Origin: a virus
Virus record (IMG/VR): IMGVR_UViG_3300010401_000808
Coordinates: 1-49,613 of that record
Strand: one strand, 5' to 3'
Length of the DNA: 49,613 nt
The position numbers were made by a program, and so were the translations under genes. This document shows positions 1-49,613 of the stretch, one piece after another. Each line of letters starts with the position of its first letter. Within the stretch, counting starts at the first letter, position 1. The notes beneath the pieces are model-generated. The model saw only the letters and a program-made list of their open reading frames with translations. It had not been told where the DNA came from and did not search any database.

Positions 1-1077
1 ATGCTCTTTCGCGTGGGAAAGAGCGATCGCATGCTGATCTATAACCTCCTGGAGCCGATTCCGGCGGCGCCAAAACCGACCTATCAGGTCTATCGCATAG
101 GGGGAATCGTACTGGGACAGCATCGTAAGATTGTCTACTATCAACTCCAGAGCGATGGAACCGAGAACCAACCGCTTCGGCTCGAGCGCGCCGGTGATTA
201 CCCGACATTGACCTCAGACGACGAAATCTTCGCCGCCATCATGAATATCCAAAGAGGAAGAAAACCAGAACAGTTTGTACTGACGTTTGATGTCGAGACT
301 GGAGCAACACCGAATCCCACTCCGGTGAGGCCGACATTTGATCGGCCATCCGCAGCTAGCACAGAGTCGCCGCCTCCCACTGCAGTCGAGACCGGCGCCT
401 ACGAGGATGTGATTCTTCCGTTTGGGAAGCGGTTTGCGGGAAATGACATCGTGAAGGTTACGATCAGCACGTATTACCCCGCTGTCACGAGCAACACCAA
501 GACCGTGACGACTGGCGGTGACGCTGGGACGAGCACCGAAATCAAAACAGAAACGGCCCCTCTGAAGCTGCTCGACAAGGTCGAATACCCGCAGATTCAC
601 GCACTCTATTCCTACAACATTGCAACCGGCGTAGTTGCCAGCAGGTTACGCAATCCCACGTTCACGAAGTACATCGCGAAATGTGAGAGCGATGACACGT
701 GTGATAAGCCCGTGTACGACATCCAGGCTGAGCGAGGGGTGTTCGAGACCAAGGCCATCCTGGCTTTTTCGTTTTACTGGGGCAAAAAAGACATTCAGGA
801 GAAGCTCTCGGGGAAGGATCTGGTGCCTGTACCTACCCTTGGTTTTGCGCTAACGAATCCCGCCGAGAATTTCTTTTTCGGATTTAGCAGCGAGTTTCCA
901 AGGAATGTTCAATGGGTGTATGGCTATCACTACGGGAAAGTGAGGACCCGCGGTCTGATTCAGGCCAATGACAATCGATCGGGTGCCGATCCTTTGGTGG
1001 GCTCCCGATTTCGGGGGAATGTGTTCGTGGGCGTAACCTTCAATATCAACTTCATCAAGGAGCTTTTCGCCCCATAA
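1..1077 (+). CDS. Unrecognised protein, probably cut at its N-terminus by the window edge
   Basis: The frame is open from base 1 to a stop at 1075-1077 (358 codons). The ATG at base 1 coincides with the window edge, so the true start may lie upstream. I recognise no family. About residues 95-135 form a Pro/Thr/Ser-rich linker. The last 100 residues alternate aromatic and polar residues and end in VTFNINFIKELFAP, which could be the final strands of an envelope beta-barrel; this is a guess. No signal peptide is visible in what is present. It runs convergently towards alaS, with only about 10 bases between the two stop codons. Confidence 0.6.
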   Translation: MLFRVGKSDRMLIYNLLEPIPAAPKPTYQVYRIGGIVLGQHRKIVYYQLQSDGTENQPLRLERAGDYPTLTSDDEIFAAIMNIQRGRKPEQFVLTFDVETGATPNPTPVRPTFDRPSAASTESPPPTAVETGAYEDVILPFGKRFAGNDIVKVTISTYYPAVTSNTKTVTTGGDAGTSTEIKTETAPLKLLDKVEYPQIHALYSYNIATGVVASRLRNPTFTKYIAKCESDDTCDKPVYDIQAERGVFETKAILAFSFYWGKKDIQEKLSGKDLVPVPTLGFALTNPAENFFFGFSSEFPRNVQWVYGYHYGKVRTRGLIQANDNRSGADPLVGSRFRGNVFVGVTFNINFIKELFAP

Positions 1078-1087
1078 CTCCCCTAAG

Positions 1088-2956
1088 TCACGTTCGGGGC
1101 AATTCGCCCGCGGGCTCGGACTCCGGAGCGGTCGGGGCTCCGTCCGGACTGCCATTGTCGAGGACGGCCTTGATGCGCCTGACGCCGGCGGAGCTTGCTT
1201 CTTCTTTGAGGATCCGGAAACGGCCGATCTGGGCGGTGTGGCCGACGTGGGGACCGCCGCAGATTTCGGATGAAAAGTCGCCGACCACGTAGACCTTGAT
1301 CCTGTCGCCGTAACGGTCCTCGAAAAGGCCGATCGCGCCGCGCGCTCTGGCCTCATCGACAGTCATCTCTTCGTAGTGAACCGGGAGGTCGCGGGCAATG
1401 GCGTCGTTTACAAGGCCTTCAACTTTTTTGATCTCTTCTGCAGTCATCTTCTGAGGATGCGAAAAGTCGAAACGCATGCGATCGGCGGTGATGTTCGAAC
1501 CGCGCTGCTCGACCGAAGTTCCGAGAACCTTGCGCAGCGCCTGGTGCAACAGGTGCGTCGCCGTGTGATAGCGCGTCGACGTCCACGAGTGGTCGGCGAG
1601 GCCGCCTTTGAATTTCCTCTCCGCGCCCTGGCGCGAACGGTCCTGGTGCGCCTTCATTGCGGTGTTCCAGGAGTCGCTGTTCACTTTTCTGCCAAGGACT
1701 TCCTCTGTGAGTTCCCTCGGGAAGCCGAACGACTCGTAAAGATAGAAGGCGGTTTCGCCGGAAATTTCCGGGCTGCTGCCGATCTCCCGGCCGACGCGTT
1801 CCACCTCGCGCAAACCGTTCTGCAGCGTGCGCGAAAACTTGTCCTCCTCGGCGTTGAGTTCGGCTGTGATACGGCCGGCGTTCTTTTGAAGTTCCGGATA
1901 GGCCTTGCCGAACAACCGGACGGCTTCCTGCGCGATCTTTGCAGTGAAGGAACCGGCAATCCCCAACTGACGCCCATAGCGGACCGCGCGGCGGATCAGG
2001 CGGCGCAGGATGTATCCCTGATCGACGTTCGAGGGGCTTACTGCATGGGGATCGCCGAGAATGAACGCAGCCGTGCGGATATGGTCGGCAATCACGCGCA
2101 TGGCCGTGTCGTCTTCGGGATGGTTGCCGTAGGTCTTGTTCGAGAGCGCGGCAATCGTGGACAGAAGAGACTGGAAGGTGTCGATCTGAAACACGCTTTG
2201 GAGGCCGCCGAGCGCCACCAGCGTGCGTTCGAGGCCCATCCCGGTGTCGACGTTGCGTTGCGCGAGCGGTTCGAACCGGCCCTCCGGCGTCTTGTTGAAC
2301 TCCATGAAGACGTTGTTCCAGATCTCGACGAAACGCCCGCAATCGCAATTGGGATGGCAGGCGGGGCCGAAAGCCAGGTCGTGGGAGACGCCCGTGTCAT
2401 AAAAGATTTCGGTGTCGGGACCGCACGGCCCGGTCGCCCCGGCCGGCCCCCACCAGTTCTTCCCTTTGGGATACGCGAAGATGCGCTCGTTGGGTTTCGC
2501 GTCGACGCCCCGCGTCTTGAAAGCGTCCTGCCAGAGTTGGATCGACTCCACGTCGAGCGGCGCGTCGATGTCGCCTTCGAAGACGGTGACGTAAATCCGG
2601 AACGGATCGATGTTCAGCCAGTCCGCGCTGGTCAGAAACTCGAAGGACCAGGGAATCGATTCCTTCTTGAAATAGTCGCCGAGCGACCAGTTGCCCAGCA
2701 TTTCGAAGAACGTGAGATGCCGGTTGTCGCCCACCTCGTCGATGTCTCCCGTGCGGACGCACTTTTGGGCATTCGCCAGCCGCGTTCCGGCGGGGTGCTT
2801 TCCGCCGAGCAGATACGGCACGAGCGGATGCATACCCGCCGTCGTGAACAAGACCGTTGGGTCGTTCTCCGGGATCACCGACGCCGACGGGATCACGGCG
2901 TGTCCCTTCGCGCGGAAGAATTCGAGGAATCGGCTACGGAGTTCGTCGGTCGTCAT
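1088..2956 (-). CDS. alaS: Alanyl-tRNA synthetase lacking the C-terminal (C-Ala) domain
   Basis: Charges tRNA-Ala with alanine in the cytoplasm. The N-terminus has the class II catalytic core of AlaRS: residues 1-100 contain the typical FFRAKGH, FTTAGMHPLVPYLLG and NRHLTFFEMLGNWSLGDYF motifs. The editing domain is present, with zinc-site motif HTATH at residues 464-468 and CGGPH at 566-570. The protein ends about 40 residues after that with an acidic, Pro-rich tail. At 622 aa it is about 250 residues shorter than the common bacterial enzyme, which continues with the DHHA1/C-Ala region used for dimerisation and tRNA elbow contact. The stop is followed at once by the convergent neighbouring gene, and no continuation is visible in another frame, so this looks like a natural short form rather than a recent frameshift. 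Confidence 0.95.
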   Translation of the reverse strand: MTTDELRSRFLEFFRAKGHAVIPSASVIPENDPTVLFTTAGMHPLVPYLLGGKHPAGTRLANAQKCVRTGDIDEVGDNRHLTFFEMLGNWSLGDYFKKESIPWSFEFLTSADWLNIDPFRIYVTVFEGDIDAPLDVESIQLWQDAFKTRGVDAKPNERIFAYPKGKNWWGPAGATGPCGPDTEIFYDTGVSHDLAFGPACHPNCDCGRFVEIWNNVFMEFNKTPEGRFEPLAQRNVDTGMGLERTLVALGGLQSVFQIDTFQSLLSTIAALSNKTYGNHPEDDTAMRVIADHIRTAAFILGDPHAVSPSNVDQGYILRRLIRRAVRYGRQLGIAGSFTAKIAQEAVRLFGKAYPELQKNAGRITAELNAEEDKFSRTLQNGLREVERVGREIGSSPEISGETAFYLYESFGFPRELTEEVLGRKVNSDSWNTAMKAHQDRSRQGAERKFKGGLADHSWTSTRYHTATHLLHQALRKVLGTSVEQRGSNITADRMRFDFSHPQKMTAEEIKKVEGLVNDAIARDLPVHYEEMTVDEARARGAIGLFEDRYGDRIKVYVVGDFSSEICGGPHVGHTAQIGRFRILKEEASSAGVRRIKAVLDNGSPDGAPTAPESEPAGELPRT

Positions 2957-3575
2957 AGTTCTTCAGATGAGCGCGCTGGAGCTCGCCCGGCGTTTTTCAA
3001 GTGCATGACGAAAACTGTACAGTCTATCGTCTGTGGAGACAACCCAGGGAGGCTTTGCACAGAAAGTCGAGGACTGTTTTCGAGCGGGCGCGCTCCCCCC
3101 GCGAGAGGGTGGCCGAAGGCCGGGTGATGGCGCGCGCATGGGCCCTCATCCGGCCTTCGGCCCACCTTCTCCCGGGGGAGAAGGCCGCGCGAACACCTGC
3201 CGGACTTTTGTGCAAAGTCGGCCAATTCAAAATGAGCGAAACGGAAGAGTTCCGGCGTTGTTCCTGGGAGCATAGAGAAACCGTTGTCCGTCTGGCGCAA
3301 CATCGAAGCCCGTTCGCCCGAGAATTTGATAGAGTCCAGGCTGCTCGCAGGGAGATAGTGACATGTCGGGCGCGAGTTTAATGCGTTAACTCACGGATTC
3401 GCACTGACACCCGCTCGAAGAACGGCACTCCTGACTGCACTGTATCAATGATCGGAACGAAACTAGCTTTCAACAGCCAAAACACGGATATCCGCCGCAT
3501 CGCCGAGGCCCTCGGCGTCACCGCCATTCTCGTAAGCAGCGCCACGTTCGCCATGCGTCGCGCAGGAGATTCAGA
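2957..3575. other. Intergenic region between alaS and the Kelch gene
   Basis: About 620 bases lie between the divergent alaS and Kelch genes. The first half contains the MITE-like element at 3053-3218. The second half contains only a doubtful 43-codon frame (3448-3579). I see no clear sigma70 promoter. The long frames here overlap the palindromic element and have the composition of non-coding shadows. Confidence 0.6.
3053..3218. repeat. MITE-like palindromic element with terminal inverted repeats
   Basis: The ends are imperfect inverted repeats. CTTTGCACAGAAAGTC starts at 3053, and its reverse complement, with one base missing, ends at 3218. Inside them is a long hairpin: GGTGGCCGAAGGCCGGGTGA (3109-3128) pairs, with a mismatch and a one-base bulge, with the segment near 3145-3165, and GAGAGGG pairs with CCTTCTCCC-type sequence further out. 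The nested symmetry and lack of coding capacity fit a non-autonomous mobile repeat (MITE or REP/BIME-like). A survey of the host genome for further copies would confirm it. No target-site duplication is obvious. Confidence 0.6.
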
Positions 3576-3579
3576 ATGA
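3448..3579 (+). other. Doubtful 43-codon frame upstream of the Kelch gene
   Basis: An ATG-started frame ends in an ATGA-type overlap with the Kelch start (stop 3577-3579, Kelch ATG 3576-3578). The peptide contains IRRIAEALGVTAILVSS, which faintly resembles the part of TolB-like regulator proteins that reads I.ELGV.AVL.G. It could be a worn remnant of such a gene or a small leader peptide coupled to the Kelch gene. I see no ribosome binding site. Confidence 0.2.
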
Positions 3580-6284
3580 AACTGTCAGTACGAGGCCTTG
3601 CTTCGATCCTTGCCATTGCGTGGGTGTTCAGTAGCGCAACTCCAATCCATGCTCAGGGTACCGCGTTCACTTATCAGGGCAGACTCAGCGACGGCGGCAC
3701 TCCGGCAAACGGGAACTATGACTTTCAATTCAAATTGTTCGACACTGCGACTGTAGGCACAGGTGGGCAGCAAGGTTCCATCGTTGCCCTCCCCAACCAG
3801 ACGGTGACCAGTGGCTTGTTCACCGTGACGCTCGATTTCGGCGCCGCGCCGTTTCCCGGCGCCGACCGTTTCCTGGAGATTGCCGTCAAACCGGTAGCGG
3901 CGGGAGCGTTTACGACGCTGGTTCCCAGACAGCCCATCCATTCCACGCCATACGCCCTTCGCAGTCTCGGAGCGCTTGCAGCCGACGGACTGTCGCTGGC
4001 ATGCGTGAGCTGTGTGACAAGCGGCCAGATCGCCAGCGTCAACGCAAGCGCCATAGTGGGAGCGCTTCCTTCAGGGAGTGTTGGAGCTGCGCAACTCGCG
4101 GCTGGCGCGGCGGCGGCGAACCTCAATGTCGCCAATCAAAGCGGCGTGGCCAGCGGCGGGCTGGTGTTGTCCGACACTGAAAACACTGCCCTCCTCAATG
4201 CCGGCTATATCCGGATTGGCGTGACAGCGACCTCCGACGTATGGCTGATGCGCGCCAATGGGACCTCCCCGTCCGCGCGCGGCTACCAATCTGCGGTGTG
4301 GACGGGCAGCGAGATGATTGTCTGGGGCGGATACAGCGGCGTCTTTTCCAACGACGGCGGGCGCTACAATCCCGCCGGTAACAGTTGGACGGCAATCACC
4401 ACCACGGACGCGCCATCCGCGCGCTACTATCACTCGGGCGTATGGACGGGCAGCGAAATGATCGTTTGGGGCGGATTCGGCAGTAGCGCATTCGTGAACG
4501 ATGGCGGGCGCTACAATCCCGCGGCCAACAGTTGGACGGCCGTCACCACCACTGGCGCACCCGCCGCGAGGTACTACCACACGGCGGTATGGACGGGCAC
4601 TGAGATGATCATCTGGGGCGGAAACAGCGGGAGCTCCCGGAACGACGGTGGGCGTTACAATCCCGCCAGCAACACTTGGACAGCCGTCACCGCCCTCGGA
4701 GCGCCCGCCGCGCGCTACTTGCATACGGCGGTATGGACGGGCGCTGAGATGATCATCTGGGGCGGATCCAACCCCAGCTATCTGAGCGATGGCGGCCGCT
4801 ATAATCCCGCCGGCAACAGCTGGACTTCCGTTACGGCCACAGGCGCGCCCAGCGCGCGGTACTTGCACACGTCGGTTTGGACGGGCACCGAGATGATCGT
4901 CTGGGGTGGAGACTTTGGCGGCTCTTTGAACGATGGGGGGCGCTATAACCCGGCCAGTAACAGTTGGACGGCCGTCACCACCACAGGCGCGCCCACCGCG
5001 CGCACCTTGCACACAGCGGTATGGACCGGCAGCGAGATGATTGTCTGGGGCGGAGTCAACCCCGGCTATCTGAACACCGGCGGGCGCTACAATCCTGCCG
5101 GTAACAGTTGGACAGCCATGACCACTACCGGAGCGCCCGCCGCGCGCGACTATCACGCGGCGGTATGGACGGGCAGCGAAATGATTGTCTGGGGCGGATC
5201 CAACCCCGTTTTTCTGAGCGATGGCGGGCGCTACAATCCCGCCGGCAACAGTTGGACGGCTATCACCACCGCCGGCGTGCCCTCGGCGCGGTCCTTGCAC
5301 ACGGCGGTGTGGACGGGCAGCGAGATGATCGTCTGGGGCGGATCCAGTGCCAGCCAGTTGAACGACGGGGGGCGTTACAATCCGGCAGGGAATATTTGGA
5401 CAGCGGTGAGCACCATGGGCGCGCCCTCGGGGCGCAGTTCGCACACGGCAGTGTGGACGGGCAGCGAGATGGTTATCTGGGGCGGATACAACGGCTCCCC
5501 TTTGAACGACGGAGCGCGGTACAGTCCGGCGGGGAACAGTTGGACGGCGGTGAGCGGCGTGGGGGCGCCCTCGGGGCGCAGTTCGCACACGGCAGTGTGG
5601 ACGGGCACCGAGATGATCGTCTGGGGCGGATACGGCGGCGTCAGCCAGTTGAACGACGGGGGGCGGTACAATCCGGCAGGGAACATTTGGACAACGGTGA
5701 GCACCATTGGGGCGCCCTCGGCGCGCAGCTCGCACACGGCAGTGTGGACGGGCAGCGAGATGATCGTCTGGGGCGGAAACAACGCCAGCTATTTGAATGA
5801 CGGGGGACGGTACAATCCGGCGGGGAACAGTTGGGTGGCGGTGAGCGGGACGGGGGCGCCCTCGATACGTTATGCGCACACGGCGGTGTGGACAGGCAGC
5901 GAGATGATCGTCTGGGGCGGATTCAATGGGAGCTATTTGAACAGCGGGGGGCGGTACAGTCCGGCGGGGAACAGTTGGACGGCGGTAAGCGGCACGGGGG
6001 CACCCTCGGTACGCTATGCGCACACGGCGGTGTGGACGGGCAGCGAGATGATTGTCTGGGGCGGATACAACGGCAACTACTTGAACGACGGGGGACGGTA
6101 TAGTCCGGCGGGGAACAGTTGGGCGGCCGTAAGCGCCGCGGGGGCGCCCTCGGCACGTTATTCTCATACGTCAGCGTGGACAGGCAGCGAGATGATCGTC
6201 TGGGGTGGATTCGGCGGTAGCTTTTTGAACGACACGTTTAGCTACACACCCGGCCGCTTGATGTATCTCTATCGGCGGCCATGA
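3576..6284 (+). CDS. Secreted Kelch-repeat protein with 14 near-identical repeats
   Basis: An AGGAG site eight bases before the ATG supports this start. Residues 1-26 are a Sec signal peptide ending TPIHAQ. Residues 28-130 form an N-terminal domain beginning FTYQGRLSDGGTPANG and ending HSTPYALRS, a module seen at the N-terminus of many secreted proteins of environmental bacteria. From about residue 235 there are 14 tandem repeats of 47-48 residues. Each has the Kelch pattern HTAVWTGSEMIVWGG, then NDGGRYNPAGNSWTAV. Fourteen blades would make two seven-bladed propellers. The protein is probably exported to the periplasm or cell surface; ligand unknown. The repeats are also very similar as DNA (about 141-144 bases each), most strikingly the later ones, which points to recent unequal exchange or gene conversion. 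Confidence 0.85.
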   Translation: MKLSVRGLASILAIAWVFSSATPIHAQGTAFTYQGRLSDGGTPANGNYDFQFKLFDTATVGTGGQQGSIVALPNQTVTSGLFTVTLDFGAAPFPGADRFLEIAVKPVAAGAFTTLVPRQPIHSTPYALRSLGALAADGLSLACVSCVTSGQIASVNASAIVGALPSGSVGAAQLAAGAAAANLNVANQSGVASGGLVLSDTENTALLNAGYIRIGVTATSDVWLMRANGTSPSARGYQSAVWTGSEMIVWGGYSGVFSNDGGRYNPAGNSWTAITTTDAPSARYYHSGVWTGSEMIVWGGFGSSAFVNDGGRYNPAANSWTAVTTTGAPAARYYHTAVWTGTEMIIWGGNSGSSRNDGGRYNPASNTWTAVTALGAPAARYLHTAVWTGAEMIIWGGSNPSYLSDGGRYNPAGNSWTSVTATGAPSARYLHTSVWTGTEMIVWGGDFGGSLNDGGRYNPASNSWTAVTTTGAPTARTLHTAVWTGSEMIVWGGVNPGYLNTGGRYNPAGNSWTAMTTTGAPAARDYHAAVWTGSEMIVWGGSNPVFLSDGGRYNPAGNSWTAITTAGVPSARSLHTAVWTGSEMIVWGGSSASQLNDGGRYNPAGNIWTAVSTMGAPSGRSSHTAVWTGSEMVIWGGYNGSPLNDGARYSPAGNSWTAVSGVGAPSGRSSHTAVWTGTEMIVWGGYGGVSQLNDGGRYNPAGNIWTTVSTIGAPSARSSHTAVWTGSEMIVWGGNNASYLNDGGRYNPAGNSWVAVSGTGAPSIRYAHTAVWTGSEMIVWGGFNGSYLNSGGRYSPAGNSWTAVSGTGAPSVRYAHTAVWTGSEMIVWGGYNGNYLNDGGRYSPAGNSWAAVSAAGAPSARYSHTSAWTGSEMIVWGGFGGSFLNDTFSYTPGRLMYLYRRP
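4281..6240 (+). repeat. Tandem array of 14 Kelch-coding units of about 141-144 bp
   Basis: The segment GTGTGGACGGGCAGCGAGAT and close variants recur at regular spacing through the array. Units between about 5380 and 6180 are nearly identical; those between 4281 and 5380 differ more at third codon positions. The array is in frame throughout. It is likely to be unstable in copy number and hard to assemble from short reads. Confidence 0.85.
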
Positions 6285-6503
6285 ATCGGGGCATCAAGAG
6301 AGTATGCGACCTGTCCGGCGGCCATCCCTCTCCATATCGCGGCTGCCACCCGCTAGACGAATCCCGAATTGAAGCGATTCATTAGAGCTGCGCCGGACTC
6401 CATCGCTGCGAATCCCGAATCTGGCGAACCGTAAACTTGCCAAAGCGTCGAGGTTGCCCCTACTCTTTCATTCTGGCGGCGTCTGGAAGAGCGGGGATAA
6501 GCC

Positions 6504-7424
6504 GTGGATATGACGCAATCACAATATGATCGCGGCCATTTTGTTGAGGTCCTGCGAGGCAGTTCCATTATCCGGAAACCGCAGGACCGTAGCCACGGGC
6601 GCACACTTTTCATCGTCGGTTATCTTTTATGGCTAAGTGGATTTCTCGCGCTCCTGGCCGTCATTTGGTTTGGCACACAGGACGATCCAGACGATTATTC
6701 AATCCCAGGTCTAATCGCACAGCGTGATCACGCCGCCGCAACGAGCATTTTGGGTGTCATCCCCATTCTATTGATAACAGCCGGGTGGGTCGCTGGCGTC
6801 TATTTGATGAACAAGGGGCAGCGCATGCAGACGCCGGATGTGTTTAGCGAACTTGATCGGTTGCCCGATCGGCGTCCGATCTTGTTCCTACGGCCGTTCT
6901 CGCGAGACAACACCGAGGGCTTTTTCAAATTCAGGACGTCTACAGGAGACGGATTTGAGATGACGGTCGCCAAAGAAATGCGCAAGGTTGGACCGGTGAT
7001 TGCCGTAGGGAAACCCGGTGAAGCACTACCTCCGATTGGCGCAGCGCGATTCTACATTGGCGACGAGTACTGGAAGCCGACGATTATCGAAATCCTGGCA
7101 GCAAGCCAGTTCATTCTGCTGGTGTATGGTTCGACTGCCGGTTTGCTCTGGGAACTCCAGCAGATCGTTGAATCAATAGATCCCTCGAAACTGATTATTT
7201 GCATACCAAGGCAGCGCAATCTGGGGCGCGAGCATGCGGCGTGGCAGGAGTTCAGAGAAAAAACGCGCCACATATTCCCCCAACCGCTGCCTGAAAGCGT
7301 TGAGTCGGCAATCTTTTTGCGTTTCGAAGAGTCGTGGAAACCTGCTTTGGTCGGCGTTGGCGGGAGTCGCACAGGAAAACGGGCAATTCGTAAGGCGCTG
7401 CACGCTTGCATTGGGCCGCCATGA
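6504..7424 (+). CDS. Two-TM membrane protein with a TIR-like cytosolic domain
   Basis: 306 aa from a GTG at 6504; an in-frame ATG at 6510 is an alternative start. Residues about 34-56 and 82-101 are hydrophobic membrane segments. The rest (115-306) is soluble. It has the motif PILFLRPFSRDN, then GPVIAVGKPGEALPPIGAARFYIGD, then a hydrophobic strand FILLVYGSTAGLLWELQQIV. The alternating strand/helix layout and the WEL motif resemble TIR-domain NADases, where the Glu after a strand and aromatic residue is catalytic; this assignment is inference. Such membrane-tethered TIR-like proteins occur in bacteria, sometimes near defence genes. It lies directly beside the tRNA-Arg integration site, a common place for defence cargo. 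No partner gene is visible next to it. Confidence 0.6.
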   Translation: MDMTQSQYDRGHFVEVLRGSSIIRKPQDRSHGRTLFIVGYLLWLSGFLALLAVIWFGTQDDPDDYSIPGLIAQRDHAAATSILGVIPILLITAGWVAGVYLMNKGQRMQTPDVFSELDRLPDRRPILFLRPFSRDNTEGFFKFRTSTGDGFEMTVAKEMRKVGPVIAVGKPGEALPPIGAARFYIGDEYWKPTIIEILAASQFILLVYGSTAGLLWELQQIVESIDPSKLIICIPRQRNLGREHAAWQEFREKTRHIFPQPLPESVESAIFLRFEESWKPALVGVGGSRTGKRAIRKALHACIGPP

Positions 7425-7480
7425 TCTCGGCATCACCACCGAAGCAGTAAGAAGAAGGTGTCGAGGCCGAAGGGGAAAGA

Positions 7481-7504
7481 AAGAGCCGCTTGGCAGCGGC
7501 TCTT
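7481..7504 (-). terminator. Intrinsic terminator of the disrupted tRNA-Arg gene
   Basis: AAGAGCCGC (7481-7489) and GCGGCTCTT (7496-7504) form a perfect 9-bp stem with a 6-base loop. On the minus strand the stem is followed by TCTTTCCCC. It sits four bases after the tRNA 3' end, as expected for a host tRNA terminator. It therefore marks the host side of the junction. Confidence 0.8.
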
Positions 7505-7507
7505 CTA

Positions 7508-7549
7508 TGCGCCCGAGACGATTCGAACGTCCGACCTTTGGTTTCGGAG
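7508..7549 (-). other. attL candidate: 3' half of tRNA-Arg(CCG)
   Basis: Read on the minus strand this is an exact tRNA 3' half. It has anticodon loop CTCCGAA (anticodon CCG), anticodon stem strand ACCAA, variable loop AGGTC, T-arm GGACG-TTCGAAT-CGTCT, acceptor strand CGGGCGC and discriminator A. The sequence just 5' of the loop (CAGTG) cannot pair with ACCAA, and no matching GCGCCCG acceptor strand, D-arm or 5' half exists upstream. A tyrosine recombinase that crosses over at the anticodon loop leaves exactly this. No second copy of these 42 bases is visible in the window. Confidence 0.85.
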
Positions 7550-7601
7550 CACTGTTTTCGACAAGGCGTGAGCATACACCACGCGCGAAATCGTCCGCCG
7601 T

Positions 7602-7931
7602 TCAATGGCTTGCACGCTTCCACCACCCCGGCTTTATTTGGTTTTTGCTCGTTATGAGTGCGTTTCTGGTGGCAGGAATGGTGGCAGCTTTTAGGGGGTG
7701 AGTGTGGCGCTCAATGAACGCGTCGAGGTCGCGCTTTGAAAACTGCTGGCGGCGCCGCGGTTGGTCGGCCGGGCCGGATTTCGTTCGGTCCTTCGATCGC
7801 TTCGGCAGGTGGATGACTTCGATGAGGCCTTGCGCGACGTAATCGTAAAACGTCCACAAACCCACCCCCAGGTACTTCGCTGCTTGGGCCGAGGTTAAAA
7901 CGGCCGGTACGATTTCGGATCCGCCACTCAT
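7602..7931 (-). CDS. Excisionase-like MerR-type HTH protein
   Basis: 109 aa. Residues 10-45 (LTSAQAAKYLGVGLWTFYDYVAQGLIEV) match the HTH_17/excisionase fold. They are followed by an arginine-rich wing and FSKRDLDAFIERH, a typical end of this domain. It starts in an ATGA overlap with the stop of the upstream gene and ends about 50 bases from the attL candidate. By position and fold it is most likely the Xis-type directionality factor of the prophage, but a transcriptional role is possible. Confidence 0.75.
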   Translation of the reverse strand: MSGGSEIVPAVLTSAQAAKYLGVGLWTFYDYVAQGLIEVIHLPKRSKDRTKSGPADQPRRRQQFSKRDLDAFIERHTHPLKAATIPATRNALITSKNQIKPGWWKRASH

Positions 7932-8176
7932 GCCTCGCTGCTCACCCCTCCCGTTAAAGTGTTTTCGCTGTCCGCTACCGGCATCGCGACTTCGCAGTAC
8001 CAGCTTTCACTCGGTGCCTCGCACTTCGGGCAGTACGGCAAAAGTTCTTTTGCTTCGAGCGATGCTCCGACAACGACACGCATGGTTTTCAGGGCGTGCT
8101 CGTGATCGACGCTCTCTGAGAACTGCAGTACGGCTTGACGGTGTTGGCAGGGACAGAGACAGAGGACGTGCGTCAT
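7928..8176 (-). CDS. Small Cys-rich protein, unknown function
   Basis: 82 aa, with CLCPC and CQH near the N-terminus and CPKCEAPSESWYC in the middle. These four or more Cys residues could hold a zinc ion. It is coupled at both ends by ATGA overlaps, with the excisionase gene downstream and the 76-aa gene upstream, so it belongs to the four-gene leftward operon driven from about 8700. No family recognised. Confidence 0.6.
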   Translation of the reverse strand: MTHVLCLCPCQHRQAVLQFSESVDHEHALKTMRVVVGASLEAKELLPYCPKCEAPSESWYCEVAMPVADSENTLTGGVSSEA

Positions 8177-8403
8177 ACCGTTGCACCTCCGTCGATCTTG
8201 TCGGCCTTATCGAGCAGCAGCATGGCCAGATGCCGCGCCGTGTCCGGAGGCAGCGATACCCAAGTCACCGGCACGTTGCCGAAGTTCAAGCGGACCTGCT
8301 TTCCCTCGATCACGACGGAGCCAAGTAACTCACCTTTGTCGTGAGGGTTTAACTTCCCGTGTGGAAAGCGTCCGGTGGCTCCGAGTTTAGGCGGTGTAGG
8401 CAT
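8173..8403 (-). CDS. Small hypothetical protein of the leftward operon
   Basis: 76 aa; contains KQVRLNFGNVPVTWVSLPPDTARHLAMLLLDKADKI, that is, a short beta-rich segment followed by a helix. Phages carry many proteins of this size with this layout, but I cannot name a family. It lies between the XRE regulator (6-base gap) and the Cys-rich gene (ATGA overlap). Confidence 0.6.
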   Translation of the reverse strand: MPTPPKLGATGRFPHGKLNPHDKGELLGSVVIEGKQVRLNFGNVPVTWVSLPPDTARHLAMLLLDKADKIDGGATV

Positions 8404-8409
8404 CTACCC

Positions 8410-8673
8410 TCACGCCCCCACAGGTTCTCTGCGCTTGCGCCCGTTGCCATTGCCGCCGCCATTCGAGTGTGGGGAGTCTGCGCGAGCATCTTTAACGCGA
8501 AGTCCCAGCGTCCGGATGATGGCCGCGGCCGTACTGTTCCGAACGGTTTCGCCGCGAAAGAATTTTGAAACGGCGGACTCACTCATCCCGGACCGCTCCG
8601 CCACGTCTTTTTGCTCCCATCCCTGATCGATAAGCGCGGATTTGCAAAGTGCAATGTCGTAGTGTGTGCTCAC
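8410..8673 (-). CDS. Cro/CI-type XRE regulator, leaderless GTG start
   Basis: 87 aa from the GTG at 8671-8673. The frame extends upstream to 8826, but that part runs back through the promoter. Residues about 6-50 (LCKSALIDQGWEQKDVAERSGMSESAVSKFFRGETVRNSTAAAIIRTLGL) form an XRE helix-turn-helix, followed by a basic Gly/Asn-rich tail. A consensus promoter (TTGACA, 17 bases, TACTTT) ends seven bases before the GTG, which puts the transcription start at about the start codon. GTGCAC boxes in and after that promoter recur at the early promoter at 10292-10327, so this protein probably controls both. It is the first gene of the operon ending in the excisionase-like gene. Confidence 0.75.
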   Translation of the reverse strand: MSTHYDIALCKSALIDQGWEQKDVAERSGMSESAVSKFFRGETVRNSTAAAIIRTLGLRVKDARADSPHSNGGGNGNGRKRREPVGA

Positions 8674-8709
8674 GTGCACCAAAGTACATGTGCATGCACT
8701 TAATGTCAA
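8674..8709 (-). promoter_or_regulatory. Promoter-operator of the leftward regulator/excisionase operon
   Basis: On the minus strand: TTGACA (8709-8704), 17-base spacer, TACTTT (8686-8681), then GGTGCAC up to the GTG start. The spacer holds AGTGCATGCAC and the region after -10 holds GTGCAC, giving likely operator half-sites. Thirty-one of 36 bases match the early promoter at 10292-10327. Confidence 0.8.
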
Positions 8710-8733
8710 TATGGATGCGACGACGCGATCCGT

Positions 8734-8895
8734 ATGATTGGGTCCGTGTTGAGTGAATGGTCTCTTGTAATTGTTGCTGTCGCGATTCTCTTCGCGGCTT
8801 TTCGGATAAATGAAATCGCGCGGCATGTCAGCCAGATTCGTGAAGACGTCGGCGTGATTCGCGACATCGCCGCCGGCAAATCAAAAACGGGCTAA
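8734..8895 (+). CDS. Small single-TM protein (53 aa)
   Basis: Begins MIGSVLSEWSLVIVAVAILF: a membrane segment at residues about 9-24, then an amphipathic helix (INEIARHVSQIREDVGVIRDI). It is divergent from the XRE operon. No Shine-Dalgarno sequence is seen. The composition looks coding; a role in superinfection exclusion or membrane signalling would be a guess. Confidence 0.45.
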   Translation: MIGSVLSEWSLVIVAVAILFAAFRINEIARHVSQIREDVGVIRDIAAGKSKTG

Positions 8896-8905
8896 GATTC
8901 TGCCC

Positions 8906-9049
8906 CTAAACTTTCTTGCGCCGCGGACGATTCCAGTACGGCGACTTGCAGGTTTTGCTGGCGCACACTTTCGGCGGCTCCTGCTGGCGCGGGAACCAGG
9001 TATAGCCACAGCGCAGACACTTCAGCGTCGGTAGAGATATCGCTTTCAT
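8906..9049 (-). CDS. Zinc-ribbon microprotein (47 aa)
   Basis: Sequence order: LKCLRCGYTWFPR, then VCASKTCKSPYWNRPRRKKV. Two CxxC-type pairs plus the SPYWNRPR tail match a common prokaryotic zinc-ribbon type. Its ATG overlaps the stop of the HicB gene (TGATG), so it forms a third gene of the HicAB operon. The longer frame in another register (8892-9074) has no such features and was discarded. Confidence 0.7.
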   Translation of the reverse strand: MKAISLPTLKCLRCGYTWFPRQQEPPKVCASKTCKSPYWNRPRRKKV

Positions 9050-9279
9050 CAGGCGACCTCGACGGCGACCTCAACTTCCTTCATGATTGACGACGGCTCA
9101 GGAATCGTCTCGCCATCCTCCCGCATTCCCTTGATGTGAAACTCGATCGCTTCACGAATGGATTCTTGCGTCTCTTCGACGGTGTCCCCGACGGCGACGC
9201 AACCCGGAAGATCCGGAACATATGCGGAATAGTTCCCCTCCGCCTTTTCGATCACAACAAAATATTTCACTGATTTCAC
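9049..9279 (-). CDS. hicB: HicB-family antitoxin
   Basis: 76 aa from a GTG with a strong GGAGG six bases upstream. It shows the HicB partial RNase-H-like fold: YFVVIEKAEGNYSAYVPDLPGCVAVGDTVEETQESIREAIEFHI. It lacks the added C-terminal HTH or ribbon-helix-helix domain that some HicB proteins have. It would neutralise the HicA mRNA interferase. It lies 16 bases after hicA and is coupled to the downstream zinc-ribbon gene, which might supply the missing DNA-binding part; that is inference. Confidence 0.9.
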   Translation of the reverse strand: MKSVKYFVVIEKAEGNYSAYVPDLPGCVAVGDTVEETQESIREAIEFHIKGMREDGETIPEPSSIMKEVEVAVEVA

Positions 9280-9295
9280 CGCGAACCTCCGTTTT

Positions 9296-9481
9296 CTATT
9301 TCAAGCCTGCTTGCTTCAAGATGCTGTTCAGCGTTCCAATCGCGAGATCCTTTCCGGGCTTACCCGGTATGGTCACGCGGCCTTTTTTGGTGGCATGTTT
9401 GAACTGGCGATGACTGCCTTCCTGTACGACGAAAAACCACCCGTCCGCCTCGACCATCTTGATTACGTCTCTAACCTTCAT
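9296..9481 (-). CDS. hicA: HicA-family mRNA interferase toxin
   Basis: 61 aa with the dsRBD-like HicA fold. The catalytic His is in GSHRQFKH (about residue 23), followed by the strand GRVTIPGKPGKDLAIGTLNSILKQAGL. HicA toxins cleave mRNA; in a prophage this pair may stabilise the element or act against competing phages. The ATG lies seven bases after a TATACT -10 box, so the mRNA is probably leaderless. Confidence 0.9.
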   Translation of the reverse strand: MKVRDVIKMVEADGWFFVVQEGSHRQFKHATKKGRVTIPGKPGKDLAIGTLNSILKQAGLK

Positions 9482-9488
9482 ACTTACT

Positions 9489-9516
9489 AGTATATACCCA
9501 TGGGTATATAGTGCAA
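9489..9516 (-). promoter_or_regulatory. hicAB promoter with perfect 20-bp palindromic operator
   Basis: TATATACCCATGGGTATATA (9491-9510) is a perfect palindrome. On the minus strand TTGCAC (9516-9511) and TATACT (9494-9489), 16 bases apart, flank and overlap it, so a bound repressor would block RNA polymerase. This is the usual arrangement for autoregulated toxin-antitoxin operons. Confidence 0.8.
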
Positions 9517-9688
9517 GGTAAATCGATCGTGAAAAGGGAAAGTTTAGAGGTCTTGTTGACTTCTACCCTCCGCCCAACGGCCACTAACCTGCTACCGTTT
9601 CCGGCATGGATTCGGCAAATCGCTGCAGAATATCGCCCCGTCACGCAATGGGTGACAATTCGCGTCTAGAGTTATGACGTAATTTGTC

Positions 9689-9856
9689 ATGCAGCCGAAT
9701 AGTCAGAAGAAAACGGAGTGGGAAGCTCTGGTGCGGAAACTGCGGCGCGTGTTTGACCGTGGATCAGAACTACAACGGAAGGCCGTCAGCTTCTACATCA
9801 ACCATCTTTACGAGCGCGTTTCGCGTGCCATTCGTTCAAAAACTCGGCCATCATGA
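9689..9856 (+). CDS. Possible small basic protein (55 aa)
   Basis: Begins MQPNSQKKTEWEALVRKLRRVF and continues as a charged amphipathic helix rich in Arg. Composition is protein-like, but there is no clear ribosome binding site, and the 3' end overlaps the convergent XRE gene by about 60 bases. Either a real small gene or a chance frame. Confidence 0.35.
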   Translation: MQPNSQKKTEWEALVRKLRRVFDRGSELQRKAVSFYINHLYERVSRAIRSKTRPS

Positions 9857-10232
9857 GCCGCACGCCCGGAGCTTTTCTCGGCTGAGCCAGCGCCCAGTCG
9901 AGGCCGTCATGGGCCGCGCGGTCTTCCTTCACGACTTGTTTGTCCTGGCGGTCCATGAGGGGCGCAAAGAAACGGGCGAGGTTTGTATCGGATGCTCCGA
10001 GCCAGTTGTGCAGCATTTCAACAGTGGGGCTCGAATCGCCGTCTTCTAGTTTGTTGATGTGACGGGAACTAACCTTTGCCGCGGCCGCAAAGTTTTCCTT
10101 GGTCAAGCCTGTACCGCGCCGAAGCGCAGCGAGCCGCAGCCGTATCCAATCGCGCAATCCTTCGTCCGTCATACCAACCAGCTTCCCTGCCGGACGGCCA
10201 TCATCGCACAGCGACGCCCGGCGTAGGTCCAT
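9798..10232 (-). CDS. XRE-family regulator, candidate lysogeny repressor
   Basis: 144 aa from the ATG at 10230-10232, chosen because GGGAAGGA lies eight bases upstream; the frame reaches 10298. Residues about 30-85 (LRLAALRRGTGLTKENFAAAAKVSSRHINKLEDGDSSPTVEMLHNWL) are an XRE HTH. The C-terminal half (ARFFAPLMDRQDKQVVKEDRAAHDGLDWAL) is an unrecognised helical domain without LexA/CI-type Ser-Lys protease motifs. It is divergent from the early operon, as a lysogeny repressor would be. Relief by RecA-driven self-cleavage is not suggested by the sequence. Confidence 0.75.
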   Translation of the reverse strand: MDLRRASLCDDGRPAGKLVGMTDEGLRDWIRLRLAALRRGTGLTKENFAAAAKVSSRHINKLEDGDSSPTVEMLHNWLGASDTNLARFFAPLMDRQDKQVVKEDRAAHDGLDWALAQPRKAPGVRLMMAEFLNEWHAKRARKDG

Positions 10233-10277
10233 CCGGTTTTCCTTCCCGAATAGCCGTCTGCATTTTCCTACATTGGG

Positions 10278-10327
10278 GTGCACTTTTAGTCTTGACACTT
10301 AGTGCACGCAGATGTACTTTAGTGCAC
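10278..10327 (+). promoter_or_regulatory. Early promoter with three GTGCAC operator boxes
   Basis: TTGACA (10292-10297), 17 bases, TACTTT (10315-10320). GTGCAC boxes lie at about 10278-10283, inside the spacer (AGTGCAC), and just after the -10 (AGTGCAC, 10321-10327). From -35 to the last box it matches the 8674-8709 promoter at 31 of 36 positions, on the opposite strand. It drives the rightward early operon. Confidence 0.8.
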
Positions 10328-10377
10328 ATTGACAAGAGAAATTCCGATCAGGTCGCAGATCGAAATGGAGCACGCAA

Positions 10378-10578
10378 ATGACAGACACACGACGGGCGCT
10401 AATGACGGAACTTCTCGAACTCCAAAACAGCATCGACTATCAGGACGTAGTGACCATCAGCGCGTTCATGCCGACAGACGCGGAACTTGCCAAGCACGTC
10501 GAAGCGGTACGCGGTCAGAACGCACGGCGCGATGCGCGAAAGGAAAGGTCGCTGGTGGAGAGCGCGAAATGCGTATGA
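10378..10578 (+). CDS. Early small hypothetical protein
   Basis: 66 aa, acidic to neutral, mostly helical (MTELLELQNSIDYQDVVTISAFMPTDAELAKHVEAV). GGAG about nine bases upstream supports the ATG. First gene with a ribosome binding site after the early promoter. It overlaps the next gene by 10 bases. No family recognised. Confidence 0.6.
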   Translation: MTDTRRALMTELLELQNSIDYQDVVTISAFMPTDAELAKHVEAVRGQNARRDARKERSLVESAKCV

Positions 10579-10868
10579 GAACTTCCGGAAGCACTTCTCA
10601 AACGATTCTCGGACTGACGCTGGCCGAGATCCAGCAGCAATGGAGTTGCGGGCACCGCTTCGAGTGCGACCCATTAAACGAGGACGTGTGGCGTGTGAGC
10701 GTCGGCGTGCAGGCGTACTACTTCCCGAGCGCAGCGCGGGCGGCGGAATTCTACGCGGACACTCAGACCGAGGAGTTGGTCACGCTCACGATGCCACGCG
10801 GTCAGGTCTGGGGTACGCGGCAAGGGTCGGCGCCGCCGAACTCAGACCCAAAAAGTTTCTATCCCTAA
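10569..10868 (+). CDS. Early hypothetical protein carrying repeat copy 1
   Basis: 99 aa from the ATG at 10569; the same frame is open further upstream but only as a shadow of the previous gene. A compact alpha/beta layout: LTLAEIQQQWSCGHRFECDPLNEDVWRVSVGVQAYYFPSAARAAEFYADTQTEELV. Function unknown. Its first codons contain the TTCCGGAA repeat (10577-10604), read here as RTSGSTSQT. Confidence 0.55.
   Translation: MRMRTSGSTSQTILGLTLAEIQQQWSCGHRFECDPLNEDVWRVSVGVQAYYFPSAARAAEFYADTQTEELVTLTMPRGQVWGTRQGSAPPNSDPKSFYP
10577..10604. repeat. TTCCGGAA-type early repeat, copy 1
   Basis: Contains GAACTTCCGGAAGCACTTC followed by TCAAACG. Shared with copies at 11218, 14536 and 14608. It lies in coding sequence in a different reading frame from the copies at 11218 and 14536. 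Confidence 0.6.
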
Positions 10869-10931
10869 AAACGAAAGCGGCGGAACGCTTACGACGTCCC
10901 GCCGCTGGCTCTTATCAACGGTCAATTAACT

Positions 10932-11207
10932 TTGGAGATTAGCACACCAACCATGCCAACCGGAGCCATGAACAATGCAAACCGCAAACGACCCTGGATC
11001 ACACACCGGGACGTCAACCGTCAAAACTTTACCGACGCCGGAAAGTTGGCCCGCGAACAGGACAGGCCCATAGCGGACTGCCCGTCACTCTCGCGGTACT
11101 TTGACGAGCCACGTGCAACCTACTTAGCCAAGTGTTGGATCTCAGGATGGAACGCCAGGGACCGAGAATTGACCGAGCCACGGTATGCGATGAAAGGAGC
11201 CGATTAG
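10932..11207 (+). CDS. RMF/CrpP-like small protein
   Basis: Up to 91 aa; internal ATGs at 10953 and 10968 are other possible starts. The pattern GKLAREQDRPIADCPSL followed by RATYLAKCWISGWNARDRE fits the ribosome modulation factor/CrpP family found in many phages: one Cys-Pro turn, then an aromatic-rich GW helix. RMF binds 70S ribosomes and CrpP-type proteins have been linked to other roles, so the function here is open. Confidence 0.55.
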   Translation: MEISTPTMPTGAMNNANRKRPWITHRDVNRQNFTDAGKLAREQDRPIADCPSLSRYFDEPRATYLAKCWISGWNARDRELTEPRYAMKGAD

Positions 11208-11444
11208 ATGGCAGTCCGAGAAGTTCCAGAAGCACTTCCGGAAGTGATCGCAGAACTGGGTAGACTCACCGCGATTTTCACCGAAGCCGACTACGACCGG
11301 CTCGAAAATGCCCTGGTGCTGCGCAGCTATGTTCTGGGCTGGACGGGCGACCCGTTGAAGCAGCCAGCCGAAACCGTGCTCGCGTGCGCCCGCCAGGTCC
11401 TCGCCGAAAAAACCGCTGCCGTGCAACAGGAGATCCCGAAATGA
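11208..11444 (+). CDS. Early hypothetical protein carrying repeat copy 2
   Basis: 78 aa, all helical (FTEADYDRLENALVLRSYVLGW). The ATG directly follows the stop of the RMF-like gene, and its 3' end overlaps the HNH gene by ATGA. Residues 4-13 (REVPEALPEV) are encoded by repeat copy 2. No family recognised. Confidence 0.6.
   Translation: MAVREVPEALPEVIAELGRLTAIFTEADYDRLENALVLRSYVLGWTGDPLKQPAETVLACARQVLAEKTAAVQQEIPK
11218..11246. repeat. TTCCGGAA-type early repeat, copy 2
   Basis: GTTCCAGAAGCACTTCCGGA and flanks. It is the same core as copy 3 and read there in the same frame (PEALPE), but copies 1 and 4 are read in other frames. Confidence 0.6.
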
Positions 11445-11767
11445 CGGGCCAAGTTTTACCCTTTCCAAAACCCGTCCGCATGGAGGACGAGGACTACAAG
11501 CGTTTCATCCGCCGGCAACCTTGCGTGGTCTCAGGTGTGCAATCCGAAGCGCACCATGTAGTCCCCGAAGGCGGCGGCAAGGTCGGCTCAAAAGTGTCGG
11601 ACTACCGGACAGTCCCTCTCGGATTCAGATTGCACAACGAGTATCACCGGATGGGACGGAAGGCGTTCGAACTGAAATACAACATCGACCTCGACCTGGT
11701 TCAGATTCAGTACCTGGAAACGTACCTGTCGGCACTTCGCGACGGAGAGAACTTAGGAGCACGATGA
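11441..11767 (+). CDS. DUF968-like HNH-type nuclease
   Basis: 108 aa from the ATG at 11441 (ATGA overlap). Key segments: CVVSGVQSEAHHVVPEGGGKVGSKVSDYRTVPL, then HNEYHRMGRKAFELKYNIDL. The AHHV and H...H spacing fits the HNH-like fold of phage recombination proteins of the DUF968/NinB-neighbour type. Likely role: cutting DNA branches during phage replication or recombination. This is assignment by motif only. Confidence 0.75.
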   Translation: MTGQVLPFPKPVRMEDEDYKRFIRRQPCVVSGVQSEAHHVVPEGGGKVGSKVSDYRTVPLGFRLHNEYHRMGRKAFELKYNIDLDLVQIQYLETYLSALRDGENLGAR

Positions 11768-12072
11768 GCGCCGAGATGGTTTGCGATTTCTGCCACGCCG
11801 CAAACCCGCCGCATCAGATCCCCTGCTTGACGTTCGTCGTCGATCCCGTGGTGCCGATGCCTATCGGCTTGCGCTCACGTGACGACTGGTGGGCCTGCGA
11901 TGCGTGCTTTGCGTTGATAGGCGCGGACGACCAAGCCGCGCTTGTGAAGCGGGCGCTCGACTGCTATTTCGGGCGCCATCCGGACGAAAGCAACCAGAGG
12001 GATATCGTCGAAGCGCAGGTGCGGCGGGCCTATGAACAGTTCTGGGAGCGGAGGATAAGGGTTCAGGAATGA
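11764..12072 (+). CDS. Zinc-ribbon protein
   Basis: 102 aa from the ATG at 11764 (ATGA overlap). CDFCHA at residues 7-12 and CDACFA in the middle form a split CxxC...CxxC zinc site. The C-terminal half is a helix (VKRALDCYFGRHP, AQVRRAYEQFWERR). Function unknown. Confidence 0.65.
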   Translation: MSAEMVCDFCHAANPPHQIPCLTFVVDPVVPMPIGLRSRDDWWACDACFALIGADDQAALVKRALDCYFGRHPDESNQRDIVEAQVRRAYEQFWERRIRVQE

Positions 12073-12500
12073 GCGACGACTACATCGAGGGATTCGAGCG
12101 GCTCTTCGCAGAGTATCAGCCGAAGTACTACCGTCTCGACGGCTCACTGTACCCGCCCGGGCTGGAAGGTTTGCTCGCATGGGGGCGCGATCTTGAAGAC
12201 ACGCGCGGACGCATGATCGCGCAGGACTGCCTCTGGAACGGCTTATGGCTGTCGACCGTCTGGTTAGGTCTCGATCACCGCTATGGAAAAGGCCCGCCGC
12301 TGATCTTCGAGACGATGGCGTTCAACCGCATAACGGACGACCACGGCGATACCTGGTGTGAACGCTGGTCGACGCTCGACGACGCGCAAGTCGGCCACCT
12401 GTACCTGAAGCACTACCTGGGGAGCCTGCGGTTTACGTTGAAGCTTTGGTTGGAATTGATCTGGGCGGAGGTGCGAGGCGATGAAGAAGGAATTCAGTGA
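12069..12500 (+). CDS. Conserved phage-type protein, unknown function
   Basis: 143 aa, ATGA-coupled. Contains WLSTVWLGLDHRYGKGPPLIFETMAFN, a pattern I associate with a widespread phage protein family of unknown function, and an aromatic-rich C-terminus. It overlaps the following gene by 20 bases. Confidence 0.65.
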   Translation: MSDDYIEGFERLFAEYQPKYYRLDGSLYPPGLEGLLAWGRDLEDTRGRMIAQDCLWNGLWLSTVWLGLDHRYGKGPPLIFETMAFNRITDDHGDTWCERWSTLDDAQVGHLYLKHYLGSLRFTLKLWLELIWAEVRGDEEGIQ

Positions 12501-12681
12501 AGTAGCCGGCGAGGCACTCGAAGAGGCCCGCGAAAAGTTCAAATCGTACTTCCCCAACACATGGATAGAGCATTCGGACGCCGTCAACATGGCGCTGGGC
12601 CTGTTCTCTGGAATTGTGATGCGCCGGATGAACGACGAGCCGGATCCGGATCCTGTTCGCAAAGGAGAACACCAGGAATGA
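12481..12681 (+). CDS. Early small helical protein
   Basis: 66 aa: MKKEFSEVAGEALEEAREKF, then a hydrophobic stretch (AVNMALGLFSGIVM) and an acidic tail. The overlap with the preceding gene and the ATGA overlap with the next support it. No family recognised. Confidence 0.55.
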   Translation: MKKEFSEVAGEALEEAREKFKSYFPNTWIEHSDAVNMALGLFSGIVMRRMNDEPDPDPVRKGEHQE

Positions 12682-13175
12682 ACAGAATGAGAGTGACAGA
12701 TAACCCGCCAAGCTGGCGCAAACTCGCCGAAATCAATTTGAAGTGCGAGCGTGACATGCAGCGATACCACCACCCACCCTCAACGGGAATCATCCTGAGT
12801 TGGCGCGGCGAGCTGCGCGTGGGCTGCATCCAGCACCCCGTCGACATCGATTTCCCGGCCATCGTTTTCATCTCGATTACGAGTAAGTATCGGGATCCGG
12901 AATTCGCGCGGGCATACCGCAACATCGATCCGGGCCGTTTAGAACTGAGGGCGGATCCGCGCCTCGATCTGACCGGCAACTTTCACGTCCTGCACCGTGA
13001 CGGCAACTTCCTCACGTTCATGACGCCGGAAGAGACCCGGGCCTCGCAGAAAAGCGACCTGCTGAGAATGCTCGTTCAAGTCCAGCCACGCGACGACGGC
13101 CGCATCGATCTGATACCCGTGACCGAGCGTAAGTACGAACAGGAACCGCCGATGCCTTCGGAGAAGATTCAGTGA
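12678..13175 (+). CDS. Early hypothetical protein (165 aa)
   Basis: ATGA-coupled start at 12678. Mixed alpha/beta protein with a WRKLAEINLKCERDMQRYHHP segment near the N-terminus and a beta-rich middle. No motif recognised. It ends in a GTGA overlap with the next gene. Confidence 0.6.
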   Translation: MNRMRVTDNPPSWRKLAEINLKCERDMQRYHHPPSTGIILSWRGELRVGCIQHPVDIDFPAIVFISITSKYRDPEFARAYRNIDPGRLELRADPRLDLTGNFHVLHRDGNFLTFMTPEETRASQKSDLLRMLVQVQPRDDGRIDLIPVTERKYEQEPPMPSEKIQ

Positions 13176-13606
13176 CCCGCTGTCCCTATTGCGACACTCC
13201 CGAACATCCCGGCCAGAACTGCGATCGCGAATCCTTGAAGCTGGCAAACGCCCGGCTGCGCGAGGAACTGCGAGTGCGTGACCTTGAACTGCAGGCAAGA
13301 CAGAAACTCGACGCCCCGGGCGTGGTCATGGTCTCGTCGCTGGTCTCCCATAAAACCGGCAAGCCGCGCGTCGATATCCAGTTGGGCGAAATCCACACGC
13401 AGATGTCAGTCGACGCCGCTGTTGACGTTGCGCGAAACCTCTTCGAAGTCTGCGCGGGATCGTATGCCGATGGGTTCCTCATGAACTTCCTAAAGGTGAA
13501 GCTGGAGCAACCGCCCGGAGTGTACGCGCAGGTCCTTAACGACTTTCGCGAGTACCGTGCCGAACTGGCTGAAGAATTTAAGAGAGACCAGACGGAGGAA
13601 TCATGA
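13172..13606 (+). CDS. Zinc-finger-headed protein
   Basis: 144 aa from a GTG in a GTGA overlap. Begins with CPYCDTPEHPGQNC, a compact zinc knuckle, followed by a coiled-coil helix (LKLANARLREELRVRDLELQA) and an alpha/beta domain. It could be a nucleic-acid-binding accessory protein. No family recognised. Confidence 0.6.
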   Translation: MTRCPYCDTPEHPGQNCDRESLKLANARLREELRVRDLELQARQKLDAPGVVMVSSLVSHKTGKPRVDIQLGEIHTQMSVDAAVDVARNLFEVCAGSYADGFLMNFLKVKLEQPPGVYAQVLNDFREYRAELAEEFKRDQTEES

Positions 13607-13872
13607 ACATCGGCAAGCTCGACGCGAAACCGAAATGCCCGCAGTGCGGAGAGACTCTCGACGGCTTCGCGTGCGTCACTGATCCGGACTTCGTGCCGGA
13701 CGTCGGCTGTCTCACGGTCTGTAGCTACTGCTTCACGCCACTGGAATTCGTAGAAGGAATGAAGCTCCGCAGGCTCAACATTGCTGAACTTCCCGAGGAT
13801 GCCCAGCACGACATCCGGTCGGCCCTGAGAATCGCAAGAGCCGTGGAGCATATGAAACGGAGCGAGAATTGA
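13603..13872 (+). CDS. Zinc-ribbon protein
   Basis: 89 aa, ATGA-coupled. CPQCGETLDGFAC and CSYCFTPLEF form a four-Cys ribbon, followed by LRRLNIAELPEDAQHDIRSALRIAR, a pattern seen in many phage ribbon proteins of unknown role. It ends in a TTGA overlap with the next gene. Confidence 0.7.
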   Translation: MNIGKLDAKPKCPQCGETLDGFACVTDPDFVPDVGCLTVCSYCFTPLEFVEGMKLRRLNIAELPEDAQHDIRSALRIARAVEHMKRSEN

Positions 13873-14297
13873 GCCGCGAAATCCTCCCGACTCACCACTG
13901 CTTCGACGACGCGCTGGAGCTGCTGGCGATCCTGTATTGCAGCCGCTTCCGCTACTACAGCCTTCGCCTGGTCCACGCGATCTGCAAAGCGCCTGACGGA
14001 TCTGGAGCCTACGCGCACGCCTACGTTTCGGACGTCGAATCCGGCGAGAGTCAGTTTGTTGGATTGATTGAAGGGCAGAAGGTCATAGTCATGGTTTCGA
14101 CCGACGAATACGAAGCGGGGCTGGAGATCATCGAGGCCACGCGCTATACGGTCGAAGAGGCCCTTGCGGAAAATCTCCGCTCGGAGAATTACGGGCCTTG
14201 GATCGAGCGGTACCGGGCACTCTGCAGCAACTCGCGACGCGTCTATCGAGAGCCCGACTCCGCAACCTCTGAACCCTTCACTCCCCCTGGGGCGTAA
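13869..14297 (+). CDS. Early hypothetical protein with TTG start
   Basis: 142 aa from a TTG in a TTGA overlap. The motif HHCFDDALELLA near the N-terminus is followed by a beta-rich domain (HAICKAPDGSGAYAHAYV, KVIVMVSTDEYEAGL). Similar small proteins occur in other phage early regions, but I cannot name a function. Confidence 0.6.
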   Translation: MSREILPTHHCFDDALELLAILYCSRFRYYSLRLVHAICKAPDGSGAYAHAYVSDVESGESQFVGLIEGQKVIVMVSTDEYEAGLEIIEATRYTVEEALAENLRSENYGPWIERYRALCSNSRRVYREPDSATSEPFTPPGA

Positions 14298-14303
14298 AAC
14301 TTC

Positions 14304-14786
14304 ATGACACAAAAACTGGATCTAGGACAGTGGCTCACCAAACAGCAAGCCTCAGAAGCCATCGGCGTGAGTTCCAAGACCGTCGAAAAACTCGCCACAG
14401 AGGGCAAGCTGCAATCCGCGAAACGCCCACAACCCGGGCGGCCTGACGCAGCGGTCTATCACCCGGACGACGTCCAGCGAGCCGCAGAAGAACGCCGCAA
14501 GCAACCCGGAGCATTCGTCGTCCAGAGAGCAGTATCAGAACTTCCAGAAGCACTTCCGGAACGCTTCTCAAAGCCGATGGGTGAGTTCTACCAGCACGCC
14601 GCCGAGGCACTTCGCGAAGTGTTCCGGAAGCCTTCTCAAACCCTGTTTCTGTCCGTCAAGGAAGCCTCAGAAGTTACCGGCCTCACACAGCGATACATCC
14701 ACGAACAGATTGAGCAGGGAACACTACAGGCTATTCAGGACGGACGGCGTACACGGATTCGGAGGAAGGATTTGGAGGAGCTCTAA
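14304..14786 (+). CDS. Protein with two excisionase-type HTH domains
   Basis: 160 aa. The N-terminal domain (residues 8-60: WLTKQQASEAIGVSSKTVEKL, then YHPDDVQRA) and the C-terminal domain (113-160: LSVKEASEVTGLTQRYIHEQI, then RTRIRRKDLEEL) are both MerR/HTH_17 type. The linker between them is encoded by repeat copies 3 and 4. Two DNA-binding heads on one chain suggest a protein that bridges or spaces two sites. Because its own gene holds two of the repeats, it could be the protein that binds them, as iteron-binding initiators do. That link is inference. Confidence 0.7.
   Translation: MTQKLDLGQWLTKQQASEAIGVSSKTVEKLATEGKLQSAKRPQPGRPDAAVYHPDDVQRAAEERRKQPGAFVVQRAVSELPEALPERFSKPMGEFYQHAAEALREVFRKPSQTLFLSVKEASEVTGLTQRYIHEQIEQGTLQAIQDGRRTRIRRKDLEEL
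14536..14573. repeat. TTCCGGAA-type early repeat, copy 3
   Basis: GAACTTCCAGAAGCACTTCC then GGAACGCTTCTCAAAG; it combines both halves seen separately in copies 1 and 2. Confidence 0.6.
14608..14641. repeat. TTCCGGAA-type early repeat, copy 4
   Basis: GCACTTCGCGAAGTGTTCCG then GAAGCCTTCTCAAAC. It shares TTCCGGAAGC and CTTCTCAAA with copy 1 and is read in a third frame (REVFRKPSQT). Confidence 0.55.
14757..14782 (+). repeat. 26-bp direct repeat, upstream copy
   Basis: Starts ATTCGGAGGAAGG and ends GGAGGAGCT. Identical to 14981-15006. Here it encodes the end of the two-HTH protein and contains the Shine-Dalgarno sequence of the 14787 gene. Confidence 0.85.
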
Positions 14787-14972
14787 ATGGCGACAGTTGT
14801 GGTCTGCGACATCTGCAAAGACGACGAACACTTGCGCGCGACGACGGGGCGCTACGTCGTCACGGTCACCAAGTATCTGAAAGAGGAAAAGGGAGTCTCC
14901 ACAACGCAAGACACCGAGTACGACGTCTGCGGCGCTTGCATGCAAAAGCTTAGGCAGGCAGGCCTGAAATGA
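14787..14972 (+). CDS. Zinc-ribbon microprotein
   Basis: 61 aa: CDICKDD near the N-terminus and CGACMQKLRQAGLK at the end, bracketing a small beta sheet. The GGAGGAG of the 26-bp repeat, eight bases upstream, is its ribosome binding site. No further family assigned. Confidence 0.7.
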   Translation: MATVVVCDICKDDEHLRATTGRYVVTVTKYLKEEKGVSTTQDTEYDVCGACMQKLRQAGLK

Positions 14973-15010
14973 AGACGCGAATTCGGAGGAAGGATTTGGA
15001 GGAGCTATGA
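14969..15010 (+). CDS. 13-codon mini-ORF duplicating the tail of the two-HTH protein
   Basis: ATGA-coupled at both ends, encoding MKTRIRRKDLEEL. The last 11 residues equal the C-terminus of the 14304-14786 protein because the DNA is the second copy of the 26-bp repeat. It probably serves to carry ribosomes and a Shine-Dalgarno sequence to the 15007 gene rather than to make a useful peptide. Confidence 0.5.
   Translation: MKTRIRRKDLEEL
14981..15006 (+). repeat. 26-bp direct repeat, downstream copy
   Basis: Identical to 14757-14782. It supplies the GGAGGAG ribosome binding site for the 15007 gene. Confidence 0.85.
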
Positions 15011-15285
15011 AGACGAAAAGCGGGAAGGTTGCGAAGACGGAAGGTTTGAAGGTCCAAGTAGTGGGGCCTCCGAAGAAGCTGGCATCGGTAGCCCGTGTGG
15101 TTGCGGAGATGATGACGCTGATCCGCCTGGAGCCGACGTGCATCAAATGCGGCTGCACCTGGGACAACGCCTGCGAGGGCGGCTGCTCGTGGACGTTTCT
15201 AAACAAGAAGACAAACGAGGGGCTGTGCTCGGCGTGCTTCGAGAATCTGAACGTGATGGCGGTGAGGGCGGCGAATGGCCGTTGA
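15007..15285 (+). CDS. Phage zinc-ribbon protein (CxxCGCTxDxACxGGCSW type)
   Basis: 92 aa. CIKCGCTWDNACEGGCSWT and CSACFENL make a multi-Cys zinc module widespread in tailed phages; the function is not known to me. A basic N-terminal tail (MKTKSGKVAKTEGLKVQ) could touch nucleic acid. It overlaps the next gene by 11 bases. Confidence 0.75.
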   Translation: MKTKSGKVAKTEGLKVQVVGPPKKLASVARVVAEMMTLIRLEPTCIKCGCTWDNACEGGCSWTFLNKKTNEGLCSACFENLNVMAVRAANGR

Positions 15286-15868
15286 AGCCTATCCGCTCTA
15301 CTGGCCGGAGGGCCGGACCCGCTCAAAGTCCCACGTGAGCAATCCGGGTTTCAAGATGCCGCTTGCCGCTGCACGGGATACCTTGCTGGCAGAACTGCAG
15401 CGGCTGGGCGCAAAGAAGATCATCATCTCGACCAACATCCCGCTCCGCAACGATGGACTCTTCCGCGCCGATATCGGCAACGCTCCGGACCCAGGAGTCG
15501 CGGTCTACTTCGAGCACAAGGCAAAACCCATGTGCTTCGCCTGCGACAAGTACGGCCACGTGCGCGAAAACGTCCGCGCGATCGCGCTGACCATCGAAGC
15601 CCTGCGCGGGATAGAACGCTGGGGCAGTTCCGACATGATGGAACGGGCGTTCCGCGGCTTCACGGCAATCCCGGAACGGGCAGGTGAATACTGGCGCGAC
15701 GTCTTCGGCTTCGACAAAGACCAGAAAGTCACCGAGGCCGATATCGAGCGAGAGTTCAAACGGCTGGCGCACGTCGCACACCCGGACAAAGGCGGAACGC
15801 TCGAACAATGGCAATTGCTCAACAATGCCCGGATGAATGCGCGGAAAGATTTGGGGTTCGCGCGATGA
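15275..15868 (+). CDS. J-domain (DnaJ-like) phage protein
   Basis: 197 aa. The N-terminus (AYPLYWPEGRTRSKSHVSNPGF) is typical of phage and plasmid J-domain proteins. The J-domain is C-terminal (about 150-197), with the HPD motif in VAHPDKGGTLEQWQLLNNARM. J-domains stimulate host DnaK ATPase, so the likely role is recruiting DnaK to a phage process such as replication start or assembly. The middle contains a single CFAC pair. Confidence 0.8.
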   Translation: MAVEAYPLYWPEGRTRSKSHVSNPGFKMPLAAARDTLLAELQRLGAKKIIISTNIPLRNDGLFRADIGNAPDPGVAVYFEHKAKPMCFACDKYGHVRENVRAIALTIEALRGIERWGSSDMMERAFRGFTAIPERAGEYWRDVFGFDKDQKVTEADIEREFKRLAHVAHPDKGGTLEQWQLLNNARMNARKDLGFAR

Positions 15869-16080
15869 GGCGCAAAACCAAAGCCGAAACGCCGCCGCCG
15901 GTCGAGCCCTGCTTCCGGTGCAAAGCCCAAGATGGCCGATGGGCGCTCCTCTGCTATTGGAAAGACTGCCGTGAGTTCAGATTGTGCGTGGACTGCATTC
16001 GGGACATCGCCGGAGAGTGGCGCGAACAGCAGGAAAAGGAGCCGATAAAAGTGGAGTTGGAAAGGAAGGTGGGAAGGTGA
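15865..16080 (+). CDS. Cys-rich small protein
   Basis: 71 aa from the ATG at 15865 (ATGA overlap). CFRCKAQDGRWALLCYWKDC and CVDCIRDI provide up to six Cys, enough for one or two zinc sites. Lys/Glu-rich C-terminus. Unknown function. Confidence 0.65.
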   Translation: MRRKTKAETPPPVEPCFRCKAQDGRWALLCYWKDCREFRLCVDCIRDIAGEWREQQEKEPIKVELERKVGR

Positions 16081-16379
16081 ACGTAATTTTCGGGACCATG
16101 CCCAGCGGTCAGCACCAGGTCAACTTTATACCGTCAGGCCGCGGCAAGGCCCAGTGCGCGCCAGACCCGAATTACCCCAACGGTAAGGCCGTTCGAGCGC
16201 CCGAGGGTGTGTTTCCGGTCTGCAAGGTGACGCTGCCATACCCTGCACCGGAGTGCGGGTTCTTCGCGGTTGCCTGCACGGTTTGCAAGACGGGAGTCGT
16301 CATTACTGCGGCTGGCCGTCCTGACGATCCGGTATCGGTCGAGATTCCGTGCACGGTCGCATCGGGGAGCAATGCATGA
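16077..16379 (+). CDS. Conserved phage-type Cys protein, unknown function
   Basis: 100 aa from a GTG in a GTGA overlap. VTLPYPAPECGFFAVACTVCKTGVVITAAGRPDDPVSVEIPC is a recognisable pattern of a common phage protein family without assigned function. ATGA overlap with the next gene. Confidence 0.7.
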   Translation: MNVIFGTMPSGQHQVNFIPSGRGKAQCAPDPNYPNGKAVRAPEGVFPVCKVTLPYPAPECGFFAVACTVCKTGVVITAAGRPDDPVSVEIPCTVASGSNA

Positions 16380-16762
16380 CTTTCAAACTTTGGGATCGAG
16401 CCTGGTCGCACGTTACGCCACAGCGCTTGCGGCTGTTCATGGCAGGTTTCTTTGTCGCGGGGGCGCTCGCCGACATGCTTCTTTACGAGGTGCTATCGCG
16501 CCCCGTGTATTTGATGTGGGGCGTCGTCGCGGGGTTCAACTTGGGGTGTTGGCTTACCGAGCGATTCGAGCAGGAACGCCGCGACGCCTATGACCGGATC
16601 ATCAAAGAGCTACGGCAGCACAGCGTCAACGGGCTGGAGATCATCCAGGATCTGGAACGCGCGAATCATTCACTCGCGAGGAAGCTGGGAATACACGTCG
16701 ACGGCGACGGCGCATTTATCGACATAGGCGAGGACCGCGGTCCGAAGCCAACGCTGCATTAA
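16376..16762 (+). CDS. Two-TM membrane protein
   Basis: 128 aa from the ATG at 16376. Membrane segments at about residues 18-34 (RLFMAGFFVAGALADMLL) and 42-60 (YLMWGVVAGFNLGCWL), then a charged helical tail. Function unknown. Confidence 0.6.
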   Translation: MTFKLWDRAWSHVTPQRLRLFMAGFFVAGALADMLLYEVLSRPVYLMWGVVAGFNLGCWLTERFEQERRDAYDRIIKELRQHSVNGLEIIQDLERANHSLARKLGIHVDGDGAFIDIGEDRGPKPTLH

Positions 16763-16861
16763 GAAAGAACTTGGAATTACAAAGTGAAGTAGAGGGGAGG
16801 GGTGCTCTTCAAGCATCTAACCGGGAAGGTCCAACACTAACACGAACCGGAAAGGAATCGA

Positions 16862-17416
16862 ATGTTCAAAAACGTAACCGCCATATTGAAGTCCGCGAAT
16901 CTCAACTCCGACGAGGAGCACCGCACCGCTTACTGTCAGCTCTACATTTTTCCGCTGACGCGGGACCTGGCGAAGCAAATATCGCCGTCAATGGCGGACG
17001 CCCTGTTCCGCGTCGCGGGCAAGATGAACGAGTACGAGCCTCGCCTCGAGATGGTCGGCTCGGTATGGGAAGTTGACGAGCCGATCCAAAAACTGGACTA
17101 CTGCGCGCATCCGGACGTTCCCCTGCAGCGCGGGCGCATCGACTCGGTGGAGATCCAGCACATGCACATCCAGCGAAAGAAGAGCGACCTGATCCTCGTG
17201 CTGGGGATTCACTTCATCATCGACTGGAGCGTTTCGGTGGACTTCTTTGAGCGGTTGAAGGGGACCGTCGACCTCACGTTTTCGCCGATGGGGCAGAAGA
17301 AATTGCCATTGAAAGTGGAGGTGGAGAAAGAGCAGACGTTCGCGGAATTTGCCAACGCGCGGAATTCAAAGAAGGGGAAGAAGCTGGTGCGGATCCGGGA
17401 GGTGAAGGCGAAGTGA
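16862..17416 (+). CDS. Early hypothetical protein (184 aa)
   Basis: AAAGGA eight bases upstream supports the ATG after a 100-base gap. Compact alpha/beta N-terminal domain, then SVEIQHMHIQRKKSDLILVLGIHFIIDW and a Lys-rich C-terminus. Proteins with this layout occur in phage early regions; role unknown. Confidence 0.65.
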   Translation: MFKNVTAILKSANLNSDEEHRTAYCQLYIFPLTRDLAKQISPSMADALFRVAGKMNEYEPRLEMVGSVWEVDEPIQKLDYCAHPDVPLQRGRIDSVEIQHMHIQRKKSDLILVLGIHFIIDWSVSVDFFERLKGTVDLTFSPMGQKKLPLKVEVEKEQTFAEFANARNSKKGKKLVRIREVKAK

Positions 17417-17550
17417 AAGAGAAGCGGCCGTTTCTGCTGGCAGGAGGTAAGCCGCTGAATGTGCTGCCGCGTCATATCAAAAAAGAAGGTGCGCGCCGTG
17501 CAGCGTGGAAGCGGTTCAGGAACAGGGAGCCCAGGGACAAACCTAAGTAG
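17413..17550 (+). CDS. Basic microprotein (45 aa) closing the early operon
   Basis: GTG in a GTGA overlap; KEKRPFLLAGGKPLNVLPRH, then an Arg-rich tail. It ends three bases before the convergent stop of the first fibre gene. No terminator is visible between them, so transcripts from the two operons may collide. Confidence 0.55.
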   Translation: MKEKRPFLLAGGKPLNVLPRHIKKEGARRAAWKRFRNREPRDKPK

Positions 17551-17553
17551 CTA

Positions 17554-18243
17554 TCAGTTTACGATGAGAAACGAGAGGCACATCGGGTTCGTCGTCGGCC
17601 CAACTTCAATCTTGACCGTAAAACTTGTGGCTGCCGTGCGAGACGTAATCCGCGGAGCTCCGAGCACTAAAGACGACTGGGTATTGCACGTCACACTTAA
17701 ACGCGTACCCAGGGATGAATCGTTCGTCACGAATATCTGAGAGTTGGCCGTAACCGCCGTGGTGCTCACGACGACTGTGGTTGCTGCGGCGTCGATAACG
17801 AGACTGCCGGCTGAGGCAGCTCCACATGCTGCAGCTCCGGCGCTATCCGAGCAGTTCGCGGTGAGTTTAAGTTTGGATAGGATGCCGTCCATCACGTCAT
17901 CGGCCGACCAGATTAAGGCGCCCACGATGTCGGCGCCGCACGCGTTACCGATGCCTGGCGCGAACAGTTTGACCGTGTACGCTTCGGCAGGTTTCACAAA
18001 GATCGAAGCACGGCCGCCCGCATCGAGAACGACAGGGTTTGCGTTCGCTGTGCCTGAAGGTGTTGTGTACGTGTCGAGCTTGGTGGTGAGGCCTGAGTTT
18101 AAGAAGCACAGAAAGCCCGCGGCGACCGGTGCGCCGGAGTTATAGCTCCACTGCTGGTTGCCCATGGATAAGGGAACGTAGGTTTGGGCGAGTAAGGGCT
18201 GGGTGAACAAGAGCAGAGCAAGGGCAAAGAGGAGTTTTTTCAT
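17554..18243 (-). CDS. Tail-fibre/spike protein with Sec signal peptide
   Basis: 229 aa from the ATG at 18243, chosen because it begins a Sec signal peptide (MKKLLFALALLLF, ending LLAQ). The mature part (GAPVAAGFLCFLNSGLTTKLDTYT, NPVVLDAGGRASIFV, AYTVKLFAPG) follows the head-binding pattern of P22-type tailspikes and many fibres. The rest is beta-rich. It is the last gene of the late operon. A signal peptide on a virion protein is unusual. Confidence 0.7.
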   Translation of the reverse strand: MKKLLFALALLLFTQPLLAQTYVPLSMGNQQWSYNSGAPVAAGFLCFLNSGLTTKLDTYTTPSGTANANPVVLDAGGRASIFVKPAEAYTVKLFAPGIGNACGADIVGALIWSADDVMDGILSKLKLTANCSDSAGAAACGAASAGSLVIDAAATTVVVSTTAVTANSQIFVTNDSSLGTRLSVTCNTQSSLVLGAPRITSRTAATSFTVKIEVGPTTNPMCLSFLIVN

Positions 18244-18323
18244 AATGGGTTTTCCGGGCAAAAGAAATATCGGGAAGGTCCGCGGAAGCATGGTTAACTA
18301 CGCGCCGTTGCAGGGAGGCGCCG

Positions 18324-18518
18324 ATGCTGAGACGTGCTTGGCTATTACTGTCGGTTCTATGGTCCGCGTTGATTCTCTTCATGACAAGCAACTGGACGGC
18401 GGACAACCAGTCGTTTCTTATTGGACTGGCGGCCCTGCCCTGGGTGCTGGGGCTGGTTGTGCGCTGGATCGTGCTAGGCCAGATTCGACCGGCTTCGCAT
18501 CAGGGCCGGCGAGCCTGA
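18324..18518 (+). CDS. Two-TM small membrane protein, plus-strand inset
   Basis: 64 aa with GGGAGG six bases before the ATG. Residues 5-22 (AWLLLSVLWSALILFMTS) and 30-51 (FLIGLAALPWVLGLVVRWIVLG) are membrane helices. It runs against the late operon and overlaps the 3' end of the ejection-like gene by about 100 bases. A holin is possible from the two helices, but it also resembles small host-type inner-membrane proteins. Confidence 0.65.
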   Translation: MLRRAWLLLSVLWSALILFMTSNWTADNQSFLIGLAALPWVLGLVVRWIVLGQIRPASHQGRRA

Positions 18519-20346
18519 GAATCTCGCTCGCCGCAAATGACGCGGCCGCTTTGTTGCCCAGTGGCACCTTCAGTCCATTGACCATGGCCCGCGAGCCTCG
18601 CGAAGTGAACAGCATCCGCGCCAGAGCATTCTCCCCCACTAGATACGAAACTCCCGCGACAGGATTGGTGACCACCAGGCCAGCCGTAACCATGGTTGCC
18701 GCCGTGGAGGCGGTCCCGCTCGGGTTCGGATTGTCTGCAATGCGTTTTGCAATCAGGAAGAAGTTGTCGAGGTCCGCGATTAGTTTCGGATCTTTGAAGA
18801 GTACGTTTTTGGTCTCCGGCCCGAGAGCCTCCCACTTGTTGTAGAGCGTTGCCGAACGTCCAAAGCCGCCCTCCGAGGTTGCCGTTTCGAACAGTCCCTG
18901 GAGATAGGCTTTTGCGATCTTGGGGAGATCCTGTGGACTCTGTCTCACGACATCCCGAAGCAGGTTCACCCGCGTGTCCTTGTTCGCTGTAAGGGCGCGG
19001 AAGACCTGGACCGGCTCCTCGCCGCCCTTCACGAAACTTTTAAGGACGTCGTCGGCCTCGTACTTTGCGCGGGTCAGGGCTCGTCCACGCTCGAGGGCTG
19101 CCGTCGCGTCCGGCCCTGCCTGCGCTACCGCAGTGTCGACCGCCTGCTGGAACTCCTTGACCGCGGCCGCGGCCGTGCCCTGGCTAACAGTGCGGACGTC
19201 GGCGGATGTGGCGCCGCGGGCCATCGCTTTGATGGCGCTCAGGTTCGCGTCGGCAACCGACGCCGGGACGTGGTCCTTGCCCGAGAAAATGTTGCTGAGG
19301 GCGTGCAACGCCGGGTCGGCTCGCTGTTGGGCAACCGGCATCCGTTGCAGGATGCGGTCATAGATTGGCCGAAGCGACGCCTTCACGGGCCGCATATCCA
19401 CTGGTAGCGGAACATCTTCCATGACCGGCGCCGTGACGTTCCTAACGACCGATCCGCCCTGCGGAGTAAAGACCGTCTGCTGCCTGGTTTGGGTTCCGGT
19501 CTGAACGTTCCTCGTGTTTGCCGGATCGGCCTCCGCCTTCCGCAGTTCGCCGTAGGCCTCATCGGCTTTGACGTCGAACCGGCCGCGGCGCGATTCAATG
19601 GAATCGACGACGGCCTGGCCTGCGGTCTCCGGACTGTATTCGCCAGGGAGGTTGGGCTCCACTTTGGTTTTCAGTTGCCCGCCGACTTTGGTCAGCGCGT
19701 CGGTTTGCGCCTGACGCGCCGCCTGCGCCACGCCGGCTGACCCGGGTTGCTTCTGTAGAATGTTTTGCGCTCCCCGCACGAATTGGTTGCCGGTGCGCGT
19801 TGCCGTGTCCAGCGGAACACCGGAGCGATCGGCGAAAGCCACCGCATCTGCCTCCACAGGGTTCAGTGTGGGGCGTACCAATGCCGGCAGCTTGAGGGCG
19901 GCGTTTTCGAGCGCCGGGCCCGCAGCGACCCCGAGGCCGAGCCCGACGCTGGTTCCCAGGCCTGCGGCGTACTCGCCCTTGTTGAGCTGGGTCTGCGCAT
20001 GATCGATCCCGGGACCGATCAAAGGCAGTAGCCAGTTCAGCGTGCTTGCCGTTGCCTGCGTATAGTCGCCGCGGTCGAAGGCCGCCTTCGCCTTGGTCGC
20101 CTGCGCTGCCTGTGCGTTGTTTACATTCTTCAGGGTTGCTCCCCAGCCGTGGTGGTAAAGGAACTCGAGCGCCGGCAGAGGGTTGACCGCCGACAGCAGG
20201 TTTTCCCCGAAGTCGGACGCCGATTCCAGCCAGGTGGGCTCCCGCGCCGAGATTGCGGCCCCGTCGGCAGGTTTCCCCTTCTCATCGAACAGCCGCGGCC
20301 CGGCCGCGACCGGCTTGCCGCTATCATCGAAGAGTTGTTGCGGCAT
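18418..20346 (-). CDS. Large internal virion/ejection-like protein
   Basis: 642 aa, Ala-rich and mostly helical, starting MPQQLFDDSGKPVAAGPRLF. A Gly/Ala-rich membrane-seeking stretch lies near residues 135-150 (YAAGLGTSVGLGLGVAAG), and another near 550-575. This size, place (after two smaller candidate injection proteins) and composition fit podoviral ejection proteins that form a conduit for DNA. Assignment by position and composition only. Its start overlaps the previous stop by one base (TAATG). Confidence 0.55.
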   Translation of the reverse strand: MPQQLFDDSGKPVAAGPRLFDEKGKPADGAAISAREPTWLESASDFGENLLSAVNPLPALEFLYHHGWGATLKNVNNAQAAQATKAKAAFDRGDYTQATASTLNWLLPLIGPGIDHAQTQLNKGEYAAGLGTSVGLGLGVAAGPALENAALKLPALVRPTLNPVEADAVAFADRSGVPLDTATRTGNQFVRGAQNILQKQPGSAGVAQAARQAQTDALTKVGGQLKTKVEPNLPGEYSPETAGQAVVDSIESRRGRFDVKADEAYGELRKAEADPANTRNVQTGTQTRQQTVFTPQGGSVVRNVTAPVMEDVPLPVDMRPVKASLRPIYDRILQRMPVAQQRADPALHALSNIFSGKDHVPASVADANLSAIKAMARGATSADVRTVSQGTAAAAVKEFQQAVDTAVAQAGPDATAALERGRALTRAKYEADDVLKSFVKGGEEPVQVFRALTANKDTRVNLLRDVVRQSPQDLPKIAKAYLQGLFETATSEGGFGRSATLYNKWEALGPETKNVLFKDPKLIADLDNFFLIAKRIADNPNPSGTASTAATMVTAGLVVTNPVAGVSYLVGENALARMLFTSRGSRAMVNGLKVPLGNKAAASFAASEILRLAGPDAKPVESGLARSSAQPAPAPRAGPPVQ

Positions 20347-22007
20347 TACTTTTTCGGCTCCTCATAGCCGTTCTTCTTGAGGAAGTCGATTGCCTGCTGG
20401 CGTGTCAGGTTGGGGGTGTTGTTCCGCATGTTGGACTGGATCAGCGCCTCGGTCATCGCTCCCCTGGATCCACCGGCAGCCGGTGCCGCCGCCGCGTCCG
20501 CTGCCGGATTCATTCCCGGCTGTCCATACACTCCCATCTGCTTCAAGAGCGTGTCGCGCTTCCGCTCGATGAACGGCAACACGACGTCTTGAATCTGCGA
20601 CCGGAAAGCCTCCGGAGAGAGATCCGGGCGCGTCATATCGAGGCCCATCGCTTTCGACATGTCGGTCGCGGAGCCAAAGCCCAATGCGCCGGACAGTTCG
20701 TCGGCAAAGGCCGTTCTCGCTGTTTCGAGGTTTGCGTAATGCTTGCTGCCGAGCTCAAACCCACCTTTGATGATGAGCTTGTTCAGCGCGGTGATTCCCG
20801 TCCGTGACGCTTCATCGGACAGTCTCAGCAAATCCGGTACGGCCTGCTTCACGTTGTCCATCGAGGCGAGCTGCTGCTGAACTTTCGGACTGGACGCCAG
20901 CTTGTAGCCCATTTCAAATTGGGCCACGTTGAAATTAGGGTTGAGCTCTTGAGCCTTTTCGTAGATCGCGGTTTTCATTCCCGAGCTGGCCGCGGCACGT
21001 CCGTACATCTGATTGAAGTTGGTGAACGGCAGTTTTCCATAGGCCAGGTCCTGCGCGATTTTGAATTCTTTAGAGCCCCCGCCGATTTCCGGAACATTGG
21101 CCGCGGCCGCGCGTCCTGCAGCGGCTGTGTCGAGCTTCTGCTGCTGTTTGTATTTGTCGAAGCCCAGACGGTCGGGTCCAAACTTCTTTGCTTCCGGACT
21201 CTTCAGGTAGTCGTCATAGGTTTGCTCTTCAAACGACGTGTTTTTTGGCGGCGCGTTCTTCGCCTTTTGGATTTCTCCAAGCTGCGTGATGAGCGGCCCG
21301 GCGGCTTCTTTCGGGACACCCTTCATACCTGCGAATCCAATCTCCGGAATGGGTGGGATATCGATCAGGGCATCTTTCAGGGCGAGGTTGCGCTTGAACG
21401 TCTCCGCCGCCTGAGTCGCCGCCGTATTCTGCTCCAGGGATCGCGGCTGAACTGTCGTCGTCGGTCCGCCCGGGACAGATGAACGCACATCCACCGAAGG
21501 CAATGGCAACACCGTCGGAGCTACTTCCGCTCCGGGAATGCCTGCTTGATAAAGAGGCGCTGCGGGACGTCCTGCAGGTACGGCAGTGTCGGCCTGTGCT
21601 CCACCGGGTGTCGGTGCCAAACTCATGCCGCCAAACTCGGTCTGCTGCCCTTCGAGCAGCTTTAACCGGTCTTTGTCCGCCGCGTTTTGGGCGGTTGCTT
21701 GATCTTGCCGTGCTGCTGCGGCTCCCTGGTAGGTCTTCGTGATGTTAGGGTCGCGCCATGGCGTACTGAGTACCTCGGCGATCGCCGCGTCCGCGTCGCC
21801 TGAGTGCTTCTGGAAAATCTGTTGAACCTTCGCCCATTCCTGGTCGGACTGCGCTTTCGAGTCCTGCGCTTCCTGGATCTTCATCGCGTTGATTTGGTTC
21901 GATTGCGTCATTCCCTGGAGCTTGAGCGCGTTCGATTGCCGTTCGACAGGATCAGGGAAGTCAAACTTCCGCGGGTTGGCGATTTGCTGGAGAAGTGCTG
22001 CGTTCAT
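20346..22007 (-). CDS. Virion-associated helical protein, candidate ejection protein
   Basis: 553 aa from the ATG at 22007 with AAGGGAAA upstream. The N-terminal third is coiled-coil-like (QSNALKLQGMTQSNQINAMKIQEAQDSKAQSDQEW). The middle is Gln/Ala/Pro-rich, and the C-terminal half is helical. It probably acts with its two neighbours in DNA injection. No enzyme motif seen. Confidence 0.55.
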   Translation of the reverse strand: MNAALLQQIANPRKFDFPDPVERQSNALKLQGMTQSNQINAMKIQEAQDSKAQSDQEWAKVQQIFQKHSGDADAAIAEVLSTPWRDPNITKTYQGAAAARQDQATAQNAADKDRLKLLEGQQTEFGGMSLAPTPGGAQADTAVPAGRPAAPLYQAGIPGAEVAPTVLPLPSVDVRSSVPGGPTTTVQPRSLEQNTAATQAAETFKRNLALKDALIDIPPIPEIGFAGMKGVPKEAAGPLITQLGEIQKAKNAPPKNTSFEEQTYDDYLKSPEAKKFGPDRLGFDKYKQQQKLDTAAAGRAAAANVPEIGGGSKEFKIAQDLAYGKLPFTNFNQMYGRAAASSGMKTAIYEKAQELNPNFNVAQFEMGYKLASSPKVQQQLASMDNVKQAVPDLLRLSDEASRTGITALNKLIIKGGFELGSKHYANLETARTAFADELSGALGFGSATDMSKAMGLDMTRPDLSPEAFRSQIQDVVLPFIERKRDTLLKQMGVYGQPGMNPAADAAAAPAAGGSRGAMTEALIQSNMRNNTPNLTRQQAIDFLKKNGYEEPKK

Positions 22008-22017
22008 GGTGTTTCCC

Positions 22018-23358
22018 TTAATATCCCGAGGAAGCCGCCAGGGCGTTCGCGTTTGGCGATCCTGACTGCGCGGGTGGCGCTGCGGCACTCCCCGACTTCA
22101 GCGGGTTAGGCTTTCCAAAGAGGTGACTGATCTCGTCGAACAATTGCACCGAGACCTTGCGCTGGTTCTTGCCCTTCGACGCGAAGTCCAGGACACGCTT
22201 TTCCAGCTCGTCGTAGGCCTGATTCTTCGATTGCCACCTTTGCGCGGCGCTATAGCCGGGCGCGTTGTCGATATCGGAGAGCGTCGATTCGAACGCCCGC
22301 TGCAGTCCGCCTTCACCGGTTAGCTTGTCGGCCTGCTTCCGTCCGGCGCCCACATAATGCTTCGCCAGCAAAATGCCGCCGGCAATGATGCCGCCGACTA
22401 CCGGAAGAGCTGCTGATCCGAGCCCGAGGAATCCGAGAGCATCGCTGGCTGAACTTACGGCGCCGGTAATAGCATGTCCCGCCGCGGTAGCAAGTCCGCC
22501 GACGCCGCCCGTTGTTCCGGTGGTTGTGGCTGCACCCCCGAGAGATCCAGCGGCGGTTCCTCCGCCACTGGTGACCCCGATGATGCTGGGGACTGCCCCG
22601 CCGACTCCGGTGGTTACGCTTCCGACTCCCGTAGTGATCCCTGTGCCGATGCCGACGGCTGGAACTCCTATTCCGGCGGCCTTAGAGACAACCCCGGCGG
22701 CGGTTTTGAGCGTGTTGTAGTTGTCCACGGCCTTCGTTCCGGCCTCGATGGCCTGCTGGATCGAATTGGCTTTGCCGAGGTCTCCTGCGGCCTGTGCGTC
22801 GCCTTTCTCGATCTCCAGTTGCTGGAGCTGCTGGCTGGTCAGTTCCATCGAGTTCCCCGCCTGATTGGTTTCGTTCGCGCCCGTGTTCACGATCGACTGC
22901 AGCCGGTTGAACCGGTCGTCTTGTGTCTGCCGGTTGCGCTGGAAGGCCTGATCAAACTTTGTGCCCGCGTAATCTTCGTTGTACTTGATGCCTTCTTTAA
23001 CCGCGCCGCCGCTGAACCTTGTGCCCATCGATCGCCGCGCGGCTTCAATGGCCTTGTTGCCCTCGTCGAGTCCGAATTGGTACCCGGGCTCGTCCGCCAA
23101 ATCTTTGCCGGTGAAGGGCGTGTTGAATTCGCCGCCGGGTGCCAGGCCGGTCTGAATGGCGTTGAGGTCGGTTTTCCCTGCGTCCATGTAGGGCTGGTAC
23201 AGCGCCTGCATTTTTGCACTGTTGGTCGTCGCGATATTCGTGGCGTTGTTTGCGGCGTTGACGCCTGTCTTCGAGGCACTGCTCGCAGCTTTATAGCCGA
23301 TGGCGCCGCTGACTGCTGGGGCTGCAACGTCGATGAGGTTGGATAATGAAAAGGCCAT
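22018..23358 (-). CDS. DNA-transfer (injection) protein, P22-gp7/gp16-like neighbourhood
   Basis: 446 aa. The segment MQALYQPYMDAGKTDLNAIQTGL, then DEPGYQFGLDEGNKAIEAARRSMGTRFSGGAVKEGIKYNEDYAGTKF, is a well-known pattern of phage DNA-transfer proteins. A Gly/Thr/Val-rich hydrophobic stretch around residues 230-340 could enter membranes. Role: travel with the DNA into the host envelope during infection. Confidence 0.75.
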   Translation of the reverse strand: MAFSLSNLIDVAAPAVSGAIGYKAASSASKTGVNAANNATNIATTNSAKMQALYQPYMDAGKTDLNAIQTGLAPGGEFNTPFTGKDLADEPGYQFGLDEGNKAIEAARRSMGTRFSGGAVKEGIKYNEDYAGTKFDQAFQRNRQTQDDRFNRLQSIVNTGANETNQAGNSMELTSQQLQQLEIEKGDAQAAGDLGKANSIQQAIEAGTKAVDNYNTLKTAAGVVSKAAGIGVPAVGIGTGITTGVGSVTTGVGGAVPSIIGVTSGGGTAAGSLGGAATTTGTTGGVGGLATAAGHAITGAVSSASDALGFLGLGSAALPVVGGIIAGGILLAKHYVGAGRKQADKLTGEGGLQRAFESTLSDIDNAPGYSAAQRWQSKNQAYDELEKRVLDFASKGKNQRKVSVQLFDEISHLFGKPNPLKSGSAAAPPAQSGSPNANALAASSGY

Positions 23359-23413
23359 AGTGTTTTACTTTCGAGAGGAGATCCGGCAAAAGAGCGCGGA
23401 ACGGAGCGAAGGA

Positions 23414-24220
23414 CTATCTTCGGTAATACCGCAACACTCCCAGACTCGGAGGGCGTCCTGCCGTGCTGATAGTTCCTGCTGGTGTGTAGGAATTCATCGT
23501 CAAAACCGGAACAGAGTTGGTTCCTGCCGGCGTGTAGGAGTTCATCGTCAATGCTGGCGCCGGATGCGTGTGCAGGTTGTCGGCCGTGTTCTGTCCTGCC
23601 GCATTCGCGGAAGTCAGGGCTGCTGTCGCTGTCGCGCCGATCGCGGCAACCGTACCGGTCAGCACCGCAGGCGTTCCCGTGAACACGGGCGCAGTGACGG
23701 TACCGGTCAACACGGCGGGAGTTCCGGTAAGCGTGGGCGCGATCGCGGCATCGATACTGCCCGTATACGCCGCAATGCTTTTATGGAACGTGCCGGCTAC
23801 TTCATTTGGCGTCGTGAAGGCCGCGGCGCTCAACACCGCACCGACAACCAGGTAGCTCGTGACTGTGCCGTCGCAGAGCTGCCAGCCTGTTTCCTGCGGA
23901 ACTCCGGGGCGTTCAGCAAAGTAGTGGCTGCCGCAATCTCCAGGCGCAAATTCAAAAGCCGTTCCTGTCCAGCGGAGCCGGTGGTTGTAGACCGACACGC
24001 CGAATTCGCGCCCCTTGTCGCTTCCTGAGAGGCCGAGGGCGTTCAACTGGGCAATCGTGAGGTCGGGCTGCCGTACCTGGTTTGCCAGGCGAACAATGGA
24101 GGCGATGAAATCCCCGAACCATTTCGTCCAAACCGGCGAGGCCTTGCCGGTGAACTGACCCGTATGGCGGTCACGCTCGAGTAATTCAGTGCGCGAAGGC
24201 GGAACGTCGATATCGATCAC
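23414..24220 (-). CDS. Tail-collar-like fibre protein
   Basis: 268 aa. WFGDFIASIV and VYNHRLRWTGTAFEFAPGD precede a collar-like segment containing GWQLCDGTVTSYLV. Then come repeats of LTGTPAVLTGTV and two copies of LTMNSYTPAG near the C-terminus, matched by direct repeats in the DNA at about 23475-23555. Likely distal fibre or tip. ATGA overlap with the gene upstream. Confidence 0.7.
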   Translation of the reverse strand: MIDIDVPPSRTELLERDRHTGQFTGKASPVWTKWFGDFIASIVRLANQVRQPDLTIAQLNALGLSGSDKGREFGVSVYNHRLRWTGTAFEFAPGDCGSHYFAERPGVPQETGWQLCDGTVTSYLVVGAVLSAAAFTTPNEVAGTFHKSIAAYTGSIDAAIAPTLTGTPAVLTGTVTAPVFTGTPAVLTGTVAAIGATATAALTSANAAGQNTADNLHTHPAPALTMNSYTPAGTNSVPVLTMNSYTPAGTISTAGRPPSLGVLRYYRR

Positions 24221-24522
24221 GACTTCAGGACTTCCACGTCCATGTTTGCTCCGGTGATCGCAATTCTCACGTCATCGCTTCCCGAAATTTCGACCACAAA
24301 GTCGCGGAACGTGCCCGGCGCATTGACGGCGATGACGGTATCGTACTTCCCCGTCTTGCCCATGCTTCGGTTGCGAGAGTCCGACCAGGTCTTTCCCCCG
24401 TCGCCGCTGAACCGGAATGTCATCAGTGGATCGGGATCCACCACTGGAACCACTGACGTGCTCGCGGGCCCCCAGTACGGGGCACCCCAATAAGCTTTCC
24501 CGAAATAAGCTGCGCCCCACAT
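24217..24522 (-). CDS. Split C-terminal part of a P22 gp10-like head-closure protein
   Basis: 101 aa. MTFRFSGDGGKTWSDSRNRSMGKTGKYDTVIAVNAPGTFRDFVVEISGSDDVRIAITGANMD is the pattern normally found at the C-terminal end of gp10-like packaged-DNA stabilisation proteins. Here it is its own gene behind a short N-terminus rich in aromatic and Gly residues (MWGAAYFGKAYWGAPYWG). It lies 12 bases after the gene that carries the rest of the family. Confidence 0.7.
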   Translation of the reverse strand: MWGAAYFGKAYWGAPYWGPASTSVVPVVDPDPLMTFRFSGDGGKTWSDSRNRSMGKTGKYDTVIAVNAPGTFRDFVVEISGSDDVRIAITGANMDVEVLKS

Positions 24523-24534
24523 GGCTAGGCGGTC

Positions 24535-26643
24535 CTACGCATACACGTACTCGATCCAAACGTCGAAGATGTAGAGGTGAATCGTCACGCTGAAATCCTG
24601 AAAGAGCGAATGCCCCTGCATGCACCGGACGTAGATATCGGCGGCGCCGCCGGGGAACGCGATGGCGAAAGCTGCCGCGCTAAACGTGTGGCTGTAGTTG
24701 GTTTTTGCAACGTCGACACTTCCACCCGAGAACAGGTTCGCCGTCGACGAGCTCGGGAAGGTGTGGGTGTAGTTGTTGAAAACGTCGATGAGCGAGCTCG
24801 GAGAACCGCCCGTGGCGCCGTTGAAATTGAATTGAGCAAGCACATGAACCGTGGCGCTGACCAGAGTCTCTCCGGCATCCGGCTCCGGAAATGCCGATAG
24901 GAACAGCTGCGCATAGTTCGGGGTCAGCGGCCGCGTCGAATCGATCTGCAAGTCGGCAAACGTGAGTGAAGTCCCGATCGGGAGGTCGGCATCGATCGCA
25001 AGCGCCCCGTCCTCGATCCGCGACCGGACCGGGTTGACGTAGTCCGGGTCTTCCCACTCTTCGATGGTCAGAGGCCTCAGCAAACCGTAAGGCGCGATGT
25101 GCAAAGAGCAGCTCACCTCGGCGGTCAGCGGCGTGGGGAGGGTCGAATCGGCAACATGGGGCGTGTAGGAGAAATCTCCGGATGCGGCCGGCGTTCCCGA
25201 AAGTATCCCTGTGGTGGGGTTCAGCGTCAGGCCTGCCGGCAGCGCGCCAGCGGAAATACTCCAGGTCAGAGGCAGGATTCCGCCGCTCGCCGCAAACGGG
25301 TAGCTGTAGGCCACGCCATACACGGGATCCACCACCGGGCAGGCCGTTGTGATTACCGGCGGTACCGTCGACGGAGGAACAGGAACGACGATCGAGTTGC
25401 CATTCTCGTCGCAATCGCAGGGCATTACCTCGGCGGTCACTTCAAAGCGCCCTATCTGCACCTTCCTGTTGTTCTTCCGGACGTGCGGCGCCCGGCGCAA
25501 CCAGCGGATCGGGTTGCCGTCGTCGTTGCAGAAGTCCGGCGACAGTTCGTACAGCTTGCCGTTCTCGTGGTCGCCGGCGAGGATCTTTCCGAACGCCGAC
25601 ACGATCGTATTGGCGCGATGGCGTTCCCATTGAGCCAGCGCAATGTTCCAGTAGCCGACCCTGTACCAGTCGTTTTCGGTGGCGTCGTAGCCGAGGGTTT
25701 GGCCTGCGCCTGGTGTTCCAGGGAAGAGCGTGGATCCGACGACAGCAGGAGCACTCGGAAACGTGAACCACACATGGGAGTGTCCGTTGACCTGGAAACC
25801 CATGCCGATGCAGTCGTCGACGGCCGGGAATTTCCGCAATGTGTTTTCAACCGCGTAGGTCGAGACGGTTTTCGGGGTGTAGCCGTCCATCCGCACGATC
25901 GTCCGCTCGCCGTTCTTGTTGCGTTCCAGCCAGAAGAGAGAACTGTCCAGAGCGACCAGGCTGGCGGCCGCGGCGATGCCGTGCTGCAGGATCGCGTCCT
26001 GACGCGGGACAAAGGGCGTGTTCGGATCCGGACCGACCGTGAACACTTGCGTGAGCCGGTTGCCGAGCAACCAGAGTTCGTTGTGGTCCGTAATCATCGC
26101 GAGCGTGTTGCTGGGCGAGGCTTCGATCGTCTGGAAGTCCAGCGCGTTCCACGTCAGTCCGTCGACGGAGAAGAAAATCTGATTCGCCGCCGAGAGAATC
26201 ACGAAGTAGCCGTCAATGAAGGCGACCGAGATTGGGACTGCCGGCGTCGCCGGCGTGGTCAGCGCGGCGCTATTGATCGCGTAGAGAACGCCTGCGGAGA
26301 CAATCAGCAGCGTGTCCGGGTTTGCCGCCATGATGACGGGCTTGCCATCGTTGGCGATGGGTCTGAGCGCGTAGGTAATTGCGAATGTCGGGACGAGCAG
26401 GAAAACCGTGTCGTCGAGGACGTCGAAAAGGTAATCGTTCAGCTCCAGGGTGCCGCGGTGGCTTCCTATGGCCGGAGTTTGCTGGGTTTTAATGCCTGGT
26501 GTTTTATAGAGAACGTGGTCGTTGTCGCCGTCGCCCGATTGAATGGTTTCCCGGTATAGGTTCCAAAGAGTCTGACAATCGGCTTTGGAAGATAGCGGCG
26601 TGTAGTCTTTCCCGACGAGCTGCGGGAAGGGGATGGTTTGCAT
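24535..26643 (-). CDS. P22 gp10-like head-closure protein with added Ig-like domain
   Basis: 702 aa. Residues 1-410 match the gp10 family: start IPFPQLVGKDYTPLSSKADCQ and ...NLYRE, VLYKTPGI, SVDGLTWNALDFQTIEASP and RRAPHVRKNNRKVQIGRFEV. After that the family's usual ending is missing. Instead there is an Ig-like (He_PIG-type) domain at about 450-530 (YSYPFAASGGILPLTWSISAGALPAGLTLNPTTGILSG), then a beta-rich C-terminal domain of about 150 residues. gp10-like proteins seal the portal after packaging; the Ig domain probably faces outward. Confidence 0.8.
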   Translation of the reverse strand: MQTIPFPQLVGKDYTPLSSKADCQTLWNLYRETIQSGDGDNDHVLYKTPGIKTQQTPAIGSHRGTLELNDYLFDVLDDTVFLLVPTFAITYALRPIANDGKPVIMAANPDTLLIVSAGVLYAINSAALTTPATPAVPISVAFIDGYFVILSAANQIFFSVDGLTWNALDFQTIEASPSNTLAMITDHNELWLLGNRLTQVFTVGPDPNTPFVPRQDAILQHGIAAAASLVALDSSLFWLERNKNGERTIVRMDGYTPKTVSTYAVENTLRKFPAVDDCIGMGFQVNGHSHVWFTFPSAPAVVGSTLFPGTPGAGQTLGYDATENDWYRVGYWNIALAQWERHRANTIVSAFGKILAGDHENGKLYELSPDFCNDDGNPIRWLRRAPHVRKNNRKVQIGRFEVTAEVMPCDCDENGNSIVVPVPPSTVPPVITTACPVVDPVYGVAYSYPFAASGGILPLTWSISAGALPAGLTLNPTTGILSGTPAASGDFSYTPHVADSTLPTPLTAEVSCSLHIAPYGLLRPLTIEEWEDPDYVNPVRSRIEDGALAIDADLPIGTSLTFADLQIDSTRPLTPNYAQLFLSAFPEPDAGETLVSATVHVLAQFNFNGATGGSPSSLIDVFNNYTHTFPSSSTANLFSGGSVDVAKTNYSHTFSAAAFAIAFPGGAADIYVRCMQGHSLFQDFSVTIHLYIFDVWIEYVYA

Positions 26644-26703
26644 GGAATAAGAAAAGGGTTAAAACAGGGTTTAAATCGGGTGGCGTAGACTGAGGGCGTG
26701 CGA

Positions 26704-26877
26704 ATGAACTACAGCCGCGAGGAACTGATGGGATTCTCTCCCGCGAGATTGCGCCTGATGATCCTTCACGCTCGCGTTTACCGTCTATGGCAGAGGCTCT
26801 TTAGCCGATGCCAGCAAGCGTACATTAGCTGGCTGAGATGGAGACTCCGACGCCTTGGAGCAGTTCCAAAAGCATGA
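26704..26877 (+). CDS. Small Arg-rich protein, plus-strand inset
   Basis: 57 aa: MNYSREELMGFSPARLRLMI, then a basic amphipathic helix. It starts 60 bases from the divergent gp10-like gene and is ATGA-coupled to the next plus gene. No family recognised. Confidence 0.5.
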   Translation: MNYSREELMGFSPARLRLMILHARVYRLWQRLFSRCQQAYISWLRWRLRRLGAVPKA

Positions 26878-27182
26878 TGATCCCGCGCCGTAACTTCATC
26901 GCTTCCCTGTTGGCCTTACCGATCGCGCATACGCTCGATATCGAGAAGTTGCTCTGGTTGCCGGGCGTGAAGCGCTTCTTCATTCCGCCGCCGCCGATCG
27001 CGATTACGCTCTTGGAGTTCGCGCAGCGGTCGAACAACGTCGAGTGCCGGGAGATCATCGAGATTCTAACGAGCCGCAGTGTGATGCTGGACGAACTGCA
27101 CCAACACTGGGAGTGGACTCCGGATATCGTCTTAGTGGACAGCAGCAACGGGCTGCACTTTACTCGTTACCTGGAATGGTGA
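26874..27182 (+). CDS. Protein with twin-Arg-like signal segment, plus-strand inset
   Basis: 102 aa from the ATG at 26874 (ATGA overlap). It begins MMIPRRNFIASLLALPIAHT, which resembles a Tat-type signal or membrane anchor. The mature part ends in LDELHQHWEWTPDIVLVDSSNGLHF. It ends 57 bases before the convergent stop of the 27240 gene. With 26704 it forms a two-gene moron-like insert. Confidence 0.55.
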   Translation: MMIPRRNFIASLLALPIAHTLDIEKLLWLPGVKRFFIPPPPIAITLLEFAQRSNNVECREIIEILTSRSVMLDELHQHWEWTPDIVLVDSSNGLHFTRYLEW

Positions 27183-27239
27183 TGGGCGAAGCCCGCAAAT
27201 CCTAAGGGCTGCTTCTTGACTTTCAAAACCAGTCCCGGC

Positions 27240-27446
27240 TCAATCCTCTTCTTCCAATACCGAGGAGCCTGCTTCCGGTGTTTCTTGGTGAGATAGCGCA
27301 TCCTTCAAATCCACCCACGCATCCAGACAAGTTTCACATTTGAGCAAGTGCCGCAGCTCGACAGTTTCCAGTAGTGGCGGCGACGCGAGCGACGCTTCTT
27401 TCAAACGCTCCGGACTCACGCAGGGCGACAGTAAGCGGCGAACCAT
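27240..27446 (-). CDS. Small protein with anti-sigma-like zinc motif
   Basis: 68 aa. RHLLKCETCLDAW fits the HxxxCxxC pattern of zinc-binding anti-sigma domains. The N-terminus (MVRRLLSPCVSPERL) and acidic C-terminus are unremarkable. Function uncertain; such motifs also occur in unrelated zinc proteins. Confidence 0.45.
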   Translation of the reverse strand: MVRRLLSPCVSPERLKEASLASPPLLETVELRHLLKCETCLDAWVDLKDALSHQETPEAGSSVLEEED

Positions 27447-27465
27447 GCGGCAAAGTATGCGCCCC

Positions 27466-28035
27466 TTAGGTTAGGTCGTAAACAATCCCCGTGCGGTTGC
27501 TGTCGGTGTCGACTGTCGCCACGACGCGGTCCTTCGAGTCGGCGACGGCGTTTCGGAGCGTGACGGTGGTCGTCGCCATTCCTGAGACTTTCCCGGCGTT
27601 GGCCGCGGCCGCCAGTCGTTGAGCGTTACGCAGCGTAAGCCCGACTTCGATCGCATCCGCTCGATCGAGCAGTGCGTCGGCGATCGCGTTGCGTTCGGCC
27701 GAAGTCAGCGCCGCGGCCGTGTACGGATCCAAAACGCCGACCATCAGCGAATCCCCCCGCTCTTCGATCGTGTCGACATCCGCGAACCTGGTGCGGATCC
27801 GCGTCCCTGCCGTCAACACGGCCGCCTGCGTGACGTCCGCGTAGTGTTCACCGTTGCCGAGGTCGGTCAGCGTGCCGATGCCGGTGTTTGTCCAGGCGCC
27901 GCCGTCTGTTGAAATTTGCGGCTGGCCCGCGGACTTACTCGCGGGCGTGAGTCCGTCCGCAGCCAGGCGGATAAAGAAATAAACGCGCCGTTTCGTTGCC
28001 GTGGCTTCGTTGGCGAGTACTGCGATGTTGCTCAT
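27466..28035 (-). CDS. Phage baseplate/fibre-associated structural protein
   Basis: 189 aa from the ATG at 28035; upstream extension runs into the previous gene. RVYFFIRLAADGLTPASKSAGQPQISTDGGAWTNTGIGTLTDLGNGEHYADV is a beta-sandwich pattern common in fibre-attachment modules, followed by a helical tail. It lies two bases after the 28038 gene, with which it probably assembles. Confidence 0.6.
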   Translation of the reverse strand: MSNIAVLANEATATKRRVYFFIRLAADGLTPASKSAGQPQISTDGGAWTNTGIGTLTDLGNGEHYADVTQAAVLTAGTRIRTRFADVDTIEERGDSLMVGVLDPYTAAALTSAERNAIADALLDRADAIEVGLTLRNAQRLAAAANAGKVSGMATTTVTLRNAVADSKDRVVATVDTDSNRTGIVYDLT

Positions 28036-28037
28036 GA

Positions 28038-28871
28038 TTAGCCCCTCGGCAGAATCAGAAATACAGAAGTGTTGTCGGGGTTCGTAACCCAGGTCACATT
28101 GACGGTCGCGACCCGCGTTGAGCCGACGTAGCCGGTGATGAGGCGCACCTGGCCCGCGCCGGTACCGGACAGAATCACGACCAGCGTGCCGGCTCTCGAG
28201 TAAAAGGCATTCACGGAGGACGCGCCCGAGTCGAGGGTGATGGTCGACGCTGCACCCGCTTGAGCGGTACCGCGGCGGATCCACAGCCCGGCAACGTCGG
28301 CGCTCAGTGAAGCGCCTGCAGGAGCTCCGATCAGCGTCGCGATATCTGTCGAGGTTTTGATCGTGGTGCCTGAGAGGTTCAGTGTCGCGGTCGGACTGCC
28401 GACGTTGGCCCAGTCGACACCCGCCTCGCCGCCGGCGGACACATCGAGCGTGCGGCCGGAGGTTGTCGGGCGCAGCGGGGATCGATCATAAAGACTGAAT
28501 TCGCCGACCACTTCCCCAACAACCGAAACGCTATTCACCGTTCCTGTCGTGATGAGGCACTGCACATTCGTGCCGGCGGCGTAGAACGTGCCATCCGCGG
28601 ACGTATCGATCAGGATGTTGTTCAGCCCGGTGACGCTGTCGAAGTCGACACTCAGCGTGACGCCGGTTGTCGTTTCCGTCGTGGTCGAGTTGTTCTTGTA
28701 GCACTTCACCACGGGCGAGCCTGCCAGTGTCGTCGGGACTCCCGTTGTCGCCCTCGTGGTGAACTTGAAGTTGACGGCCGTATCGCCGACCACGAAGTCG
28801 CCGCGCCATTGAGCGTGTGCCGTCGCGGCGAGCAGAAAAATTAGAGCGATACCGTTGAGGATTCGTGTCAT
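28038..28871 (-). CDS. Fibre/baseplate protein (BppU-like N-domain) with Sec signal peptide
   Basis: 277 aa. Residues 1-21 form a Sec signal peptide (ALIFLLAATAHAQ). The next 110 residues (VGDTAVNFKFTTRATTGVPTTLAGSPVVKCYKNNST, GVTLSVDFDSVTGLNNILIDTSADGTFYAAG, VVGEVVGEFSLYDRSP) match a beta-sandwich widely seen in phage baseplate and fibre proteins. The C-terminal half is beta-rich. ATGA overlap with the upstream gene. Confidence 0.75.
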   Translation of the reverse strand: MTRILNGIALIFLLAATAHAQWRGDFVVGDTAVNFKFTTRATTGVPTTLAGSPVVKCYKNNSTTTETTTGVTLSVDFDSVTGLNNILIDTSADGTFYAAGTNVQCLITTGTVNSVSVVGEVVGEFSLYDRSPLRPTTSGRTLDVSAGGEAGVDWANVGSPTATLNLSGTTIKTSTDIATLIGAPAGASLSADVAGLWIRRGTAQAGAASTITLDSGASSVNAFYSRAGTLVVILSGTGAGQVRLITGYVGSTRVATVNVTWVTNPDNTSVFLILPRG

Positions 28872-30988
28872 TTAGAAACTCCTACGAGGCCGCCAGGGCC
28901 AACCAGACCCCCGGGACCGACCAGGCCGATCACGAAGGAGTTGGGAGGCAGCGGCGCCGTACTGCCAAAAATTACGATGCTTTGATCGAAGGTGACCGTC
29001 GCGGCTGGCGATAGCGCGTGCATGCCTCCGCCCCAGTTGAAGAGGCTTGAATCGCCGGGCGTCACTCCATCAAGCGCCGCCGTCGACGTCGAGCCGCGTT
29101 GAGACCAGACCCCGCCTGAAATGTTGTACATCTTGAGTGAGCACAGGTTGTTCGGCGCGTCGTGAATCAGCGTGTACCCGTAGGTCGTTGCCGAATTCGA
29201 GTCGATAACGGAGCCCGTCGTCGAGCCCGTCGGAGCCGCGGAACTGCCATGCGCCCGCGGGCCGAAGCCCACAGTTCCAGACCCTGTCGATTTATTCACC
29301 CATTGCAGAACGCAGTCGATGACCAGGCCGCCCGTTGACGTACTGGTGACAAAGTCGATACCGGTGTTGGAGAGATCGCCTGCAAGCGTCGTGCTGATGA
29401 GCCCTTGCTGGATGACGACCGGCGCACTCTTGTAGGCCGTCCAGTTCACCTTCTGGTCGGCTGCCGCGCTCATATCGATAATCCACGACTTTGCCGAACC
29501 GGACGCATTGTAAGAAGCGTTCCGGATGTTGATCGACCTCGGCAACTGGCCAAGATCCGAGCCGTTCACAGTCATTGTGGTGAGCGGTGTTGGCGTCGTC
29601 GTCCACACGCCTTCCTGGGCGACTGTCGACGCTGCGAGTATTGTGGGATCCAACACGTTGCCCACGGTGCCGTTATCGGCAGCATTCAGGAATTCGGCGT
29701 CATTGGCCAGAACGCCGGCGCCGCCGGCGCCGCCCGAAACGTTGCCCACGAGCGCCACCATGGCGAGCTGCGCGGTCGGTGCGGTTCCAGAAGGCGTAAA
29801 GGCAGTACTCAGACGGTCGGCCGCAGAAGGCGTAAACGTGCCGGAGGTCTGCGAGTCGAGCGTATTCCCTGCAAGGAGCGTCGAGAAGGGGGTCGAGGCA
29901 TCCGCCCCGTTCACTTGCAGCTTTGTGGTGTAACTCTTATTCAATCCGCCTGGAACGCCGGCAAGGCGAGTGTACGAGCCGGTTATCGTGAATCCCGTCA
30001 GTACCGGCGTCTCGACATTCGAGACGCTGGCCGCAGCGACGGACGCACCCACGCCGGAAACTGAAACGTAGCTCGCCACCGCAGTCGCGAGTGCCGCCGA
30101 CGTCGTCGAGGGAATGATGAATTCGCCCGCCGTGTTCATTTGCAGCGCGACACCGTGCGAGGTCGTGCTCGCCGTTGGCGTCGCTCCCGTGAGCGTCCAG
30201 TGAACTGAAACGCGGTCCTGGGGATAGATCGGAATGCATGGCGACAGGGTCAGGTGGACCTCTCCAGACGTCACCGTGCCATCGCTGTAGATGTTGGCGT
30301 ATGCAGTATCGGTTCGGTTCACCTGGAGAGTTGCGGTCCTGGTCTTTGTGGCTCCTGGCGCCGTGTCCAGTTGCGTCCAGAACTCAGTGATGCAGCCGGT
30401 GATGGGAATCAGCGTTTCGCGGGCCGTCGAGACCGTGCCGCGAATGTTGCCGTTGAGCGGCAGGTAATCATCGACCGTCGTCGACAAGGACGTTCCGCCA
30501 ACGCCGCCCAGCACCGTTGTATACGCCGCCGTGGGAAGGAAGTTGATCTGGGCCGACATACGCGTGGCCGCCGGCACGTTCGCCGGCGTCGTGCGGATCG
30601 TAACAAAGTCGCCGGCCGCGATCGCCTTACTGGGCGAGATGCTGCACGTCTTGATGGCCGAGGTGATCGTGCAGGTACCGCTGGCTGCGGTCGACATCGA
30701 GCCTGGACTCGAGCCTGTTCTCAAATCGATCGTCCATGTGGCCGTACCGGCCGGTACGACGTCCGTTGTGAACGTGGCGTCGGTTATCGTGCCGGCGGCC
30801 GCGATGATGACGACTCCGTTCTGAACCGTCGACGTCGAGTTGCCAGAACTGGAAAACGGCGCCAGAAAATGAGCCGCTCCGGTATTGGGAACCGCAAGAT
30901 TCGAGAAGAACCAGGGGTCGTTTGTCGTTTGACCGAACGCAGGAGCCGCGGCCAGCAGGAATGCCGCCAGGGTAAGTAGCTTTCGCAT
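28868..30988 (-). CDS. Large beta-rich fibre protein with Sec signal peptide
   Basis: 706 aa. Signal peptide MRKLLTLAAFLLAAAPAFGQ; the mature part is almost entirely Ser/Thr/Gly/Ala-rich beta structure. The C-terminus has collagen-like Gly-Pro-Gly triplets (LVGPGGLVGPGGLVGV). Two similar blocks with TGTITDATFTTDVVP-like and ITGSYTRLAGVPGGLNKSY segments suggest repeated domains. Probably a trimeric fibre or surface protein. No enzymatic motif recognised. Confidence 0.6.
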   Translation of the reverse strand: MRKLLTLAAFLLAAAPAFGQTTNDPWFFSNLAVPNTGAAHFLAPFSSSGNSTSTVQNGVVIIAAAGTITDATFTTDVVPAGTATWTIDLRTGSSPGSMSTAASGTCTITSAIKTCSISPSKAIAAGDFVTIRTTPANVPAATRMSAQINFLPTAAYTTVLGGVGGTSLSTTVDDYLPLNGNIRGTVSTARETLIPITGCITEFWTQLDTAPGATKTRTATLQVNRTDTAYANIYSDGTVTSGEVHLTLSPCIPIYPQDRVSVHWTLTGATPTASTTSHGVALQMNTAGEFIIPSTTSAALATAVASYVSVSGVGASVAAASVSNVETPVLTGFTITGSYTRLAGVPGGLNKSYTTKLQVNGADASTPFSTLLAGNTLDSQTSGTFTPSAADRLSTAFTPSGTAPTAQLAMVALVGNVSGGAGGAGVLANDAEFLNAADNGTVGNVLDPTILAASTVAQEGVWTTTPTPLTTMTVNGSDLGQLPRSINIRNASYNASGSAKSWIIDMSAAADQKVNWTAYKSAPVVIQQGLISTTLAGDLSNTGIDFVTSTSTGGLVIDCVLQWVNKSTGSGTVGFGPRAHGSSAAPTGSTTGSVIDSNSATTYGYTLIHDAPNNLCSLKMYNISGGVWSQRGSTSTAALDGVTPGDSSLFNWGGGMHALSPAATVTFDQSIVIFGSTAPLPPNSFVIGLVGPGGLVGPGGLVGVSK

Positions 30989-30992
30989 GGCG

Positions 30993-31310
30993 CTAGACGT
31001 CCAGCGGCGCGATCAGCAGGGCCGCATCGCGGATTTTCTTGATGAGGCCCAACCATTTTTCTTGTGGTTTGGTTTTCAGGTGCTTTAAGAGCAGCAAGAT
31101 AGTGGCTCCGGCCTGAGTGATGATGAGGTCTTCGAGCATGGCGTGGTTCCTTTCGGTGGTGGGGTTCAATAGCTGGCGCTCGAGCGTTTCGGCAATCTCG
31201 ACGCCGTTCTGCAGCAGATACACTTGGAATTCAAAGAGTTTCGGCCCGTAGCGGTAGGAGCCTGCTTCATCGCGCAGCCGGAGAAGTTCCTCGAGGGTCG
31301 GCCTGGGCAC
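30993..31310 (-). CDS. Late hypothetical protein (105 aa)
   Basis: Helical throughout (PTLEELLRLRDEAGSYRYG, MLEDLIITQAGATILLLLKHLKTK). It lies between the fibre gene and three small membrane protein genes, so it could belong to a lysis cassette, but no motif shows this. Confidence 0.55.
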   Translation of the reverse strand: MPRPTLEELLRLRDEAGSYRYGPKLFEFQVYLLQNGVEIAETLERQLLNPTTERNHAMLEDLIITQAGATILLLLKHLKTKPQEKWLGLIKKIRDAALLIAPLDV

Positions 31311-31311
31311 C

Positions 31312-31503
31312 TCAGTGAACGCGGGGCACGCCGACAGTATTGAGAGAATTAAGAACGCCGAACACGTTGAGCAGCCAGAGCACGACGCACAACACGACGA
31401 CGACGTTCAGGATGGTTTTGATATTGGCGTCCATCGGGATCATGGAATTTACGAGCCAGAGCAGAACGCCGATGACGATCAGGGTAACGACGATAGTGAT
31501 CAT
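31312..31503 (-). CDS. Two-TM protein of the Thivi_2564 type
   Basis: 63 aa. ITIVVTLIVIGVLLWLVNSMIPMDANIKTILNVVVVLCVVLWLLNVFG closely follows a common family of tiny two-helix membrane proteins found in phages and bacteria. A holin-like function is possible. It overlaps the next gene by 4 bases. Confidence 0.8.
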   Translation of the reverse strand: MITIVVTLIVIGVLLWLVNSMIPMDANIKTILNVVVVLCVVLWLLNVFGVLNSLNTVGVPRVH

Positions 31504-31607
31504 TGGGGTTTCCTAAGAGATTGCGCAATCCGCACGATGTCGGCCAGCGCGTGAAAAAGAAACACCGCCGCGAACACCACGGCGGTGAGCTTCAGGAAGG
31601 GAATCAT
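31500..31607 (-). CDS. Single-TM microprotein (35 aa)
   Basis: ATG at 31607 with AAGGAG seven bases upstream; MIPFLKLTAVVFAAVFLFHA, then a short basic tail. Longer upstream frames lack a ribosome binding site. Candidate lysis or membrane accessory protein. Confidence 0.6.
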   Translation of the reverse strand: MIPFLKLTAVVFAAVFLFHALADIVRIAQSLRKPQ

Positions 31608-31618
31608 GTGGGGCTCCT

Positions 31619-31951
31619 TTATCGAGAGTCCGAGCCGCCGATGCCGCCGATTTTGGTGTGGTTTTGGCGAACAAAGTAGAGGGCAATAATCAACGTGAAC
31701 GCATTGCCCAGCAGCAGCGATTCGACGCCCCTCATGGCGGACCATATTGTGGCGCCCGTCACGAAAATGGCGATCAGTGCCTGCGTGGACTCCCAGATCA
31801 GATTCACTCGGCGCTGCCCGAGGGTCCGCTGGTCTTCTTCTTTTGTCGTCGTCGGCTGAAGGTTCTTCGAGTCCAGCGAGAGGGAGACCGGAACAGGGTC
31901 TTTCGGGGGCGGTTCGACTACCGTCGGCTCGGTGAGCTTGATCGTTTCCAT
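31619..31951 (-). CDS. Holin-like membrane protein
   Basis: 110 aa. The N-terminal 45 residues are soluble and Pro/Lys/Glu-rich. Then RRVNLIWESTQALIAIFVTGATIWSAMRGVESLLLGNAFTLIIALYFVRQNHTKIGG gives two membrane helices, a pattern often found in phage late regions next to head-closure genes. Best holin candidate in the window. Confidence 0.6.
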   Translation of the reverse strand: METIKLTEPTVVEPPPKDPVPVSLSLDSKNLQPTTTKEEDQRTLGQRRVNLIWESTQALIAIFVTGATIWSAMRGVESLLLGNAFTLIIALYFVRQNHTKIGGIGGSDSR

Positions 31952-31952
31952 T

Positions 31953-32651
31953 TTATGCGTCCCCGCTCGTGTCGAGCTTCGGCGGCGGCACGTTGTAGGC
32001 TGTTGCGTCGCGCCGGGCCATCGAGGCGGCGTCTTTCAGTTGGTCGGGCCGGTCTTTGCCGAACGCCAGGCACAGGTCTTCAGAGACTGTGAGCGAGAAC
32101 GCGAGTTCGTACCCTTCGGGCCAGTTCAGCTCGAGCGCAATGTCCACCATCGCGACTTTCGTGAATTGGTCCCACCAGAACAGTTGCAGGGAGCACGTTA
32201 AATCCGTCGGATACGGCACCAGCCAGAGCGTGTGATTTCCGAGCGTCTTCTGGTGATACAGAGTCTCAGGCCAGAGCATCGGCAGCGAGGGCATCCCGAA
32301 CGCCGCATACGCATTCACCTCGATGACCTCGAGTTCGTAGGACAGAAGCGAGCTGCCGGTACCGACCAGCCAGTTCGCGCGGTCGATCTTTACCGGCGCC
32401 TTGCCGGCCGCCACGATGAAGTCCGGAGTGTTGACCGCCTCTCCGATCGTGTAGCTCTGCTGCGAGGCGATGACCGGGAACGTCTGCATGCGCTCGAAAC
32501 GTTTGAACCGCTCAGTGGCGTTCCAGTTGGAGCCGCGTCGGTTGAACACGCGCAGGGCTTTGGCGAGGTCTTCGCCTTCAACCTTGCCGGCGAGACCTAC
32601 GGCGAGGATATCCTGTAAGGCATCAGTGATCAGATCTAGGGTTGATGACAT
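31953..32651 (-). CDS. P22 gp4-like head-to-tail adaptor protein
   Basis: 232 aa. STLDLITDALQDILAVG at the N-terminus, LRVFNRRGSNWNATE and ASQQSYTIGEAV, then the LELNWPEGYELAFSLTVSEDLCLAFG C-terminal helix region match the gp4/tail accessory family. gp4 binds the portal after packaging. Start codon overlaps a plus-strand start (CATG). Confidence 0.8.
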   Translation of the reverse strand: MSSTLDLITDALQDILAVGLAGKVEGEDLAKALRVFNRRGSNWNATERFKRFERMQTFPVIASQQSYTIGEAVNTPDFIVAAGKAPVKIDRANWLVGTGSSLLSYELEVIEVNAYAAFGMPSLPMLWPETLYHQKTLGNHTLWLVPYPTDLTCSLQLFWWDQFTKVAMVDIALELNWPEGYELAFSLTVSEDLCLAFGKDRPDQLKDAASMARRDATAYNVPPPKLDTSGDA

Positions 32652-32808
32652 GAGAGAGTTCTGGGTCAGGTTGTGCTGGCTCGCGGTTGCGGGCTTTCTG
32701 CTGGGGACGGTGCTCGCTTATATGTTCGAGCCTCGGGTAATCCATCGAGAGGGGATACCGGCAGCCGGGACTGCTGATGGGCACAGCCCGCGGACTAAAA
32801 GACTCTAG
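32650..32808 (+). CDS. Single-TM small protein, plus-strand inset
   Basis: 52 aa: FWVRLCWLAVAGFLLGTVLAYMF is a signal-anchor, followed by a polar, Pro/His-rich tail. Its ATG shares bases with the divergent gp4-like start. No strong Shine-Dalgarno sequence is visible. An inner-membrane spanin-like role is conceivable but unsupported. Confidence 0.45.
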   Translation: MREFWVRLCWLAVAGFLLGTVLAYMFEPRVIHREGIPAAGTADGHSPRTKRL

Positions 32809-33062
32809 CTGAGACTGAGCGGCGGTTTAAGAATCGCAGGCTGCTGCTGACCGGTAATCTGAACCGTCCACACCTTCCTGCACTCTGTATTGCCGCAGAA
32901 GATGATCACGATAAAAAAGTGTCCCAGCGGCTGCGGGCCACGGCACGAAACCATTGCAGGCTCCGCCAAACACCACGGGCACCGCGGTTGCGCGTGAGCA
33001 GGATCGATCGCTACGGGAGCTTGCGGCGCCGGGTTCGTAGGGTCGTTTACGTCATCAGCCAT
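32805..33062 (-). CDS. Small Cys protein, late region
   Basis: 85 aa. CPWCLAEPAMVSC and CGNTECRKVWTVQI form a zinc-ribbon-like arrangement; the N-terminus is Pro/Ala-rich. Unknown role. It overlaps the convergent plus gene by 4 bases. Confidence 0.6.
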   Translation of the reverse strand: MADDVNDPTNPAPQAPVAIDPAHAQPRCPWCLAEPAMVSCRGPQPLGHFFIVIIFCGNTECRKVWTVQITGQQQPAILKPPLSLS

Positions 33063-33072
33063 GGATAAGAGT

Positions 33073-33429
33073 CTACGCTACCTCTTCATCCGCTTCCGGG
33101 CCGCGGCCGCCGCGGGAGTTCAGCCCTTTGATCTGCTCGTTAATGTCCTGCTGCGCGGTCGTGATCTTTTCGGCGGTGTTCTCGCCGACCACTTCCATCC
33201 AGTTGGGTGAGAACTGGTCTTCCACAGACAGAACCTTCGTTTTCAACTTTCCGGCGGAATCCAGTTCGGGGTTGCCGGCCAGGTTCAGCAGCGGAATTTC
33301 GCGCGGGGTAATCACAAACACGTCACCCGTGTTGCGGTAGATCATGCCGAGCGGGCCGTCGCCGATGTATCCCGGCGTCGTCGCGCGTACTTTAAGGCGT
33401 GCCGTGACGCCGTCCTTTTTCTCTTTCAT
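33073..33429 (-). CDS. Late hypothetical protein (118 aa)
   Basis: Starts at the ATG at 33429 (ATGA overlap with 33426-33650). LKVRATTPGYIGDGPLGMIYRNTGDVFVITPREI is a short beta-domain pattern seen beside portal or capsid genes; a Gly/Glu-rich tail follows. Function unknown. Confidence 0.6.
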   Translation of the reverse strand: MKEKKDGVTARLKVRATTPGYIGDGPLGMIYRNTGDVFVITPREIPLLNLAGNPELDSAGKLKTKVLSVEDQFSPNWMEVVGENTAEKITTAQQDINEQIKGLNSRGGRGPEADEEVA

Positions 33430-33650
33430 GCTTTCTCCATCCAGGGTTCCAACTCTGAAACGTCGTCGATCGTGAACGAATCCTTGAACCCGTACACGAC
33501 GCCCTTGTAGGTGCCCTGCTCGCGGGCGATGACCACAACAGGCTCCTTCGGCCTTTTCCCCGGGTGATGAGGCTTCTCGCCCTCGCCGTGTTTCTCGGCT
33601 TTGGGGTGCTCGGCCTTGGGGTGCTCTTTCTTTTCCTGCTTCTCGTGCAT
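33426..33650 (-). CDS. Late charged hypothetical protein (74 aa)
   Basis: The N-terminal 40 residues are a Lys/His/Glu/Pro-rich repeat (EHPKAEHPKAEKH), followed by a small fold (VVVIAREQGTYKGVVYGFKDSFTI). It is coupled to the next gene by ATGA. Confidence 0.6.
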   Translation of the reverse strand: MHEKQEKKEHPKAEHPKAEKHGEGEKPHHPGKRPKEPVVVIAREQGTYKGVVYGFKDSFTIDDVSELEPWMEKA

Positions 33651-33659
33651 AGGTGCCTC

Positions 33660-35189
33660 CTATTGAAACGCGCCGATGTTGGGCGCGGATCCATTCAGCA
33701 TGACAGCGCCAGAGGAATTCTTGTACAACCACACCGGGTCTTTCGTTTTGCGCGGGATGCCGGCCGCCAGCGTGACGGTGTTCGTGCCGTAGTTGATCGA
33801 GACGATCGCTGCGGTGTTTGTTGCGCTTCCGACCGCGATCACATCCGGAAGCGTGCCAGCCCAGCCAGGTTGAAAGAAATAGGCGTCGGCCAACACCAGG
33901 TTTATACCGTTTAAGGTATCGGCCGCGGCGACATAGGTCAGTGGTCCGCCCGCGGCGATCGCCGGAGATCCCGGCTGCAGCCGAAAATCATTCGCGCTCA
34001 CAAAGAGCGGATCCTTATTCCGGACCCCGTGCGGCTCCGTACCGATCGGCGCCGCCCAACTGACGGGCGCGGATGCCATGAAGGCGAGATTGTAGTCACC
34101 TCCGCTGGTCGGATCGCCCGCCCGCAACGAGTAGACCTTGCGCGTTGTCGACAACACGAGTTGCGAAAAAATGTTGTTCAGCACACTGGAGTGCGTCGCG
34201 CCGGTCAGATAAACCGTCGACGTGCAGCAGGCCGACCGGCCCACCCGGACGACGGTGTTGCCGTAGAACTTGTGATACGAGGACGGTCCCTGGCTGTTCA
34301 GGTCCACGGTGTAGGTGGACTCTCCGACGTCGGAGACGGTGTTGCCGCGCACGATCATATGTTTGGCGCCGCCACAATTGAGCGTCGCGTTGATCAGCGC
34401 GAAGTGCTCATCTGGCCCTGGATTGTTGGCCGCGGTGTTGCCTTCGATCAGAGTCTGATTGGCCGCAACATTCGGGAGGCCTCCGCTGCAGAAGGATTGG
34501 AACCCGTCGATATGCGCGTTGGGCGCATCGATCGCGGGCGAGTCGTGCCAGTTCTCCAGGCGAATGACGTTCTGGTAACCGAACATCCGGGCGAAGTCCT
34601 GCGTGCCGGAAGTGCCGTTTTTTTCGACAAGCGAGTTGTCACACTTCAGCTCGACGCCGACCATACGGTTGCCTGGAAGGCCGATGCGTTCGATCGTGTT
34701 GGACCCCACGTAGAGCCACCCACACGAGACCAGCGAGGACTTGATGGCCGCAGAGTTCGACGTGCTGTCGTGGATATGGTTCCCCACGATGCGCACGCCG
34801 TACGAGCCGGTCACGATGATGTTGGGGACCGTGTCCGGGGCGAATTTCGCGTTGGTGATGTCCCACCCGTAAACGGTGATGTACTTTTTTCCCGTAAGCG
34901 TGAACCGTCGAATCGAAGCCGCCAATCCATTACCGGAATAGACGATCGGGTGTCCTGGGGTTCCGGAGTTGCGGGGCGTGACGTTCTCGTCATACGCACC
35001 CTTCGCGGCATTACAGGAGTCGTCGGCAACCAGCTTCGCGGCGCAATTTCCGACCGTACTCCAGGGTTTCGCCGGATCCGTCCCGGCGTTGAGGTTGCTC
35101 GCGGCCGGGTTAGTGTTGTCGACATAGTAAGGCGTCCCGTTCGGTTGAACCGTGAACGCCGCCATCAGCAAAAACAGAAACAGTTTCAT
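33660..35189 (-). CDS. Right-handed beta-helix protein with signal peptide, candidate depolymerase spike
   Basis: 509 aa. Residues 1-18 are a hydrophobic signal-like start (MKLFLFLLMAAFTVQ). YYVDNTNPAASNLNAGTDPAKPWSTVGNCA is the usual entry to secreted beta-helix proteins. PbH1-like coils follow (GVRIVGNHIHDSTSNSA, VGSNTIERI, MIVRGNTVSDV, KFYGNTVVRV). C-terminal capping domain. In phages this fold often degrades surface polysaccharide; catalytic residues cannot be assigned by eye. Confidence 0.75.
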   Translation of the reverse strand: MKLFLFLLMAAFTVQPNGTPYYVDNTNPAASNLNAGTDPAKPWSTVGNCAAKLVADDSCNAAKGAYDENVTPRNSGTPGHPIVYSGNGLAASIRRFTLTGKKYITVYGWDITNAKFAPDTVPNIIVTGSYGVRIVGNHIHDSTSNSAAIKSSLVSCGWLYVGSNTIERIGLPGNRMVGVELKCDNSLVEKNGTSGTQDFARMFGYQNVIRLENWHDSPAIDAPNAHIDGFQSFCSGGLPNVAANQTLIEGNTAANNPGPDEHFALINATLNCGGAKHMIVRGNTVSDVGESTYTVDLNSQGPSSYHKFYGNTVVRVGRSACCTSTVYLTGATHSSVLNNIFSQLVLSTTRKVYSLRAGDPTSGGDYNLAFMASAPVSWAAPIGTEPHGVRNKDPLFVSANDFRLQPGSPAIAAGGPLTYVAAADTLNGINLVLADAYFFQPGWAGTLPDVIAVGSATNTAAIVSINYGTNTVTLAAGIPRKTKDPVWLYKNSSGAVMLNGSAPNIGAFQ

Positions 35190-35198
35190 CGGGACTCC

Positions 35199-35969
35199 TT
35201 AGTAGATGTAGCCCACCAGGCCCGTCGCGGTCGTGAAGGTTGTCGGCGGCACGATGAACGCGGCGGCGGTACCGAACACAGAAGCCACCTGCCCACAGAC
35301 CACGTTGACGTTTGTCGAGGTAACGATGAACCGCATCGTGTCGGTGGCGCCATCGATCTGGACCGCGAGGAAGTAATTCCCCGAAGGCAGCCAGAGTGTC
35401 GACGTGAAGGCAATTTCCTTGAAGGTGGACGCACTGGCCGTGATCGTTCCTGCCAGTGCCGTATTGCAGACGAGCTTGCCTGTCGCGTCGTAGATCAGAT
35501 AGATCAGCTTGTTGGTGCCGACCGTGGTTCCCTGGCAGATCGCTGCGCCCGTCGCAAAGAACGGACTTCTGGCAACGAACCCGGAGCAGCTCATCAGGAC
35601 GTTTGTCGCAGCCACTCCGTTGGTGTTGATCGCCGTGTAAGCAACCTGGCCGATCGGAGCGGTTTCCAGTTTGAGCGGGCCGATCGCAATCGTTACGTTC
35701 GAAACGGTATAGGTGACCGTGCCGGACGTGTACGCGATGCAATTCAGACGGATGACGCGGTCGAAGGGCTTCGGGTCGTAGTCCTGCGCGTTGTTGGCGG
35801 TGAGGGTGTCGATAACTGCGAACGCGGCGCCGCCGTTGTTCGATTCCTCCACCCGGACTGTGCCGACCCATGTGCCGGTGACGGAAAGACGGAAGGCTTC
35901 CCCACCCTTAACGAAGAGTGAGGTGCTGCGCGAGTCGGCGACGGTGAAAGTGGAAGAAACTGAGGCCAT
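35199..35969 (-). CDS. Late beta-rich structural protein
   Basis: 256 aa; AGGAG upstream of the ATG. FTVADSRSTSLFVKGGEAFRLSVTGTWVGTVRVEESNNGG is a beta-sandwich found in phage surface or decoration proteins. The C-terminal domain (IYLIYDATGKLVCNTALAGTITAS, SGNYFLAVQIDGATDTMRF) is carbohydrate-binding-like in style. Likely virion surface protein. Confidence 0.6.
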   Translation of the reverse strand: MASVSSTFTVADSRSTSLFVKGGEAFRLSVTGTWVGTVRVEESNNGGAAFAVIDTLTANNAQDYDPKPFDRVIRLNCIAYTSGTVTYTVSNVTIAIGPLKLETAPIGQVAYTAINTNGVAATNVLMSCSGFVARSPFFATGAAICQGTTVGTNKLIYLIYDATGKLVCNTALAGTITASASTFKEIAFTSTLWLPSGNYFLAVQIDGATDTMRFIVTSTNVNVVCGQVASVFGTAAAFIVPPTTFTTATGLVGYIY

Positions 35970-36023
35970 GATGGATTCTCCTGGAGAAACGAAATAGTGC
36001 GGATTTAGGGAATGAAACGGGCA

Positions 36024-36057
36024 GAAAAATACCCCGGCTGATGCCAGTCAACCGGGG
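36024..36057 (-). terminator. Intrinsic terminator after the capsid gene cluster
   Basis: On the minus strand CCCCGG...CCGGGG forms a stem (36057-36032) with TGA/TCA pairing inside, followed by TATTTTTCTG. It lies in the 126-base gap between the 36096 gene and the 35199 gene. It would reduce read-through from head genes into fibre genes. Confidence 0.75.
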
Positions 36058-36095
36058 CTGAAAGGTGCGCTAAGGTCTACTAGATAGGGACCAGT

Positions 36096-36638
36096 TTACA
36101 CCGGCACCTCTTCCCACGTAAGGGAAGCGACGACCGACATTGCCGTGGTCATGGCCTGCAGTGAAATCACGCAGCCGGGTGCCAGCATGATGATCCCGTC
36201 GATGTCGTCGCGGATATACATCGTGTTGAGGGCAGCCGCGCCGATAACACCGCCGCCGATCGCACGCAAGGCTGCAGGCGTCGGTACGGTCGCTGCGGAG
36301 TCGGCCAGTCCGGCTCCAATACCCGATGTCCCGATCAGCGCATTTTTAACGGTGAGCGGGGTCGTGTGTGTGGTGTTCGCATTCGCTGTCGTGAGCAATG
36401 TCCCCGTGAGGATCATGTTGCTCTGTGCGCCTGGCGCGGAAGCCACGGCAATGCACAACTGCAAAAGCACCAGGTTGACGCCGCTGGTGACGGGGTTGGA
36501 AAGAATCAGCCCGGTGGCGGTCGCCGAGTTGACGGATAACGCCTGGATCGCGGAGTTGCAGGCAAAGAACGTCCGGCCTCGCCGGAGCGCATCGCCATAT
36601 TTAGACTGCACGCCCGCGTTCAGAAATGGGGTAGGCAT
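36096..36638 (-). CDS. Putative capsid decoration/head protein
   Basis: 180 aa from the ATG at 36638 with AGGAG six to seven bases upstream. TPFLNAGVQSKYGDALRRGRTFFACNSAIQALSVNSATATGLILSN is a beta-rich, small-residue-rich protein typical of those encoded next to BPP-1-type capsid genes. Role inferred from place. Confidence 0.6.
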   Translation of the reverse strand: MPTPFLNAGVQSKYGDALRRGRTFFACNSAIQALSVNSATATGLILSNPVTSGVNLVLLQLCIAVASAPGAQSNMILTGTLLTTANANTTHTTPLTVKNALIGTSGIGAGLADSAATVPTPAALRAIGGGVIGAAALNTMYIRDDIDGIIMLAPGCVISLQAMTTAMSVVASLTWEEVPV

Positions 36639-36671
36639 AGGAATCTCCTGAGTGAAAAAGTGGGAGAGTAC

Positions 36672-36701
36672 CCGGGTGCACATGCATGCACATGCACCCG
36701 G
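36672..36701. promoter_or_regulatory. 30-bp near-perfect palindrome upstream of the decoration gene
   Basis: CCGGGTGCACATGCA pairs with TGCACATGCACCCGG at 13 of 15 positions. It shares TGCATGCACATG with the regulator promoter at 8674-8709. It could be an operator, a processing hairpin or a terminator; on the minus strand a T-run follows about 15 bases later. Confidence 0.5.
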
Positions 36702-36720
36702 AAACTCAAGAACGGGGCGG

Positions 36721-37188
36721 TTAGCCAGTGATGGTGTAGGCCTTGGCGTACGTCTGCGGTTTGGCAGCCGTGAACTTCCAGGGACCGAGCCAGGCGGTGA
36801 ACGTAATCGTCGGGGTCGTGCCGCCGCCGATGAAGTTCAGACCGAGATACCGCTGCAGGGGATATCCCGCCGGCAGCGGCATCACGAGAATGAATCCCGC
36901 AATGAGCAGCGTCGAGATCATCACTCCCGAGGCGATATAAGCCTGACGGGTGAGAACCGTTGTCGTGGTCAGCGCCGCGGCCGCGCTCTGGATGACTTCG
37001 AACGCGTACGTTTCATCACCCGTAGTGAAGTCGGCGGCCACGTCGATCTGGACCGTGACGGCCAGAGGTTCCCCGTCGCCCACCTGGCGGAGTGTGGTGG
37101 GGTTCCCGAGGTCGATTGTGTTGGTGGACAAGCCGGTAGCCGTGAAGGCCTGCGCGTCCGAGAGGAGAAGCAATTGATCAAGGATCAT
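36721..37188 (-). CDS. Bbp16-family capsid cement protein
   Basis: 155 aa. MILDQLLLLSDAQAFTATGLSTNTIDLGNPTTLRQVGDGEPLAVTVQIDV is a clear Bbp16-type start, and the rest (VVQSAAAAL-like, GYPLQRYLGLNF) fits. In Bordetella phage BPP-1 this protein staples the major capsid protein shell. It lies directly after the major capsid gene, as in BPP-1. Confidence 0.85.
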   Translation of the reverse strand: MILDQLLLLSDAQAFTATGLSTNTIDLGNPTTLRQVGDGEPLAVTVQIDVAADFTTGDETYAFEVIQSAAAALTTTTVLTRQAYIASGVMISTLLIAGFILVMPLPAGYPLQRYLGLNFIGGGTTPTITFTAWLGPWKFTAAKPQTYAKAYTITG

Positions 37189-37218
37189 GGTGTAGTCGCT
37201 GTCGTTAAGCCGGGAGGC

Positions 37219-38217
37219 CTAGCTGACCAGCGCCTCCGTTTCGAGCATGGCGTCGACGATCTTCACGGGGATTCCGCGGAAGAACATCCGAGTGCGGCCG
37301 TCGACGTTGTCAAAGGTGAGTCCGCCGCCCGCGGTTACTGCCGCCAGACGTTGGATATCGAGCATCTGAGCGCAGGTCCTGTTCATGTAGAACACCTGCT
37401 TGCCTCTCCGGCCGCGTACGCGCCAGATGGCTTTGATCATCAGCTTGGTGAGATTCGCAGCGGAAGTTTCAGAGGTGAGGTTGCTCGAATCGATGTTGCA
37501 AACGCGTGCGCAGCCTCTCCAGTCGAGAAGCGCCAAACCCAGGTCCCACTTCCATTTGTCGACGTACATGTCGAGCATGGCGCCCGTCACGCCGTTGGCG
37601 TTCTGGATCAGAACCTTGCCTTTGTCGGTGTGCTTGAGCCCGACATTGGAGTTCGCCGGGAAGATCCCCGAGCAAACCGTGTCGCCCCAGGTCACCAGGA
37701 GCACCGAGCAGTTGTCGGAGCCGAGCCCGCCGGCGTTGATGACGTTGGATGCGTTGCCGGCGGTCAGTGAGGAATACCGCGGCATGAAACCAGTGAATTC
37801 TTCCGGAGCCGTACCCGCGTTTCCGTAGATCAGCGTGGTGGCTTGCCGCTGGTTCATCGCTTCGACGTGCGCCAGGGCTTCGGTCAGCCGGAACTTTTTG
37901 GGGTTCTTGTTCTTGTCGACGATGTCGCAATCGACTTGCGAATACGCCTCGAGCATCGACGTGCCTTCCACAACTTGCGCGGTGGTCGACTTCGACGGGA
38001 GAACGCCCTGGTTCAAAAGTCTGTAGTACACGGAGGGCAAGCCCGTGCGCTGGGTGATCTCATGCGTTGTGAGGTTGTTGCACTCCATCAACGTCATGTC
38101 TTCGAGGATTTCGTTGGTCTGGGTGAGCAGTTCGACGATATCCGCGGTGGAGCCGTCAGGATCCAGGCGTTTCGCCCAATCCAGAGCGGTCAAGTAAAGC
38201 GTGCTGTTGGTGGCCAT
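37219..38217 (-). CDS. Major capsid protein, BPP-1 (Bbp17)-like
   Basis: 332 aa. TLYLTALDWAKRLDPDGSTADIVELLTQTNEILEDMTLMECNNLTTHEITQRTGLPSVYYRLLNQGV is the recognisable N-terminal region of the BPP-1-type HK97-fold capsid protein; EEFTGFMPRYSSL and the C-terminal GGLTFDNVDGRTRMFFRGIPVKIVD also fit. AAAGGA lies upstream of the ATG. Confidence 0.9.
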   Translation of the reverse strand: MATNSTLYLTALDWAKRLDPDGSTADIVELLTQTNEILEDMTLMECNNLTTHEITQRTGLPSVYYRLLNQGVLPSKSTTAQVVEGTSMLEAYSQVDCDIVDKNKNPKKFRLTEALAHVEAMNQRQATTLIYGNAGTAPEEFTGFMPRYSSLTAGNASNVINAGGLGSDNCSVLLVTWGDTVCSGIFPANSNVGLKHTDKGKVLIQNANGVTGAMLDMYVDKWKWDLGLALLDWRGCARVCNIDSSNLTSETSAANLTKLMIKAIWRVRGRRGKQVFYMNRTCAQMLDIQRLAAVTAGGGLTFDNVDGRTRMFFRGIPVKIVDAMLETEALVS

Positions 38218-38232
38218 GGGGCCACGTCCTTT

Positions 38233-39108
38233 CTAATCGGGGTAGAGCCGGTCCTCCATTGAGGTCGCTTTTGCGGGTCTGCTGGCGGGACCAGAGACTG
38301 CTGCGAGAGGACGAGGGGCTTGGGTGATGGCGGGTTGAACCTTTTCCTTTTCTTGGAGCGTGTGCTCGAGTACGCCGATCTCTTTGAGGATCTCCTCGGG
38401 CTCGAGTGCGGCAATCCGCGTCAGTTCGACTCCGGCCGCGCCCAGCTGCTGCGCCAGGTCCGGACCGAACTTCGAATTAAAAACAGCTGAGGCCAACGGA
38501 CGGTTGGTCTGCGCGACTTTCAGGAAAGATTCGAAGTGTGCGTCGTAATCGCCGTGCTTTACCTTGACGATACTTTCGCGGGACTCCCAGTCTTCCTTCC
38601 GTTTCGCAGATTTCTCCTCCGCGGCCTTGACTGTCTTTGCTTCGTCCGATTGGCGTTGCTCTGCGGCCTGCTCTTCCCTCCACACGAGCCGGTTGAATTT
38701 GTCCCGTGCTCGCAGGTAGTCGTCGTGCGTGTCGAAGTCTTCGCTTTTCGGTTCTCGCGGATCGATAACGGCAGGTTCAGGTTCGGGAGCCGCTGCAGGT
38801 AACGGGGCTGCTTTGCGTTCGGCGAGTTGCTCTCGTAAGAATTTCGCTTCAGCTTCCGCGCGGTAACGTGCCGTGCGCATTTCAGCCCAACTGTTTTTTG
38901 GGCTCTTCGGCGCTTTCGGGTCTAAAGGTTCTTCTTCAATGTCTGCGGGCTCCGTCGCCGCCTCGGTTTGGACCATGCCTGCTTTCGCAGAGGCCGCGGA
39001 GCTGGGGACTGTAGGTGACGGCTCTACTTTTACGTCAGCGGGGAAAAGTCTGTCTTCAATGCTGGTTGTCGGTGACGGGTCGACGATTGCGTCAGTGGGT
39101 GTAGGCAT
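38233..39108 (-). CDS. Scaffold-like protein
   Basis: 291 aa from the ATG at 39108; the frame extends to 39153, but that part runs into the tRNA gene. Highly charged, Ala/Glu/Pro-rich, with a long coiled-coil region (about 100-170: EMRTARYRAEAEAKFLREQLAERK, RLVWREEQAAEQRQSDEAKTVKAAEEKSAKRKEDW). Placed just before the capsid gene, as phage scaffolds are. Confidence 0.75.
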   Translation of the reverse strand: MPTPTDAIVDPSPTTSIEDRLFPADVKVEPSPTVPSSAASAKAGMVQTEAATEPADIEEEPLDPKAPKSPKNSWAEMRTARYRAEAEAKFLREQLAERKAAPLPAAAPEPEPAVIDPREPKSEDFDTHDDYLRARDKFNRLVWREEQAAEQRQSDEAKTVKAAEEKSAKRKEDWESRESIVKVKHGDYDAHFESFLKVAQTNRPLASAVFNSKFGPDLAQQLGAAGVELTRIAALEPEEILKEIGVLEHTLQEKEKVQPAITQAPRPLAAVSGPASRPAKATSMEDRLYPD

Positions 39109-39145
39109 AAACGGGTGAAATTCTCCGGAGTGGGATTTACAGAGG

Positions 39146-39218
39146 CGACCCAAGCAGGCTTCGAACCTACGACCTCCGGTTTTGGAGACGGGCGCTCTGC
39201 CAGTTGAGCTATTGAGCC
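39146..39218 (-). tRNA. tRNA-Trp (anticodon CCA)
   Basis: 73 bases fold into a full cloverleaf: acceptor GGCTCAA/TTGGGTC, D-arm GCTC...GAGC, anticodon loop CTCCAAA with anticodon CCA, T-arm GTAGG-TTCGAAG-CCTGC, discriminator G. The anticodon stem has one C-C mismatch. CCA is not encoded. It sits between the scaffold-like gene and a zinc-ribbon gene inside the late operon, so it is phage-borne. Confidence 0.85.
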
Positions 39219-39339
39219 GAGGTGTGAATTGCCCTGCGTCTCACTCCGGTTAAAACCGATGGGTTGGGGTGTATTAGCCAACAGACGGCGCCGGAGTGAC
39301 GGTGTGCGCAGGGCAAACTGAGGTGTGATCTATAAGCTA

Positions 39340-39594
39340 CTACTCGTTCCACTCGATCTTGGCGACCGATCCACACTCGCCACACTCCAGAACCTGAAAT
39401 CCTTCATCGGATTCGATCGACTGGAATTTATTCGACAGGCAGTAGGTGCAAAAGATCATGTGGGGGTTCTCTTCCGTACCCTTAGGCAACGGCTGCCGCC
39501 TTTCGAGTTGCGCCTTCAGGCGATTGCGCTCGGCGACAATATCCGCCCACTCGTGCCGTTTGAGGTGAATCTCTTCGTTGTCGACGACGCTCAT
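39340..39594 (-). CDS. Zinc-ribbon protein, late region
   Basis: 84 aa. An N-terminal helix (IHLKRHEWADIVAERNRLKAQLERR) is followed by CTYCLSNKFQSIESDEGFQVLECGECGSVAKIEW, a CxxC...CxxC ribbon. Unknown function. It lies upstream of the tRNA-Trp gene. Confidence 0.65.
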   Translation of the reverse strand: MSVVDNEEIHLKRHEWADIVAERNRLKAQLERRQPLPKGTEENPHMIFCTYCLSNKFQSIESDEGFQVLECGECGSVAKIEWNE

Positions 39595-39682
39595 TTAGTC
39601 TCCGTTGGTTGCGCGGCCGTGATCTATAAACTACAAGCGCTCGGGACCAGTTTGTGGGCGCCAATTGTGCGATAATTGAAAC

Positions 39683-39716
39683 GGCCCCGAAGAATGTTTC
39701 AGCATTCCTCGAGGCC
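39683..39716 (+). promoter_or_regulatory. Hairpin in the leader of the 39752 gene
   Basis: GGCCCCGAAGAATG and CATTCCTCGAGGCC pair with two mismatches around loop TTTCAG. It lies 35 bases before the start of the plus-strand gene. It could be a leader structure or a weak terminator for the minus strand. Confidence 0.4.
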
Positions 39717-39751
39717 TCGCCACTCCGTAATGCTGGAAGGAGCATCACGTC

Positions 39752-39979
39752 ATGACTAGAAAGATTCTAAAGCTCGCACCTACACCGCGCACAGAGGCGC
39801 TTCTCGATCAGATCACGCAGGACGATGACGCGATCGACTGGCAGGCGACGCCAACGGACACGCAACTGCTCCGGGTTGTCGAGTTCTGCCGTGGGTTGGA
39901 GCGCGAACTCACTGATCTGCAGAAGCAGGCTCGCCCTGGGACAAATACGCGGCCCCGGCAAGACCGAACATCGGGATAG
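39752..39979 (+). CDS. Small protein, plus-strand inset
   Basis: 75 aa with GGAG about ten bases before the ATG. LAPTPRTEALLDQITQDDDAIDWQATPTDTQLLRVVEFCRGLERELTDLQKQ is helical. Its layout recalls the 10378 early protein (PTDAELAKHVE against PTDTQLLRVVE), so the two may be distant relatives. It overlaps the convergent 39909 gene by 71 bases. Confidence 0.5.
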   Translation: MTRKILKLAPTPRTEALLDQITQDDDAIDWQATPTDTQLLRVVEFCRGLERELTDLQKQARPGTNTRPRQDRTSG

Positions 39980-41510
39980 TCCCTTTGATCATTCGGTTCA
40001 GGATCTGATCCTTCGGGAGGCCCGTGATGTGATGCGTGCGCTCTATAGCCTCGTTTATTTCCTGAATCATCGGCTTGCCCTTACTGCCCTTCAGTCCGGC
40101 CCAGGCGACTTCCTGGAAGTTGCTTGGGCTTTTCGCTTTCGCCTTCTTTGCGAACCTCGCGATCGCCGACTCATAAACGCCGTAGGAACCCTGAGGCGGC
40201 GCCGCCATCCCGGGGTCAAAGCCGCGGCTCATCTGCTCATCGATCGTCGAGAGTTCGGTGTGTCCCTGAAAATTGCCGGAGAAGTTGTGGCGCTTTGGCG
40301 TGCTCACGGGCAACCCTTCACCCTGGTTGATCACCCTGTCATACATCTTCATGTTGCCGGACGCGTAGCGTCCGCCGATCGGGAACGGCAAGTCATACGC
40401 ATTCTCTGGAATGGCCTCGCCTGCGGTGCGTTGAAAGTTTCCGTAGTGCGACATCACCAGGTTGTCTTTGGGGTTTGCCCCGCCGGTCGTCGCGGCCATG
40501 GCATCGGCGAAGTTTTTCTTGAACGCAGCCCGCCCCTGCTTCGCTCCCAGCGTCCTCACATACTCTGACTCCAGTTGTCCCATGGCATACCAGTCGTGCG
40601 CCAGCGGGTCCGCTTTCGCTGCATGGAAGGCGCCGATCAACCGCTTCTCGGCCTCTCTGGAACCCGCCAGGGCTGCATATTTGGCCTCAGTCGACGCCTT
40701 CGCCGGCCGCACCGATTCGAGCGTCGTTTCGGTCAGCGGATAATTCGCGGGGTCTACGTGAAACCGTCTCGAGACGTCGAAGTAGGGTGTGTATTCCCCT
40801 GCGTCGATCACCTGCTGCGAGGCCAGCCGCACCTTCTGAACCGCCAGCGATTCAGGTGATGCCCCTTTCCCTTTCCCCCACTTCTTCGTTTCCGGGTAAT
40901 ACGTTGGTACCGGCTCGCCATTGACTGGATATCGCGCTTGGAATGCCGTCCGGGGCGTGATCGCCTCGAGTTCGGCTTTGGCCTTCTCGAGTTTCATCAT
41001 CAAAGGAGACATGCCCGCCGCGCTCTGCAGTTTTGCCGCGTTGCTGGCGGCCTTTAACACATCGGATTCCACCGCTGCGAATGGGTCCGCAGGCCCACCC
41101 ACCACTTCATTAGGATCCTGAGGGTTCCATCGTGTCTCGTATCCCTTGTCCGGCAATTGCGGCGGGATGAGCTCGCCCGTCCTTGGATCTTTGAGCTCGC
41201 CCAACGACATGCGCTGCGCGCCGAAGTCCGCGTCCAGGCCGAAGACTCGGCCTAAACCACTTCGAACCAGATCCCCAGCATCGGCAAGCACGGTGGGAAG
41301 GTCTGTCGTTGCCGGATACTGCGACACGTCCGGATGCGGCACCGTGCCCATCGGCGCCGGCGTCCGCGTCAGAGACTGAGGAAATTGTGACAAGGGGTCT
41401 GCCGGCGCCTGAGGTGCCGGTGACGGTGTCCGCATCAGCGATGCAATTGCGCGCGCAGCGACCCCACGCTGCAGATCGTACCGTTTCTGGGCCTCGGACT
41501 GTTGAGGCAC
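39909..41510 (-). CDS. Virion-associated protein of unknown function (533 aa)
   Basis: Pro/Ala-rich start, then a long mixed domain (ITPRTAFQARYPVNGEPVPTYYPETKKWGKGKGASPESLAVQKVRLAS, HDWYAMGQLESEYVRTLGA, DNLVMSHYGNFQRTAGEAIPENAYDLPFPIGGRYASGNM). The closing GTIPMFGLAGAAYLSQG is hydrophobic. It follows the portal gene by one base. Related proteins occur in other phage and phage-like clusters, but I know no function. Confidence 0.6.
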   Translation of the reverse strand: MPQQSEAQKRYDLQRGVAARAIASLMRTPSPAPQAPADPLSQFPQSLTRTPAPMGTVPHPDVSQYPATTDLPTVLADAGDLVRSGLGRVFGLDADFGAQRMSLGELKDPRTGELIPPQLPDKGYETRWNPQDPNEVVGGPADPFAAVESDVLKAASNAAKLQSAAGMSPLMMKLEKAKAELEAITPRTAFQARYPVNGEPVPTYYPETKKWGKGKGASPESLAVQKVRLASQQVIDAGEYTPYFDVSRRFHVDPANYPLTETTLESVRPAKASTEAKYAALAGSREAEKRLIGAFHAAKADPLAHDWYAMGQLESEYVRTLGAKQGRAAFKKNFADAMAATTGGANPKDNLVMSHYGNFQRTAGEAIPENAYDLPFPIGGRYASGNMKMYDRVINQGEGLPVSTPKRHNFSGNFQGHTELSTIDEQMSRGFDPGMAAPPQGSYGVYESAIARFAKKAKAKSPSNFQEVAWAGLKGSKGKPMIQEINEAIERTHHITGLPKDQILNRMIKGTIPMFGLAGAAYLSQGEPASADQ

Positions 41511-41511
41511 G

Positions 41512-43917
41512 TTAGGCCTCCGGCGGTGCGGGCGCTGCGGCTTCCGCCTGCGTCTGCGAGGCTAGCGCATCCTGGGAGGCTGCGTCCTGCTGCTCCATCG
41601 TTTGATCGTGGCCCTGTGCCCCTGCCTCGAGGTTTTGGTCATGGCCCTGTGCAGACGCCTCGAGTGCCTGCGAGTGGTCCTGGGCGCTCTGCTGCGCAGT
41701 CTGATCCGCTCCGGCCTGCTGCTCCGTCATTGTCTGACGGTGCGCAAGGTCGGCAATCTGCTCGCCGGCAATCTGCTCGGACAGGTGCAGGTTCTCCGCG
41801 CTGGTGAGTTCCTCGTGGATGATCACGCCCTTCGCCGCCGCGCCAATTCGTGCGATAAGAACGCCGGCTTCTATCCCGAACTTCTTCACTTCCGCCTCGA
41901 CCGCTGCGATCTTTTCCTTGCTCTCGAGGTCTGCGGTCTTGGCCTCCTCGCGCTTCAGGAGATCCTGCACCACTCCCACGAGCTCCTTGTTCTGTTGCTG
42001 TATCTTCCCCATCTGCTGCTTGACCTGTGGGGGAATGTCGGGCTGCCCGTCTGGATTCTGGAACTCCGGAAGCGTCACACGCTCGGCCATCTGCTCGGCA
42101 TACGTGCCCAAATCTTTTCCGCGCCATTTGATAGCGAGGTCGACGACGCGAGGGCCGAACCGCTCGTCTTTCACGAGGCCGTCGACAAAGTCCGAGGCGT
42201 TATCGAGCTGCGTGTCCTCTGTGGGCCCGGTGAAGACCACAACCTCATGCCAGGCGTCCGTCATCGGCTCGCCGGTTTTCGGATCCCGCGGAGAATACCG
42301 GTGCTCCACCGGCTGCCCCGACTTCGGGTCGTTATGGACCGCGTTGATTCGCACGACGTTGTGCTTGCCCTGGAGGTCGACCGTGCCGACTTCCCGATCG
42401 GTGTCTTCGATCTTGTCGAGCAGGTAATTGACCTCGCGCAACACCGCGCGAATCGTCACTTTTGCATTGGCTTCGAAGTGGTAGTTGCCCACATCAGACT
42501 GCGACTTGAGTGCCTTGATGCCGCTCGTCGTTTTGATGTTCGTATCATCATTGACCGTAAAGCCGTGGCTTCCGATCGCGGACTGGATCGCACGCCGGTA
42601 GGATTCCGACATGACCTCCATCGGCTCAATCTGCGGATTGAAGTCGGTCCGCTGCGGTAACGGGAGCACGCCGCCGACGCCGTCTGGCATCGCGACCACT
42701 TCGGCAGTCGCCGTCGCAATCTTGTTGATGTTGGGCCAGTCGGTCGAGGTGTTGAATTGTCCCTGGTAGCCCAGATAGATGGCCTTGGGGACCATGTTGG
42801 CCGTTTCAACCTGATTGGTTTTCGCAGAGTCGAAGCCGCGCTGCCCGTCGATCGCCATCCGGATCTGCGATTCCAGGATCCGCTCAGTCACACCGTTCTT
42901 GCGGATGTATTTTTCTTTCCCGAGCAACGGGAAGATGGGAATGCGGGATCCGGGCCAGTCGGTGCGCTCGAGAATTTCAATGCCGTTGGTGATGCACCGT
43001 TTGATCTTCTTCTGGATCGCGTCTTTTGTCTGCAGGATCCGCAGGCCCGCGCCGCCTTCATGTTCCAGGAAGCCGTCTTTCACTGTCCACCCGGGCCCGA
43101 GCTGGTCCTTGAAGATCTTTTGCGCCGGCTGGCCGTTACCACGTTCGACCCAGTAGATCCGCCGCTTGACGTTCTCGTAATACGAATACTTCGCAACCAT
43201 CACCGTCTGCCGGTCGACGTTTACCCAGCTGGGCGCCACCAGTTGGTGATTTATGTTGAAGTCGGTAACCGTGGCCTTCTCGCCGAACTGCTGCTTGAAC
43301 TCCGTCATCGGCATTGACCACACCGTGAAGCCGTCCGCCATATCACTCGAATCGGCCTCTCTGCAGTCGGGATCGTAGACCACGCAGTTAGGGTCCGCAT
43401 GGCGCACCATCTTGATCCGCTGGTCGATCGAGTCCCAGGCAATATCCTCGGTCTCGAGGGTGATCACACCGTAACCACGCTCGGCCGCGCAGCGCAGGGC
43501 GGTCTCGTAGACCGTCATCGCATCAGATTCGTATTCAATCCCCCGTATCCTGTCGCCGCGGAGCGTCGCGGTCTTGCTTGTTGCCCCGTAGCCCTTGGGC
43601 TCCACCTTCACGCCGATCGGGTTCAACCGGAATTGGTTGGTCAGCGTATTGGGATACTGGTTCAGCTGATCCAGATGGATACACGGCCGCTTCGCCTTCT
43701 TGCGTGCTGCGCGTTCCTTCGGATCCCAGGGGCCGTTCGGACCGAGGGCCGCCATGTCGAGGTCGCCGGCATCGCCGATCGCTTTCCAGCCCTGGACCAT
43801 GTAGTCCCAACGCGTGCGGATCTGCTTCAGCAGCTTCTCGTCGGCCGATCCGGGCTTGGTGTCCCCTCCTCCGTTGGAGCCCGCCTGCGCGGGATTGTGT
43901 GTTGTCGGTGAAGGCAT
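41512..43917 (-). CDS. P22-type portal protein
   Basis: 801 aa. RPCIHLDQLNQYPNTLTNQFRLNPIGVKVEP, RGDRIRGIEYESDAMTVYETALRCAAERGYGVITLETE, FGSHGF-like IGSHGFTVNDDTNIKTTSGIKALKSQSDVG and VVRINAVHNDPKSGQPVEHRYSPRDPKTG are portal family segments. The portal forms the dodecameric DNA gate of the head. The C-terminus carries imperfect repeats (ASAQGHDQNLEAGAQGHDQTME), probably an extended helical barrel. Confidence 0.9.
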   Translation of the reverse strand: MPSPTTHNPAQAGSNGGGDTKPGSADEKLLKQIRTRWDYMVQGWKAIGDAGDLDMAALGPNGPWDPKERAARKKAKRPCIHLDQLNQYPNTLTNQFRLNPIGVKVEPKGYGATSKTATLRGDRIRGIEYESDAMTVYETALRCAAERGYGVITLETEDIAWDSIDQRIKMVRHADPNCVVYDPDCREADSSDMADGFTVWSMPMTEFKQQFGEKATVTDFNINHQLVAPSWVNVDRQTVMVAKYSYYENVKRRIYWVERGNGQPAQKIFKDQLGPGWTVKDGFLEHEGGAGLRILQTKDAIQKKIKRCITNGIEILERTDWPGSRIPIFPLLGKEKYIRKNGVTERILESQIRMAIDGQRGFDSAKTNQVETANMVPKAIYLGYQGQFNTSTDWPNINKIATATAEVVAMPDGVGGVLPLPQRTDFNPQIEPMEVMSESYRRAIQSAIGSHGFTVNDDTNIKTTSGIKALKSQSDVGNYHFEANAKVTIRAVLREVNYLLDKIEDTDREVGTVDLQGKHNVVRINAVHNDPKSGQPVEHRYSPRDPKTGEPMTDAWHEVVVFTGPTEDTQLDNASDFVDGLVKDERFGPRVVDLAIKWRGKDLGTYAEQMAERVTLPEFQNPDGQPDIPPQVKQQMGKIQQQNKELVGVVQDLLKREEAKTADLESKEKIAAVEAEVKKFGIEAGVLIARIGAAAKGVIIHEELTSAENLHLSEQIAGEQIADLAHRQTMTEQQAGADQTAQQSAQDHSQALEASAQGHDQNLEAGAQGHDQTMEQQDAASQDALASQTQAEAAAPAPPEA

Positions 43918-44112
43918 TTAGGTTTCGCGGGGTTTGAGCGTGAACGGCTTCTTGAGGAGCGACTGGACAGCGGCGTACATTTCCGCGCGCACCTCATCGG
44001 GAAACAACTCCATGCACGCATCGAAGTGTTGCTGATCCTGGATCTCGCCTGCTTTTGCAAGGAAGAGGGATCGGGACTCGTCGAGTGTGCGCACTCGGGG
44101 TTGACGCGTCAT
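43918..44112 (-). CDS. Small late protein between terminase and portal
   Basis: 64 aa from the ATG at 44112 (ATGA overlap). RTLDESRSLFLAKAGEIQDQQHFDACMELFPDEVRAEMY: helical. Genes of this size often lie here in phage clusters. No family assigned. Confidence 0.55.
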   Translation of the reverse strand: MTRQPRVRTLDESRSLFLAKAGEIQDQQHFDACMELFPDEVRAEMYAAVQSLLKKPFTLKPRET

Positions 44113-44342
44113 CGGATCGAGGCCGTTGTGGTCTGGACAACATAAAAGCGCGCGGAGCAGTAACCGCAGTGGGTCTTCTGCTTCAGCAGTTCGGATTGGC
44201 ACTTGCGGCAATTCTTCGGGAGCTGCGCGCGGTAGCGGACCGGGGCCGTGCGTTTCCTCATTGAAGGTTTCGTGGCCGCGGCTACCACCTTGTCTTGTCG
44301 GAGTTGCACCCTGCCGCCGCTAGTCGCCACGTTCATGACCAT
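44109..44342 (-). CDS. Zinc-ribbon protein between terminase and portal
   Basis: 77 aa, or 75 from the ATG at 44336. Basic N-terminus, then CRKCQSELLKQKTHCGYCSARFY, a four-Cys ribbon. It starts within the end of the terminase gene. Confidence 0.6.
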   Translation of the reverse strand: MVMNVATSGGRVQLRQDKVVAAATKPSMRKRTAPVRYRAQLPKNCRKCQSELLKQKTHCGYCSARFYVVQTTTASIR

Positions 44343-45754
44343 TCCGTAACCTCAGCCTTCACTCGTTCCATCGTTTTCGGTTTTGCTTTCATTCGCGCAC
44401 GCCCAGAGGGCTGGCACAGGTACCGCATGTCGTCCATCAGGTGGTCGTCGATCTTGTTGATGTTGCCGTCCTCATCTCTCGAGTACTTGTTGAACTCTTT
44501 CCACCAGCTCTGCAGCGAGGCAAAGACTTTGAGGCGCCCCGAGATCATCAGCTCCCACACCAGCTGAAGGCCTGCCTCGACGGCATTGTTGGCTGGGTTC
44601 AGGTCGAGACCGAGATCCCGGTAAACCTTCATCAGCTGCTGGCCGTCCTGCTGGGAACGTCCACGGGCTGCTGGATCGATCACGCCGGCTATCCATTCGC
44701 CGCGGGCTTTGATCGCCCGTGCGTGCTCCGAGGGTTCGGCTTTCGCCAGATAGTGCTCGCTGAATAAATGAATGACGCTGGGCTTTGTGTCTGGATCTTC
44801 AGCGCCCCACAGTGCCGCTGTGCGATTCCATCCCACATCGAGCGCGTAACCGATCTTCCAATGTGGCGGGATGGCGAACGGGCTTTCTTTGATGTCGTCT
44901 TCCGGGATCGGATAGATGGCGCCCTGGCCCCGGGTCGGAATGCCTTTCGATCGCGCATCGCGCTGGTAGGGCAGGATCGAGGCCCACAGCGTGGCCTTCT
45001 CGGCGCCGTCCAGATGCGGCGCATCGTCCCAGGTCGCGTTGACGTAATAGCGGTTTGCTGCAGCGCGTTGCTCTTCGTCGAGAAACCCTTCGACAACTTC
45101 GGTCCGGCCTTCCAGGGGCGTGAAGGTCAGGATCATCCGGCCCTTGGTTGTCATCAACCGCATGCGCGCGGCGGTGTACAACTTTGAGCCTGGCTCTTCA
45201 TCAAGCCAGATGAAGTCGATCTCGTCGGAATCGAAGGCTTCCCAGCCTTGCTCGTAGGATTTCAGGACGACGCGGGATTCACCGCCGAACACGTTCTTGA
45301 TGTAGCAGGCGCCGATGGCCTCTGGTACGCCCACCTTCATCGTCTTGGCGCCGATCGCGTCGTAGGGCAGCATGCCGGTGCCGATCGCGTTGTAGGGTCC
45401 AAACAGTTTCGACTGGATGACCTCTTTGACTTTCTGCGAGGTCTCGCCGGCCGCCCAAATCTTGATCGGCCGGTTGAATCGGTACCCTGTCCACCAATCC
45501 GGATAGCGGCCTGTCGCGTGGCAGGTCAGCTCGTAGGAGCCCGCGTCGGTCTTGCCGATGCGGTTGGCCGCCATGAAACAGCGTTCTTCATGTGTGAGGC
45601 CGGCGCCGAAGAATTCCAGGTGCTTGACGTAGCCGGCCCGCGCCAGGGGACCGTCATCGGGAAACCAGCGGGAGAACTTATCTCGAGACTGGAGGCGTAT
45701 TGCTGCCTCGACGTCTTGCAACGTCAGCGGCAGCTCGAGCTCGGAGTCGATCAC
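44333..45754 (-). CDS. terL: Large terminase subunit (TerL)
   Basis: 473 aa. ATPase part: Walker A in FMAANRIGKTDAGSYE, Walker B in IDFIWLDEEPG. Nuclease part: YALDVGWNRTAA, GVIDPAARGRSQQDG and NKIDDHLMDDMRYL supply the acidic residues of the RNase-H-like site. It packages DNA into the prohead. Its start overlaps the small-terminase gene by 77 bases. Confidence 0.95.
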   Translation of the reverse strand: MIDSELELPLTLQDVEAAIRLQSRDKFSRWFPDDGPLARAGYVKHLEFFGAGLTHEERCFMAANRIGKTDAGSYELTCHATGRYPDWWTGYRFNRPIKIWAAGETSQKVKEVIQSKLFGPYNAIGTGMLPYDAIGAKTMKVGVPEAIGACYIKNVFGGESRVVLKSYEQGWEAFDSDEIDFIWLDEEPGSKLYTAARMRLMTTKGRMILTFTPLEGRTEVVEGFLDEEQRAAANRYYVNATWDDAPHLDGAEKATLWASILPYQRDARSKGIPTRGQGAIYPIPEDDIKESPFAIPPHWKIGYALDVGWNRTAALWGAEDPDTKPSVIHLFSEHYLAKAEPSEHARAIKARGEWIAGVIDPAARGRSQQDGQQLMKVYRDLGLDLNPANNAVEAGLQLVWELMISGRLKVFASLQSWWKEFNKYSRDEDGNINKIDDHLMDDMRYLCQPSGRARMKAKPKTMERVKAEVTEWS

Positions 45755-46388
45755 GGAGTTCGATTAGTTCCTCGGGTTTGAAAAGCTCGGACAGCGAAAC
45801 GGCTTCGGGTGTGACGTGTTCGACCGTCTGCTTGGGGGCTTCGAATGCTTTTACCCCGATGTGCAGGCCTGCGAGTTCGGCAATCTTCTCGCGGCTCATG
45901 TATTTGGTTTTGGTGACGGTCGCGACGGCGTCCCAAACGGGAAGCTTCCCGTCGTGCGAGCGCTCCTTCGCTACTTCGACCTCGAGGCCGCGGAGCTGCT
46001 GGCGCCAGATGAGCGGCCATTCGTGGATCGGCTTGTAGGCGCCTCGAGTGCGGCTTTCGACGACGACTGCCACCTTGGTGAGTGTTGCCGGCTCCAGGAT
46101 TTTCCCGGGAACGTCCTCTTTTTCGATAATGTCGCCAATATCGGACTTCAGAATCTCCGCGAAGTAGGAGAGCAGCCAGGCCGCATCGATGCGGGAGACC
46201 TCCGCCTTGTTAACACGCAACTCACAAATTCGAGCAGAAACCGAACAATTCTTAACAAGACGGGCGGCGCCGGCGCTCGCTGTGGCGGCGGAATAACCGG
46301 CGGCGATGAAGGCGTCCATCTGCGGAACACCGTCGGCAACTTGCCGGGAGAAAAGCTCGTGCCGGGGGTTCTGGAGGATCCCGCTCAA
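45678..46388 (-). CDS. terS: Small terminase subunit (TerS)
   Basis: 236 aa. RHELFSRQVADGVPQMDAFIAAGYSAATASAGAARLVKNCSVSARICELRV is the DNA-recognition helix region of terminase small subunits (terminase_2-like). The C-terminal half includes IAELAGLHIGVKAFEAPKQTVEHVTP, also typical. It selects the phage DNA for TerL. Confidence 0.85.
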   Translation of the reverse strand: MSGILQNPRHELFSRQVADGVPQMDAFIAAGYSAATASAGAARLVKNCSVSARICELRVNKAEVSRIDAAWLLSYFAEILKSDIGDIIEKEDVPGKILEPATLTKVAVVVESRTRGAYKPIHEWPLIWRQQLRGLEVEVAKERSHDGKLPVWDAVATVTKTKYMSREKIAELAGLHIGVKAFEAPKQTVEHVTPEAVSLSELFKPEELIELRDRLRARAAADVARRRGSNTPPVSR

Positions 46389-46729
46389 GCTGCAGTTTTC
46401 TCGCCCAGCTCCACCGCAAACGCAGCGTTGACCTTGACGTTGAGCGTCGGGACGTCGGTGTGTCCGAACTTCGCTTCGATCTGCGCCAGACGCTTACTGG
46501 CGCGGACTTTCCCGAGAGTGCGCCTCAGGAGGCGCTGCAGCGGCGCCAGGTAATCCTTCACGGTCCTGTGTTGGTTACCGAGCGTGAGGATGTAGGGCAG
46601 GTCTGCAGGCGAGGTCTCCCCCTCCTGCAGCGAGAGAAGCAGGCCAGGGCGCAGCTCTTCCATGCGCTTCGTGGCAGTAGCGGCTTGGGCGTGCAGCTCG
46701 AGGAATTCGATGACATTTGCTCTGTTCAT
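46385..46729 (-). CDS. First gene of the late operon, unknown function
   Basis: 114 aa from the ATG at 46729; the frame is open to a GTG at 46756 inside the palindromes. Helical, basic: IEFLELHAQAATATKRMEELRPGLLLSLQEGETSPADLPYILTLGNQHRTVKDYLAPLQRLLRR. ATGA overlap with TerS. No family recognised. Confidence 0.6.
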   Translation of the reverse strand: MNRANVIEFLELHAQAATATKRMEELRPGLLLSLQEGETSPADLPYILTLGNQHRTVKDYLAPLQRLLRRTLGKVRASKRLAQIEAKFGHTDVPTLNVKVNAAFAVELGEKTAA

Positions 46730-46743
46730 AGGGTTAACAAAAG

Positions 46744-46768
46744 AGTGTTTGAACACTATTGGTAATAG
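46744..46768 (-). promoter_or_regulatory. Two overlapping palindromes at the start of the late operon
   Basis: AGTGTTTGAACACT (46744-46757) and CTATTGGTAATAG (46756-46768) lie just upstream of the first late gene. They are probably binding sites for a late regulator or repressor. On the minus strand the second contains an AT-rich TATTACC that could serve as -10; no -35 is obvious. Confidence 0.5.
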
Positions 46769-46855
46769 TCTGTGGTTTCAGGGGGTCCTTGTGAGGAGGG
46801 GTGGCGCTAAGTCCTTTGCTTCGTTTTGAGGGGGCCGGGAATCCTTACCTCATGC

Positions 46856-46878
46856 TGATATAGTGTCCAGAATGGACA
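46856..46878 (+). promoter_or_regulatory. Integrase promoter (extended -10) and start-codon palindrome
   Basis: TGATATAGT (46856-46864) is an extended -10. TGTCCAGAATGGACA (46864-46878) has perfect 6-bp arms and covers the start codon. RNA would begin at about the ATG, so a repressor on the palindrome would block transcription start. Confidence 0.6.
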
Positions 46879-47489
46879 AGAAACCGGCTAAACAGCTTCC
46901 TTACTCCCTCCTCGGGAAGGACGGACAACGGAAATACCTAATCCCTGAGGAGCGCGCACGCTTCATCAGGGCCTGTGAGGTCGCTGAGGATCTGACTGTG
47001 CGCACGTTCGGGCTGATGCTGGCCCACGGGGGGTGCAGGATCACAGAGGCGTTGGAGATGACGGCGGACCGTGTCGACTTCGCCGATGGGTCTGTGGTCT
47101 TTGAGAGCCTCAAGAAACGCGTGCGGGGCATTTTCCGCTCGGTGCCGGTACCGCCCGCCTTCCTGGATGCGCTGAACATGGTTCACGACGTGCGCATCAC
47201 GCAGCGGCGGAATGACCGCGGAAAGGGCGTCCATTTGTGGCCGTGGTCCAGGTCGACCGGTTGGGTCCGGATCCAGGAGTTGATGGCCGCCGCGAAGATT
47301 GAAGGGTTACAGGCGACACCGAAGGGCTTACGGCATGCGTTTGCAATCCACGCGATCGGCCGCAACGTGCCGCTTAACGTTGTCCAGGAGCTGCTGGGGC
47401 ATTCCGATATGAAGACGACGGCGATCTATGCCGCGTTCCAGGGGGCTGAGAAACGAAAGATCGTCGAGCGGATGTGGACGGACGATTAA
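46872..47489 (+). CDS. int: Short tyrosine recombinase (phage integrase, core only)
   Basis: 205 aa from the ATG at 46872, with a GTG at 46863 as an alternative start. Catalytic set: Arg in GGCRITEALEM, LRHAFAIHA (box II), GHSDMKTTAIY with the His and nucleophile Tyr. The first box II His is Lys (TPKGLRHAF), a known variant in some short recombinases. There is almost no N-terminal arm- or core-binding domain; full-length integrases are about 300-400 aa. Next to the late promoter and pointing away from it. It may be the enzyme that used the tRNA-Arg site, but this is not shown. Confidence 0.85.
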   Translation: MDKKPAKQLPYSLLGKDGQRKYLIPEERARFIRACEVAEDLTVRTFGLMLAHGGCRITEALEMTADRVDFADGSVVFESLKKRVRGIFRSVPVPPAFLDALNMVHDVRITQRRNDRGKGVHLWPWSRSTGWVRIQELMAAAKIEGLQATPKGLRHAFAIHAIGRNVPLNVVQELLGHSDMKTTAIYAAFQGAEKRKIVERMWTDD

Positions 47490-47698
47490 GCGGCCGGCTG
47501 AATCAAGATCACGTGCTCGCCGTGCACCAAAACGATCGGCGTTAGTTTCTGCGGTCTTTCAATCCCTCGACACTCGCCGGCGTCTCGGTATCCGTCATCG
47601 CCTCCGTGCTCGCCGGGTATTAACTTGTTGGTACAGTCCGCGCCCATCCCACACGTCCAGGAAACCAGAATCGTCCGCTCGGGTGGTGGTTTTGGCAT
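47486..47698 (-). CDS. Small Cys-containing protein, third gene of the right operon
   Basis: 70 aa: MPKPPPERTILVSWTCGMGADCTNKLIPGEHGGDDGYRD, then IVLVHGEHVILIQ. It starts six bases after the propeller gene and overlaps the convergent integrase end by 4 bases. No family recognised. Confidence 0.5.
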   Translation of the reverse strand: MPKPPPERTILVSWTCGMGADCTNKLIPGEHGGDDGYRDAGECRGIERPQKLTPIVLVHGEHVILIQPAA

Positions 47699-47704
47699 GG
47701 CATA

Positions 47705-48778
47705 TCAAATCGTTCCCAGGTACACATCGCCGCGGGAGTCGTACACGTAACGCGTGCCGTCCGGGCTTATCGACGCTTTAGGTTTGCCTTCGTAGGTTCG
47801 CGAGTCGGCGTTGTGTTTGCCGAGCGATCGCACACTGGATCCGTCAACGGCCACGACTAAGTTTTCGTTCGCGTACTGCACTTTGCTGTCGGGGTTGGTG
47901 GGGTCGTAGGTCGACACCAGGGCGAATACCGCGCGGTCGGGTAAGGAGATGTGAACCGCGAGCGACCAGTCGAGCGGGAGCAGGCAAGTTTGCTTCCCTG
48001 TCTTGAGGTCGATTTTGACGATGCCGTTTTCGCAGTTGGCCAGGGCTGCGTGCTTGTTTTCGCCGCTCGCGTCTGCTGAGTTGCACCAGACTGCGATCGG
48101 ATTGCCGTCGACGTCGCTGGAGACGTCCATATGTCCCAGGGCGGCCGCGATTCTGACGGCGTCGCCGAATCCATCCATGATCACGACGCCTGCTTTGTAG
48201 AGACCGACGACGGCGCGGTTGTCTGGTGAGAGGTAGAGGTTGTCGAAGGTTTCCTCGGGCACCTCATATCGATCGAGGATTCGGTCTGTACTGAATTCGT
48301 ATACAAAAACGTTACGGCCGCTTGCGAGCACGATGTGGTCGTCGTCTTCACTCAAATCCGATTCGCCCATGCCGTTGATTTGCGGCAGGTCAAATCGTTT
48401 CAGCGTTGTGATTTTGCCGGTGGCGCAGTCGTACTCGCGGATCTCGTTCGCCCACAGATAGCAGAAGGTGACGGACTTTGTTCTGCGCCAGCGCGGTTGC
48501 GAGGAGTGACTGATCTCTGCGGGCAGCATTCTGTAGAACCTGCTCTCGTCATCGGGATAGCCGTCGCCTGTGAAGTGGAGGCCGTAGCAGCCTGCGGGAT
48601 GCTGCAGCAGGATCAAGTGCCGGTCGGGATCTTCCGGGTACATCGTCGCGTACTCGTGCTGCAGGCCGGTTGCGATCTTTCGCACGCCGGGCGGTGTGGG
48701 TTGCGGTGGCGGTGCGGGCTTGAAGCGCGCCAGCTCGTCGACGGTCAGGATGTTTTTGATTCTATCGAGCAGGTCCAT
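47705..48778 (-). CDS. Beta-propeller (WD40/TolB-like) protein
   Basis: 357 aa. No signal peptide. Repeated four-stranded units with SPDNRAVVGLYKAGVVIMD, SEDDDHIVLASGRNVFVYEF, DLKTGKQTCLLPL and ISPDGTRYVYDSRGDVYLGTI suggest six to seven blades. Cytoplasmic or virion location is not clear. It forms an operon with 48779 and 47486; there is no hint of enzymatic activity. Confidence 0.6.
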   Translation of the reverse strand: MDLLDRIKNILTVDELARFKPAPPPQPTPPGVRKIATGLQHEYATMYPEDPDRHLILLQHPAGCYGLHFTGDGYPDDESRFYRMLPAEISHSSQPRWRRTKSVTFCYLWANEIREYDCATGKITTLKRFDLPQINGMGESDLSEDDDHIVLASGRNVFVYEFSTDRILDRYEVPEETFDNLYLSPDNRAVVGLYKAGVVIMDGFGDAVRIAAALGHMDVSSDVDGNPIAVWCNSADASGENKHAALANCENGIVKIDLKTGKQTCLLPLDWSLAVHISLPDRAVFALVSTYDPTNPDSKVQYANENLVVAVDGSSVRSLGKHNADSRTYEGKPKASISPDGTRYVYDSRGDVYLGTI

Positions 48779-49060
48779 TCAACAGCGTACTTCGCCAGGG
48801 CGGTGGCTCATCGTCACGCCGTGCTCGTCCTCAATGTCTGAGCCATTCCAGAACACTTTGCCGCCCCGGTGCTTCTGGATTTCAGCGTCGACGTTTTCCA
48901 GCTCGCGCTTCTGGATCACTTGCGCGGGTGTGAAAAAGTACAGCTCTCCATTGTCGAGGAAGGTGGCCCGGCCTTGTCGACACAACCGGCGCGCGCGGCG
49001 TTCATTCGTGTGCCCGGCGCTTCCGGGCGTCGCGTTCGCGATCCGAACCAGTTTCTTCAT
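48779..49060 (-). CDS. Hypothetical protein, first gene of the right operon
   Basis: 93 aa: MKKLVRIANATPGSAGHTNERRARRLCRQGRATFLDNGELYFFTPAQVIQKRELENVDAE. It ends directly at the propeller start. Basic, single domain, unknown. Confidence 0.55.
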   Translation of the reverse strand: MKKLVRIANATPGSAGHTNERRARRLCRQGRATFLDNGELYFFTPAQVIQKRELENVDAEIQKHRGGKVFWNGSDIEDEHGVTMSHRPGEVRC

Positions 49061-49385
49061 GATGGGAATACGGAACTTTTGCGAGGCTGAATAGCCTCAT
49101 TCCACGATGGGACTCGGCGCAGTTTTACGCCGAAAAATTAAGCCGGAGGTGCCTCGATGCCCGCTGGAAAGCTGTAACGAAACGCGGTGCGGGATTGGGG
49201 GATTCAAAAGAAGAGAATCGAGGTGCGGACCGAAATTTAAAAAGCATCTTCATTTCAGTGCTGCTGAGGGACACCTTGCGCCTATTAGGGGGGGATGTCG
49301 AGAGGTTTGGTGGAAGTGCTTTAGAGTTCGCGGCCTTCGCCCTCGGCGTTTCGCGCCGTCACGCTTTTGGAGGGTCCGTCGTACA
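49061..49385. other. 325-base region without a supported gene
   Basis: Contains the short hairpin at 49083-49098 and a T-rich/A-rich stretch, and no tRNA or copy of the 42-base att sequence. The frame open through it (from 49107) is rich in Arg, Cys and Trp and looks non-coding. The plus-strand gene at 49386 has its promoter at the end of it. Confidence 0.5.
49083..49098. promoter_or_regulatory. Perfect 6-bp hairpin upstream of the right operon
   Basis: GAGGCT-GAAT-AGCCTC. It lies 23 bases before the ATG of the 48779-49060 gene and could be an operator or leader hairpin. Confidence 0.35.
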
Positions 49386-49613
49386 ATGGCCGTCATGTCT
49401 GCGCTGCCCCAATCTGAGCCCGCCTTCAAACGCGACGATCCTGTCCGGGTAATCCGTCAAGGTGCCGATCAGGGAATGACCGGCGTTGTGGTACGGGTGA
49501 TGTCCAAGCACGACGAATACCTGGTGGAGTTCAATGGGGTCGATCAGCAGATCTACCGGGAACGCGATCTCGAATTGAATCCGAGAGTAGCCGTAAAGAT
49601 TCCAATGGCCTGA
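49386..49613 (+). CDS. KOW/SH3-like small protein
   Basis: 75 aa from the ATG at 49386, or 72 from the ATG at 49395. FKRDDPVRVIRQGADQGMTGVVVRVMSKHDEYLVEFNGVDQQIYRERDLEL is a small beta-barrel pattern (KOW-like: hydrophobic GD-V, G-G-V, YLVEF). TACAAT at 49382-49387 is seven bases before 49395, which favours that start with a leaderless mRNA. Could be host or prophage. The stop is the last codon of the window. Confidence 0.6.
   Translation: MAVMSALPQSEPAFKRDDPVRVIRQGADQGMTGVVVRVMSKHDEYLVEFNGVDQQIYRERDLELNPRVAVKIPMA

Follow-up and report, generated by a model that had tools for sequence, protein, structure and literature searches.

Short repeats that serve as protein-binding sites are described within phage genes and in several regulatory systems. 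In lambda and the Stx phages, the iterons lie in the middle of gene O (PMC7466680), and in SPP1, gene 38 carries direct repeats (oriL) that are bound by gp38, which also binds a distant oriR (PMC6316719). Phage 186 Apl recognizes direct repeats placed 10–11 bp apart and requires three adjacent operators in vitro (PMC7498355), while BldC multimerizes head to tail on direct repeats (PMC5859096). Here, four clusters of short repeats, C1 to C4, were analyzed in the early region of a virus record of 49,613 bases, the whole of which constitutes the window. These clusters look like landing sites for a protein that binds DNA, the likeliest being the phage's replication starter or an early-gene regulator.

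Family scans using Pfam and PHROG assigned minus-strand genes to a GP7-type capsid protein, a P22-like portal and a terminase, and also identified an integrase gene. Because structural genes of this kind occur together with an integrase gene, the phage is read as temperate and podovirus-like; relatives of its capsid protein, at about 50% identity, include phiV10 and BcepC6B. The early genes run rightward from approximately 10.3 kb. The features on which the analysis rests are as follows.

9798..10298, minus strand: CI-like repressor gene (Pfam/PHROG)
10569..10868, plus strand: small early gene without a family match, whose first codons overlap C1
10574..10613, plus strand: C1, TATGAGAA-C-TTCCGGAA-GCAC-TTCTCAAA-CGA-TTCTCGGA, over the start of gene 10569-10868
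11208..11444, plus strand: small early gene without a family match, whose first codons overlap C2
11215..11255, plus strand: C2, TCCGAGAA-G-TTCCAGAA-GCAC-TTCCGGAA-GTGA-TCGCAGAA, with degenerate outer units, just inside the start of gene 11208-11444
14304..14786, plus strand: two-winged-HTH gene (HTH_17 / MerR-Xis type), 160 aa, candidate binder of the arrays
14533..14572, plus strand: C3, TATCAGAA-C-TTCCAGAA-GCAC-TTCCGGAA-CGC-TTCTCAAA, within the part of gene 14304-14786 that encodes the interdomain linker
14611..14640, plus strand: C4, TTCGCGAA-GTG-TTCCGGAA-GCC-TTCTCAAA, within the same linker-coding part of gene 14304-14786
46863-47489: integrase gene (family scan)

Several other elements of the record were noted. 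Three GTGCAC-centred sites (10278, 10303 and 10323, spanning 10278-10328) were read by eye in the gap that separates the CI-like gene from the early genes; they are probably immunity (CI) operators and are set apart from the TTCCGGAA units. The early intergenic gap at 10869-10952, almost exactly halfway from C1 to C2, holds a GC-rich hairpin and a lower-GC stretch. A Kelch-repeat protein (3576-6284) is encoded by a tandem array of a 144-bp unit in about 13 copies, and two small minus-strand genes at ~9020-9490 resemble, by eye, a HicB/HicA toxin-antitoxin pair. The J-domain-like protein at 15275-15868 carries an HPDKGG motif and matches phrog_9210, and related proteins of cyanophages and actinobacteriophages carry the annotation molecular chaperone or DnaJ-like chaperonin.

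Repeat units and their non-random arrangement

Each cluster comprises two to four units of 8 bp with the consensus TTCYNRAA, most commonly in the forms TTCCGGAA, TTCCAGAA, TTCGCGAA and TTCTCAAA. All units share one orientation and are mostly spaced at 11–12 bp, approximately one helical turn. They start at 10583, 10595 and, for a weaker unit, 10606 in C1; at 11224 and 11236 in C2; at 14542, 14554 and 14565 in C3; and at 14611, 14622 and 14633 in C4, with one degenerate unit just 5' of the main units in each of C1 to C3. C3 and C4 together place six units within 100 bp. Longer blocks recur as well: TTCCAGAAGCACTTCCGGAA has exact copies at 11224 and 14542, and copies of CTTCTCAAA are found at 10594, 14564 and 14632.

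The sequence-only reading had placed shared blocks at four sites in the early genes, and both the sites and the blocks proved genuine; counts and self-comparison exceed their nulls. The word TTCCGGAA occurs at 10583, 11236, 14554 and 14622, with one stray copy at 21087; against these five occurrences, 1.2 were expected with the palindrome counted once, and none of 100 shuffles reached five. In the self-comparison, 10573-10610 against 14532-14569 and 11206-11243 against 14524-14561 each matched at 32 of 38 positions (84%, score 26), whereas the top score in 200 Markov-3 nulls was 22. The paired-unit pattern TTC[CTG]N[AG]AA-N3-4-TTC[CTG]N[AG]AA occurs six times on the plus strand of the window, every time inside C1 to C4, against 0–1 in the nulls with both strands counted; this pattern was devised after the data had been seen, and of all the tests the self-comparison and the held-out matrix carry the least bias. 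In that hold-out, a matrix built from three clusters returned the fourth as the top plus-strand place of the whole window each time. Whole-window triple scores were 46, 40, 35 and 31 for the clusters, 10 for the next plus-strand place and at most 22 in the nulls. The possibility raised beforehand that shuffled sequence of the same composition might yield such repeats equally often was thereby answered in the negative. These comparisons confirm the repeat as a real, non-random feature at the DNA level; its function we infer.

An earlier argument, that the copies are translated in three frames and that selection must therefore act on the DNA, holds in part. The word TTCCGGAA is indeed read in three frames (one in C1, another in C2 and C3, the third in C4), which places the constraint or shared ancestry in the DNA; the second and third copies, however, share a frame. 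Synonymous recoding of the early genes yielded 0–2 unit pairs against the six observed and, with the different frames, favors a DNA-level origin, but one of constraint or copying rather than of selection alone. Among the clusters, codon choice is unusually rare in C1 only. A repeat conserved purely for its peptide, an EALPE-like helix with no role for the DNA, is hardly credible: C2, C3 and part of C4 do encode similar EAL-E peptides in one frame, but C1 and the TTCCGGAA of C4 encode other peptides, and recoding that preserves the protein rarely restores the unit pairs.

Copying itself deserves closer attention. C2 and C3 share, besides their frame (AVREVPEALPE / AVSELPEALPE), a longer similarity, and part of their likeness may be due to descent. 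In its full form, the copying explanation holds that illegitimate recombination carried short pieces of the HTH-gene linker into other early genes, where they serve no function. It draws on the common frame of C2 and C3 with 18 nt of weaker upstream similarity, and on the 3' end of the two-HTH gene, which is likewise duplicated at 14975-15011 with a tiny ORF, MKTRIRRKDLEEL. Against this, internal periodicity is present in all four clusters, the clusters cross-match in shifted registers, and centres vary within conserved arms beside near-random downstream flanks. Across clusters, the unit arms (TTC/GAA) are conserved at 11–12 of 12 positions and the centres between them, as in TTCCAGAA, TTCCGGAA and TTCGCGAA, agree at 0–4 of 4, while the 30 nt downstream are near random. 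Conserved arms, variable centres and near-random flanks look like protein-contact positions rather than the outcome of blind copying, and we consider a functionless relic improbable.

The duplicate at the end of the two-HTH gene is a separate observation. Positions 14751-14787 and 14975-15011 form a 37-nt near-duplicate, 26 nt of it exact; the second copy stands upstream of gene 15007-15285, to which it provides a GGAGG ribosome-binding site, and it is classed as a recombination relic.

The same DNA could also act through its folding, with C3 and C4 forming a long hairpin in the early transcript or in single-stranded DNA. The C3–C4 stretch does fold better than shuffles (z = -2.35 for plus-strand RNA, -3.0 for minus-strand RNA and -2.9 for DNA), but two clusters of palindromic units pair automatically, folding of C1 and C2 on their own is no better than that of shuffled sequence, and the early region has no Rfam match. 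A structural role of this kind appears very unlikely.

Searches for relatives and arrays in other viral contigs

A host-wide or mobile repeat was considered and rejected: the exact repeat had two unrelated matches in viral contigs and 38 scattered matches across 257 Gb of genomes, where no taxon stood out clearly. No close relative of the phage was found, and the relatives recovered share only the J-domain gene (15275-15868) or the terminase. Loci sharing either gene showed no motif beyond the control, and those with the J-domain gene lacked the early genes. Among 396 genomes of one phylum, itself a guess, the search for related prophages returned one distant capsid match. Searching solved structures by sequence gave nothing useful.

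A generalized triple pattern identified 115 stretches in viral contigs, many of which are plain coding repeats. Arrays of TTCNNGAA at 11–12 bp spacing were found in initiator-like genes of unrelated contigs (L162, L110, L146/L112, L143, L165, L196, L197, L172, L190 and L133), although several of these share one homologous stretch and not all are independent. The genes at L162, L110, L146/L112 and L143 match PHROG DnaD-like loaders or initiators, and at L105, TTCCGGAA units at 12 bp lie just upstream of an initiator-like gene. A control pattern with its halves swapped returned 101 stretches, and the initiator family phrog_1701 was matched by 4 of 80 ORFs with control arrays against 6 of 112 for the true pattern. 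Since control arrays also match initiator families, the association belongs to tandem arrays generally and not to the TTCNNGAA word; a direct comparison gave 11 against 2 loci but was biased by queries drawn from the target set. For the array-bearing ORFs compared, a fair conclusion is that tandem arrays in helical phase within phage genes appear to point to initiator genes time and again, irrespective of the repeated word. The parallel with other contigs thus supports the architecture rather than a shared motif.

Two further sets of arrays, at L121/L125 (one contig) and L154, have six perfect 11-bp units beside TTATCCACA words and an AT-rich tract. They were dropped as origin evidence, the L154 gene being a transposase, and each looks like a transposon end or a replication site. 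At L054:5770-7172, TAACATATACGATAAGGGGAATAGAT and shortened versions of this dispersed repeat occur in several copies upstream of the J-domain gene, in what looks like a repeated leader element.

Candidate replication origin or regulator array

The two clusters placed earlier within the gene for a two-HTH protein, C3 and C4, both lie in its interdomain linker. The encoded protein (14304-14786) matches Pfam HTH_17 in two stretches (8.8e-17), and its PHROG matches are excisionase/MerR families. An AlphaFold2 model made without an alignment contains both wHTH domains at low confidence (mean pLDDT 59); the best-looking partial matches of this model in Foldseek were Pukovnik Xis and BldC, with E-values that are not significant. 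Searches for relatives of the protein returned nothing beyond weak partial HTH matches, and comparison with the array-associated initiators of other contigs gave no detectable homology (E 0.64).

Three functions had been proposed for the repeats: an iteron-type origin, a partition site and a regulator array. An iteron or regulator array is still the best reading, whereas a partition site (parS/parC) is not supported, as ParA/ParB- or ParM/ParR-type genes are absent from the ORFs scanned with Pfam and PHROG and an integrase is present. Both surviving readings pass through the same step, which we consider likely, namely that protein subunits bind the phased units cooperatively.

Our preferred reading, to which we give slightly less than even odds, is that C1 to C4 are iteron-type arrays for an oligomerising DNA-binding protein, most plausibly the product of 14304-14786, with C3 and C4 together probably forming the origin. 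The spacing of mostly 11–12 bp places the units on one side of the helix, where neighboring units could be occupied by cooperating subunits. C3 and C4 would then constitute the main nucleoprotein site and a probable replication origin inside the linker-coding sequence of its own initiator, while C1 and C2 would be satellite sites by two early start codons, where occupancy could restrain early transcription or the amount of free protein. The fuller version, in which an excisionase-type double-wHTH protein is the replication initiator, has its iterons in its own linker and couples replication to early expression through the start-codon satellites, is unlikely.

The origin reading draws on the unit structure, the phasing, the absence of such clusters elsewhere in the window and the position of C3 and C4 between the two DNA-binding domains of one protein. 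It also draws on the conserved arms, the differing reading frames, the rare codons of C1, the arrays in initiator-like genes of other contigs and the precedents of lambda, the Stx phages and SPP1. Several tandem short units are present in C3 and C4, within four clusters overall, and the arrays lie inside a DNA-binding gene, albeit one whose homology to known initiators was not detected. On the other side, C1 and C2 lie 3–4 kb away, and most other contigs checked carry a single array locus. There is no AT-rich unwinding element next to C3/C4, and the GC content of the 100 bp that follow C4 is 50%; DnaA boxes show no excess and none lies near the clusters; and no helicase or loader gene was recognized in the phage. 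The cumulative GC skew that had been suggested as a check reaches its minimum at 14702, but with a bootstrap range of 9.5–14.9 kb this position is not robust and localizes no origin.

Alternatively, the clusters could be operators like those of Apl, Cox, Xis or BldC, on which a two-wHTH protein binds tandem repeats, bends DNA and represses the early genes and its own gene with no part in an origin. Such a role fits the HTH_17/excisionase-type domains of this small, element-encoded wHTH protein (14304-14786, excisionase PHROGs), periods of 11–12 bp that set the repeats about one helical turn apart, clusters of approximately three units that match the three-operator requirement of Apl, and the position of two clusters at gene starts. 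However, clusters are missing both around the integrase gene (46863-47489), attP itself not having been identified, and from the region taken to hold the early promoter and operators (~10.29 kb, searched over 10.26–10.34 kb); the units are largely palindromic, whereas BldC and Apl sites are asymmetric; and every cluster is inside coding sequence rather than in an intergenic promoter region. On balance, an exclusively regulatory function is possible but doubtful.

Comparison with described systems

If the arrays work as proposed under the iteron reading or as operators, they would mark the place from which this orphan phage begins to replicate or governs its early genes. They would also allow origins to be found from sequence alone in phages whose replication genes are unrecognizable, by a search for palindromic units in helical phase within the linker-coding part of a gene for a DNA-binding protein; the viral contig scan suggests that unrelated phages repeatedly have such arrays in their initiator genes.

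Like the lambdoid origin (ori lambda), the locus has several iteron-like units placed centrally in a gene whose product is a DNA-binding protein; unlike it, the units are of 8 bp at 11–12 bp spacing, there is no AT-rich tract, two extra clusters lie 3–4 kb away and the protein is not O-like. SPP1 oriL/oriR with gp38 offers the same combination of direct repeats inside a gene, there the initiator gene, and a further site elsewhere, but in SPP1 the origins come with an AT-rich unwinding element and with known replication genes, and neither was found here.

With the operators of phage 186 Apl, P2 Cox and lambda Xis, the clusters share tandem repeats about one turn apart, approximately three per cluster, and a winged-HTH protein; they differ in their nearly palindromic units, two wHTH domains per chain and the lack of clusters near the integrase or in the presumed promoter region. 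Streptomyces BldC is likewise an HTH_17 (MerR-like) protein that binds direct repeats cooperatively, but it is a single-domain protein of 68 residues with an asymmetric repeat, AATTXXXX(C). Mycobacteriophage L5-type stoperators are also dispersed sites in one orientation; they are, however, single asymmetric sites of 13 bp, more than 20 per genome, in promoters and short intergenic spaces, as opposed to four tandem clusters inside early genes. The arrays are best grouped with iteron or operator arrays that lie within the early genes of phages, a class of which other phages already provide examples, and what is unusual here is the dispersal of the clusters and the double-wHTH gene that hosts two of them.
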